Below are positions 1-40,264 of a DNA stretch of 40,264 nucleotides, piece after piece. Numbering within the stretch: the first letter of the stretch is position 1; every line of letters starts with the position of its first letter. The DNA lies in assembly GCA_030594815.1 (NCBI GenBank), contig JAUVEN010000012.1:1-40264 (forward strand), read 5' to 3'. The stretch comes from Gammaproteobacteria bacterium (GTDB lineage Bacteria; Pseudomonadota; Gammaproteobacteria; UBA6429; Thiohalophilaceae). The notes below the pieces were generated by a model. The model was not told the DNA's origin and made no database searches. It saw only the letters and a list, made by a program, of their open reading frames with translations. Both the position numbers and the translations under genes were made by a program.

Positions 1-1790
1 GGGTGACGCAATTTGCGTAATGCCTTCGCTTCAATCTGGCGAATACGTTCACGGGTTACATCAAACTGTTTACCCACTTCTTCTAAAGTGTGGTCAGTAT
101 TCATATCAATACCAAAACGCATGCGTAAAACTTTAGCTTCACGAGCTGTTAAGCCTTCAAGAATACCCTGTACTGTTTCTCCAAGGCCGCCTGCTGTTGC
201 AGAATCCACAGGAGACTCAACATTGAAGTCTTCAATGAAGTCACCAAGGTGTGAATCTTCATCATCACCAATGGGTGTTTCCATTGAGATAGGTTCTTTA
301 GCAATTTTGAGTACTTTACGCACTTTGTCTTCAGGCATTTCCATACGTTCTGAAAGTTCTTCAGGAGTAGGCTCACGTCCCATTTCCTGTAACATTTGAC
401 GTGATATACGATTGAGTTTATTAATCGTTTCAATCATGTGTACCGGGATACGAATAGTACGTGCCTGATCTGCTATTGAACGGGTAATCGCCTGACGAAT
501 CCACCATGTAGCATAGGTAGAGAACTTATAACCACGGCGGTATTCAAATTTATCAACGGCTTTCATTAAGCCGATGTTGCCTTCCTGAATTAAATCCAGA
601 AATTGCAGACCACGGTTGGTGTATTTTTTCGCAATCGAAATTACCAAACGTAAGTTGGCTTCCACCATGTCTTTTTTTGCACGACGGGCTTTTGCTTCAC
701 CAATCGACATTTTACGATTGATCGCTTTGATTTCTTTAATTTTTAAACCACTTTCATCACCAATTTTTACTAATTTGGTTTGTGCTTTAAGAACTTCATC
801 ATGGTGATCCTTTAATACTTCCGAGTAACTTTCACCTGCTGCGATATGTTGATCTAACCATTGAAGGTCAGTCTCACTATCAGGGAATGTTGTGATGAAA
901 TGTTTACGGGGCATGTGAGCCTGTTCAACACAAACATCTAAAATAATTTTTTCTTGTGCACGAATACGTGTAATTAACTGACGCATATTGGTTTGAATGA
1001 CTATTGTCATCTTAGGCACAAGTTTCAATTGGGAAATTTGCTTGATGATTGAATCTAAAATAGTAATAGTTTTAGGATCATCGTGTCCATATTTTTGCAA
1101 AGCAGCAATATGTTTATGATGTGACTTTTCGAGTGTAGTGAAACGTTCATGTGCTTCTTCTAAATCGATGCCCGTATCAACTTCTTCCTCATCATCGTCA
1201 GTATTGCCGGCAGCTTTATTTGCATTTGCCGCTGCGATTTCAGCAGGAGTTGGAATGTTATCGGGCGCATCTGGATCAATGAATCCAGAAATGATATCTG
1301 TCAGTTTCATTTGCTCTTTAGCAATTAAACCGTATGAATCAACAAGAATTTGAATTGTTTCTGGATATGAAGAGAGGGCTGCCATCATGTGACGTAGGCC
1401 AGCTTCAATACGTTTGGCAATAGCAATTTCGCCTTCACGAGTCAGCAATTCAACGGTACCCATTTCACGCATATACATACGCACTGGATCCGTAGTTCGA
1501 CCAAATTCACTTTCTACGTTTGCAAGTGCAGCAGCAGCTTCTTCTGCCGCGTCTTCATCGACTGAGTTGCTTGCATTTGCGATAGTTTCTTCATCCGGTG
1601 CTTTTTCATGCACGGTGATACCCATATCGTTGATCATGCCAACGATGTCTTCTATTTGTTCCGGATCGACGATGGTATTTGGTAAATGATCGTTTACTTC
1701 GGCGTAAGTCAGGAATCCCTGCTCTTTTCCTTTAGCAATCAATATCTTAAGTTGAGATTGTTGCGTTTCTTGGTTTGTTGCTTGCGACAT
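1..1790 (-). CDS. rpoD: RNA polymerase primary sigma factor RpoD (sigma-70), C-terminus cut by window edge
   Basis: Primary sigma factor that directs RNA polymerase to housekeeping promoters. Reading down from the ATG at 1790 ([16 protein letters not shown]) the frame stays open to the window edge, giving 596 codons. Visible parts in order are region 1.1, region 1.2 ([11 protein letters not shown]), an acidic non-conserved insert ([18 protein letters not shown]), region 2 with the -10 reading helix ([20 protein letters not shown]), region 3 ([14 protein letters not shown]) and region 4.2 ending in the -35 helix ([20 protein letters not shown]). The family is about 610-615 residues, so only the last 15-20 are missing. 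It lies 102 bp downstream of dnaG on the same strand, the standard dnaG-rpoD arrangement. Several ORFs on the plus strand here are shadows. Confidence 0.98.
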
Positions 1791-1892
1791 AAAAGCCTTC
1801 TTACCTGTATTAACAATATCGGGGCGTAAAACCAACGAATTATACACTAGTTTTTAACGCTTTCTTCTAATATATATAGCAAATATTTGCTA

Positions 1893-3701
1893 TTAGTCCG
1901 GTTTTGAAGCACTTTTTACAACATATATTTGCTGTAAGAGCATTTTATACTCGGTCATTTCTGCTTCATCGAGTGAACCGCGGTCTAATTTAGCCTGTAA
2001 ATCGTCATATCGAAGATCAATCGACTGTTTTTTTAGTGCATTCATCACGGCAATAAACTCGACTTCTAATGCTGCACTGTCATCTAATTCGGGTTGTTCA
2101 CTCGCTAATTGGGCTAAGTGGTTGCCAGAAGGTGTTTCACGCCAGCGCTCGATGAGTGCGCTAGTACTTAAATCGGGGCTAATCCTTAATATTTCAAGTA
2201 CTTCCAGTAATAAATCCATGCCTGGAAGGTCAAGTTTTGAGAGTTCGTCTTGATCAGTCGTCTCATTCTGGAGCCATTGTTGCGCAACACCAGGCTGGTT
2301 TAACAATAACGTAATGGCTTTGCGAACTGGCGTCATCGAAGTTGCCGTTTTCTTGCCCGGCTGGCGCGATGTTTTAAAACGACCACCTGCCGCTGGTTTT
2401 GACTGTGGTAAAGCGAGGTCGACTCGGCCCAATTTTTCCAGCTGTTCAAACATTAACTTACGATAAATACCTTCTGGCATCTGCGACAACATGGGGCGAG
2501 CCGTTTCAACGAGCTTGGCGCGACCACCAATACCGCTTATATCGGCTTTATCGGTCAATTGCTTGAATAAATAATCAGAAAAAGTTTGTGCCTGTTTAAT
2601 TTCCTGTTCAAACGCCTCTTTGCCTATTTTTCGAATATAACTGTCCGGATCTTCTCCATCGGGCAAAAACATAAAGCGGGTTTCACGGCCATCTCGCATC
2701 TCAGGTAAACAGACTTGCAAAGCACGCCATGCTGCATCTCTACCTGCGCGATCACCATCAAAACAAAAGACAATTTCAGGTGTGAGCTGAAATAGGCGTT
2801 GTAAGTGGTCGGCTGTGGTTGCAGTGCCAAGTGTCGCCACAGCATAGCGCACATCAAATTGCGCGAGCGCCACCACATCCATATAGCCTTCAACCACCAT
2901 TAGGCGTGGAATATCACGCAGAGCCTGTCGAGCTTCGTATAAACCATAGAGCTCACGGCCTTTATGAAACAGTGGGGTTTCCGGTGAGTTTAAATATTTG
3001 GCATCTTTATCATTTGGCTGATCTTTTGGGAGAATACGACCACCAAAAGCGATACAACGGCCGCGTCGATCCCGAATGGGGAACATGATACGATCTCGGA
3101 AACGGTCATAGCATTTACCGTTATCTTTTTTAATCAGCATACCCGCCGTAACCAGTGCTTTTTCACGTTCGGGCGTATTGCCGAGGGCTTTAAGCAGGTT
3201 GTCCCAACCATCCGGGGCAAAACCAATACCGAAATCTTTGGCGACTTCGCCGCTTAAACCGCGCTCTTTAAGATAACTGACAGCCGTTTGGGCATCTGCA
3301 TGTTGCCGAAGTTGCTGCTGGTAATACTGATCGGTTTGCTGCATTAAATCATAGAGATCAGTTTGTGCTTTTTTAACAGCAGGATCAGGGCGTTGACCAC
3401 CCTCATAGGGCACATCAATCCCCTGACTTCGCGCCAGTTCCTCAATGGCCTCGGGGTAGCTTAAATGCTCGTACTCCATCAAAAAACCAATTGCTGAACC
3501 GCTCGCCTTACAGCCAAAGCAGTGATAAAACTGCTTGCCTTGACTCACGGTGAAAGAGGGCGTCTTTTCTGAGTGAAAAGGACAGCAGGCAGTGTATTCC
3601 TTTCCTTTTTTCTTCAAAGGTACACGTGAATCAACCACTTCGACGATATCGACGCGGTTTAAGAGGTCATCAATGAATTGTTGAGGAATACGGCCAGCCA
3701 T
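1893..3701 (-). CDS. dnaG: DNA primase DnaG
   Basis: Synthesises RNA primers for the replication fork. The 602-residue product has the CHC2 zinc-binding domain near the N-terminus (C40, H43, C61, C64 in CCPFHSEKTPSF and HCFGCKASG). The RNA polymerase/TOPRIM core follows, with the acidic motif VVEGYMDVVAL (E271) and FDGDRAGRDAA (D315, D317). The C-terminal helicase-interaction domain runs from about residue 455. The start MAGRIPQQFIDDLL matches the usual N-terminus of the family and the length is typical (about 580-660). In many gammaproteobacteria it follows rpsU and yqeY directly. Here those genes are almost 6 kb away (yqeY ends at 9575), and dnaG is instead divergent from a secreted GlcG/HbpS-like gene. 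Confidence 0.98.
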   Translation of the reverse strand: MAGRIPQQFIDDLLNRVDIVEVVDSRVPLKKKGKEYTACCPFHSEKTPSFTVSQGKQFYHCFGCKASGSAIGFLMEYEHLSYPEAIEELARSQGIDVPYEGGQRPDPAVKKAQTDLYDLMQQTDQYYQQQLRQHADAQTAVSYLKERGLSGEVAKDFGIGFAPDGWDNLLKALGNTPEREKALVTAGMLIKKDNGKCYDRFRDRIMFPIRDRRGRCIAFGGRILPKDQPNDKDAKYLNSPETPLFHKGRELYGLYEARQALRDIPRLMVVEGYMDVVALAQFDVRYAVATLGTATTADHLQRLFQLTPEIVFCFDGDRAGRDAAWRALQVCLPEMRDGRETRFMFLPDGEDPDSYIRKIGKEAFEQEIKQAQTFSDYLFKQLTDKADISGIGGRAKLVETARPMLSQMPEGIYRKLMFEQLEKLGRVDLALPQSKPAAGGRFKTSRQPGKKTATSMTPVRKAITLLLNQPGVAQQWLQNETTDQDELSKLDLPGMDLLLEVLEILRISPDLSTSALIERWRETPSGNHLAQLASEQPELDDSAALEVEFIAVMNALKKQSIDLRYDDLQAKLDRGSLDEAEMTEYKMLLQQIYVVKSASKPD

Positions 3702-3826
3702 GGTGCAAGTTTACCGGTGAATGGGTATGTAGAACATGCTTATAGTAAATTTACTCAGATTTTTATAGATAAGGTTTAAGGCTATCGTGGTAAATTTATA
3801 TCCTATCAATGCAAAGTGGAGTCATT

Positions 3827-4342
3827 ATGAAGATTCAAAATAAGCTACATAGACAAATTAAATCAATATTTTTATATATCGTCTGCTTTCTTAGTTTTTC
3901 AGTTGAGGCTGCTGATATTGTTAATAGCAAAAATATAGGAATGGAATTAGCCAGAGATATCGCTAATGAGGCTGTTATGGCATGTCGAAATAAAGGCTAT
4001 CACGTTAGTGCAGTTGTCGTGGATCGCTATGGATTAATTAGGGCTATATTAAGAGATGATTTAGCTGCACGATTTACTATAGAGATAGCACAAAGAAAAG
4101 CAAATATGACAGTGATGGCGTGGACTGATAGTGGTGCGTTCAAAAAAGCACGTTCTGATATTCAACAGGAGTTAAATCACATCGAAGGCTTAATTGTGAT
4201 GGAAGGTGGCATTAAAATTACTACTGCAGGTTATAACCTGGGTGCTGTTGGTGTAAGTGGTGCACCTGGTGGAGATAAGGATGCCGATTGTGGAAAAAAA
4301 GCTCTGAAGAAATTGGAAGAACGAATTGAGTTTTCACTTTAA
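3827..4342 (+). CDS. Secreted GlcG/HbpS-type (DUF336) heme-binding-like protein
   Basis: Small protein of the GlcG/HbpS (DUF336) family, some members of which bind heme or act in redox sensing. I chose the ATG at 3827 over the one at 3809 because GGAG at 3818-3821 is well spaced for it, and because it begins with a clean signal peptide (MKIQNKLHRQIKSIFLYIVC, then a cut near VEAAD). That gives 171 residues. The mature part carries the family core: LARDIANEAVMACRNKGYHV, VVVDRYG, and the C-terminal GAVGVSGAPGGDKDADC, which is close to the family signature GA(I/V)GVSGAPGG. It is probably periplasmic. It is divergent from dnaG, and nei follows 69 bp downstream. Actual heme binding is inferred from the family only. 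Confidence 0.82.
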   Translation: MKIQNKLHRQIKSIFLYIVCFLSFSVEAADIVNSKNIGMELARDIANEAVMACRNKGYHVSAVVVDRYGLIRAILRDDLAARFTIEIAQRKANMTVMAWTDSGAFKKARSDIQQELNHIEGLIVMEGGIKITTAGYNLGAVGVSGAPGGDKDADCGKKALKKLEERIEFSL

Positions 4343-4411
4343 AATAGGTCGTAGTACAGCTGATAGAAATTGATTTTTGACAGTATTTATTCATAAAGAC
4401 GGTTTAAAATA

Positions 4412-5233
4412 ATGCCTGAAGGTCCTGAAATACGACGTGCAAGAGATGAACTTGCTCAAGTACTTGAGCAAGGCAAGGTAACTAAAATATTTTTTGCCTT
4501 TGATCACCTGAAACCCTATCAGAGCAAACTAAAAAATAATCGAATTATCGAAGTTAATGCAAAAGGAAAAGCGATGCTCATCCGCTTTTCTAATGGTTAT
4601 ACGATCTATAGCCACAACCAGCTTTATGGTAAATGGATCATCTCGCCAGATGGAAAAATACCAGATGTGAAACGACAGTTGCGTCTTGCTATCCACATGC
4701 AGCAGGGAGCAGCATTTCTTTATAGCGCCTCAGACATCTCTGTTCTAAAAGAACATGAACTTGTGAACCATCCTTACCTGAGTAAATTAGGTCTGGAACT
4801 GCTATCAGCAACAACGACACAAGAAATGGTTAAACAAAGACTGTTAACATTTCATAAGTCACGGCGTACTCTTATGACTCTATTGCAGGATCAGAGGGTT
4901 CTGGCCGGCATAGGTAATTATTTATGTTGTGAAATATTACATGTTTCAGGTTTACACCCTGAAACTCGTATATGTGATCTCAACCAACAGCAACTTGAAC
5001 TGATTGCAGATAACAGCTTTCAGTTAACCCGGCAATCATATGAAACCGCTGGCATTACAAATCTACTGTCACGCGCAGAGAAACTAGCGAAGCAGGGCAT
5101 AGAATTTGAAAGTTATCGTTTTAATGTTTACCGCAGGAAAGGACTTTCCTGTTATCAGTGCGGTGATGTGATTGTGAAAGGAAAATTTTCCGGGCGAATG
5201 GGATATTGTTGCTTAGGCTGTCAGCCGCTATAG
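4412..5233 (+). CDS. nei: Endonuclease VIII (Nei), DNA glycosylase/AP lyase
   Basis: Base-excision repair enzyme that removes oxidised pyrimidines and nicks the abasic site. The 273-residue product starts MPEGPEIRRARDELAQVL. It therefore has the catalytic Pro2 and Glu3 and the EIRRA sequence typical of Nei rather than Fpg (MutM). The lysine of the N-terminal domain lies in NAKGKAMLIRF, and YSHNQLYGKW is also Nei-like. A helix-two-turns-helix region contains QRVLAGIGNYLCCEIL. The C-terminal zinc finger has C-x2-C then C-x2-C (CYQCGDV ... GYCCLGCQ) with the conserved Arg in FSGRMGY. The family is about 260-270 residues. It sits alone in the block between dnaG and the ubiquinone genes, with repeat element B1 just downstream. 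Confidence 0.93.
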   Translation: MPEGPEIRRARDELAQVLEQGKVTKIFFAFDHLKPYQSKLKNNRIIEVNAKGKAMLIRFSNGYTIYSHNQLYGKWIISPDGKIPDVKRQLRLAIHMQQGAAFLYSASDISVLKEHELVNHPYLSKLGLELLSATTTQEMVKQRLLTFHKSRRTLMTLLQDQRVLAGIGNYLCCEILHVSGLHPETRICDLNQQQLELIADNSFQLTRQSYETAGITNLLSRAEKLAKQGIEFESYRFNVYRRKGLSCYQCGDVIVKGKFSGRMGYCCLGCQPL

Positions 5234-5276
5234 GCAAGAGCATCCTTGTCGTCGTAATGATAAAAACGAAGGATCT

Positions 5277-5465
5277 TTGTTGGCTCCGTCATGGACGACC
5301 TGAGCAAAGCGAAGAAGTGCTGATGCGACCTAAGCAACGCGAAGTAGTACCTGATGAACTGCGCAGTTTGCAGTTCTGAGGTAAAACGCGCAGCGGTTCT
5401 ACAGTGCTTCTTGAGCCCACCTACAAATTTTATGTAGGTGGGCTCAAGCGCAGCGGAGCCAACAA
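5277..5465. repeat. Palindromic composite repeat B1 (L module then S module)
   Basis: Intergenic element in the nei-ubiT gap. The outermost 12 bp, TTGTTGGCTCCG (5277-5288) and CGGAGCCAACAA (5454-5465), are perfect inverted repeats. It consists of a 148-bp L module (5278-5425), a 7-bp spacer and a 32-bp S module (5433-5464). S runs TGTAGGTGGGCTC ... GAGCCAACA. L is S inverted with roughly 115 bp inserted. The insert has two tandem units beginning CGACCT(G/A)AGCA, and a GAACTGC...GCAGTTC dyad. A second copy lies at 35176-35364 with the modules in the opposite order. No ORF of note is seen. Confidence 0.85.
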
Positions 5466-5505
5466 TATTCTCACCCTGTCAGTTGCTACCTCTATTTAGG
5501 AGATA

Positions 5506-5519
5506 TTGATCTAGATCAT
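5506..5519. promoter_or_regulatory. FNR/Anr-type binding site upstream of ubiT
   Basis: TTGATCTAGATCAT matches the FNR consensus TTGATnnnnATCAA at 9 of 10 fixed positions. A -10-like TATATT lies at 5542-5547. This would put +1 near 5554 and the centre of the dyad at about -41.5, the classical activator (class II) position. The ubiT start is at 5576. Direct sequence match; oxygen control is inferred. Confidence 0.7.
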
Positions 5520-5575
5520 ATAGTCATCTTATTAGTTACATTATATTTACAGGATTATATTACTGAGAATATAAA

Positions 5576-6091
5576 ATGATGATTACTTTGAAGCCACTAA
5601 AACACTTTCTTCGTTTTGTTCCAGATAAGGTTCACACTCATTTAATAAGTCGAGTAGGTGGTCATTTAATGAATGGGCAAGCGATTACTTCTCGTTTGGA
5701 TTTCATGGAAGGTAAGCGGCTACAACTTACAATTAAAGATACGGGAAATTGTTGGAAGTTTGTTATTCGTAATAATCGATTAGTTGATGATGCTGGATCA
5801 AATAGTGTTGCTGATGTTCATATCTCGGGTGATTTAAAAACATTTTTATTGCTTGCGACAGGTAATGAAGATCCAGATAGTTTATTCTTCTCTCGCCATT
5901 TAAGTCTTGAAGGTAATACTGAAGACGGTTTGTATATCAAGAACCTGATTGATGCAATGGATTTTGATACAGGCGTTTATTTAAAATCTATTTTAGGACA
6001 AACTCTGGCAACTCGTATTGCTCCGGTGGTAGAACGGTTAGAGTTAAGTAAGCGTATACATAGTTTGAGTGAGAAAGTATTATTTAATTAA
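5576..6091 (+). CDS. ubiT: UbiT, SCP2-domain accessory factor of O2-independent ubiquinone biosynthesis
   Basis: SCP2 (sterol-carrier-like) lipid-binding protein of the UbiT (YhbT) family. In E. coli, UbiT works with UbiU and UbiV in anaerobic ubiquinone synthesis. The 171-residue product is the usual size. It shows PDKVHTHLISRVGGHLMNGQ at the N-terminus, the SCP2 core WKFVIRNNRLV..VADVHISGDLKTFLLLATG, and DPDSLFFSRHLSLEGNTEDGLYIKNLIDAMD, which is characteristic of UbiT. Two ATG codons (5576, 5579) are possible starts. It converges on ubiV and ubiU across repeat A1, so all three partner genes are together. An FNR-type dyad sits at 5506-5519. Assignment rests on the motif and on the partner genes. 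Confidence 0.93.
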   Translation: MMITLKPLKHFLRFVPDKVHTHLISRVGGHLMNGQAITSRLDFMEGKRLQLTIKDTGNCWKFVIRNNRLVDDAGSNSVADVHISGDLKTFLLLATGNEDPDSLFFSRHLSLEGNTEDGLYIKNLIDAMDFDTGVYLKSILGQTLATRIAPVVERLELSKRIHSLSEKVLFN

Positions 6092-6099
6092 TTGCACTA

Positions 6100-6228
6100 T
6101 GTAGGTCAGCCTTCAGGCTGACGCAGCGTTCGTTAACCGTATAATTTATTGTGTGAAGGGTATGTTTGGGTAATCGATTGGAGTTGTGGTTGTTTTTATA
6201 TTAGCGTCAGCCTGAAGGCTGACCTACA
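6100..6228. repeat. MITE-like element A1 with perfect 25-bp terminal inverted repeats
   Basis: The arms at 6100-6124 (begins TGTAGGTCAGCCTTCAGGCT) and 6204-6228 (ends GGCTGACCTACA) are exact reverse complements over 25 bp and enclose 79 bp. Each arm also contains its own 8-bp hairpin (GTCAGCCT/AGGCTGAC, loop TC). It fills the gap between the convergent stops of ubiT (6091) and ubiV (6236). No target-site duplication is obvious. The same arm motif recurs at 17573-17670. Confidence 0.88.
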
Positions 6229-6235
6229 AAATTAG

Positions 6236-7111
6236 TTAACAAGATTTCCAGTCAAGACCAGGTTGCCCATACCAGTAGCCATTACACCAGCCACCTTCGG
6301 GGATAGGCAATTCAATATTTGATGAATCATTATCAATGCTTTCTCTAAAGGCCTGGATAATTGAGGCCATATTTTCATCTTGTGGTGAAATACGTAGTAC
6401 ATCAATATTAAGTTCTTTTAGTTTATCAACAACAGATAATAAATTACTCGGTACACCTGATTGCAATTGAATGCCATTTATAAGAAATAGATTTTGATCC
6501 TCCTGAGTTTTCAATGACATACCTTTGTCAAACTGATCACATTTAAATTCGCATTGATCTTTGGGAATGTTAAATGCTCTTGCTGTAAAACAACGAGCAG
6601 AAAATGAAAGCGGGATGTTTCCATAAACAAACACTTCTGTTTCCATACCTTGTGGCTTTCCCTTTTGTAAATCAATAAGTGTTTTTTCTGACAGTTCGAT
6701 TGGTAAAACCCAACGTTTAGCGCCGGCGTCATGTAATACGGCTAATGTTTCGGCGTTATACATATTGATATGAGGGCCCGCGACATAACCTGTTTTACCA
6801 TTTAATAAATGAAGTGCAGAGGTGTCATTAGCTTCAACGGCATATTTTTCATTTGCACAGATCTTTTTAAGCTGAGCAAGTTCAGAGTCAGCAACCAATA
6901 AGGTCATGGTTGATAGAATCACTTCTTTACCTGCTGCTGTTAACTTTTCTGCAATCGTTTGCCAGTCTTCAAGTTTTAACTGACGTCTTTTAGAGCAAAC
7001 AACTTCACCAAGATAAACAATATCGACAGGAAGTTTTTCTACTTCTTCATAAAAGGAAAAGACTTTTTCTTTTGACCAAAAATATTGCAGTGGACCTAAT
7101 GAAAGCTTCAT
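6236..7111 (-). CDS. ubiV: UbiV, [4Fe-4S] U32-family subunit for O2-independent ubiquinone hydroxylation
   Basis: Peptidase-U32-like protein that with UbiU forms an iron-sulfur heterodimer needed for O2-independent hydroxylation steps of ubiquinone synthesis. The 291-residue product begins [21 protein letters not shown]. Four cysteines, C39, C174, C187 and C191, reproduce the pattern of the cluster ligands of E. coli UbiV (C39, C180, C193, C197, shifted by six). They are seen in [19 protein letters not shown] and [10 protein letters not shown]. It starts 19 bp after the stop of ubiU and is surely cotranscribed with it. Its 3' end faces ubiT across element A1. Confidence 0.95.
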
Positions 7112-7130
7112 ATTCTTACTCTTAATCTAA

Positions 7131-8147
7131 TTATTGCCATGGACGATGATAAGCGCCTAAGGTATGAGAATTTCCTTCAGATAAATGATCAAGCCCTTCG
7201 ATCCATTCTTTATTCGGAGAATAATTTTCTAAATCAGCCTGACATGAATCAATAGCAGTCCGTAATATCCTGGTAACTTGTGCAACATAAGCAGGACTTC
7301 GTTGACGTCCTTCGACCTTAATTGCAGCGACACCCATTTTCATTATTTCAGGGAGTATAGGCAGAGTGTTTAGACTGGTAGGTTCTTCAATCGCATAAAA
7401 AGTATTGTTTTCAACTTGAAAACGACCTTTACATAAAGTTGGATAACCGGCGTTTTCGTCTGCACCATAACTATCAATCAATACGCCATTTAAGCGTGAC
7501 TGTCTTCCTTTAGGTGTTTCTTCCCACTTAACGGCTTTAGCAGGCGAACATACGCCACACGAGTTAGGAGACTCACCGGTTACATAGGAAGATAAAACAC
7601 AACGACCTTCAACCATGACACATAAACTACCAAAGCCAAAGACTTCAACTTCAACGGGGCTATTATCAATAACATTTTTTACTTGAGCGAGAGACAGTAC
7701 CCGAGGTAATACAACACGCTGAATATTGAAGTTGTCTTTAAAAAATCCAATGGCATGTTTATTTGTGGCTGAACCTTGCACTGAAAGATGTAAGCGTAAC
7801 TCAGGATAATTTCTTGATGCATAACGCATTAAACCTGGATCGGCCAGGATAACAGCATCAACCCCAAGCTTTGCTGCATTATCAATGGCTTTAGTCCAGA
7901 GTGACCAGTCTGCAGGTTGTGGAAAAGTATTTAAGGCTAATAAAACTTTTGCCTTTTTCTTATGGGCATAGTCAATGCCTGTTTGTGCTTCTTCAAAGCT
8001 GAAGTTTAATCCGGGAAAATTTCGTGCATTGGTAGCGTCACGAAAACCAATGTAGACAGCATCAGCACCGTTATCAACCGCTGCGCGTAAAGCTGGCAAA
8101 CTTCCTGCGGGACAAACAAGCTCAATTTTATTTTTTAGCGCTACCAT
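7131..8147 (-). CDS. ubiU: UbiU, [4Fe-4S] U32-family subunit for O2-independent ubiquinone hydroxylation
   Basis: Partner of UbiV. The 338-residue product starts MVALKNKIELVCPAGSLPAL and has the U32 core ADAVYIGFRDATNARNF. Cysteines C176, C183, C200 and C239 (GSLCVMVEGRC, CGVC, PTLCKGRF) match the spacing of the E. coli UbiU cluster ligands (C169, C176, C193, C232, shifted by seven). An additional Cys (C197) lies next to the third ligand. GGAGAA lies a suitable distance before the ATG at 8147. The start overlaps the 3' end of yhcC by 7 bp, which suggests translational coupling, and ubiV follows after 19 bp. Confidence 0.95.
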   Translation of the reverse strand: MVALKNKIELVCPAGSLPALRAAVDNGADAVYIGFRDATNARNFPGLNFSFEEAQTGIDYAHKKKAKVLLALNTFPQPADWSLWTKAIDNAAKLGVDAVILADPGLMRYASRNYPELRLHLSVQGSATNKHAIGFFKDNFNIQRVVLPRVLSLAQVKNVIDNSPVEVEVFGFGSLCVMVEGRCVLSSYVTGESPNSCGVCSPAKAVKWEETPKGRQSRLNGVLIDSYGADENAGYPTLCKGRFQVENNTFYAIEEPTSLNTLPILPEIMKMGVAAIKVEGRQRSPAYVAQVTRILRTAIDSCQADLENYSPNKEWIEGLDHLSEGNSHTLGAYHRPWQ

Positions 8148-9073
8148 GTACTTTGTTCTCCATATTTTATTCCCTGGCTATGACCGCGTTGCTTAAGTTC
8201 TGCTGTTATCCCGTTTAAAACATTCCATTTTTGTGAACACCATTCAGGAGCAAGCAGGATATCTTTTTGTGCGGTCCCCGTTAGACGGTGGAAGATGATT
8301 TCTTTAGGCGTTAAAGCAACTAAATCTGCAACAGTGTTGATGTATTCTTTTAAGCTTAGCGGCTGGTATTCTCCTCGTCGCCATTCATTTGCGAGAGCCG
8401 TTCCTTTAACAACATGTAGAGGATGAAGTTTAAGGCCTTCTACACCTTGTTCTAATACTCGTAATAAACTGATTTTGGCATGAGAATTATCTTCACCCGG
8501 CAGACCAATAATTAAATGAGTACATACAGAGAGTTGTCGACTATGTGCTGCCTTTATTGCTTTACAATATGTTGCGTAATCATGTCCGCGATTAACGCGT
8601 TCCAATGTTTTGTCGTAACTTGATTGCAAACCTAACTCTAACCAGACTTCATAACCTTGATCTTGATAATCACTCAGTAAATCTAAAACTTTGTCGGGTA
8701 CACAGTCTGGTCTTGTTCCAATGCATAGTCCAATTACATCAGGTTCAGCTAAAGCACTATCGTATAAACTTTTTAATATTTGCGGATCAGCATAAGTATT
8801 TGTGTAAGCTTGAAAGTAAGCAAGGTATTGCTGTGCACCGGTACGTTTAACTAATACTTTTCTGCCAGCATTAATTTGTTGATTAAGTGATGCAGGCTTT
8901 CGTCCATTAGGACTGAAAGAAACATTATTGCAAAAAGTACATCCGCCACGACCAATTGTTCCATCACGATTAGGACAGGTGAAGTCAGCATCAATTGCAA
9001 TTTTGTGCACGCGTTGCTGATGCTTATTCAACATCGACTGACCAAATGTATTTACATAGTTTGATAATATCAT
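8141..9073 (-). CDS. yhcC: YhcC-type radical SAM protein
   Basis: Radical SAM protein of the YhcC family (310 residues, family about 305-315). The iron-sulfur motif is the unusual long-spaced C-x11-C-x2-C seen in this family: C33, C45, C48 in FTCPNRDGTIGRGGCTFCNN. Other typical stretches are QAYTNTYADPQILKSLYDSA, LCIGTRPDCVPD and WLELGLQSSYDKTLERVNRGH. Its biochemical function is not firmly established. It overlaps ubiU by 7 bp and is the first gene of a set with ubiU and ubiV, behind an FNR-like dyad. That context suggests a role under low oxygen, possibly tied to ubiquinone or to tRNA/metal-cluster modification. The role is inference. Confidence 0.9.
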   Translation of the reverse strand: MILSNYVNTFGQSMLNKHQQRVHKIAIDADFTCPNRDGTIGRGGCTFCNNVSFSPNGRKPASLNQQINAGRKVLVKRTGAQQYLAYFQAYTNTYADPQILKSLYDSALAEPDVIGLCIGTRPDCVPDKVLDLLSDYQDQGYEVWLELGLQSSYDKTLERVNRGHDYATYCKAIKAAHSRQLSVCTHLIIGLPGEDNSHAKISLLRVLEQGVEGLKLHPLHVVKGTALANEWRRGEYQPLSLKEYINTVADLVALTPKEIIFHRLTGTAQKDILLAPEWCSQKWNVLNGITAELKQRGHSQGIKYGEQSTW

Positions 9074-9165
9074 TGTTTAAATTAGTGCAATAAATCCAAT
9101 AACCTTTTAAGTAAGTATGTAGCTTGGAGTAATTCTAAAAGTAGCTATAAATTATGAGGGGTACT

Positions 9166-9182
9166 TTATCGTTGAACGATAA
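9166..9182. promoter_or_regulatory. 17-bp dyad over the putative -10 of yhcC
   Basis: TTATCGTT-G-AACGATAA is a perfect dyad with 8-bp arms. It overlaps the -10-like GATAAA read on the minus strand (9170-9165), which is the position expected from the FNR-type site. It could be an operator for a second regulator. No repressor is identified. Confidence 0.4.
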
Positions 9183-9191
9183 GGTGCACTC

Positions 9192-9205
9192 TTGATCTTA
9201 ATCAA
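9192..9205. promoter_or_regulatory. Perfect FNR/Anr-type site upstream of yhcC-ubiU-ubiV
   Basis: TTGATCTTAATCAA matches TTGATnnnnATCAA at all ten fixed positions. Its centre is about 40-41 bp from a predicted +1 near 9158 on the minus strand (GATAAA at 9170-9165 as -10), and the yhcC start is at 9073. FNR control of ubiU/ubiV is known in E. coli; here it is inferred from the match. Confidence 0.75.
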
Positions 9206-9260
9206 GTTTAAGTTTTATATTTTGCTTGTATTTTTTTGAAAGTGGGTGGAGGAATAAAAA

Positions 9261-9305
9261 ATGGAATGGTCTAAAAATTTAGACTTGTTCTATATTATAG
9301 CTTGA
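9261..9305 (+). CDS. Possible 14-residue small ORF
   Basis: ATG at 9261 with GGAGGA at 9248-9253, seven bases upstream, opens a frame reading MEWSKNLDLFYIIA and then stops. The ribosome-binding site is stronger than that of most genes in this window. The FNR-type dyad at 9192-9205 is symmetrical and could serve the plus strand too, though the -10 there is poor. There is no plus-strand gene nearby for it to lead. It may be chance. Confidence 0.2.
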   Translation: MEWSKNLDLFYIIA

Positions 9306-9307
9306 GC

Positions 9308-9401
9308 GGTACCGGAGCCGCTTGTATTTAGAGTGGAGTGCTTTGTATTAGTTTAGAGTTACCAATGGTGTGTGAGTTGATGTTAGAGCGACTCCAGTAC
9401 C
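9308..9401 (-). repeat. Long-range inverted repeat, possible structured RNA or MITE remnant
   Basis: The arm GGTACCGGAGCCGCT (9308-9322) pairs with AGCGACTCCAGTACC (9387-9401) across 64 bases. In a minus-strand transcript the 15 positions are all paired, with two as G-U wobbles; in plus-strand RNA these two would be C-A mismatches. This asymmetry favours the minus strand if the structure is an RNA. It could also be a degenerate mobile palindrome. Confidence 0.4.
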
Positions 9402-9574
9402 TTAATTAAGAAAAAATATTTAGTAATAAAAACCTATAACAAGAATAGTTTTAACAAAATCAAATTCGTGTGAAAGCAGGATAATACAAGAAGACTATTT
9501 AATAATTTTTTTGAAAAGAAATTTGAGAGAAAAGCTTAAGTGATTTAATTAGAGGTTAGATAAGGTAACGAAGG

Positions 9575-10027
9575 CTAAGAAAGTTTAGCTTTGATTTTTC
9601 CGCTAACAGCACCCATATCGGCTTTGCCAGCAAGTTGAGATTTGAGTATGCCCATTACTTTGCCCATGTCTTTCATTGCTTCAGCACCAGTCGATGCGAT
9701 TGCTTCGTCGATTAGGGCATCAACATTAGCGTCAGACATTTGTTCAGGCATGAATTCTTTGAGAATAGCGACTTCTTTGATTTCGATTTCAGCCAGCTCA
9801 TTTCGACCGGCTTTTTCGAATTGCTCGATACTATCTTTACGCTGCTTGAGCATTTTTTCAATAACGGCAACAACTTGCTCGTCATCAAGTTCAATGCGTT
9901 TATCAACTTCGATTTGTTTAATGGCAGCCGTTAACAGGCGTAAGGTGCCAAGACGTTCTTTGTCTTTGCTGCGCATGGCAGTTTTGACATCGTCATTAAT
10001 TCGAGTTTTGAGTGCGGAATCAGTCAT
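9575..10027 (-). CDS. yqeY: GatB/YqeY domain protein
   Basis: YqeY-family protein related to the tail domain of the amidotransferase subunit GatB; its exact role is not settled, though a link to aminoacyl-tRNA handling is often proposed. The start is taken at MTDSALKTRINDDVKTAMRS (10027), not at the in-frame ATG at 10051, because the extra eight residues (MGWFYFAF) do not fit the family. The product is then 150 residues. Typical stretches are KDKERLGTLRLLTAAIKQIE, VIEKMLKQRKDSIEQFEKAGR, EFMPEQMSD and AMKDMGKVMGILKSQLAGKADM. It lies 51 bp after rpsU on the same strand, as commonly found beside rpsU and dnaG. Confidence 0.92.
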   Translation of the reverse strand: MTDSALKTRINDDVKTAMRSKDKERLGTLRLLTAAIKQIEVDKRIELDDEQVVAVIEKMLKQRKDSIEQFEKAGRNELAEIEIKEVAILKEFMPEQMSDANVDALIDEAIASTGAEAMKDMGKVMGILKSQLAGKADMGAVSGKIKAKLS

Positions 10028-10078
10028 GAAGGCGAAATAAAACCACCCCACGGAATGAGGTGACTTAGAATTCTATTC

Positions 10079-10294
10079 TTAGTATAAACGCTTCAGGCGA
10101 TTACGATCGCGAGACGTTTTCTTAAGATTGCGCTTAACAGCAGCAGCTTTTTCACGTTTGCGAACTGAAGTTGGCTTTTCGTAGAATTCGCGACGGCGAA
10201 CTTCAGATAAAACTCCAGCTTTTTCACAAGAACGTTTGAAACGACGCAGAGCGACATCAAATGGTTCGTTTTCTTTTACGCGTACAGCAGGCAT
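10079..10294 (-). CDS. rpsU: 30S ribosomal protein S21
   Basis: Small-subunit ribosomal protein involved in translation initiation. The start [20 protein letters not shown] (10294) gives the canonical 71 residues, ending RNRLKRLY. An upstream in-frame ATG at 10369 would add an unlikely 25-residue extension. The sequence is highly basic in the second half, as expected. It is divergent from tsaD (110 bp apart) and precedes yqeY, the common gammaproteobacterial order. dnaG-rpoD, normally next, have been separated. Confidence 0.98.
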
Positions 10295-10404
10295 GTAATC
10301 CTTACCTCTAAAAATTTTATTGCAAATGAGAAAGCGCGCAAGTTTAATACCTGTCAGGCGAAAAAGCAAAGATCTGGAAGCGAAAGAGAGATAAAATACG
10401 GCTT

Positions 10405-11418
10405 ATGTTGATATTAGGAATAGAAACCTCCTGCGATGAGACAGGAATCGCTCTTTTTGACTCTAAAAAGGGCTTATTGGCGGATGCTTTATATAGTCAG
10501 ATTGCGGTACATGCCGAATATGGTGGTGTAGTGCCTGAACTGGCATCTCGTGATCATATTCGTAAAACGTTGCCGTTAGTGAAGCAGGTTTTTGCTGAAG
10601 CAGGTATTACGGCAAAAGATTTAGATGGTGTCGCTTATACTGCCGGGCCCGGGCTAGCTGGTGCATTACTTGTCGGGGCGGGAATAGCTCGAAGTTTGGC
10701 GTATGGCTGGGATATTCCAGCTGTTGCGGTACATCACATGGAAGGTCATTTACTAGCACCCATGCTGGAAGAAAATCCCCCTGAATTTCCATTTGTTGCT
10801 TTGCTGGTTTCGGGTGGACATACCATGTTGGTGAAAGTGGAGGGTATTGGACAATACCAATTGCTTGGTGATTCGTTAGATGATGCGGCAGGTGAAGCTT
10901 TTGATAAAACGGCCAAAATGCTTGGACTTGCGTACCCTGGTGGACCCGCAGTGGCAAAATTAGCCGAAAAAGGTGAAGTGGGGAAATATAAATTTCCACG
11001 GCCCATGTGTGATCGACCAGGCCTGGATTTCAGTTTTAGTGGTTTAAAAACCTTCACTTTAAATACCCTGCATAAAAGCGATAAAAGTGAACAAACCAAA
11101 GCCGATATTGCCTGTGCCTTTGAAATCGCGGTAGTAGAGACGCTGGCAATTAAATGTCGCCGCGCATTACAACAGACAAATTCAACACGCTTGGTGATTG
11201 CTGGCGGAGTAAGTGCTAACACAAGACTGCGTCAGCGCCTCGAAGAAATGGTGAAAAAAGAAAAGGCGACAGTATATTACCCTCGACTGGAGTTCTGTAC
11301 GGATAATGGTGCGATGATCGCTTTTGCTGGTTGCCAGCGTTTAGTTGCAGGGCAACATGAGAACCTGGAGTTTAGTGCAAAACCGCGTTGGGATTTGGAA
11401 TCACTAAAAGCAATATAG
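10405..11418 (+). CDS. tsaD: tRNA N6-threonylcarbamoyladenosine transferase TsaD
   Basis: Transfers the threonylcarbamoyl group to A37 of ANN-decoding tRNAs, together with TsaB and TsaE. The 337 residues are the same length as the E. coli protein. It shows the ASKHA fold start [17 protein letters not shown], the metal-binding HHMEGH (H111, H115), the phosphate loop [25 protein letters not shown], and the C-terminal [10 protein letters not shown]. Divergent from rpsU, as is often seen. Its stop codon (11416-11418) lies inside the left arm of repeat element D1, so the repeat has taken over the gene's immediate 3' end. Confidence 0.98.
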
Positions 11419-11567
11419 CCACCAAGGACACCAAGACAAAACATTTAAACCACGGGGGACACGGGGAGCACAGGGAAACATTTTTAATTTTTAACCCCCG
11501 TGTTCTCCGTGTCCCCCGTGGTTTTGTATATATTTTCTTGGAGTTCTTTGTGTCCTTGGTGGCTATA
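11414..11567. repeat. Nested palindromic element D1 between tsaD and plsY
   Basis: The outer arms, TATAGCCACCAAGGACAC (11414-11431) and its exact reverse complement ending at 11567, give 18 perfect pairs. An inner pair, ACCACGGGGGACACGG near 11449 and its mirror ending near 11522, gives a second stem around an AT-rich loop. It lies between convergent tsaD and plsY (stop at 11572) and even contains the tsaD stop codon. A weaker relative is at 25329-25490. Confidence 0.85.
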
Positions 11568-11571
11568 GTTT

Positions 11572-12183
11572 TTATGTTTTTTTATTCCCGATAGCATCTT
11601 CTGTCCCTTTAAGCATATTCTGAATATTGGAGCGATGACGCCAGAATAAAATTACGGTCATAATAATGGTGACACTTATTGGCTCTGGGTGGTTGAACCA
11701 TAACCAGACATAAACAGGTGCTAATGCGGTGGCTACCAGGGCAGAGAGTGAAGAAACCTTAACGATTTTTGCCATGAATAACCAGGTTCCCGCGGTCGCC
11801 AATCCAATCCACCACGAAAATCCAAACATTACACCGAGCATGGTTGCGACACCTTTGCCGCCTTTGAATTGAAAAAAGACAGGATAAAGGTGTCCAAGAA
11901 AAGCGGCCAAACCAACCAGAGCGATGCCCAAAACACTAATGTTTAGATACTGTGCAATCAGTACAGGTAACAAACCTTTAACCATATCGCCAGCCAAAGT
12001 GATGGCAGCGGCTTTTTTGCCGCCAAAGCGTAATACATTAGTAGCGCCAGGGTTACCAGAACCTTCACCGCGCGGATCAGGTAGCCCCATTATTTTACAA
12101 ACAATAATGGCGGAAGAAAGTGAGCCGATTAGATAAGAAGCAAAAATAAGAATGTATTCGAGAATTTCCATTTGTATATTCAT
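11572..12183 (-). CDS. plsY: Acyl-phosphate glycerol-3-phosphate acyltransferase PlsY
   Basis: Inner-membrane enzyme that makes 1-acyl-glycerol-3-phosphate from acyl-phosphate, the first step of phospholipid synthesis. It shows all three PlsY motifs: GSLSSAIIVCKIMGLPDPRGEGSGNPGATN, LGHLYPVFFQFKGGKGVAT, and a C-terminal ILFWRHRSNIQNMLKGTE. About five membrane segments are seen. Possible starts are ATGs at 12198, 12183 and 12171; none has a strong Shine-Dalgarno. I give 12183 (MNIQMEILEYIL), but 12171 would agree equally well with the family. plsY lies beside tsaD and folB in many gammaproteobacteria. Confidence 0.95.
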   Translation of the reverse strand: MNIQMEILEYILIFASYLIGSLSSAIIVCKIMGLPDPRGEGSGNPGATNVLRFGGKKAAAITLAGDMVKGLLPVLIAQYLNISVLGIALVGLAAFLGHLYPVFFQFKGGKGVATMLGVMFGFSWWIGLATAGTWLFMAKIVKVSSLSALVATALAPVYVWLWFNHPEPISVTIIMTVILFWRHRSNIQNMLKGTEDAIGNKKT

Positions 12184-12262
12184 GGCGTAAAGGTACAAGA
12201 TTTTGGGGCTCTTCGACAGAGGGAGATGAAAAATAAGAGGTACATTATGCTGGTTAATGTGT

Positions 12263-12955
12263 TTATTTAATTAAATTAAACCTAAACTCTGTTTTTAATC
12301 TGCCTTTAAACAATGTATCAATTAATAGTGAGTTCGAGTCTTGTTTAACCTGAAATCCTGATTGTTGTTTAGGCGTGCCGTAATTGAATTTAAGCTTTGG
12401 AATATAGTGAATATTTAATTTTAAATGATATGGAAAATAACCATCGAGAAATTTTCGATGATAAGGACCATTTACCAGGCTAAATGATTTGTCGTCATTT
12501 TGATAAAAATTTCGTGCCTTGGCCCCGATGCATAACGTTGCATCTTTAGTGACATCTTGTAGAAAAACTTTATTACCGGATACTTTGGTAATTTTAATAT
12601 TTTTACTTGATAGTACTTTGAGATTTTTTATTAAATTTTTTCTGTATACAACTGCGGTACGATGAATGGGGTCGAGATTTGAGTAACATTGAGTTAATTT
12701 TGTCCAACCATTATCAATGCTGTTTTGGTCAACAAAAATATTGATTACAGAGTGAAAAATATTTTTTTTAGAATTTGAAGTTAAAAAAATGAGCTTGCCA
12801 TCATTTACTTTACTAGTGGGAAGTTCATCATCTGAATTGAACCATTTTTCTAATTCTGCAGGGCTAAGATATTCCTTGGCCAATGCAGTTGATGAGAAAA
12901 AAAGTGAAAAAATAAATACAAATAATATTGATGTAAAGGAATTATCTTTATTCAT
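12263..12955 (-). CDS. Secreted protein of unknown function
   Basis: I do not recognise a family. The start at 12955 is supported by a strong AAGGAGG a few bases upstream; the longer in-frame start at 12976 has none. The product is about 230 residues, with a signal peptide (MNKDNSFTSILFVFIFSLFF, then SSTALA, cut before KEYLS). The rest is rich in Lys, Asn and Phe, with alternating beta-like stretches (KLIFLTSNS, VFLQDVT, LKLNIHYIPKLKFNYGTP) and two Cys (LTQCYSN, TLCIGAK). It is probably periplasmic or outer-membrane associated. It is divergent from folB and downstream of nothing obvious. Codon use looks more AT-rich than neighbouring housekeeping genes. Confidence 0.75.
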   Translation of the reverse strand: MNKDNSFTSILFVFIFSLFFSSTALAKEYLSPAELEKWFNSDDELPTSKVNDGKLIFLTSNSKKNIFHSVINIFVDQNSIDNGWTKLTQCYSNLDPIHRTAVVYRKNLIKNLKVLSSKNIKITKVSGNKVFLQDVTKDATLCIGAKARNFYQNDDKSFSLVNGPYHRKFLDGYFPYHLKLNIHYIPKLKFNYGTPKQQSGFQVKQDSNSLLIDTLFKGRLKTEFRFNLIK

Positions 12956-13054
12956 ATTTACCTCCTTAAATTTCAAGACTAATGCGTATTTATACAGATA
13001 TATAAGTGTAATATAGCATTTATCTTTTTGTATTGATGCTGTATCTTAGCGCTC

Positions 13055-13420
13055 ATGGATATTATTTTTCTTTATGATTTAAAAATCGAAACCATCATAG
13101 GCATCTATGACTGGGAACGTGAAACCAAACAGACTATCAGCCTGGATCTGGAAATGGCAACCGATATCAGCAAAGCGGCTGAAACGGATGATATTGAAAA
13201 TACTCTTGATTACAAAGCGGTATCAAAACGGTTGATCAGCTTTGTTGAAGAGAGTGAATTTTTATTGGTTGAACGCCTGGCCGAAGAATGCACACAAATT
13301 ATTCTTAATGAATTTAATGTACCGTGGGTGCGTTTAAAATTGAATAAAGGTGAAGCCATTAGTGGTGCAAGTGGTGTTGGTATTCTTATTGAACGCGGTA
13401 AAAAGCCCGCGGTGTCATAA
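13055..13420 (+). CDS. folB: Dihydroneopterin aldolase FolB
   Basis: Converts 7,8-dihydroneopterin to 6-hydroxymethyl-dihydropterin and glycolaldehyde in folate synthesis. The 121-residue product (family about 120) shows the expected IFLYDLKIETIIGIYDWERE with the conserved Glu, a central DIENTLDYKAVSKRLISFVE, VERLAEECTQIIL, and the C-terminal VRLKLNKGEAISGASGVGI with the catalytic Lys. It is followed by folK after 9 bp, so the two consecutive enzymes are cotranscribed. Confidence 0.96.
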   Translation: MDIIFLYDLKIETIIGIYDWERETKQTISLDLEMATDISKAAETDDIENTLDYKAVSKRLISFVEESEFLLVERLAEECTQIILNEFNVPWVRLKLNKGEAISGASGVGILIERGKKPAVS

Positions 13421-13429
13421 AATAGTCAT

Positions 13430-13921
13430 ATGACGAAAATTTATATCAGTATTGGCAGTAATATTGATGCGGAAAACAACATCCGCATTGCGATTAATGC
13501 ATTACAGGATCATTACGGCAAACTTATTCTTTCTTCAGTGTATGAAAGTGAAGCGGTGGGTTTTGATGGTGATAATTTTTTAAATTTAGTGGCTGGCTTA
13601 AATACCGATGAAGACGTGCATACCGTTGCTGCTACCTTACGAAAAATAGAAGATGATAACGGTCGTGATCGAAATGTTCCTCGTTTCTCGCCCCGAACGG
13701 TAGATCTGGATTTGCTGCTTTATGATGACCTTATTCTGAAAGAAGAGGGTTTAGAATTACCGCGTGATGAAATCACTAAAAATGCCTTTGTTTTACTTCC
13801 TCTTGAAGAAATAGCTCCACACTTAATTCATCCTGTGTCAGGAAAAACCATGTGTGATCACTGGTTGAACTTTGATAAAGATTCACAAAAGCTTTGGGTT
13901 ATTGATTTTAAAGTTAATTAG
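13430..13921 (+). CDS. folK: 6-hydroxymethyl-7,8-dihydropterin pyrophosphokinase FolK
   Basis: Transfers pyrophosphate from ATP to the product of FolB. The 163-residue product starts MTKIYISIGSNIDAENNIRI. It carries the FolK signature RDRNVPRFSPRTVDLDLLLYDD, with the paired Asp residues of the magnesium site, then LELPRDEITKNAFVLLPLEEIAP. It ends at a repeat element (C1) that separates it from the convergent pteridine reductase gene. Confidence 0.96.
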   Translation: MTKIYISIGSNIDAENNIRIAINALQDHYGKLILSSVYESEAVGFDGDNFLNLVAGLNTDEDVHTVAATLRKIEDDNGRDRNVPRFSPRTVDLDLLLYDDLILKEEGLELPRDEITKNAFVLLPLEEIAPHLIHPVSGKTMCDHWLNFDKDSQKLWVIDFKVN

Positions 13922-13926
13922 GTCAT

Positions 13927-14121
13927 CGTCATTCCGGTCAAGCAAAGCGTGAGTCGGAATCTATTGCATTTAAATTACTGGATTTCATCTTTTGATTCGT
14001 AAACGGTGCTTCCCTGCACCACTTCTCCCTCTAAAGACTTGCGGGAATGACAGTTTGTTTTATATACGACATAATCTATTTAGATCGTCATTCCAGTCAG
14101 GCAACGCGCGAGCTGGAATCC
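13927..14121. repeat. Repeat cluster C1 (CGTCATTCC family) between folK and the reductase gene
   Basis: Two direct, diverged copies start CGTCATTCCGGTCAAGC (13927) and CGTCATTCCAGTCAGGC (14086), each ending about 35 bp later in GGAATC. An inverted piece, GCGGGAATGACA, lies at 14041-14052 between them. Each copy is itself a small palindrome (ATTCC ... GGAAT). The element fills the convergent gap; a better-paired relative is at 39579-39655. Confidence 0.75.
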
Positions 14122-14126
14122 ATGTT

Positions 14127-14891
14127 TCAAGAGTTTAAACTTCGTCCACCATCTACAGCGATGATCTGTCCGGTAACATACCCCGCATCTTTAATTAAAT
14201 ACAAAATTGTTTTTGAAATATCATTGGGTTCGCCCTGACGTTTTAAAAAAGTGCGTGAGACAATACGTTGTTTGGCAACTTCATCAAGATTTTCTGGCCA
14301 GAGTATTGCGCCAGGTGCAACCGCGTTTACTCTAATTTCTGGTCCAAGTTCACAGGCTAAAGATTTAGTCATCATAACCAAGCCTGCTTTTGCCATGCTG
14401 TATATAGGGAATGTTTTTAATGGACGTTCTGCATGAATATCAACAATATTAATAATGCAGCCATTGGTTTTTTTCAAATGAGGCGTTGCAGCTTGAGATA
14501 AAAAGAAGGGGGCTTTAAGGTTTGAACCAATTAAATCATCCCATTGATCTTCAGTTGCTTTGCCCATTTTTGTTGGGTAGAAACTCGATGCATTATTAAT
14601 TAATACATCTAATCGCCCCCAGGCTTTTACTGACTCTTCAATTAATGCTGACAAGCCATTAGTGATATGTAAGTCAGCTTGAATAAGGATGACCGAGTTT
14701 TCTCGTTCATTATTCAGTTCTTTTTGCAAAGCTTTTGCTTGTTCACGGGAGCCGCGGTAATGCAAAACAATATTCATACCGTTTTGGTGTAATAGTTTTG
14801 CTGTTGTGGCACCAATACGGTGAGCTGCACCGGTAATTAATACAACCTTGGTATTCTCTGAGTTGTTATTATTAAACAGATTGTCAGACAT
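14127..14891 (-). CDS. Pteridine reductase (FolM/PTR1-like short-chain dehydrogenase)
   Basis: NADPH-dependent reductase expected to reduce dihydro-pterins or dihydrofolate. The 254-residue SDR has TGAAHRIG (20-27) instead of the usual TGxxxGIG, as in pteridine reductases. It also has LINNASSFYPT, and a catalytic set in which the usual Ser is Asp: D151 (NIVDIHAERPL), Y164 and K168 (YSMAK). The spacings (13 and 4) are the same as D181, Y194 and K198 of Leishmania PTR1. The C-terminal VTGQIIAVDGGRSL is typical of SDRs. It converges on folB-folK, which fits a folate/pterin role. FolM is the bacterial name used for similar enzymes. Confidence 0.88.
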   Translation of the reverse strand: MSDNLFNNNNSENTKVVLITGAAHRIGATTAKLLHQNGMNIVLHYRGSREQAKALQKELNNERENSVILIQADLHITNGLSALIEESVKAWGRLDVLINNASSFYPTKMGKATEDQWDDLIGSNLKAPFFLSQAATPHLKKTNGCIINIVDIHAERPLKTFPIYSMAKAGLVMMTKSLACELGPEIRVNAVAPGAILWPENLDEVAKQRIVSRTFLKRQGEPNDISKTILYLIKDAGYVTGQIIAVDGGRSLNS

Positions 14892-14973
14892 ACTGTGTTA
14901 TCCTTTGAACCTTATTTATTCAGGAATACTGATTTTTTACTGTAACACAAGCGATTAGGTCTAGTCTGTTTCC

Positions 14974-16188
14974 ATGTCCTCCAACTCATATTCAGAAAAA
15001 CTTTATCAGTCTGCACGAGACTCTAAAGACTTACCCGTGCCGGGTGATTTAGCACAACAGCATAGTGAAAATATAATCTCGTTGATTAAAGCCGAGATCG
15101 ATAAAAATGATGGTGCGATTTCATTCCAGCGTTATATGGAGCTTGCTCTTTATGCGCCTGGTTTAGGATATTATGCAGCAGGCAGTACAAAGCTAGGTGA
15201 AGAGGGCGACTTTATTACTGCTCCGGAAATTTCTCCTTTGTTTTCTCAAGCATTAGCGAATGCAATTATACCTGCATTAAATAAAGACGATATTATTCTT
15301 GAGGTAGGCGCAGGTCGTGGCCGTATGGCGGCTGATATATTAGTTTATTTAAAACAGCAGAATAAGTTACCAAAAGAATACTGGATACTTGAATTGAGTG
15401 CTGATTTACGTGAGCGTCAAAAAAAAATAATTGAAGAAAATTTTCCTGAGTTTATAGATAATATTAAATGGTTAGATGAGCTACCTGAGCAATTTTCCGG
15501 TGTTGTACTGGCGAATGAATTACTTGATGCAATGCCCGTGCAGTTATTCCAAAAAACAGAAAATGATATCAATGATGTTAATGTTACGTGGTTAAATAAT
15601 AAATTTGAAATTCAGGTGACATCGAGTTTTGATGTTCGGCTCATTAGTCGGGTAAAAGATATTGAATCTGAACTGGATGTAAAACTTAATCCAGGATACG
15701 TTTCAGAAATTAATTTTGCAGCAGAAGACTGGATAAAGAGTATTGCCGAACGATTAGAGCAAGGTCTCATTATTTTAGTTGATTATGGATTTCCGCGTCA
15801 TGAGTATTATCATGAGCAACGAAATCAAGGTACCTTGATGTGTCATTATAGACATCGTACTCATCCTGATGCATTTGTTTATCCTGGCTTGCAGGATATA
15901 ACGGCGCATGTAGATTTTACCGCAATGGCTGATGCCGCATTGGAAGCGAATCTACAAGTTATCGGTTATACCAATCAGGTGAGTTTTTTAATGGGAGCAG
16001 GTTTACTCGAGCTTGCAGATTTAGAAAATGAATTGGATACGAAACAACAAATGGAAACAGCGTCACAAATTAAAAAATTAACTTTGCCGCATGAAATGGG
16101 GGAGTTATTTAAAGTGATAGGGTTTAGTAAAAATTGTGATGTGTCTTTACCCGCATTTGAGTTTAGAGATTTACGCGAGTATTTATAA
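14974..16188 (+). CDS. MidA/NDUFAF7-type SAM-dependent methyltransferase
   Basis: The 404-residue protein of the MidA family (COG1565, formerly DUF185) is homologous to NDUFAF7, the arginine methyltransferase that helps assemble mitochondrial complex I. It shows ISFQRYMELALYAPGLGYYA, GDFITAPEISPLFSQALA, a SAM-binding ILEVGAGRGRMAADIL, then VVLANELLDAMPVQLF and VDYGFPRHEYYHEQRNQGTL. These are the family hallmarks. The bacterial substrate is not established. It is divergent from the pteridine reductase gene and is followed by uppP across a small hairpin. Confidence 0.92.
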   Translation: MSSNSYSEKLYQSARDSKDLPVPGDLAQQHSENIISLIKAEIDKNDGAISFQRYMELALYAPGLGYYAAGSTKLGEEGDFITAPEISPLFSQALANAIIPALNKDDIILEVGAGRGRMAADILVYLKQQNKLPKEYWILELSADLRERQKKIIEENFPEFIDNIKWLDELPEQFSGVVLANELLDAMPVQLFQKTENDINDVNVTWLNNKFEIQVTSSFDVRLISRVKDIESELDVKLNPGYVSEINFAAEDWIKSIAERLEQGLIILVDYGFPRHEYYHEQRNQGTLMCHYRHRTHPDAFVYPGLQDITAHVDFTAMADAALEANLQVIGYTNQVSFLMGAGLLELADLENELDTKQQMETASQIKKLTLPHEMGELFKVIGFSKNCDVSLPAFEFRDLREYL

Positions 16189-16209
16189 AATTATAACAGC
16201 AGTTTATTT

Positions 16210-16228
16210 CCTCCCCTTCAAGGGGAGG
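16210..16228. terminator. GC-rich hairpin between midA and uppP
   Basis: CCTCCCCTT-C-AAGGGGAGG is a perfect 9-bp stem, 22 bp after the midA-family stop. There is no following T-run, so it may be a processing hairpin or a small palindromic repeat rather than a true Rho-independent terminator. Confidence 0.45.
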
Positions 16229-16257
16229 GGGAACTATTGTATTAAAAAGGAAATATA

Positions 16258-17061
16258 ATGCTTTTTTGGCAAATAGTTGTATTGGCTTTGGTGCAAGGGT
16301 TAACCGAGTTTTTACCAATTTCAAGTTCGGCACACTTAATTCTTGTTCCTGTTTTAAGTGATTGGCCCGATCAAGGTTTAGCTTTTGATGTAGTCATGCA
16401 TCTTGGCACTCTTACTGCTGTTATCTGGTATTTTAGAAAGGATGTCACACGATTAACGATAGACTGGACACAGTCATGTATTAAAAAACAAACAGTAGGT
16501 GAAAGTCGTTTAGCCTGGATTGTTATCATTGCTACCATTCCTGTCGGTGCAGCAGGATTATTGCTAAATGATTTTGTGGATGACGTGTTGCGCTCGCCCG
16601 TTGTTATAGCCTGGGCAACGATTGGTTTTGGTTTGTTATTAGGGCTTTCAGATTATGTTGGTAAAAATAAAATAAGATATGCTGAGAATAAGTTAAGTTG
16701 GAAAAACGGAATTATGATTGGCTTTGCACAGGCGCTGGCGCTTATTCCTGGTACTTCCCGTTCAGGTATAACTATGACCGCGGGATTATTTGCCGGTTTA
16801 ACCCGACAGGGAGCTGCACGTTTTTCATTCTTATTATCAATCCCAACCATTTTAATGGCCGGTGGATATAAAACACTAAAACTCATTCAAGAGGGTAACG
16901 GGGTAGACTGGTTATCACTGGGCATAGGTTATTTTTTATCTGCTGTATCGGCCTATGTATGTATTCATTACTTCCTGAAAATGTTGGAACGAATTGGTAT
17001 GACGCCTTTTGTTATTTACCGTGTAGCTCAGGGCACAATATTATTATATCTTTTTTCTTAA
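16258..17061 (+). CDS. uppP: Undecaprenyl-diphosphatase UppP (BacA)
   Basis: Integral membrane phosphatase that regenerates undecaprenyl phosphate for cell-wall and glycan synthesis; it gives bacitracin resistance when abundant. The 267 residues (family about 265-275) contain both signature regions: LVQGLTEFLPISSSAHLIL near the N-terminus, with the conserved glutamates and serines, and PGTSRSGITMTAGL in the middle. About seven to eight hydrophobic segments are visible. ATAATG start with AAGGAAA just upstream. A VanZ-like gene follows after only 7 bp. Confidence 0.96.
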   Translation: MLFWQIVVLALVQGLTEFLPISSSAHLILVPVLSDWPDQGLAFDVVMHLGTLTAVIWYFRKDVTRLTIDWTQSCIKKQTVGESRLAWIVIIATIPVGAAGLLLNDFVDDVLRSPVVIAWATIGFGLLLGLSDYVGKNKIRYAENKLSWKNGIMIGFAQALALIPGTSRSGITMTAGLFAGLTRQGAARFSFLLSIPTILMAGGYKTLKLIQEGNGVDWLSLGIGYFLSAVSAYVCIHYFLKMLERIGMTPFVIYRVAQGTILLYLFS

Positions 17062-17068
17062 TATCTTC

Positions 17069-17449
17069 ATGTTACGATATTTTAAAGCATGGCTGAGTAT
17101 TGGATGGTTACTGGTAATATTGATGTGTTATGTATCATTAACATCAACGCCACCTGAATTTCATATTGAATTTAAATATATTGATAAGGTAGGTCATTTT
17201 TTTGCATATTTTATTTTAATGACCTGGTTTGCTCAATTATATAAATCACCCCGGACTCGATTATTTTATATTTTGTTTTTTATAACGATGGGAATAACGT
17301 TAGAAATATTGCAAGGCTTAGGTGGGGTACGACTTTTTGAATATTATGACATGCTGGCAAATTCTTTAGGAGTCATACTTGCGTGGCTTATAACGAAAGG
17401 ACGTTTAAAAAACAGTCTGCTATTTTTTGAAGTGGCAATTTTAAAGTAG
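17069..17449 (+). CDS. VanZ-like family membrane protein
   Basis: A 126-residue protein with four hydrophobic segments (WLSIGWLLVILMCYVSL, FFAYFILMTWFAQLY, LFYILFFITMGITLEIL, LANSLGVILAWLIT). It has the VanZ-like signature DKVGHFFAYFILM and a conserved EILQ(G/x) near the third segment. Function in the wider family is unclear; VanZ itself raises teicoplanin resistance. Cotranscription with uppP (7 bp gap) suggests a cell-envelope role, but this is inference. Confidence 0.85.
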   Translation: MLRYFKAWLSIGWLLVILMCYVSLTSTPPEFHIEFKYIDKVGHFFAYFILMTWFAQLYKSPRTRLFYILFFITMGITLEILQGLGGVRLFEYYDMLANSLGVILAWLITKGRLKNSLLFFEVAILK

Positions 17450-17572
17450 CAGCGTGTAGTCAGGATACGGCGCAGTGAAGTCCGTGATAGTAAATTATTA
17501 TTAAGACGCAAGGTATTCGAATACAAAGCTGCTCATTTTTAATGACAAGCTGTATGGCTTTGTTTAGGTTCT

Positions 17573-17670
17573 ACACCGGCCTGAAGGCTGACCTATAAAA
17601 TTCAAAATAAATGAGTATTATGTAGGTCAGCTCCTTACCTACGTCCATGTAGGTAAAGAGCTGACCTACA
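17573..17670. repeat. Palindromic repeats A2/A3 between the VanZ-like gene and rimO
   Basis: A degenerate arm CGGCCTGAAGGCTGACCTA (from about 17574) is followed by a strong hairpin at 17621-17670. The left arm 17621-17642 (begins TGTAGGTCAGCTCC) and right arm 17649-17670 (ends GAGCTGACCTACA) pair at 21 of 22 positions around a 6-base loop. The arms share TGTAGGTCAGC with element A1. The hairpin ends 6 bp before the rimO stop and separates convergent genes. Confidence 0.85.
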
Positions 17671-17676
17671 GACTAT

Positions 17677-18999
17677 TTAATCAATCGGTGTGGCAATAAG
17701 ATCATGTTCGGTTGCAGCAACAATCTTAACATCAACAAAATCACCAAGCTGCACATCTTCAAATCCATCTAATATAACTTCACCATCAATTTCAGGTGCA
17801 TCCGCTTTTGATCTCGCAAGTACCAAGCCTTCTTCTCCATAACTGTCTACCAGTACAGTCATTGTTTGTCCGATTTTTTTCTGTAATTTATCAGCACTAA
17901 TTTGTGCTTGTAGATGCATAAAGCGTTCAAGACGTTCCTGTTGAATTTCTTCAGGAACAAAGTTACCCAGCTCATTGGCTTTAGCACCTTCCACCGGAGA
18001 GTATGCAAAGGCACCGACACGATCGAGTTGGGCTTCTTCCAGAAAGTCGAGCAGCATTTCAAATTCATCTTCAGTTTCTCCGGGGAAACCAACTATAAAG
18101 GTTGAACGCAAAGTAATGTCAGGGCAGATAGTGCGCCAGTTTTTAATGCGCTCTATAGTCTTATCAATTTTACCCGGACGTTTCATTGCTTTTAAAATTC
18201 GTGGGCTGGCATGTTGTAGAGGAATATCGAGATAAGGAAGAATTTTTCCTTCAGCCATTAACGGAATAACGTCATCAACATGAGGATAGGGATAAACATA
18301 ATGTAAACGAACCCAGGCACCAAGATCACCCAGTGCATTTGCGAGTTCGGTCATGTGTGTTTTGATGGCACGTCCGCCCCAGAAGCCAGTGCGGTATTTA
18401 ACATCTACGCCATAAGCACTTGTGTCTTGAGAAATGACGAGCAGTTCTTTCACTCCAGCGTTTACCAGGTTTTCAGCTTCTTGCATGACATCACCTACAT
18501 CACGGCTCACTAAATCGCCACGTAAAGAAGGGATGATGCAAAATGTACAACGATGATTACAGCCTTCAGATATTTTTAAGTAGGCGTAATGTTTTGGTGT
18601 GAGTTTAATTCCTGCATTCGGAACCAGATCTGAAAATGGATCATGTGGCTTAGGTAAATGATCGTGCACGATTTGCATAACTTCTGCAGCAGCATGTGGC
18701 CCGGTAACAGCAAGTACATTAGGGTAAGCAGTTTCAATAACGCCTTCTTTAGCACCAAGACAACCGGTAACAATGACTTTGCCATTTTCTTCTAATGCTT
18801 CACCAATCGCAGCCATTGATTCTTCAACCGCTGAATCAATAAAACCACAGGTATTTACAACAACAAGTTGAGCATCTTCATAGCTATTCGTGATCTCATA
18901 ACCTTCGGCACTGAGTTGAGTGACAATATGTTCAGAGTCAACAAGTGCCTTTGGACAACCAAGACTAATAAAACCAACTTTAGGTGAAGAGTTCGACAT
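17677..18999 (-). CDS. rimO: Ribosomal protein S12 methylthiotransferase RimO
   Basis: Radical SAM enzyme with two iron-sulfur clusters that methylthiolates Asp of ribosomal protein S12. The 440-residue product has the N-terminal MTTase domain with cluster cysteines C15, C51 and C80 ([25 protein letters not shown]). The radical SAM motif C147-x3-C151-x2-C154 is in [19 protein letters not shown]-terminal TRAM domain runs from about residue 375. The [10 protein letters not shown] sequence after the motif is typical of RimO rather than MiaB. It starts 5 bp after the stop of the cytochrome c gene, so it is probably the last gene of a desaturase-cytochrome-rimO transcript. Confidence 0.97.
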
Positions 19000-19004
19000 A
19001 ATAT

Positions 19005-19763
19005 TTACTTAACGGGCAGGGTTTGTAAAAAGGTAAGAAGATCAATTTGTTCTTCTAAATTCAGAATCTTGTTCATATTTGGCATGGGTTTGCCATTCAT
19101 GAATGCAGCAGGATTACCGTTACGAAGTTTATGAATTGTTTCAACGGGATTTTCAGTTGCGACAGTTCCTAAATATTCAGTGTTCAAAGGTGCTTTGAAG
19201 TTGATTTTTCGTCCATCACTGCCATGACATTCTTTGCAGTTTTTATTAAAAAAACTTTCACCATGTTTTTTATTGCCATTTACGTGAAGTGTTTTTTTAT
19301 TAAGGTAGCGTGCAATATCTACTTGTCCATTTTTAACAAAGTTGGCTAGCTGAGCGAGAGCTGCATCGGGCATAACTTTGTCATAACCGTGAATTTTATT
19401 TTTTAGTATGGCAACAATCTCTTTGTCACTCATATTTACTGCATTACGAATGCCTTTAATGCCTGTTTTATGACTTCCTTTGTTATAGGCTCCTTTATCT
19501 CCTTTATAGTCCCAGCCATGGCATTCTTTACAACGCCAGCTTGCGGCACCTTGTTTTTTGCCTACCGCAGGGTAAGAGGGATGAGTAGAAGCCGGTTTTT
19601 CTAATTTGAGTTCTTTCCACCACTTATCATAGATGCGACCACCTTCAGCAATGGCATTGGCTTTTTTAGCATCAATATTAGATGCATTATTAGCTGCGTT
19701 TAATGTTAATGATGAGAGACCAATAATGATAAATAATATTTTTGATTTCATTTTATAATCCAT
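19005..19763 (-). CDS. Periplasmic diheme cytochrome c
   Basis: Two-domain c-type cytochrome of about 250 residues, with a signal peptide ([19 protein letters not shown], cut near NAANN). Both heme sites are CKECH (residues 78-82, in [14 protein letters not shown], and 176-180, in [12 protein letters not shown]). Candidate axial methionines are M131 (YDKVMPD) and M227/M230 ([10 protein letters not shown]). Two starts are possible: ATG at 19763, 3 bp after the desaturase stop, or ATG at 19751, which begins the signal peptide more cleanly. It sits between a membrane desaturase and rimO with almost no spacing. Electron transfer to or from the desaturase or a terminal oxidase is possible but only inferred; it would need the ccm genes found at 37.5 kb. 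Confidence 0.88.
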
Positions 19764-19766
19764 TCC

Positions 19767-20873
19767 CTAGGCTGTTTTCATTTTATTGTATTGATCAATA
19801 GAAATAATTTTTTGTTGTTTTTCATCCCAAAGAATATATTTAAATTCTTTTGCAACGTCACGTAATCGAATGCGAGTAACATCTTCAAATAAATGGGCAT
19901 ACTCTTTATGCGCTCGAACCAGGTTGTAATTTGGAATGCTTGCAGATAGATGATGAATATGATGGTAAGCAATATCAGCACCAAACCAGTTGATTATTTT
20001 TGGAAATGTAAAAAAGCTGGTTCCGGTTAATGCTGCTTGATAGTAATTCCAGTGCTCTGTATCAGATGCATAAGAGCCTTCAAAATTATGTTGCAGGGTA
20101 AATATAATTAAACCTGCTGCACCTGCGAGAGAAAGACTAATAATGTAAATAGTAAAAAAAGTCGCTGCGCCAAAATACCAGCTTGCTGTGATCCAAATAC
20201 TAACTAAGACAATATTATTTAATGTCATATGTAAATATTCTTTTCCCGTTTTCCAATAAGGTGAACTTTGCGAAGAGATGATCTGCTTAAATGACTCGCC
20301 TGGGGTTTTAATTTTTTTCTTAATGATATTAATGCCGAATACTAAACTACCGAGCATCCAGTTGAATCTCGGATTAAAAATGAAATACATAAATGCGCCA
20401 AAGGGTGCGAACAAAATGCTTCTACCTAAACGATATTTATTTTGATTGCCAGGTGAAAGTTGTGCGAACTCTTTAACAGATAGTATATTCAATGGCCCGC
20501 GATATTTTTCCCAGTTACCATTTGTGGAGTGGTGGAAGTTATGATGTTGCGACCAAACATATTGCGGCATACCAACAAATACACCGGTAAAGAAACCGCC
20601 GACGGTATTAAATAATTGTGTTTTAAACATGCTCTTATGACCGCAGTCGTGCATGAGCATAAAAATGCGAACAATAAATAATGACAATAATAATGTGAAA
20701 GCGCTAGCAAACCAGTAAGACTGCGACTCTAAACTTTTCATTGCCAGATAAAAAAGAGCAAAGTAAGGGACAAGCGTGTTTAAGTTTTGCATCAGTCCTT
20801 TAAAGTTGCTTTTATGTGAATATTTTATAATGATTTCTGGAGCAATTTCTTTCAATTGAGCGGGGGAGGTCAT
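19767..20873 (-). CDS. Membrane fatty-acid desaturase (diiron, three His boxes)
   Basis: A 368-residue member of the membrane fatty-acid desaturase/hydroxylase family. The three histidine boxes are HDCGH (75-79), HNFHH preceded by another His (110-115), and HHIHH (304-308); QHNF (261-264) may add a ligand. Hydrophobic segments lie at about 36-73, 92-104, 155-185 and 220-262. The third box context, AYHHIHHLSASIPNYNL, resembles acyl-lipid desaturases of the delta-12/omega-3 type rather than delta-9 acyl-CoA enzymes, but the position of the double bond cannot be read from sequence. The diheme cytochrome gene starts 3 bp after its stop. The 230-bp upstream gap to the DUF2236 gene probably holds the promoter. 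Confidence 0.92.
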   Translation of the reverse strand: MTSPAQLKEIAPEIIIKYSHKSNFKGLMQNLNTLVPYFALFYLAMKSLESQSYWFASAFTLLLSLFIVRIFMLMHDCGHKSMFKTQLFNTVGGFFTGVFVGMPQYVWSQHHNFHHSTNGNWEKYRGPLNILSVKEFAQLSPGNQNKYRLGRSILFAPFGAFMYFIFNPRFNWMLGSLVFGINIIKKKIKTPGESFKQIISSQSSPYWKTGKEYLHMTLNNIVLVSIWITASWYFGAATFFTIYIISLSLAGAAGLIIFTLQHNFEGSYASDTEHWNYYQAALTGTSFFTFPKIINWFGADIAYHHIHHLSASIPNYNLVRAHKEYAHLFEDVTRIRLRDVAKEFKYILWDEKQQKIISIDQYNKMKTA

Positions 20874-21103
20874 TCGTTGTATTCCTGCAGGATTAGTTTA
20901 GATTTACCCTAATACAATAATATTTGTATATTGATAAGAAGCGATATTATAGAGCACTTCAATTGTAAAGAAAGCGGTATATGGCGCATTAAAAGAGAAT
21001 AATGGGGTGTTTTCTGGCTGATATAATATATTAATTCAGAATATCAGCGTGTTAGACAATATTTTGAGGCTCTATACTGCAGGCGATAGATATTCAAGTT
21101 AGC

Positions 21104-22498
21104 TTAGCTATTATATTTACCGGATAAATAGCTTGTCGGCACTAATTTATATGGGATGACTAAAGGTTTTAATATAGCTGTTTTTTCATGAGTCTGTTCG
21201 CTTTTGTTATATTCTTTGCGCCAGTCCCATAGAGATTGTGCAATTCGACTGAACATATAATTAGCAATGGGACGTAAAAGTTTAATGTTGACTAAAAAAC
21301 CAAATAACCGAATTCCCAGCCAAATAAAGAAACGTACAATGTAATCATAGAAGCTTAATTTTAATCCTAATGCTTTATACGATTCTTTTGAAATTAGTAT
21401 TGAAGTGATTAATCGTGCTAAACGACGTACATGCAATAACCTGGAAAATGGTATCAAATGTTTAGCGTTTTCTGAAAATGCTTCAAGTAACGATTGTTGT
21501 AAAAGATTTCCATCATTTGAGTAGCCGCGTCTGCGAGACATAATTTGCGTGTAGATAATTTTTGTTTTTTCATAACTGGAGAATTCAACAAGAAACTGTT
21601 CATCAATACCTAATGTATAACCTACAATATTCCATGTATGTAAATACGCATTACGTTGTTTTTTATTTATTCTTACACCGATCTTTTTTAGTCCACGTAA
21701 TATGGTGAAAGAAAAAGTCAATAAAATGATGGCTAATGCTTCATTGTTAATCGGTACGCCATCCGTTTCTATATCCCATGATTCCGGTTTTTTCTTTCCA
21801 TACCACGAACTTTGTTCCTGGCTGGAGTCGAAAACATATGCCAGTAAGAAATCATCAGGATCAATATTATTGTCATGTTGATGATCGGCTAATATTTTTT
21901 TCTTATGTAGCATCAAGTGACGTACAGCAGCATGTATTAACCTTATTTTAAGAATTGACTGGATTCCTTTACCGGACAGCCTGCCATCTTTAACAGATAA
22001 GCCTTCTTCGCCCATGACATCGGTTACCATTTGTGCTGTTTCAACCAAACGTCTTGGAGCGTCATCAATTAAAAGACGAGTAAAGCCCAAGACTTTAGTG
22101 TCAGGCTGGCAGACATAGGTTGTGGGTAAGCTGGCACAACCTAAAATCATAATGCCAGAGAATAAATGGTCTTGAAAAACGTGGCTGCCTAATTCCAGTT
22201 TTTCAGCATTAATCCACTTTGGTAATGATGTTGCCTGCATGAAAAACTTTTCAAGAGCGTGTTGAATATTTTCATCGTCAGGAAAGTACTTTTGGATTGC
22301 ATCAATGACTTTGTCATCGGATGGCATACGAATCATGTTTTCAAGTTTTTCAACCAATTCTTGAATTGAGGAGCAGTATTGTGAAGCAAATACTGCGATA
22401 ACTTCATCCGCGAGAGGATCACCCTGTTGTCTAAAATCATCTAACATCTTTTCTGTAAAAGGGGATCGGTTTGATGCATCCTCACAATTGTCAGGCAT
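21104..22498 (-). CDS. DUF2236 (MpaB/Lcp-type) oxygenase family protein
   Basis: A 464-residue protein of the DUF2236 family. This includes the latex-clearing protein Lcp, a heme b dioxygenase that cuts polyisoprene, and MpaB, which cleaves a prenyl chain. Diagnostic parts are LPKWINAEKLELGSHVF, FSGIMILGCASLPTTYVC, RRLVETAQMVTDVM, KIRLIHAAVRHLML (His expected near heme), NNEALAIILLTFSFTILRGL and AYLHTWNIVGYTLGID. A hydrophobic stretch (YIVRFFIWLGIRLFGFLVNI) near the C-terminus may bind membrane. No signal peptide is seen, unlike Lcp. It is downstream of cca by 48 bp. Substrate unknown; the nearby desaturase makes an unsaturated lipid a reasonable guess. Confidence 0.82.
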   Translation of the reverse strand: MPDNCEDASNRSPFTEKMLDDFRQQGDPLADEVIAVFASQYCSSIQELVEKLENMIRMPSDDKVIDAIQKYFPDDENIQHALEKFFMQATSLPKWINAEKLELGSHVFQDHLFSGIMILGCASLPTTYVCQPDTKVLGFTRLLIDDAPRRLVETAQMVTDVMGEEGLSVKDGRLSGKGIQSILKIRLIHAAVRHLMLHKKKILADHQHDNNIDPDDFLLAYVFDSSQEQSSWYGKKKPESWDIETDGVPINNEALAIILLTFSFTILRGLKKIGVRINKKQRNAYLHTWNIVGYTLGIDEQFLVEFSSYEKTKIIYTQIMSRRRGYSNDGNLLQQSLLEAFSENAKHLIPFSRLLHVRRLARLITSILISKESYKALGLKLSFYDYIVRFFIWLGIRLFGFLVNIKLLRPIANYMFSRIAQSLWDWRKEYNKSEQTHEKTAILKPLVIPYKLVPTSYLSGKYNS

Positions 22499-22546
22499 GT
22501 GTTTTCCTTTGTTATTATTTTTCTATTATAAATTTAAAAAATCGGA

Positions 22547-23770
22547 TTATTTATCCTCTCGCGCTTTTTTAATTGCGATTATCCGTTGCTTCGCAAGCTC
22601 ATACTTAATTTCTTTGCCCTTTAGTCCCTGAGCAACCAGTTCTTTTGCCTTCAAGGATTTTGCGGCATTAAAAACTTTTCTATAAATACCCGGTTGTTCA
22701 AAAGAGTTGTTTTCATAACCTGTACGCCCACGCGAGTCTGCTTCACAAGCAAGTAAAAATAATTCAAATCGTTCAGGACGTCGAAATGCATCGAGCGATT
22801 CGAGTGTTTTTAAAAACGTGCTGTTTTTTAATTCTTTTGCACGATGATAATGTAAATGATACTCCGTCACTATAAGGGCAAGTTCTCGATAATCATTTGG
22901 GATTTTATAGCGGTCACATAATGCATTAACTAAAGGCACACCTCGTGTTTCATGTGCAATGTGTTTCGGCCATTTTGATTTTGCTGTGGTGCCTTTTCCC
23001 AGGTCATGTACTAACGCAGCAAAACGAACTTTTGGATCGGTCGATAATTTTGCTGCTTGAGTAAGGACCATCATAGTGTGCACACCAGTATCAATTTCAG
23101 GATGGTGTTTTACAGGTTGAGGTACTCCCCAAAGCCGATCAATTTCCGGAAATAGTTTCGCTAGTGCACCACAATTACGTAATACTTCAAAATATCGAGC
23201 AGGGGTTTTCTCTGTCAAAGCATGCATGGTCTCTTGCCATACACGTTCAGGTACAAGCGAATCCACTTCGCCGTTTTTAACCATCTCTGCCATGAGTTTT
23301 TGTGTTTCATTTGCAATGGTGAAGCCCAAATGAGCAAAGCGTGCAGCAAAACGGGCGACACGTAATATTCGTACCGGATCTTCAACAAAAGCAGGGGAGA
23401 CATGACGTAATACTTTCGCCTTGATATCCGCCTGACCATTGAAAGGATCGATGAGTTGCTCGTCAGCCGATAAGGCGATGGCATTAATGGTTAAGTCTCG
23501 CCGTATTAAATCTTCTTCGAGACTGACATCTGCTGCAGCATGAAAACTAAAACCACTATATCCAGGTGCTGTTTTACGTTCGGTACGTGCGAGCGCATAT
23601 TCTTCGTTTGTTTCGGGATGTAAGAAGACAGGAAAATCTTTTCCTACTTGTCGATAATCTTGTTTTAACATTTCTTCGGGTGTAGCACCAACGACCACCC
23701 AGTCGCGATCCTTGGTTTCAAGCCCCAATAGTTGATCACGAACACAACCACCAACAAGATAGATTTCCAT
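22547..23770 (-). CDS. cca: CCA-adding tRNA nucleotidyltransferase
   Basis: Adds or repairs the 3' CCA end of tRNAs. The 407-residue product (E. coli 412) begins MEIYLVGGCVRDQLLGL, followed by the catalytic DxD in KDRDWVVVG (D21, D23), RRDLTINAIA, and EDPVRILRVARFAARF. A C-terminal HD phosphohydrolase domain, with HPEIDTGVHTMMVL and ALVHDLGKGTT, shows the multifunctional gammaproteobacterial form. It is divergent from the aldehyde dehydrogenase gene across 190 bp. Confidence 0.97.
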   Translation of the reverse strand: MEIYLVGGCVRDQLLGLETKDRDWVVVGATPEEMLKQDYRQVGKDFPVFLHPETNEEYALARTERKTAPGYSGFSFHAAADVSLEEDLIRRDLTINAIALSADEQLIDPFNGQADIKAKVLRHVSPAFVEDPVRILRVARFAARFAHLGFTIANETQKLMAEMVKNGEVDSLVPERVWQETMHALTEKTPARYFEVLRNCGALAKLFPEIDRLWGVPQPVKHHPEIDTGVHTMMVLTQAAKLSTDPKVRFAALVHDLGKGTTAKSKWPKHIAHETRGVPLVNALCDRYKIPNDYRELALIVTEYHLHYHRAKELKNSTFLKTLESLDAFRRPERFELFLLACEADSRGRTGYENNSFEQPGIYRKVFNAAKSLKAKELVAQGLKGKEIKYELAKQRIIAIKKAREDK

Positions 23771-23960
23771 ATTTATTAAGTGTCTTTATTTTTAAGAATT
23801 AAGATAAATTTTAAGTGTTATTGTATCGATAATTACTGATGCGATCACATTTTAGTTGTAAGTCTTTATACAATTCGGTGATCAGGGTTATTTAAGCTAT
23901 AGTTATTCCATATCTGGCTGACTTGTATAAAGTATAAATAATAATATTAAGGAGTAGTGT

Positions 23961-25325
23961 ATGAGTTTTGAAGTGATTAATCCCGCAACGGGCGAGAAAG
24001 TCACCGAAATTCCCGCCTGGGATTCTAAACAACTAGAATCAGGCCTTGCTGCCGTAGCTGCAGCATCACCTGGCTGGCGAAATACACCTATGACTGAGCG
24101 ATGTGCATTAATGCATAAGGCTGCTGAAGTAATACGTGCAAATAAAGAAAAGTATGCCGCTATTATTACCCAGGAAATGGGTAAATTAATTAATGATGCC
24201 CGCGCTGAAGTAGAGAAATGTGCGACGGTTTGTGATTTTTATGCGGATAATGGCCCGCAATTTTTAGCGGATGAAGAAATCGAATCTGATGCTGGTAAGA
24301 GTTATGTGGCCTACCTTCCACTTGGAACCGTACTGGCTGTTATGCCGTGGAATTTTCCCTTGTGGCAGGTCTTTCGTTTTGCTGCACCGGCCTTAGTTGC
24401 AGGTAATACCGGTGTTTTAAAACATGCATCGAATGTACCTCAGTGTGCGTTGCTTATTGAAGATGTCTTTAAGCAGGCAGGTTTTCCTGAAAATGTATTT
24501 CGTTCATTAATGATTCGAGCATCACAGGTAAAAGCCGTGATTGAAGATCCACGTGTACATGCGGTGACCTTAACGGGCAGCGAACCCGCGGGTCGGCAGG
24601 TTGCTGCTACGGCAGGAAATAGTTTAAAAAAATCAGTGTTGGAATTGGGTGGTTCAGATGCTTTTATTGTTCTGGAAGATGCTGATTTAGATCTTACGGT
24701 ACAAAATGCTTTAGTGTCCCGATATTTAAATACCGGTCAAAGCTGCATTGCAGCAAAACGGTTTATTGTTGTTGATGCCATTGTTGAAGATTTTGTGGTG
24801 CGCTTTAAGGCAGGTGTTGAGGCATTAAAGACCGGTGATCCGATGGATGAATCAACCACGCTGGCACCTATGGCGCGTGAAGATTTAAGAGATGAATTAC
24901 ATGTTCAGGTGAAAGATACACTTGCGGCAGGTGCAATAGCAGCAACGGGCTGTGAACCTGTTGGTGGTCCAGGCGCTTTTTATAAGGCATCCATTCTTGA
25001 TGGTGTTGAACCGGGTATGCGTGCATATCATGAAGAGCTTTTTGGCCCCGTTGCTATTGTTATTCACGCCCGAGATGAAGAGGATGCATTACGTATTGCA
25101 AACGACTCACCGTATGGATTGGGCGGTAGTGTCTGGACACAGGATTCCGCGCGAGGTGAACGGCTCGCCCGTCAGATGGAATCAGGTTGCACATTTGTAA
25201 ATGGAATGGTGAAAAGCGATGCTCGTCTACCATTTGGTGGCATTAAAAACTCAGGTTATGGCCGTGAGCTTTCAAAACACGGTATTCGTGAGTTTACTAA
25301 CGCAAAAACTATATGGATTAAATAA
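23961..25325 (+). CDS. Succinate-semialdehyde dehydrogenase (Sad-like aldehyde dehydrogenase)
   Basis: NAD(P)-dependent aldehyde dehydrogenase of 454 residues (E. coli Sad/YneI 462). It has the cofactor-binding PWNFPLWQVFRFAAPALVAG and TLTGSEPAGRQVA, the catalytic Glu in LELGGSD (E228) and the nucleophile Cys in NTGQSCIAAKRFIV (C262). The C-terminal PFGGIKNSGYGRELSKHGIREF is typical. NTGQSCIAAKR and the short N-terminus point to the Sad type, which oxidises succinate semialdehyde, but other semialdehydes are possible. GGAG lies 8 bp before the ATG. No GABA transaminase is seen in the window. Confidence 0.9.
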   Translation: MSFEVINPATGEKVTEIPAWDSKQLESGLAAVAAASPGWRNTPMTERCALMHKAAEVIRANKEKYAAIITQEMGKLINDARAEVEKCATVCDFYADNGPQFLADEEIESDAGKSYVAYLPLGTVLAVMPWNFPLWQVFRFAAPALVAGNTGVLKHASNVPQCALLIEDVFKQAGFPENVFRSLMIRASQVKAVIEDPRVHAVTLTGSEPAGRQVAATAGNSLKKSVLELGGSDAFIVLEDADLDLTVQNALVSRYLNTGQSCIAAKRFIVVDAIVEDFVVRFKAGVEALKTGDPMDESTTLAPMAREDLRDELHVQVKDTLAAGAIAATGCEPVGGPGAFYKASILDGVEPGMRAYHEELFGPVAIVIHARDEEDALRIANDSPYGLGGSVWTQDSARGERLARQMESGCTFVNGMVKSDARLPFGGIKNSGYGRELSKHGIREFTNAKTIWIK

Positions 25326-25328
25326 GAG

Positions 25329-25490
25329 ATAGCCACTAAGGAGAAGGTGAAACCGGAGGTTGAGAGACTGGTCTGGGCCACACAAAGAACACCAAGAAAA
25401 TATATAAAACTAAGAAATTAAACGACTGGGGTTACAGGGTTAATAATAATGTATTTTTCCTCTTGTCTTTCTTTGTGTTCTTCGTGGCCA
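25329..25490. repeat. Palindromic element D2 between the dehydrogenase and GGDEF-EAL genes
   Basis: GGCCACACAAAGAACACCAA (from 25376) mirrors a right arm ending ACTTCGTGGCC-like at 25489 (TTTGTGTTCTTCGTGGCC), with a 2-base indel. A vestigial outer piece ATAGCCACTAAGGA (25329-25342) resembles the outer arm of D1. It is degenerate compared with D1. It lies between convergent genes and ends 4 bp before the next stop codon. Confidence 0.7.
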
Positions 25491-25493
25491 AAT

Positions 25494-27215
25494 TTATTCA
25501 GCAGGCATAGCCGAGAAGTAGCCTTGTCCCCAGGAAACCCCAAGCTCACGTAATACATCGAGTGTTGCCTGGTCTTCAATATGCTCTGCTATGGTAATGA
25601 GTTCTAATGACTCAGCCATCTTCTGTACACCATAAATTATTTTTCGTGCGCGGTCTTCATAAGCAACACGTTTAATTAAGTCGCCATCAAATTTTAAATA
25701 GCTAATAGGTAAATCTGCTAAATAGGTAAGAGAGGAATATCCACTACCGAAGTCATCAATGGCTAGCGGCATTCCAAAATCTATAAAAGGTGCAAGAATT
25801 TTTTTCACTTCATCCATATCAGCAAATAGTTCTTGCTCAGTAATTTCAATGACGATAGGTTTCTCATTACAGTTATTTTGTCCGCACTCTTCATATTTTT
25901 CACTGGCAAATTGAATAATCTCTTTTACCAGTTGAGGGTGTCGTAACAAATCCGCTGATACATTAACAAAATGAGGTGTTGAGCACTTTTTATCTTTAAA
26001 ACTTTCGGTACAACGCACAATCGTTTTTTTAATTATTTGGTAGTCAACACGGTGCACTAATTGCAATTCTACTGCTGCGTCAATAAATTCACTGGCTTCA
26101 ATTAATTCACCATTCTTATTTTGGATACGTGCTAACGCTTCTTCCGCAACTTGTTTGCCAGAGGCAAGATCAAAAATGGGCTGGTACACAGGTGTAACAC
26201 GGTTTTCATTCAACGCATTTTCAAGTTGAGTGCCAATTGAATAAATATTATCAGTTAATTGCTGAGTACTATGTATTCTGTTACGACCATTTTGTTTTGC
26301 CTGATGTAATGTGGAGTCAGCAACACTAAATAATTCTTCAGGTGTATCACCATCATTTGGAAAGTTAGAAATGCCAATACTTGCTGTAATTGGAATTTTA
26401 TGCTCCTGCAGGAAAAAATTATTTTTAGCTATGCCCTGGCATAATCGTTCAGCAATCTCAGATGCTGTATTAATGCCCACATCGGGTAAAATACAAAGAA
26501 ATTCTTCTCCACCCCAGCGACCAATATTATCTTTATCCCGAATAAAAAATTGCATTCGTTCAGCAACAAGTTGTAGTAATTGATCACCAATATTATGACC
26601 ATAGTTATCATTGATGAGCTTGAAGCGATCAATATCTAATAAAAGTACTGAGTAGGTCTTTCCTGTTTTTTTATAATCTTCATGCAGATGATGAATGGAC
26701 TGCTGTAAGGTATTGCGATTTGCCAAGCGGGTCAGCGGATCGTGACTAAATTGATATAAAAGAGGTCTTGGTTGTTGGTGTGTAGTTAGCTTGTGAAACA
26801 TTAAAATCACAGTGTTTTCATCAAGAGGAGAAATACTAAAATCAACAAGAATGTCATTCTTCTTTTTTGTTGTAATACGGTGGTGAGTAATTGGTCCAAA
26901 TACATTTCCGGACTCAATAATATTATTAATTATTTTGATATAAGGGTGTTCAATAACCTCATTATAAAACTGGAACACTTTTTCCAGAGGTTGGTCTTTT
27001 ATTTCTTTCGGTGTACAGCCCAATATTTTACAGGCTATTTTGTTGATGAATGATATTGTTCCATCATTATTTAAACCAATAACACCATCATAGTATTTGG
27101 ATAATAATTTTTCTGCATAGTGGTCTGTGCCAGAGTTGACACTGGAGCTTGATGCTGATTCTTTCGATAAAACGCTGTTCGCCTGGTCGCTAGCCCGTTG
27201 TAAGGGGGTTGTCAC
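25494..27215 (-). CDS. PAS-GGDEF-EAL cyclic-di-GMP signalling protein
   Basis: A 573-residue cytoplasmic protein without membrane segments. A PAS domain lies at about 35-142. The diguanylate cyclase domain (155-320) has an intact RWGGEEF (235-239) and an RDKD (226-229) five residues before it, so the inhibitory I-site is present. The EAL phosphodiesterase domain (about 335-573) keeps EALAR (359-363), NVS (N418), EITE (457-460), DDFG (487-490), YLKFD (K508), AEHIE (E544) and GQGY (Q564). Both activities therefore look possible, with the PAS domain as sensor. The C-terminus ends right after the EAL domain. It is divergent from an APC permease gene. Confidence 0.94.
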   Translation of the reverse strand: MTTPLQRASDQANSVLSKESASSSSVNSGTDHYAEKLLSKYYDGVIGLNNDGTISFINKIACKILGCTPKEIKDQPLEKVFQFYNEVIEHPYIKIINNIIESGNVFGPITHHRITTKKKNDILVDFSISPLDENTVILMFHKLTTHQQPRPLLYQFSHDPLTRLANRNTLQQSIHHLHEDYKKTGKTYSVLLLDIDRFKLINDNYGHNIGDQLLQLVAERMQFFIRDKDNIGRWGGEEFLCILPDVGINTASEIAERLCQGIAKNNFFLQEHKIPITASIGISNFPNDGDTPEELFSVADSTLHQAKQNGRNRIHSTQQLTDNIYSIGTQLENALNENRVTPVYQPIFDLASGKQVAEEALARIQNKNGELIEASEFIDAAVELQLVHRVDYQIIKKTIVRCTESFKDKKCSTPHFVNVSADLLRHPQLVKEIIQFASEKYEECGQNNCNEKPIVIEITEQELFADMDEVKKILAPFIDFGMPLAIDDFGSGYSSLTYLADLPISYLKFDGDLIKRVAYEDRARKIIYGVQKMAESLELITIAEHIEDQATLDVLRELGVSWGQGYFSAMPAE

Positions 27216-27242
27216 ATCTATGCCTATATTTTTTGTTCTGCT

Positions 27243-27260
27243 ATGTTATAAGAATAACAT
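27243..27260. promoter_or_regulatory. Small dyad in the divergent GGDEF-EAL/permease promoter gap
   Basis: ATGTTAT-AAGA-ATAACAT is a perfect 7-bp dyad in the 90-bp space between the two divergent starts. It could be an operator, but AT-rich dyads of this size occur by chance. Confidence 0.3.
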
Positions 27261-27305
27261 AAACAATCAGGGATAATGATTAAACGTTTATGACGAGTCC
27301 ACAAA

Positions 27306-28523
27306 ATGAACAATAAAACAGAATTAGTCAGACGATTATCATTGCCGTTATTAGTTTTTTATGGCATTGGAACCATTCTAGGTGCTGGAATTTATGTGCT
27401 GGTGGGAAAAGTTGCTGGTGAAGCCGGCTTTTATACGCCGTTTTCATTTTTACTTGCATCATTATTGGCTGCTTTTTCTGCCTTTTCATATGCTGAATTA
27501 GCCTCACGTTTTCCTCGTAGTGCCGGTGAAGCAATATATATAGAGGAAGGCTTTGGAATAAAAAAATTCTCTATTGCTGTTGGTTTGATGATCGTCTTAG
27601 TTGGTATTATTTCAGTTGCAACATTGGCACATGGGTTTGCAGGTTATCTAAATGTTTTTTTTGAAATAGCCGAGCCTGTCATCGTAATTTCGATTGTTCT
27701 TTTTGTTGGCCTGGTTTGCGGCTGGGGTATTAGTCAATCGGTAATGATTGCATCTGTCATGACGATTGTTGAAATTATTGGCTTACTTATTATTTTGTAT
27801 GTAGGTAGAGATGCATTTACTTTAGTCCCAATAAAAATACCCGAAATGATTCCGCCTTTAGATGCCTCTATATGGGCTGGGATTTTTATGGGTAGTTTTA
27901 TTGCTTTTTATGCTTATCTTGGTTTTGAAGATATTGTTAATGTTGCAGAGGAAGCTATTAAACCGCGCATAAATATTCCGTTAGCAATAATTATTTCACT
28001 GCTAGTAACAACATTGTTTTATGTTCTAATTTCGATTGTGGCTATATTATTAATGTCGCCACAAGATTTGGCAGCAAGCTCAGCACCTTTAGCGATGATA
28101 TACGAAACAACAACGGGGAAATCTCCGGTTGTGATTACTATTATCAGTTTGATCTCTGTTATAAATGGTGCATTGATACAAGTTATAATGGCTTCACGAG
28201 TCCTTTATGGTATGAGCCGAAGACAATGGCTGCCCGAAAAAATAGGAGAGGTTCATAAAACAACTCATACGCCGCTTATCGCAACAATAATAATTATTTG
28301 TTTTGTGTTATTTTTTGCATTGTTATTTCCGCTATTAAGTCTGGCTAAAATAACAAGCTTCATCACTTTAATTATTTTTATGTTAATTAATTTTGCACTA
28401 ATAAAAATTAAGTATTCAAAAGGATCTCATGATGGTTTCAGTGTACCTTTTTGGGTGCCTGTGGTGGGTGGCGTTAGTACCTTGTTATTTATTTTATATC
28501 TGTCGGCAACGTTATTTATATAA
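27306..28523 (+). CDS. APC-family amino acid permease
   Basis: A 405-residue membrane protein with about 11-12 hydrophobic segments. The first, LLVFYGIGTILGAGIYVLVGKVAG, contains the G-A-G-I-Y motif of the amino acid-polyamine-organocation (APC) superfamily, followed by PFSFLLASLLAAFSAFSYAELASRFPRSAGEAIYI. AYLGFEDIVNVAEEAIKPRINIP is also typical. Substrate cannot be told. Its last 12 bases overlap the 3' end of the convergent matB gene, so there is no spacer. Confidence 0.9.
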   Translation: MNNKTELVRRLSLPLLVFYGIGTILGAGIYVLVGKVAGEAGFYTPFSFLLASLLAAFSAFSYAELASRFPRSAGEAIYIEEGFGIKKFSIAVGLMIVLVGIISVATLAHGFAGYLNVFFEIAEPVIVISIVLFVGLVCGWGISQSVMIASVMTIVEIIGLLIILYVGRDAFTLVPIKIPEMIPPLDASIWAGIFMGSFIAFYAYLGFEDIVNVAEEAIKPRINIPLAIIISLLVTTLFYVLISIVAILLMSPQDLAASSAPLAMIYETTTGKSPVVITIISLISVINGALIQVIMASRVLYGMSRRQWLPEKIGEVHKTTHTPLIATIIIICFVLFFALLFPLLSLAKITSFITLIIFMLINFALIKIKYSKGSHDGFSVPFWVPVVGGVSTLLFILYLSATLFI

Positions 28524-30035
28524 AGCGTTATATGTTTCTCTAAGAATATTTTTTTGAACCTTGCCCATTGTATTGCGAGGGAGTTTTTCAATAAATATTA
28601 TTTTTTTTGGTGTTTTATAACTGGCTAGTTGTTCTTTCAATAATTTTTTTAGTTTATCGACATTTGGTGGGTTATTCATGTCGTCAGGTACAACAATTGC
28701 TGTAACGGCTTCACCAAAATCTTTATGCGGCAACCCAATTATGGCTGACTCTTTTACGCCTTTAGTTTCGTCAAGCAATAATTCGACTTCTTTAGGATAA
28801 ACATTATAGCCTCCGGTTATCACCATATCTTTATTTCGGCCGACAATGGAGATATAACCTTGTTCGTTATACTGGGCCATATCACCGGTAATGAAAAAAT
28901 GATCCTCGGTAAATTCCTCAGCGGTTTTTTCTGGCATGCGCCAGTAGCCTTTAAAAATATTATCGCCTTTGACCTGGAGAATGCCGACACTATTGTTTTT
29001 AACTATTTGATTATTTTCATCAACAATACGTGCTTCAACGCCGGGTAAGGGTAGACCAACCGTACCGGCAATGCGTTTACCTTGCAGAGGGTTTGAAGTA
29101 TTCATGCCTGTTTCTGTCATACCATAGCGTTCAAGAATAGTATGGCCGCTACGTTGTTGAAAATCATCAAATGTTTGTTCAAGCAAAGGAGCGGAGCCTG
29201 AAATAAAGAGGCGCATATTCTGACAAGTTGTGCGATTAAAATTTTCTTCATCAAGTAAGCGGGTATAAAAAGTAGGAACACCCATGAATACAGTTGCTTT
29301 GGGTAAAAATTGTACAACCGTTTTACTATCAAATTTTTCCAGAAACAACATTTTACTGCCACCGAGTAAAACATTATGACAGGCAACAAATAAACCATGG
29401 ATATGAAAAATAGGTAAGGCATGTAACAACACGTCACCTTGTTGCCAGCCCCATGCTTTTTGTAAAGCTATGCCATTAGCAGCAAGATTACCGTGGGTAA
29501 TCATGGCACCTTTAGGACGCCCCGTTGTTCCTGAGGTGTAAAGAATAACCGCGATATCATCGGTATCGCAGGCAACTGTCTCAAATTCTGCTGCTGTACT
29601 TCTACTTTGCTTGATCAGGCCACTTTGTTCGTTTAGATCCAGAGTAAAGATATGTTTTAGATTTTTATTTTTAATCTCTGAAAATAATTGACTCGACTCC
29701 GTTCGACATACCACAATACTGGGTTCTGCATTTTCTAAAAAATAACTGATTTCAGTTTTTGTATAAGCTGTGTTCAATGGCAAATAAATAAATCCTGCGC
29801 GTAAACATGCGAGGTATAAAAAAAGGACATGGGGAGATTTTTCAACCTGTACCGCTATGCGGTCACCCTTTTGTAACCCCTGACGGGTTAAAAAATGGGC
29901 GATACGAGCAGTTTCCTGCTCCAGGTAAGCGTAACTATATTCCGTTCCATCAGCTGTTTCGATAAAAATAGCAGAGGTATTTTCAGGAAATCGTGCCTGA
30001 AAGAGACTATATATGTTGTACTGCTTATCGCTCAT
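28512..30035 (-). CDS. matB: Malonyl-CoA synthetase MatB (AMP-forming acyl-CoA synthetase)
   Basis: ATP-dependent ligase that makes malonyl-CoA from malonate and CoA. The start MSDKQYNIYSLFQARFPE (30035) is preferred; an in-frame GTG at 30071 would add 12 residues. The product is 507 residues, normal for MatB. It has the P-loop-like ILYTSGTTGRPKGAM, LPIFHIHGLFVACHN, RYGMTETGMNTSNPLQGKRI, TVGLPLPGVEARI, and the catalytic Lys in PRNTMGKVQKNIL. The MTETGMNTSNP and GxRxxGTVGxPLPG combination is diagnostic of MatB within the family. It is divergent from a GntR regulator and TRAP genes, which supports malonate. No malonyl-CoA decarboxylase gene is in the window. Confidence 0.9.
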   Translation of the reverse strand: MSDKQYNIYSLFQARFPENTSAIFIETADGTEYSYAYLEQETARIAHFLTRQGLQKGDRIAVQVEKSPHVLFLYLACLRAGFIYLPLNTAYTKTEISYFLENAEPSIVVCRTESSQLFSEIKNKNLKHIFTLDLNEQSGLIKQSRSTAAEFETVACDTDDIAVILYTSGTTGRPKGAMITHGNLAANGIALQKAWGWQQGDVLLHALPIFHIHGLFVACHNVLLGGSKMLFLEKFDSKTVVQFLPKATVFMGVPTFYTRLLDEENFNRTTCQNMRLFISGSAPLLEQTFDDFQQRSGHTILERYGMTETGMNTSNPLQGKRIAGTVGLPLPGVEARIVDENNQIVKNNSVGILQVKGDNIFKGYWRMPEKTAEEFTEDHFFITGDMAQYNEQGYISIVGRNKDMVITGGYNVYPKEVELLLDETKGVKESAIIGLPHKDFGEAVTAIVVPDDMNNPPNVDKLKKLLKEQLASYKTPKKIIFIEKLPRNTMGKVQKNILRETYNALYK

Positions 30036-30073
30036 ATTTTTAGGGGCTCTGTTACTTGCAAGTTTGTTCACTA

Positions 30074-30121
30074 CAGTTTAGATTGCATTCATAATTATGA
30101 ATTACGACAGATTTTAAACTG
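30074..30121. promoter_or_regulatory. Candidate GntR-regulator operator in the matB/regulator gap
   Basis: ATTCATAATTATGAAT (30087-30102) is a perfect 16-bp palindrome in the middle of the 142-bp divergent gap. It is bracketed by CAGTTTA (30074-30080) and TAAACTG (30115-30121), which form a wider dyad. The position suits autoregulation and control of both directions. The link to the regulator is inferred. Confidence 0.5.
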
Positions 30122-30177
30122 AATACGGGCTCGTAATCAAATGGATAAAAATTATCATTATTAGGGAAAAATGACGA

Positions 30178-30852
30178 GTGACTGAACGTATAATGAGCCA
30201 GGCTTTATATATGCAGGTAGCTGATCGCATACGTGACCAGATTTATCAGCGCGAACTTACACCGGGCGATGCGATTGATGAAATGGCATTGTGTGAACGT
30301 TTTGGTATTAGCCGTACGCCATTACGGGAAGCGTTAAAAGTGCTTGACAGTGAGGGTTTAATTGAATTAATTCCACGTCGCGGCAGTTTTGTTCGCAGTA
30401 TGGATATTGAGGAATTAAACGAGCTATTTCCAGTGATGGTTGTTTTAGAAGGTTTATGTGCGAGGGAAGCGGTAGAAAATTGTGAACCACAAGATTTGCA
30501 ACAACTTGAAAACATGCATGAAAAATTAGAGAGCTTTGCGAAACAAGGTGATGTTGATGGGTATTACGAACAAAATTTTGTTTTCCATCAGGCGGTACAG
30601 GATTTGTCAGGAAATAAATGGTTACAACGTGTCATCGGTGACTTGCGTAAGGTCTTGCGATTAGCTCGTCACATGCAGTTAAGCATGCCTGGTCGATTAG
30701 AGGCATCTTTAGAAGAACATCGTGAGATCATGCAGGCATTTATCAAGAATGATCCTGACATGGCAGATCAGAATATGCAGAACCATTTAAAACAGCAATG
30801 GTTTTCATTGGTTGATAAAAACAAGTCAAATACACGAACGAAAAATAAGTAA
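30178..30852 (+). CDS. GntR-family (FadR/FCD subfamily) transcription regulator, MatR-like
   Basis: A 224-residue regulator with an N-terminal winged helix (VADRIRDQIYQRELTPGDAI, FGISRTPLREALKVLDSEGL, IPRRGSFVRSM). The C-terminal FCD ligand-binding domain holds histidines that may bind metal (NFVFHQAV, LEEHREIM, MQNHLKQQW). A GTG start at 30178 with AGGGA at 30163-30167 is assumed; ATG at 30193 is the alternative. It stands between matB and the TRAP genes, the place of MatR in rhizobial malonate clusters. Ligand malonate or malonyl-CoA is inference. Confidence 0.88.
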   Translation: MTERIMSQALYMQVADRIRDQIYQRELTPGDAIDEMALCERFGISRTPLREALKVLDSEGLIELIPRRGSFVRSMDIEELNELFPVMVVLEGLCAREAVENCEPQDLQQLENMHEKLESFAKQGDVDGYYEQNFVFHQAVQDLSGNKWLQRVIGDLRKVLRLARHMQLSMPGRLEASLEEHREIMQAFIKNDPDMADQNMQNHLKQQWFSLVDKNKSNTRTKNK

Positions 30853-30894
30853 CATCCATTAGTTAATAATATAAAGTTAAAAGGGGAACAGTAA

Positions 30895-31896
30895 ATGAAT
30901 ATAAGTAAAATTAAATTATCCGCAATTATTGTCGCAACCTTGATAGGCGTATCGGGTGCAGCAAGTGCAGATCGCACATTAAAAGCATCGCATCAATGGC
31001 CAGGTGGTAAAGGTGATATTCGTGATGAAATGGTACAAATGATTGCGCGTGATGTCGCGAAAGCAAATGTAGGTTTCAAAATTAAAGTTTACCCGGGTAA
31101 ATCATTATATAAGCCTAAGGAACAATGGGGTGCGATGACTAAAGGTAAACTGGATATGACGGCCTTTCCTTTAGCGTATGCTGGTGGTCGTCATCCAGAA
31201 TTAAATTTAACGTTAATGCCTGGTTTAGTTAAAAATCATGATCATGCTTTACGTTTAAATAAATCTAAATTTATGCAACGCATTAAAAAAATTATGGATG
31301 ATGCCGGAGTTATTGTTTTAGCGGATACCTGGTTAGCAGGCGGTTTTGTTTCTAAAGGAAAATGTATTTTAGAACCGAAAGATGTAAAAGGTATGGCTTT
31401 CCGTGCAGCGGGTAAAGCATTCAACCAAATGTTAGCAGGTGCGGGTGCTTCAATTACTAAAATGCCAAGTTCTGAAATTTATTCAGGTTTACAAACGGGT
31501 GTACTTGATGGCGCAAACACAAGTTCAGCAAGTTTGGTCTCTTACCGTATTTATGAGCAAGTTAAATGTTTAACTGCACCTGGCGACAATGCGTTGTGGG
31601 TCATGTACGAGCCTATCTTAATGTCTAAGAAAACATTTAATAGCTTAAACAAGAAACAGCAAAAAGTGTTGATGACAGCATCTAAAAAAGCTGAAGTATT
31701 CGCAACTAAAGGTGCGAAAGAAGCTGATGCTAAACTCGTTGCTGCATATAAAAAAGCAGGTGTTAAAATTGTTACTATGACCGCTAAACAAGCTGCAATG
31801 TGGCGTGCAGTTGCTGATAAAACTTCTTACAAAGATTTTGCTGAAAAAGTGAAAGGTGGTCGCGAGCTTTTGGACCTGGCATTATCGGTTAAGTAA
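30895..31896 (+). CDS. dctP: TRAP transporter solute-binding protein DctP
   Basis: Periplasmic binding protein of a TRAP transporter (333 residues, family about 320-340). It has a signal peptide MNISKIKLSAIIVATLIGVS with cleavage after GAASA, then ASHQWPGGKGDI, KVYPGKSLYKPKEQWGAM, GMAFRAAGKAFNQMLAGAGA and GVLDGANTSSASLV. The conserved Arg that holds a carboxylate is probably in MAFRAAG. AGGGGAAC precedes the ATG. It is followed by a hairpin terminator and then dctQM. Substrate malonate is suggested by matB next door, but other carboxylates remain possible. Confidence 0.93.
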   Translation: MNISKIKLSAIIVATLIGVSGAASADRTLKASHQWPGGKGDIRDEMVQMIARDVAKANVGFKIKVYPGKSLYKPKEQWGAMTKGKLDMTAFPLAYAGGRHPELNLTLMPGLVKNHDHALRLNKSKFMQRIKKIMDDAGVIVLADTWLAGGFVSKGKCILEPKDVKGMAFRAAGKAFNQMLAGAGASITKMPSSEIYSGLQTGVLDGANTSSASLVSYRIYEQVKCLTAPGDNALWVMYEPILMSKKTFNSLNKKQQKVLMTASKKAEVFATKGAKEADAKLVAAYKKAGVKIVTMTAKQAAMWRAVADKTSYKDFAEKVKGGRELLDLALSVK

Positions 31897-31932
31897 ACTA
31901 TAGTAAAGATTAGTTATCCTCTAATCATAAAT

Positions 31933-31971
31933 AAAAAACGATCGTTGTAATTTTATAACGATCGTTTTTTT
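31933..31971 (+). terminator. Hairpin with T-run between dctP and dctQ
   Basis: The arms AAAAAACGATCGTT (31933-31946) and AACGATCGTTTTTT (31957-31970) pair at all 14 positions around a 10-base loop, and the second arm ends in seven T. This is probably a partial terminator that lets the binding protein be made in excess over the membrane subunits. The ORF dctQ starts 17 bp later. Confidence 0.85.
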
Positions 31972-31987
31972 AATTTAAAGCATACAT

Positions 31988-32518
31988 ATGAAAAATTTTA
32001 TTCAGTTTGTTTCTAATACTTCAAAGTTATGTGGTATAGCTTCGGCGCTGATGATACTTGTTTCTGTACTTGTTGTTTGTCAGATGGTTTGGGTGCGTTA
32101 TGTCTTGCAAGAATCATCAATATGGCAAACTGAGTTTGTTACTTACCTATTAATTGCCGCTACATTTATTGGCAGTCCGTATGTGTTGTTAACACGTGGC
32201 CACGTTAATGTTGATTTAATTCCTTTATATTTGAAGCAGCATTGGCGGCTAAGATTAGCTTTATTCGCCTCAACCATGTCACTGCTTTTTTGCTTGCTTA
32301 TTACTTATACCGGTTATGAATTCTGGCATGAAGCATGGGCAGCTAATTGGGTATCAGACTCTATTTGGGAAGTTCGACTTTGGATTCCTTACTTTTCTTT
32401 ACCCTTTGGTTTTGCGATTTTATCATTGCAGTATATTGCCGATATTATAAGTTTGATTCGTGGTGATGAAATGCCGTTTGGCCTCTCTGCGGAAGATGTT
32501 ATGGAGAGCTCAACATGA
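31988..32518 (+). CDS. dctQ: TRAP transporter small membrane subunit DctQ
   Basis: A 176-residue protein with four hydrophobic segments (GIASALMILVSVLVVCQMVW, YLLIAATFIGSPYVL, LALFASTMSLLFCLLITYTGYEF, IPYFSLPFGFAILSLQYIADII). It has the DctQ-typical GHVNVDLIP loop after the second segment. The last codons overlap the start of dctM by 4 bp (ATGA), so the two are coupled. Function: small subunit of the sodium-driven carboxylate importer. Confidence 0.93.
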   Translation: MKNFIQFVSNTSKLCGIASALMILVSVLVVCQMVWVRYVLQESSIWQTEFVTYLLIAATFIGSPYVLLTRGHVNVDLIPLYLKQHWRLRLALFASTMSLLFCLLITYTGYEFWHEAWAANWVSDSIWEVRLWIPYFSLPFGFAILSLQYIADIISLIRGDEMPFGLSAEDVMESST

Positions 32519-33834
32519 GTCCACTTATCATTGGTTTATTAATTGTTTTTGTTCTCGTTTTTTTATTGTTAACGGGCATGCCGGTTGCTTTTGCTTTAGG
32601 TTCAGTCGCTATTGTATTTTTAGTAATTTTCGATGGAATAAATAGTGTTGATGTCATTGCAGATACGTTATTCGGTGGTTTAAATGAATTTGCTTTGCTC
32701 TCTATTCCGATGTTTATTTTGATGGGATCGGCAATTGCTTCATCGCGCGCGGGTAGTGATCTATATGAAGCGTTAGAACGCTGGTTTTATAAAGTACCGG
32801 GCGGGTTAATTATTTCTAACATTGGTGCCTGTTCTATTTTTGCTGCTTTAAGTGGCTCATCTCCAGCAACTTGTGCTGCGATTGGTAAAATGGGTATTCC
32901 TGAAATGCAAAAACGGGGTTATCCAGATAGTTTAGCCGCCGGTGCGATTGCAGCAGGTGGCACCTTAGGTATTTTAATTCCCCCAAGTATTACCATGATT
33001 GTTTATGGTATTGCGACAGAAACTTCAATTGGTCGGCTTTTTATGGCGGGTATTATTCCAGGCATAATGTTAACGGGATTGTTTATGGCCTGGTCATTGT
33101 ATTACGCCAAACGAAAGGGGTTTCATTTTAAGATTGGCGACAAAGGTTATTCATGGAAAGAAAAATTTGAGATTCTTCCAAAAATTTTACCTTTTTTAAT
33201 GATTATTGTTTTAGTTCTTTATGCTTTATATGGAGGTGTTGCTACACCTTCTGAAGCGGCTGGTATAGGCGCTTTTGTTTGTATTGCATTAGTTGTTTTC
33301 ATTTATAAAATGTGGAACCTGCGTGAACACTGGGAAATATTACGCAGTGCAATGCGTGAGTCAGTCATGATTATGATGATCATTGGCAGCGCCGCACTTT
33401 TCAGTTATATGATGTCGAGTTTATACATTACCCAGTCCCTGGCTGAAAGCATCGCAACATTAGATGTGAATCCATGGGTATTATTATTAAGTATTAATTT
33501 TTTCCTTTTATTAGCGGGCTTATTTCTTCCCCCTGTTGCAGTTATTTTGATGGCGGCACCAACACTGGTACCTATTGTCGAAACGATTGGTTTTGATCCT
33601 ATTTGGTTTGGTGTGATGTTAACCTTGAATATGGAAATTGGTTTAATAACACCGCCGGTTGGTTTGAATCTTTATGTTATCAACAGTATTGCACCCGATA
33701 TAAAATTACCAACCATCTTATGGGGGGCCTTGCCCTTTATGATTTGTATGTTGATCGGTATTGCACTTCTTATTATGTTCCCGGGTTTAGCAACATGGTT
33801 GCCTGATTACATGATGGGACCAGCGCAATATTAA
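32515..33834 (+). CDS. dctM: TRAP transporter large permease subunit DctM
   Basis: The 439-residue permease has about 12-13 hydrophobic segments. It contains PMFILMGSAIASSRAGSDLYEALERWF, SGSSPATCAAIGKMGIPEMQKRGY, AAGGTLGILIPPSITMIVYG and, near the C-terminus, MEIGLITPPVGLNLYVINSIA, all typical of DctM. It carries the transport path driven by a sodium gradient. A TauE-family gene follows after 17 bp and is probably cotranscribed. Confidence 0.96.
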   Translation: MSPLIIGLLIVFVLVFLLLTGMPVAFALGSVAIVFLVIFDGINSVDVIADTLFGGLNEFALLSIPMFILMGSAIASSRAGSDLYEALERWFYKVPGGLIISNIGACSIFAALSGSSPATCAAIGKMGIPEMQKRGYPDSLAAGAIAAGGTLGILIPPSITMIVYGIATETSIGRLFMAGIIPGIMLTGLFMAWSLYYAKRKGFHFKIGDKGYSWKEKFEILPKILPFLMIIVLVLYALYGGVATPSEAAGIGAFVCIALVVFIYKMWNLREHWEILRSAMRESVMIMMIIGSAALFSYMMSSLYITQSLAESIATLDVNPWVLLLSINFFLLLAGLFLPPVAVILMAAPTLVPIVETIGFDPIWFGVMLTLNMEIGLITPPVGLNLYVINSIAPDIKLPTILWGALPFMICMLIGIALLIMFPGLATWLPDYMMGPAQY

Positions 33835-33851
33835 TTAAGGCATAATAATTC

Positions 33852-34640
33852 ATGGATATTTTATTTTTGTTAGCCATGGGGGCTGTGGCGGGTATGTTTG
33901 CCGGTCTATTAGGAATTGGTGGCGGCATTATCATTGTGCCGGTTTTAGCCATGGTCTTTACTTCACAAGGTGTGAGTATTGATGTGCTGATGCATGTTGC
34001 TATCGGAACTTCACTTGCAACAATTGTTATTACTTCTCTCTCTTCTATTCGTGCACATCACAAGCATAAGGCGGTCGACTGGCCTGTGGTTCGTGTAATT
34101 GCTATTGGTGTATTTGTGGGGGGCTTGCTTGGTTCAGTCATTGCCAGGTTTATAGCGGGCGAAGATTTAAAATTAATATTTTCTATTTTTATGTTTTTAA
34201 TTGCTGCGCAGATGTACTTTGGAAATGAAGCAAAAGCACATCGAACATTACCCGGTAAATCTGGAATGATATTAGCTGGAACCAGTATTGGTACCATTGC
34301 ATCTTTAATGGGAGTGGGTGGTGGCTCAATGTCTGTGCCTTTTCTTACCTGGTGTAACATGAATATACGAAAAGCAGTGGCGACATCATCCGCTATTGGA
34401 TTTCCTATTGCGGTTGCAGGAACGATAGGTTTTATTGTGACGGGTTGGTCTGCCCCTGATCTTCCGGTCATGAGTTTTGGTTACGTTAACTTACCTGCAT
34501 TTTTAAGTATTGTTGTTGCAAGTGTATTGTTTGCCCCCGTCGGCGCATGGATTGCACATCGTGTTTCTCCCGTTATTCTTAAACGTATTTTTGCAGCCTT
34601 CCTGGTTATTCTTGGAATGAGAATGCTCATGACGCTGTAA
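33852..34640 (+). CDS. TauE/SafE-family membrane permease
   Basis: A 262-residue protein with about eight hydrophobic segments. It carries the duplicated TauE/SafE motif: GAVAGMFAGLLGIGGGIIIVPVL near the N-terminus and IGTIASLMGVGGGSMSVPFL after the middle. The family exports sulfite, sulfoacetate and other organic anions. In this window it follows the TRAP genes by 17 bp, so it may be part of the carboxylate system; alternatively, the secreted DsrE protein encoded convergently 2 bp away hints at sulfur. Substrate is unknown. Confidence 0.92.
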   Translation: MDILFLLAMGAVAGMFAGLLGIGGGIIIVPVLAMVFTSQGVSIDVLMHVAIGTSLATIVITSLSSIRAHHKHKAVDWPVVRVIAIGVFVGGLLGSVIARFIAGEDLKLIFSIFMFLIAAQMYFGNEAKAHRTLPGKSGMILAGTSIGTIASLMGVGGGSMSVPFLTWCNMNIRKAVATSSAIGFPIAVAGTIGFIVTGWSAPDLPVMSFGYVNLPAFLSIVVASVLFAPVGAWIAHRVSPVILKRIFAAFLVILGMRMLMTL

Positions 34641-34642
34641 TA

Positions 34643-35140
34643 TTAGCGGTGCTGAAGTTTTACTAAAATATATCCTAATGCGACATAATCATTAATTGTT
34701 GCGGGTCCTTCTGCAGTGACATCAACATAATCCGGGAATTCTTCTTCTGTTACATTTCGCCAGTTTGCATAAGTACCGCAAACATGGAGTTGTACATTAT
34801 TTTTTTGTACTAACTGTTGTGTGAGTGAATGTACTTTTTTGTATTTCTTATTATTTGTTGTTTTTAATGCAAACTGTTCATTACCATGAGTAACGATAGC
34901 AATATCGAGTTTTGGGAAACGAGCACGTAATTTTTTTATATAGTCTTTAGTTTTGGGTAACGCCCATTCAAGGCTGTTAGCTGCACCGGTAACAATTTCA
35001 AAAATAATTCCAGTAGGCGTTTGCTGAAGAGAAAGGATGTGTTCGATTTGTTTATCTGTATTCGTTGCAAGAGTTGCTTGAGTGAAAAGCAGGTTAGAGA
35101 GAACAAGTGCGATTATAAGTGTAAATTTATTCTTCATCAT
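34643..35140 (-). CDS. Secreted DsrE-like protein
   Basis: A 165-residue product with signal peptide (MMKNKFTLIIALVLSNLLFT, cut near TLATN), followed by a single DsrE/F-like domain: GIIFEIVTGAANSLEWALPKT, LDIAIVTHGNEQFAL, VQLHVCGTYANWRN and DYVDVTAEGPATINDYVALGY. There is one Cys (C121), at the position often conserved in DsrE-like proteins for sulfur handling. Periplasmic DsrE-like proteins are often near sulfur oxidation genes, but none is in the window. ATG at 35140 or 35137. Its promoter side carries element B2. Confidence 0.8.
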   Translation of the reverse strand: MMKNKFTLIIALVLSNLLFTQATLATNTDKQIEHILSLQQTPTGIIFEIVTGAANSLEWALPKTKDYIKKLRARFPKLDIAIVTHGNEQFALKTTNNKKYKKVHSLTQQLVQKNNVQLHVCGTYANWRNVTEEEFPDYVDVTAEGPATINDYVALGYILVKLQHR

Positions 35141-35175
35141 TGGATGTCCGATATGTTATTACGAACGAATAAAGC

Positions 35176-35364
35176 TGTAGGTTGGGTTAAGCGTAGCGAA
35201 CCCAACATTATATATTTGTTGGGTTCGTCGCTAGCGACCTGAGCACAGCGAAGAAGTGCTGATGCGACCTAAGCAACGCGAAGTAGTACCTGATGAACTG
35301 CAGAGTTTGCAGTTCTGAGGTGAAACGCGCAGCGGTTCTACAGTGCTCCTTAACCCAACCTACA
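35176..35364. repeat. Palindromic composite repeat B2 (S module then L module)
   Basis: Second copy of the family seen at 5277-5465. The 32-bp S module (35176-35207, TGTAGGTTGGGTT ... AACCCAACA) precedes a 148-bp L module (35217-35364) after a 9-bp spacer. L2 and L1 agree at roughly 90 percent of positions by eye, without gaps. The ends TGTAGGTTGGGTTAAG and CTTAACCC-type AACCTACA pair. It lies upstream of the DsrE-like gene and downstream of moaA. Confidence 0.87.
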
Positions 35365-35404
35365 TTTTTCTACTTTAAAAATATAACTGTAATGACAGTG
35401 TATA

Positions 35405-36391
35405 TTAACCGCCTGTCATAGACATAAAGCGAACCAGCTTCCCAGGTTGTTCACTAAATTCATGTTTTTCTGGTTTTAAATCAATGGCTTTTTGTATATG
35501 TTCTTTTAACTCATCATCAGTAATACCTGCACGCATCAGCTCACGTAAAGGATAACTATCATCCTGGCCCAGGCAGAGATATAAAGTTCCATCAACAGAA
35601 AGGCGAACGCGATTACATGTATCACAAAAATGTTGTGATATCGGGGTAATAAAGCCAATTCTTAATTCTGTGTCATCAACACGAACATAACGAGCGGGAC
35701 CGCCGCCATTCATATTTGCTTTTGTTAAGGTATATTTTTTTGCCAGGCGATCATGGATTTCACTAAGTGGAATATATTGTTTATTTGCTTCGCGACCGGT
35801 GTCACCCATAGGCATGGCTTCAATAAATCGCAATGTGAAATCATGCTTAATACAAAACTCCACCATGTCTTCTACTTCATCATCATTGACGCCACGCATA
35901 GCAACCATGTTAATTTTTACCGGTTGAAATCCTGCTTCTTTTGCCGCTATTAAACCATCGATGACTTTTTCAATTTTTCCGCCACCGGTAATTTCTTTAA
36001 ATCGATCGGCTCGTAATGTATCCAGGCTAACGTTAATACGAGTAATTCCTGCTTGTTTAAGGGGAACAGCCTGTTTTTTTAATTGAGTGGCATTACTGCT
36101 AAGTGAAAGATCTTCAATGCCCGGTAATTTTGCAAGTCTGGTAGCAAGCTCGGGTAAATTTTTCCTTACCAGTGGCTCTCCACCTGTAAGGCGAATACGT
36201 TTAGTACCCAGCTCACCAAAGATACGAATGACACGTTCTATTTCATCAAATGTTAACCAGTCTTTTGGTTCACCAAAATCTTTAAAACCCTTTGGCATGC
36301 AATAGCTGCATCTTAAATCACAACGATCGGTTACAGACAAGCGTAAGTATTCAATATTGCGTCCATACTTATCTGTCAGTTGTTGTGTCAT
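35405..36391 (-). CDS. moaA: GTP 3',8-cyclase MoaA (molybdenum cofactor)
   Basis: Radical SAM enzyme that begins molybdopterin synthesis by converting GTP to 3',8-cyclo-GTP. The 328-residue product shows the motif C24-x3-C28-x2-C31 (TDRCDLRCSYCMP), RLTGGEPLVRK, a C-terminal second cluster in HFCDTCNRVRLSVDGTLYLC, and the terminal Gly-Gly required for activity (SMTGG). Length is typical. No other moa gene is next to it. Confidence 0.97.
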   Translation of the reverse strand: MTQQLTDKYGRNIEYLRLSVTDRCDLRCSYCMPKGFKDFGEPKDWLTFDEIERVIRIFGELGTKRIRLTGGEPLVRKNLPELATRLAKLPGIEDLSLSSNATQLKKQAVPLKQAGITRINVSLDTLRADRFKEITGGGKIEKVIDGLIAAKEAGFQPVKINMVAMRGVNDDEVEDMVEFCIKHDFTLRFIEAMPMGDTGREANKQYIPLSEIHDRLAKKYTLTKANMNGGGPARYVRVDDTELRIGFITPISQHFCDTCNRVRLSVDGTLYLCLGQDDSYPLRELMRAGITDDELKEHIQKAIDLKPEKHEFSEQPGKLVRFMSMTGG

Positions 36392-36546
36392 GTAAAAACC
36401 CTTTAGGTTGGTGGGTTTGAATAGGGGATTACTTTATTAGAGGTTGCTAATTATAGCGTATTGAGTTGAATGAGAGGTAGGTAAATTGGTTTTATTTTAG
36501 CGATACTATTGGATTGTTAGGGGTATTATATGTTTATAAATTCGTA

Positions 36547-37161
36547 TTATGAACCATTAACTTCTAAAGACATTCGAACAAGATCGGTAACCGATGTGAC
36601 GGCCATTTTTTCCATCACATTAGCACGATGAACTTCTACCGTTTTAATACTAATTTCAAGTTGTTTGGCGATATCCTTATTTATCATGCCTGAAACGACA
36701 AGCCCCATCACTTCTTTTTCACGCCTGGTTAAAGAGTTGATTCGTTTTAGCGTTTTATTCTGACTCTTGTTTTTGCTGCGATCAATTTTGTGTTTAGAGA
36801 CAGCATTCTGAATAAGATCGAGTAAATCCTGACCTTTAAAGGGTTTTTCAAGAAAATCGAGTACTCCTGCTTTCATCGCTTTAACGGCAGTTGATACATC
36901 ACCAAAACCACTGATCATGATGACAGGCAGATCAATATTATGCCCTGCAAGTTGTTGCTGTAACTCGAGGCCACTAATTCCTGGCAAGCGCATATCAAGC
37001 ACCAGGCAGCCCAGTCCATCATCGGCATAGTTATTTAGAAAATCGCTGGCACTGCTATAGGTTTTAGATTTGTAATTGATCGTTTGAACAAGGGAGCTTA
37101 AGTACTCCAGCATGCTTGGATCATCATCAATTATATGTATAGTGGCGTCTTTATTATTCAT
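36547..37161 (-). CDS. FixJ-type response regulator (receiver plus LuxR HTH)
   Basis: A 204-residue two-component regulator. The receiver has D12-D14 acidic pocket (HIIDDDPSM), phosphoacceptor D56 (LVLDMRLPG), S84 and K106 (EKPFKG). The DNA-binding half has LTRREKEVMGLVVSGMINKDIAKQL and KTVEVHRANVMEKM. Layout and sequence resemble FixJ/TodT-type regulators, many of which respond to oxygen or electron-transport state. No histidine kinase gene lies next to it. It is divergent from the ccm operon, so it might control ccm genes; this is inference. Confidence 0.92.
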   Translation of the reverse strand: MNNKDATIHIIDDDPSMLEYLSSLVQTINYKSKTYSSASDFLNNYADDGLGCLVLDMRLPGISGLELQQQLAGHNIDLPVIMISGFGDVSTAVKAMKAGVLDFLEKPFKGQDLLDLIQNAVSKHKIDRSKNKSQNKTLKRINSLTRREKEVMGLVVSGMINKDIAKQLEISIKTVEVHRANVMEKMAVTSVTDLVRMSLEVNGS

Positions 37162-37505
37162 TCTTACTTTTTAGTTAGTCTGTGAAAAATCACAGCTATC
37201 CCGATTTTAGTTTAATTTTAATGAAACCTGCGTAACCACCCGAAAAACCATGGGTTAGTTATGATTTTGTATTTAAAATTAATCTCAAGGGGGAAGGTGA
37301 GATGATTTTATTAGTGTAATCATATTTGGTATTTGTCACTTATCATATTATGATCATTGATTAATGGTATTAGGGTATTCCCCTATATATTGTGAATTTA
37401 TATACAAGATACATGGTATATAAAGTATATCGGCACTTAAGCCCCGATATTTAGCTTAAAGTGAGCATAATTTTAGTATGTACCAAAGGTTCGTTTAGTT
37501 TAATT
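37162..37505. promoter_or_regulatory. Divergent spacer between the FixJ-type regulator and ccmA
   Basis: The 344-bp AT-rich space lacks a gene. It has a short dyad TAGGG-TATTC-CCCTA near 37371-37386 and ATATCGG...CCGATAT (37427-37450), with many TATA-like stretches around 37385-37428. I saw no canonical FNR site. The dyads are possible operators only. Confidence 0.4.
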
Positions 37506-38153
37506 ATGGAAAAACAGTACTTATTCACTGCTGACTTAAACGTCACAAATCTTGCCTGTTTGCGCAATGAACAAGCGTTATTTAGTGGTTTAAATGTCTC
37601 TTTATCTCCTGAAAACGTACTGTTTTTAGAAGGTGAGAATGGCAGTGGTAAAACCAGTTTATTAAGAATTCTTTGTGGCTTTCGCCTTGCTGATGAAGGG
37701 AAAATTACCTGGGGAGAACAAGCTGTTTCTGCTGTGCCGGAATATTTTGAAAATATCTCATATGTTGGGCATAAAAATGGCATTAAAGATGAGCTCACAG
37801 TTGAAGAAAACCTGAATTTAATGCGCTCAATGGCGACCGCATCCGATATTGAAACAGAATCAGTATTAAAACAAATTGGTCTGTTCAAACGGGCCGATGT
37901 TTTGAGTCGTCATTTGTCGGCAGGGCAAAAACGTAAGCTGGCACTTGCTCGGTTAATGATGACAAATAATTCTTTTTGGATTCTTGATGAGCCTTTTACC
38001 GCTCTTGATAAAGCAACGGTTGGCTTCTTTGAAGAATTAATTAAACAGCACATAGGTCGGGGTGGCATGTTAATTTTAACATCGCATCATGATATTGATT
38101 TATCCGGCTTATCGGTTCAGCACTTAAATTTGTCGAATAAAAAATATGTTTGA
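37506..38153 (+). CDS. ccmA: Heme exporter ATPase CcmA
   Basis: ABC ATPase of the CcmABCD complex, which releases holo-CcmE for System I cytochrome c maturation. ATG at 37506 (MEKQYLFTADLNVTNLAC) is preferred over GTG at 37461, which adds 15 odd residues. The product is 215 residues. Walker A is GENGSGKT (43-50), the signature LSAGQ is at 137-141 and Walker B FWILDE is at 157-162. The gene overlaps ccmB by 8 bp. Confidence 0.96.
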   Translation: MEKQYLFTADLNVTNLACLRNEQALFSGLNVSLSPENVLFLEGENGSGKTSLLRILCGFRLADEGKITWGEQAVSAVPEYFENISYVGHKNGIKDELTVEENLNLMRSMATASDIETESVLKQIGLFKRADVLSRHLSAGQKRKLALARLMMTNNSFWILDEPFTALDKATVGFFEELIKQHIGRGGMLILTSHHDIDLSGLSVQHLNLSNKKYV

Positions 38154-38814
38154 TGCATGGTTACAAATATTTAAACGCGATTTATTAATTGCATTTCGGC
38201 GTCGCTCCGAAATTATTCACCCGCTTATCTTTTTTGTTATGGTGATATCACTATTCCCTTTAGCCATTGGTGATGACAAAGTTTTATTGCAAAAAATTGC
38301 GCCGGCAATTATTTGGGTAACCGCTTTATTAGCAACCATGTTGTCATTAGATAATTTATTTCGTTCTGATTTTGATGATGGCAGTCTGGAACAAATGACG
38401 CTGCTTAAAACACCGTTATCATTATTAGTCACGGCAAAAATAACGGCACACTGGTTTATTACCGGTTTACCTTTGCTATTAATAACCCCGCTGTTAGCAG
38501 TGTTACTTTATGTGCCAACAGAAATGATATCGATGTTATTACTGACATTATTGTTAGGAACGCCAACATTGAGTTTAATTGGTGCTGTAGGTATCGCCTT
38601 AACAGTTGGCTTAAGACAAGGCGGCGTTATATTATCCTTATTGATTTTACCTTTATATATACCCGTATTGATTTTTGCGACCCTGGCGTTACAAAATTCT
38701 GCACAAGGTTTTTCTGCTGAGGCACAATTGGCTATGATGTTGGCAATTTTAGTCCTTGCCATTACTTTATCCCCGTTCGCTATTGCAGCGGCCCTGAAAG
38801 TGAGTTTGAATTAG
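38146..38814 (+). CDS. ccmB: Heme exporter membrane protein CcmB
   Basis: Membrane part of the CcmABC complex. The 222 residues have six hydrophobic segments. It shows typical CcmB features: FKRDLLIAFRRRSEIIHPLIFFVMVISLFPL and VTALLATMLSLDNLFRSDFDDGSLEQM. It starts inside the end of ccmA, and ccmC begins 3 bp after its stop. Confidence 0.96.
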   Translation: MFDAWLQIFKRDLLIAFRRRSEIIHPLIFFVMVISLFPLAIGDDKVLLQKIAPAIIWVTALLATMLSLDNLFRSDFDDGSLEQMTLLKTPLSLLVTAKITAHWFITGLPLLLITPLLAVLLYVPTEMISMLLLTLLLGTPTLSLIGAVGIALTVGLRQGGVILSLLILPLYIPVLIFATLALQNSAQGFSAEAQLAMMLAILVLAITLSPFAIAAALKVSLN

Positions 38815-38817
38815 GTT

Positions 38818-39570
38818 ATGAATATTCTAGGCAGTATCAAACGGTTGTATCACCAGTTCGCTTCACCACCTTATTTTTATCGAATCTCAGGATTATGGTT
38901 ACCCTATATAATGGGGCTGTTTGTCCTGTTATTTGCCGCCGGTTTATACAGCGGGCTGATTCTTGCGCCAATTGATTATGAACAGGGCGAAGCGTATCGA
39001 ATTATTTATGTACATGTCCCTGCGGCATGGATGTCAATGTTTATATATATAGTGATGGCTGTTACCGGTGCGATTGGTTTGATCTGGCGCCTAAAGTTAG
39101 CTGAAATTGTTATGATTAGCAGTGCACCCATTGGTGCAAGTTTTACTTTTCTTGCACTGGTTACAGGCTCTATTTGGGGTAAACCAATGTGGAATACCTG
39201 GTGGGTGTGGGATGCACGCTTAACATCAGAATTGTTACTTTTATTTTTATATTTTGGTGTCATGGCACTGTATAATGCGATTGAAGATAAACGTACTGCT
39301 GCACGCGCAGTGGCCATTCTTGCTTTGGTTGGGGTAGTCAATATTCCAATAATTCATTATTCGGTGGAGTGGTGGAATACCTTGCATCAAGGGCCAACCA
39401 TAACCAAGTTTGATAAACCTTCAATACATCTTTCAATGTTAGTGCCTTTATTAATAATGGCGGTTGCTTTTAAACTTTTTTATGTTGGCAGTTTGTTTAT
39501 GCGTGTGAGAACAGAGTTGCTGGCACGAGAACAAAAAAGTAAATGGGTCGCGAATTTGCTTAAGAAATAA
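38818..39570 (+). CDS. ccmC: Heme-handling membrane protein CcmC
   Basis: Passes heme to CcmE. The 250-residue protein has six membrane segments and the tryptophan-rich periplasmic motif WGKPMWNTWWVWDARLTSEL, with conserved His in IIYVHVPAAWMSM and IPIIHYSVEWWNTLHQGPTI as heme ligands. It follows ccmB immediately. Repeat C2 stands between it and ccmD. Confidence 0.97.
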   Translation: MNILGSIKRLYHQFASPPYFYRISGLWLPYIMGLFVLLFAAGLYSGLILAPIDYEQGEAYRIIYVHVPAAWMSMFIYIVMAVTGAIGLIWRLKLAEIVMISSAPIGASFTFLALVTGSIWGKPMWNTWWVWDARLTSELLLLFLYFGVMALYNAIEDKRTAARAVAILALVGVVNIPIIHYSVEWWNTLHQGPTITKFDKPSIHLSMLVPLLIMAVAFKLFYVGSLFMRVRTELLAREQKSKWVANLLKK

Positions 39571-39578
39571 AAACATAT

Positions 39579-39655
39579 GTCATTCCGGTAAGTTTTAAAC
39601 CGGAATCCATGTAGTAATCTGAATTAGATTCTGGTTTAAAACTTACCGGAATGAC
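39579..39655. repeat. Palindromic repeat C2 inside the ccm operon
   Basis: The left arm 39579-39606 (GTCATTCCGGTAAGTTTTAA and eight more) and right arm 39628-39655 pair at 27 of 28 positions around 21 bases. The arms start with the same GTCATTCCGG as cluster C1. It sits 8 bp after the ccmC stop and 15 bp before ccmD, in one transcription unit, so a long hairpin would form in the message. Confidence 0.9.
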
Positions 39656-39670
39656 GAGAGATAAGTAACT

Positions 39671-39841
39671 ATGGAAGCTTTAGATTTTGGTAAATATAAT
39701 TTTTATATCTGGGCATCGTATGGATTAACATTTCTTATTTTAGTCTGGAATGTTGTTATTCCATTTATTGAAAAAAAGAAATTGATAAAAAGTATAAAAC
39801 GCCGGAATTATTTGAACAATAATGGGTCAAACGAGACCTGA
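39671..39841 (+). CDS. ccmD: Heme exporter protein CcmD
   Basis: Small membrane protein (56 residues) that helps release holo-CcmE from CcmABC. It reads MEALDFGKYNFYIWASYGLT, then a single hydrophobic segment (FLILVWNVVIPF), then a basic tail (KKKLIKSIKRRNYL). Position between ccmC and ccmE, size, the FYIWASYG motif and topology all fit CcmD. Confidence 0.92.
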   Translation: MEALDFGKYNFYIWASYGLTFLILVWNVVIPFIEKKKLIKSIKRRNYLNNNGSNET

Positions 39842-39875
39842 TCCATAAACGTAGTAACATTAATGAGAGAACACA

Positions 39876-40264
39876 GTGAAACCAGCTCGTAAAAAAAGAT
39901 TATTCTTTATTGTTTTTCTTGTCGCCGGAGTAACTTTGGCCGCAGGTTTTGCAATGTATGCCTTCAACCAAAACCTCATGTTTTATTTTTCACCTACCGA
40001 TGTCAAGCAGGGTAAAGCACCTGTGGATAAATTATTCCGCATGGGCGGTATGGTTGTAGAAGGTACATTTAAAAAAGAGCCTAAGAGTTTAAAGGTTCAT
40101 TTTGATCTGACTGATTATGAAAAAACAGTGAGTGTTGAATATGAAGGAATCTTGCCAGATTTATTCCGTGAAGGTCAGGGAATTATTAGTCGCGGTAAAT
40201 TAAATGCAGGTGGAGTATTTGTTGCCGAAGAAGTTTTAGCAAAGCATGATGAAAATTATATGCC
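39876..40264 (+). CDS. ccmE: Cytochrome c-type biogenesis protein CcmE, 3' end outside window
   Basis: Periplasmic heme chaperone. A GTG at 39876 opens the frame MKPARKKRLFFIVFLVAGVT (first codon read as Met), a basic signal anchor, then VEGTFKKEPKSLKVHFDLTD and the heme-binding EVLAKHDENYMP. The His in LAKHDENY is the covalent heme attachment site. The ATG at 39863 is in another frame. About 129 codons are seen; 20-30 residues are cut by the window end. Confidence 0.95.
   Translation, partial: MKPARKKRLFFIVFLVAGVTLAAGFAMYAFNQNLMFYFSPTDVKQGKAPVDKLFRMGGMVVEGTFKKEPKSLKVHFDLTDYEKTVSVEYEGILPDLFREGQGIISRGKLNAGGVFVAEEVLAKHDENYM

Follow-up and report, generated by a model that had tools for sequence, protein, structure and literature searches.

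Results

Two composite repeats in the window

The window, a stretch of 40,264 nt that makes up one contig (C82) of a gammaproteobacterial genome of 2.8 Mb in 162 contigs (G000), contains two copies of a composite repeat. Both are intergenic: copy 1 (5277-5465) lies downstream of an Fpg-like gene and copy 2 (35176-35364) downstream of a MoaA-like gene, both gene names being taken from reading of the sequence. An earlier note on this DNA had described each copy as a module L of 148 nt joined to a module S of 32 nt, in swapped order, and we reproduced the places of both copies and the lengths of their parts. The order is L-S in copy 1, where the GTAG ends lie inside, and S-L in copy 2, where they lie outside. 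Aligned over about 150-158 nt, the two L modules are 89-90% identical, in agreement with the about 90 percent given before; copy 1 has the stems GGCTC/GAGCC, copy 2 the stems GGGTT/AACCC.

We find that L is not a separate type of module, as had been proposed, but a second REP, here named Z, on the strand opposite to S. Read on the minus strand, L consists of GTAGG, stem, loop and stem, and some 110 nt of additional nested hairpin sequence, an independent repeat that we call the loop cargo, lie within its loop. In copy 1 the long Z-type REP occupies 5279-5424 on the minus strand, with its GTAGG end at 5424, the stem TGGGCTC/GAGCCAAC and a 126-nt loop, and the S-type REP follows at 5434-5463 on the plus strand (GTAGGTGG GCTC AAGCGCAGCG GAGC CAAC). 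The cargo (5295-5407, plus strand) is a conserved core whose start and end are split by a nested second module of 60 nt at 5324-5383 on the plus strand (GCGACCTAAGC...GCAGTTCTGAGGTA); it was delimited by matches of covariance model R1 at 5295-5320 and 5325-5407, and its boundaries are approximate. In copy 2 the S-type REP comes first, at 35177-35206 on the plus strand (GTAGGTTG GGTT AAGCGTAGCG AACC CAAC), followed on the minus strand by the long Z-type REP at 35218-35363, with its GTAGG end at 35363, the stem TTGGGTT/AACCCAA and again a 126-nt loop. The cargo of copy 2 (35234-35346, plus strand) is built as in copy 1, with equally approximate boundaries: R1 matches at 35234-35259 and 35264-35323, and both the end of the cargo and the nested 60-nt module (35263-35322, plus strand) were set by alignment to copy 1.

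A genome-wide family of S and Z REPs

REP copies in G000 were gathered by searches and by reading of stretches. With copy 1 as query we obtained 60 local matches, and the head pattern GTAGGTNGNNNNAAG gave 105 hits over the 2.8 Mb and its reversed control 4, so the two copies in the window are not the only ones. An S unit measures 30 nt and consists of GTAGG, stem, a 10-nt loop and stem. Z units mostly measure 36 nt with a 16-nt loop (AAGGA......GACG), and longer loops occur at at least 11 places in G000, where whole units reach 88-90, 146, 180 or 210 nt; the window copies have the 146-nt form (148 by the earlier count). The nested 60-nt module is missing from the 88-90-nt Z elements, which skip query positions 48-107.

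Both S and Z have a GTAGG head 5' of an imperfect palindrome of 20-50 nt, a range that the long Z units exceed through their loop cargo. The copies are many and dispersed, the two in the window being intergenic, and the stems of S and of Z form covarying subfamilies. As in BIMEs, the units alternate in orientation, in places in tandem: G000 has 54 S-Z neighbours, with the GTAG ends inside in 21 and outside in 33, and over three genomes they lie outside in 66 dimers and inside in 39. Same-strand S/Z neighbours within 40 nt were not seen in G000. Inverted S-Z pairs are abundant, most of the compared sites are common to the species, and no movement of a pair was seen. By this anatomy the copies are BIME-like pairs of two GTAG-tagged REPs, and we regard the REP/RAYT assignment as secure.

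Alternating S/Z arrays are found at C89:8909-9466 and C41:12228-12418. Because S and Z alternate in such arrays, taking either neighbour of a unit gives L-S or S-L, and the swapped order needs no special event; it is mostly the phase of an alternating array. The swapped order had earlier been taken to suggest tandem or circular ancestors; the arrays bear out the tandem part, and no evidence was found for circular ones.

RAYT transposase genes and their flanking repeats

Six Y1-type transposase genes are present in G000. One of them, at C38:404-1003, is an intact RAYT gene (NCBIfam NF047646, 188 bits). Among solved structures its product is closest to TnpAREP (4er8, E 2.7e-40), in an alignment that covers the HIH and Tyr regions. 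An S unit and a broken Z head lie upstream of the gene and S and Z units downstream, the flanking arrangement of a REPtron, and the suggestion that the repeats resemble REP/BIME-type elements with a RayT-like transposase thereby gained a concrete gene. A second RAYT gene (C131, L033) is flanked by GTAGGTCAGACTTTAGTCTGAC repeats. In REPtrons one transposase goes with one REP family (PMC3733652), and the flanking of the C38 gene by S/Z and of the C131 gene by GTAGGTCAGACTTTAGTCTGAC indicates the same relation here. From these flanks and from the literature we infer that RAYT seeded the S and Z REPs, which presumes an active transposase. The ortholog in the sister genome G001 (L241, G001:C38:454-1017) has two stop codons and its REPs remain, and a RAYT gene was not found in the draft genomes G004 and G005, both of which have S/Z REPs.

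Two further GTAG-related observations concern other families. A second family of GTAG-tagged palindromes (GTAGGTCAGNCT..AGNCTGAC) has members in the window (6100-6228 and 17579-17675) and also flanks the C131 RAYT gene, and a third, possibly broken RAYT gene (L036, G000:C159) is flanked by REP sequence of the GTAGCCCGGATGAAGTG... type. We considered the other RAYT genes as owners of the core in the Z loops and rejected them, as none has the core in its flanks.

Stem covariation

The 4-nt arms are perfectly complementary in 51 of 53 S units and 56 of 61 Z units of G000; arms dealt at random gave 20.6 (maximum 30) for S and 27.1 (maximum 37) for Z. Over three genomes, with each distinct sequence counted once, pairing holds in 93% of stem cells, and the double-changed cells number 54 for S and 81 for Z against shuffle maxima of 24 and 33 and values of 1-4 for slid pairings, counts that overstate the number of events since copies related by descent are not independent. 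Covariation extends to two inner pairs of the Z loop (A-T/G-C and C-G/T-A). The arms thus do not vary independently. The stem shared by S and L, on which the earlier note had based the matching of arms, is real in copies 1 and 2 and fails as a rule of the family: S-L stem identity within a dimer was found in 8 of 54 S-Z dimers in G000 and in 16 of 105 over three genomes. The general rule is the pairing of arms inside each single unit.

There are 25 mismatched stems with a neighbouring REP, and 16 of them combine two known stem types; in 10 of these 16, at least one arm equals the stem of the neighbour. Most of these half-converted stems differ by one base, and many could be explained by single mutations. 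Mismatched stems with one unique base exist too.

Inversion in place at orthologous sites

The sister genomes G001 and G004 were compared with G000 at orthologous sites. At the site of copy 2, the dimer of G001 is the reverse complement of that in the window: 57 bp are 100% identical on the opposite strand between collinear flanks of 87-90% identity, and the spacer reads CATTATATATTT vs AAATATATAATG. At the site of copy 1, G001 has the orientation of the window, while the dimer of G004 runs the other way (56 bp at 96%; spacer ATAAAATTT vs AAATTTTAT). At the C86 site the spacer alone is reversed, and a further inversion, at C68, was called from alignment scores alone. The inverted arms measure 12-16 bp, far below read length, which makes a simple assembly error unlikely, with the reservation that the genomes are drafts. 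A reversed segment of about 283 bp (G000:C56 vs G004:C6) was rejected as a REP-arm inversion because its bounds fall in another inverted repeat.

The window itself has inverted repeats at 11447-11524 and 25380-25409 (AACCACGGGGGACACGGGG.../ACACAAAGAACACCAAG...), and a similar long one bounds the C56 inversion. A further inverted repeat at 39579-39655, with 29-nt arms that are 97% complementary and stand 19 nt apart (GTCATTCCGGTAAG...), looks like dispersed hairpins.

Template switching between short inverted repeats has been described to give two products, homogenised arms and inverted spacers, with inversion reported where the arms exceed 9 bp (PMC8604942). We consider template switching the likely cause of both the matching arms and the inversions seen here, as far as sequence comparison can tell. 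An alternative is that the hairpin is kept by selection, for recognition of single-stranded DNA by RAYT or for a role in transcripts, through compensatory mutations, the inversions being rare accidents of recombination. The conserved GTAGG heads and loop edges would fit this alternative, as would the reported use of both the GTAG motif and the stem by TnpAREP (PMC8266576), and mismatched stems with one unique base are expected of its intermediates. By itself, however, selection explains neither the reverse-complement spacers at orthologous sites nor the half-converted stems that carry the neighbour's stem type, and we hold it to be a reasonable but weaker candidate. The earlier note had left selection and a copying mechanism side by side as reasons for the pairing; the in-place inversions together with the half-converted stems favor copying, and selection for hairpins can act on top of template switching.

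The inversions and swapped orders could also be products of the transposase, if RAYT cut out dimers and rejoined them in either orientation. In favour of this, a RAYT gene is present with repeats on both sides. Inversions are also seen, however, between species in which RAYT is decayed or was not found, one of them has a non-REP repeat at its bounds, and the flanks show no disturbance, which together make rejoining by RAYT unlikely.

Cargo in the loops of resident Z units

In the comparisons among G000, G001 and G004 we find cargo in at least one genome at ten orthologous Z sites (copy 1, copy 2, C86, C8, C13, C114, C128, C129, C151 and G004:C4/G001:C286). At nine of the ten it is present in one species and missing in a sister; only at C128 do both genomes have it, and there the sizes differ. 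In two sister genomes the Z unit at the site of copy 1 measures 36 nt, and in G001 that at the site of copy 2 has this length too and is inverted. Site-specific stems are unchanged around the cargo (GTCGG/CCGAC at C129, GATGGATCC at C114), which means that the REP was already in place when cargo came or went. The history may have begun with cargo, followed by repeated precise loss; loss alone would need repeated, precise events at many sites.

The core of the cargo is about 56 nt long, RCGACCTGAGC..AGCGAAGAAGTGCTGAATGAAACNCG..CGNGGTTCTACAGTGC (alignment A1), and modules are nested inside it, one of 60 nt and another of about 60 nt. Its consensus fold has two hairpins, with double changes in 5 of 16 pairs and two G-U pairs kept. 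The other strand of the core has GTAG followed by a short hairpin, so that the core is itself REP-like. With the covariance model we find the core in 15 of 369 gammaproteobacterial genomes from at least nine families, often in several copies and mostly outside any REP. In G006 and G007, sister species without S REPs, related cores stand alone. The core had no match in plasmid, phage and viral collections, and a literature search with its sequence returned unrelated papers only.

This independence of the core in other genera is what could speak for L as a distinct non-autonomous element, of the IS200/IS605 or another kind, with a REP-like end acquired by chance. The ends of L are, however, those of the Z REP, which in most places is 36 nt long and has these stem types and this GTAGG head, and Z units of 36 nt without cargo stand at orthologous sites, which contradicts such an origin; we consider it extremely improbable. 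Alternatively, L could be a gene for a structured non-coding RNA or a cis-regulatory RNA. Copy 1 folds as a single strand far better than shuffled sequences (z = -9.5 as DNA and -8.95 as RNA), as does copy 2 (z = -8.4 as RNA), and the G-U pairs kept in the core would suit an RNA. REP hairpins fold in any case, though, the window has no Rfam match at or above the gathering score, and orthologous sites next to the same genes differ in whether they have L, all of which makes an RNA function very unlikely as the explanation of L.

By reading of sequences, all 23 cores of at least 70 bits in G000, G001 and G004 lie between Z arms, intact or degenerate. Of 40 stretches outside the genus that matched the core, not all of which are true cores, 4 came up to the 95% level set by random flanks and none to the 99% level; a universal 'loop-seeking' property of the core is not upheld, as cores there do not generally lie in hairpin loops. 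One case in another family (L291 of G133, near 1490-1570) has a core relative lodged in the loop of another, widespread REP, GTAGCCCGGAT...ATCCGGG, which suggests a second, independent entry.

Relatives of the core were also seen in other settings. In L293 (868-2019, minus strand) an insert near 1503-1555 lies in frame in an rlmN-like gene and adds about 17 amino acids, and L299 has a core-like stretch in a similar gene context. In L300 (near 1401-1560) and L294 (near 1503-1605), from other gammaproteobacterial families, core relatives stand head-to-tail with a period of about 51 nt.

Discussion

Two explanations, selection for the hairpin and gene conversion, have been offered for how REP arms stay complementary as their stems drift. 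Three related genomes here allow each dimer to be set beside its counterparts at orthologous sites, and the half-converted stems and flips point to copying between inverted arms.

Taken as a whole, we consider it probable that RAYT-seeded REP pairs, arms and flips made by template switching, and a separate cargo event account for these repeats. RAYT would seed and amplify REPs through single-stranded hairpins. Later, DNA polymerase would switch templates between inverted arms and copy one arm onto the other, so that stems stay paired, and the same switching would flip whatever lies between well-matching arms. The cargo would enter or leave resident Z loops separately, presumably by insertion, by short conversion from another Z copy or by deletion of the hairpin. 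Two findings weigh against this account: REPs are kept where RAYT has decayed (G001) or was not found (G004 and G005, draft genomes), and the inversion at C56 is bounded by a non-REP repeat.

REP loops can thus gain or lose a second, unrelated repeat and the REP is kept, which makes insertion into loops testable. More speculatively, REP loops could be docking sites for short, gene-less mobile hairpin cassettes that enter the loop of a REP already in place, in a fixed orientation, and can be stacked within each other. We regard this reading as rather doubtful; if true, REPs would offer other hairpin elements a safe place to land throughout the gammaproteobacteria.

In the open-licence literature we found no prior report of REP inversion by template switching or of REP dimers inverted in place, nor of a dispersed repeat in REP loops that some orthologous sites have and others lack. 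The nearest precedent for the former is template switching in yeast coding genes (PMC8604942), which shares arm homogenisation and spacer inversion; the present case concerns bacterial REP dimers and is inferred from three genomes. For the latter, REPs are known as targets of IS insertion (PMC1525189), likewise foreign DNA inside REP sequences, whereas the insert described here is a short gene-less hairpin repeat that sits in the loop and always in one orientation. Di Nocera and colleagues have described REPs within longer palindromes and degenerate REPs composite with other hairpins. REPINs, in which two inverted REPs form one replicating unit (PMC3116915), also consist of inverted REP pairs, and the 66 dimers with GTAG outside resemble them, but 39 S-Z dimers here have GTAG inside.

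With REPtrons the system shares a RAYT gene that has its REPs on both sides. The closest likeness is to the GTAG-tagged REPs and BIMEs with RAYT, such as the y-z1/z2 BIMEs of E. coli, which have the same GTAG head, imperfect palindrome and alternating arrays. In E. coli too, two REP types of unlike loop length, y and z, are paired in inverse orientation in BIMEs (PMC8266576, PMC3733652). Unlike in E. coli, the stem sequences are their own, the Z loops hold about 50-170 nt of nested hairpin sequence, and whole dimers are inverted in place between species. In conclusion, the class of repeat is already known, and the loop cargo and the flipping in place are a variant of that class.

Follow-up and report, generated by a model that had tools for sequence, protein, structure and literature searches.

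YhcC, a probable tRNA-modifying radical SAM protein, is encoded ahead of ubiUV behind an FNR-type promoter in a gammaproteobacterium

The control of ubiTUV by FNR is already published. Activation of ubiUV by FNR was shown in E. coli (PMC10470549; PMC11707229), and FNR sites are present upstream of ubiT, ubiU or both in 1362 out of 1566 ubiTUV triplets of the Pseudomonadota (PMC11707229). The E. coli operons yhcC and yhbUV are listed among those directly activated by FNR (PMC3688515). As to the modification of tRNA, conversion of cmnm5(s2)U to nm5(s2)U is carried out by MnmC(o), an FAD domain (PMC3936742), and a passage of a review puts MnmL beside MnmC for the formation of nm5s2U and cites experimental work on MnmL (PMC12548931, ref. 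33). TrhP and RlhA, U32 relatives of UbiU, are both prephenate-dependent (PMC6599085).

The yhcC-ubiU-ubiV operon and its promoter

The window, that is, the whole stretch of 40,264 nucleotides analysed, holds, by its sequence, all three genes of a ubiTUV locus, and yhcC comes first in the operon with ubiUV. The features are as follows.

9192–9205, no strand assigned: FNR-type site TTGATCTTAATCAA, a perfect TTGAT-N4-ATCAA (10 out of 10), upstream of yhcC and conserved in the relatives L005–L008
9165–9170, minus strand: predicted −10-like element GATAAA (read 9170–9165), in a conserved block GATAAAGTACC at fixed spacing to the FNR site in L005–L008
8141–9073, minus strand: yhcC, radical SAM protein of 310 aa, TIGR01212 (MnmL/YtqA), Pfam Radical_SAM and Radical_SAM_C
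8141–8147, minus strand: the end of yhcC and the start of ubiU overlap by 7 bp; a short overlap is also kept in L005–L008
7131–8147, minus strand: ubiU, subunit of the O2-independent ubiquinone hydroxylase, NF047963, 558.8 bits (cut-off 440)
6236–7111, minus strand: ubiV, subunit of the O2-independent ubiquinone hydroxylase, NF047965, 369.7 bits (cut-off 275)
5576–6091, plus strand: ubiT, accessory factor of this pathway with an SCP2 domain, NF047962, 112.8 bits (cut-off 46.9), Pfam SCP2
5506–5519, no strand assigned: FNR-like site TTGATCTAGATCAT (9 out of 10), upstream of ubiT

The minus-strand operon is tight. The overlap between yhcC and ubiU suggests translational coupling of the two genes, and ubiV follows after a gap of 19 bp. 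This is the operon described in the sequence-only reading, and its coordinates hold, but that reading had overlooked ubiT, which is convergent with the operon, and the FNR-like site in front of it. The four 4Fe-4S cysteines of UbiU are C176, C183, C200 and C239, corresponding to C169/C176/C193/C232 of E. coli (PMC6747719) with an offset of 7; those of UbiV are C39, C174, C187 and C191, in a CXnCX12CX3C pattern like that of E. coli UbiV (PMC6747719). Both proteins thus have their four cluster cysteines along with scores above the model cut-offs, and UbiT is above the cut-off of its SCP2 model.

The stretch separating the end of ubiT from that of ubiV holds a perfect 25-nt inverted repeat (6100–6124 and 6204–6228, the arms separated by 79 nt). 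Each arm contains a near-palindrome (GTCAGCCTGAAGGCTGAC), and the whole looks like a REP/REPIN-type element.

A perfect FNR site by itself is unremarkable, 0.23 being expected per shuffled 40-kb window. When the 250 bp upstream of yhcC were shuffled 2000 times, no perfect site was obtained, and a site of at least 9 out of 10 arose in 1.2% of the shuffles of the 250-bp region upstream of ubiT. In L005–L008, the nearest relatives, the FNR site and the GATAAAGTACC block are retained at a constant spacing in otherwise diverged surroundings. With GATAAA taken as the −10 element, the FNR site would be centred near −41.5, which fits the class II arrangement of FNR promoters, both elements being seen in the sequence and in the footprint left in the relatives. 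The ten-of-ten consensus near −41 of a plausible promoter, as noted from the sequence alone, is thereby confirmed. The 17-bp palindrome TTATCGTTCAACGATAA (9165–9181) was considered as a site of a second regulator and rejected, as conservation is confined to its right half, the one overlapping the −10 element.

The sites upstream of yhcC are enriched among 76 related loci, in agreement with the anaerobic (FNR) control proposed earlier: 28 loci have a site of at least 9 out of 10 (1.2 expected from shuffles), and 12 perfect sites are found (0.03 expected). No site of at least 9 out of 10 is present within 300 bp upstream of ubiU in any related locus. Hence the FNR promoter belongs to the yhcC-led operon in these gammaproteobacteria. 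In E. coli, yhcC has an 8 out of 10 site 75 bp upstream. The betaproteobacterial loci (among L048–L084, the branch being assigned from database titles and the tree) retain the order yhcC-ubiU-ubiV with no FNR-type site of at least 9 out of 10 within 250 bp before yhcC, and thus shared control by FNR does not fully account for the linkage.

Family and conserved residues of YhcC

YhcC is not an orphan: judged by the match to the family model, it belongs fully to TIGR01212 (373.5 bits with a cut-off of 180, positions 2–301 out of 302), and E. coli YhcC and Listeria MnmL match the model at full length as well. The current NCBI name of the family is tRNA modification radical SAM protein MnmL/YtqA. 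The MnmL study (J Bacteriol 2024) reportedly dealt with B. subtilis and S. mutans. The earlier statement that the function of YhcC is not settled is therefore only partly right, the family being named after MnmL/YtqA and experimental work being cited for MnmL.

The cluster cysteines of YhcC are C33, C45 and C48 (CX11CX2C). We compared 81 YhcC proteins, from the window and the related loci, with nine proteins from other phyla. The three cysteines and 26 further positions are conserved at above 95% in both groups, and the window protein has these family residues; the positions invariant in both groups include C33, C45, C48, Q66, Y86, Q88, N92, T93, T120, R121, D123, C124, E146, R162, H186, K215, H217, T225, Y244, R263 and W278. 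The fixed differences between the groups are few and mild.

The only strong relatives with solved structures are Elp3 proteins, with the common blocks TRPD, elG.QS, RGH and H-PG. Elp3 enzymes modify the wobble uridine of tRNA. YhcC itself was rejected as an Elp3, since its score is 75.4 bits with a cut-off of 350, and it has only the radical SAM domains. The TIGR01212 gene of Listeria, Anoxybacillus and Enterococcus either overlaps with or directly adjoins a gene for a class I methyltransferase; that of Listeria is MnmM, and the MnmL gene directly precedes it. Given the MnmL/YtqA family, the MnmM neighbour in Listeria, the common residues and the Elp3 relatives, YhcC is most simply read as acting on U34 of tRNA. 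A divergent TIGR01212 gene is also found on the Selenomonas ruminantium plasmid pSR1 (L096, 4692 bp), directly after a gene of a B12-binding radical SAM protein.

The proteobacterial YhcC proteins form a separate branch (97% SH-aLRT support, in a quickly built tree whose branches are long), several residues are fixed in the ubiU-linked group alone, and the window's own genome has neither MnmM nor MnmC(m). This might reflect an MnmL-family radical SAM enzyme turned in the Pseudomonadota to some other substrate, tRNA or not, needed under low oxygen. We consider such a shift quite unlikely, as the family-wide residues are intact and few differences are fixed.

Linkage of yhcC and ubiUV across genomes

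A scan of species genomes with the window's YhcC yielded 80 loci, down to 61% identity, and in 75 of these yhcC is followed within 0.8 kb by ubiU on the same strand. Since these loci had been chosen by similarity, whole genomes were sampled as well, 276 spread over the class and 239 in a phylum sample. In the class sample, YhcC is present in 49 genomes, UbiU in 72, and both in 48 (Fisher p=2e-34, uncorrected for relatedness). The yhcC gene is directly upstream of ubiU in 38 genomes out of the 48, spanning 28 of 33 families. In the sole YhcC genome without UbiU (G085), YhcC is a fragment located where a contig ends, and MnmM is present. In the phylum sample, all 16 genomes with YhcC have UbiU, and all belong to the same class; where the two genes are separated, the distance is from 25 kb to 2 Mb. 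The sequence-only reading was to be given up if the co-occurrence of yhcC with ubiU and ubiV ended at close relatives, and it extends far beyond them (48/49, 16/16, 28 families).

The association is one-sided. UbiU occurs without YhcC in 24 of the 72 UbiU genomes of the class; in the phylum sample UbiU is present in 78 genomes, and all 43 of those outside the class have no YhcC. Hence YhcC is no general part of the UbiUV pathway. Conversely, TIGR01212 proteins are present without UbiU in the control genomes of B. subtilis, Bacteroides, Thermotoga, Lactococcus and Methanocaldococcus.

Within the class, YhcC could assist the anaerobic synthesis of ubiquinone in gamma- and betaproteobacteria, for example by providing or activating the donor of oxygen or by helping UbiU-UbiV to mature, with something else taking its place in genomes that lack it. 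The nearly strict dependence on UbiU, the adjacency in 28 families and the retention of the operon without the FNR motif in the betaproteobacterial branch agree with such a role. So does the locus L112 (3321–8080), where ubiT, yhcC, a FAD-monooxygenase-like gene (named from its N-terminus only), ubiU and ubiV follow on one strand, and O2-independent genes are mixed with a likely O2-dependent hydroxylase. Against it are the numerous genomes with UbiUV and no YhcC, the homologs in bacteria and archaea without UbiU, and the conserved residues, which are those of the MnmL family. Moreover, there is no obvious need for a further enzyme to provide the donor, given the dependence of TrhP and RlhA on prephenate (PMC6599085). 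On balance, we regard the accessory role as rather unlikely. The first guess of the sequence-only reading, that the ubiquinone route includes YhcC as one more component, is thus unsupported as a general requirement, although the class-wide co-occurrence with UbiU stands on its side.

Shared lifestyle was checked using NrdD, the anaerobic ribonucleotide reductase. UbiU is present in 19 out of 24 NrdD genomes of the class sample, and ubiTUV is inherited vertically (PMC11707229), as would be expected if yhcC and ubiUV merely both served facultative anaerobes and their adjacency came by descent. However, YhcC is present in 13 of the 19 NrdD genomes with UbiU and in none of the five without it (p=0.011, with small numbers and uncorrected for relatedness), the adjacency persists in 28 families, and E. 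coli retains FNR control of both after their separation. This makes lifestyle as the whole explanation very improbable.

Some loci have atypical arrangements. A gene of a TauD/TfdA-type dioxygenase (about 305 aa, e.g. L025:8736–9656), an oxygen-using enzyme beside oxygen-free quinone genes, is found in 22 loci and adjoins ubiV in 20 of these, in either orientation. At L106:3441–11451 (genome G031), yhcC is divergent from apparent ubiD-ubiU-ubiV, with ubiT and nrdG/nrdD-like genes adjoining. On a plasmid of Thiothrix fructosivorans (L086:3912–6914), yhcC is not before ubiU but tightly between serC and the 4-phosphoerythronate dehydrogenase gene, both of the pyridoxal phosphate pathway.

The yhcC gene is not mentioned in the main text, supplements aside, of PMC11707229 or of two E. 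coli ubiTUV papers, and a literature search produced no paper combining yhcC with "radical SAM". As far as could be searched, it is new that yhcC and ubiUV are associated so broadly and so strictly, and that this association coincides with the assignment of YhcC to the MnmL family.

Proposed role of YhcC and comparison with known systems

Set beside the observed gene order, family membership, common residues, FNR site and wide linkage, the reading we favour, with moderate confidence, is that FNR activates an operon of oxygen-independent enzymes, among which YhcC acts on tRNA U34. When oxygen drops, FNR would bind at 9192–9205 and turn on yhcC-ubiU-ubiV, while ubiT would be switched on separately. 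UbiU-UbiV, assigned here by homology to the proteins studied in E. coli, where this activity was shown, would hydroxylate the ubiquinone ring without O2. YhcC, being of the MnmL type, would most likely remove the carboxymethyl group of cmnm5(s2)U at U34, yielding nm5(s2)U, and hence would be the oxygen-independent counterpart of the FAD-using MnmC(o), which we infer to require O2. As YhcC most likely works on the wobble uridine, it would act in parallel with UbiUV rather than at a ubiquinone step; of the two earlier guesses, the parallel role under low oxygen fits best.

That both yhcC and yhbUV are listed as directly activated by FNR in E. coli (PMC3688515), though they are about 50 kb apart, counts for the tRNA reading. 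Counting against it, the presence of UbiU with YhcC in 48/49 and 16/16 genomes is not predicted by a tRNA role alone; nor do the NrdD contrast (13/19 and 0/5, p=0.011, uncorrected for relatedness), the betaproteobacterial operon with no FNR site and the window's genome with no known methylase completing mnm5U favour it. A lineage-specific working part in anaerobic ubiquinone synthesis, or a link between that synthesis and the modification of the tRNA wobble uridine, in the gamma- and betaproteobacteria would account for YhcC being almost never found without UbiUV there, and we give this a low, if appreciable, probability.

The window's genome has no MnmC(o), MnmC(m) or MnmM (PF06962), and no known methylase to complete mnm5U. 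If the tRNA reading is right, YhcC would therefore be the only known enzyme of this genome converting cmnm5(s2)U to nm5(s2)U, and the latter may be the final product or be methylated by a further enzyme. MnmC is present in 3 of 49 YhcC genomes and in 60 of 227 others (p=0.001), whereas within the UbiU genomes the respective counts are 3/48 and 1/24. Since the contrast is gone there, mutual exclusion of YhcC and MnmC was discarded as proof of replacement, and the low frequency of MnmC among YhcC genomes does not count as separate evidence. MnmM was rejected as the partner of YhcC, being missing from the window's genome and from 44 of the 49 YhcC genomes.

A class I SAM methyltransferase gene (about 220 aa) separates yhcC from ubiU in five loci of gammaproteobacteria (L011, L016, L025, L027, L032), and one follows ubiT in a betaproteobacterial locus (L064:4069–4728). 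The window's genome has a homolog (53% identity) elsewhere, at C85:5–604. The methyltransferase of the five loci matches none of the known U34 methylase families; it is a candidate partner of YhcC, in an arrangement that recalls the MnmL-MnmM pair.

Taken together, YhcC is probably a tRNA-modifying enzyme, judged from its family and setting, and is predicted to be co-expressed with UbiUV from one low-oxygen promoter; the evidence fails to show a role of YhcC in making ubiquinone. Operon, regulator and phyletic pattern thus tie a tRNA-modification family to anaerobic respiration, and a direct test becomes available for E. coli yhcC, which is listed among the FNR-activated genes but has no assigned role. 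If true, facultative anaerobes would keep oxygen-independent enzymes for U34 modification as well as for ubiquinone synthesis and U34 hydroxylation.

Compared with the FNR-controlled ubiTUV loci of E. coli and the 1566 loci of the Pseudomonadota, the window has the same ubiU-ubiV pair, with ubiT nearby and FNR sites upstream, but its operon begins with yhcC, and it is yhcC rather than ubiU that the FNR site precedes. Elp3 has a related radical SAM core and C-terminal domain, whereas YhcC (310 aa) has no acetyltransferase domain and scores 75 bits against 350. The MnmL-MnmM (YtqA-YtqB) operon of the Bacilli encodes a protein of the same family, TIGR01212, with the same conserved residues as the window's YhcC, but in the window the partner is ubiUV, MnmM (PF06962) being neither a neighbour nor present in the genome. 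The pair TrhP/TrhO, for O2-independent and O2-dependent hydroxylation of tRNA U34, likewise provides a U34 step with an O2-independent enzyme. Unlike TrhP, YhcC is a radical SAM enzyme, and its proposed counterpart MnmC(o) is missing from the window's genome; by analogy, YhcC would be to MnmC(o) what TrhP is to TrhO, and what UbiUV is to the O2-dependent hydroxylases.
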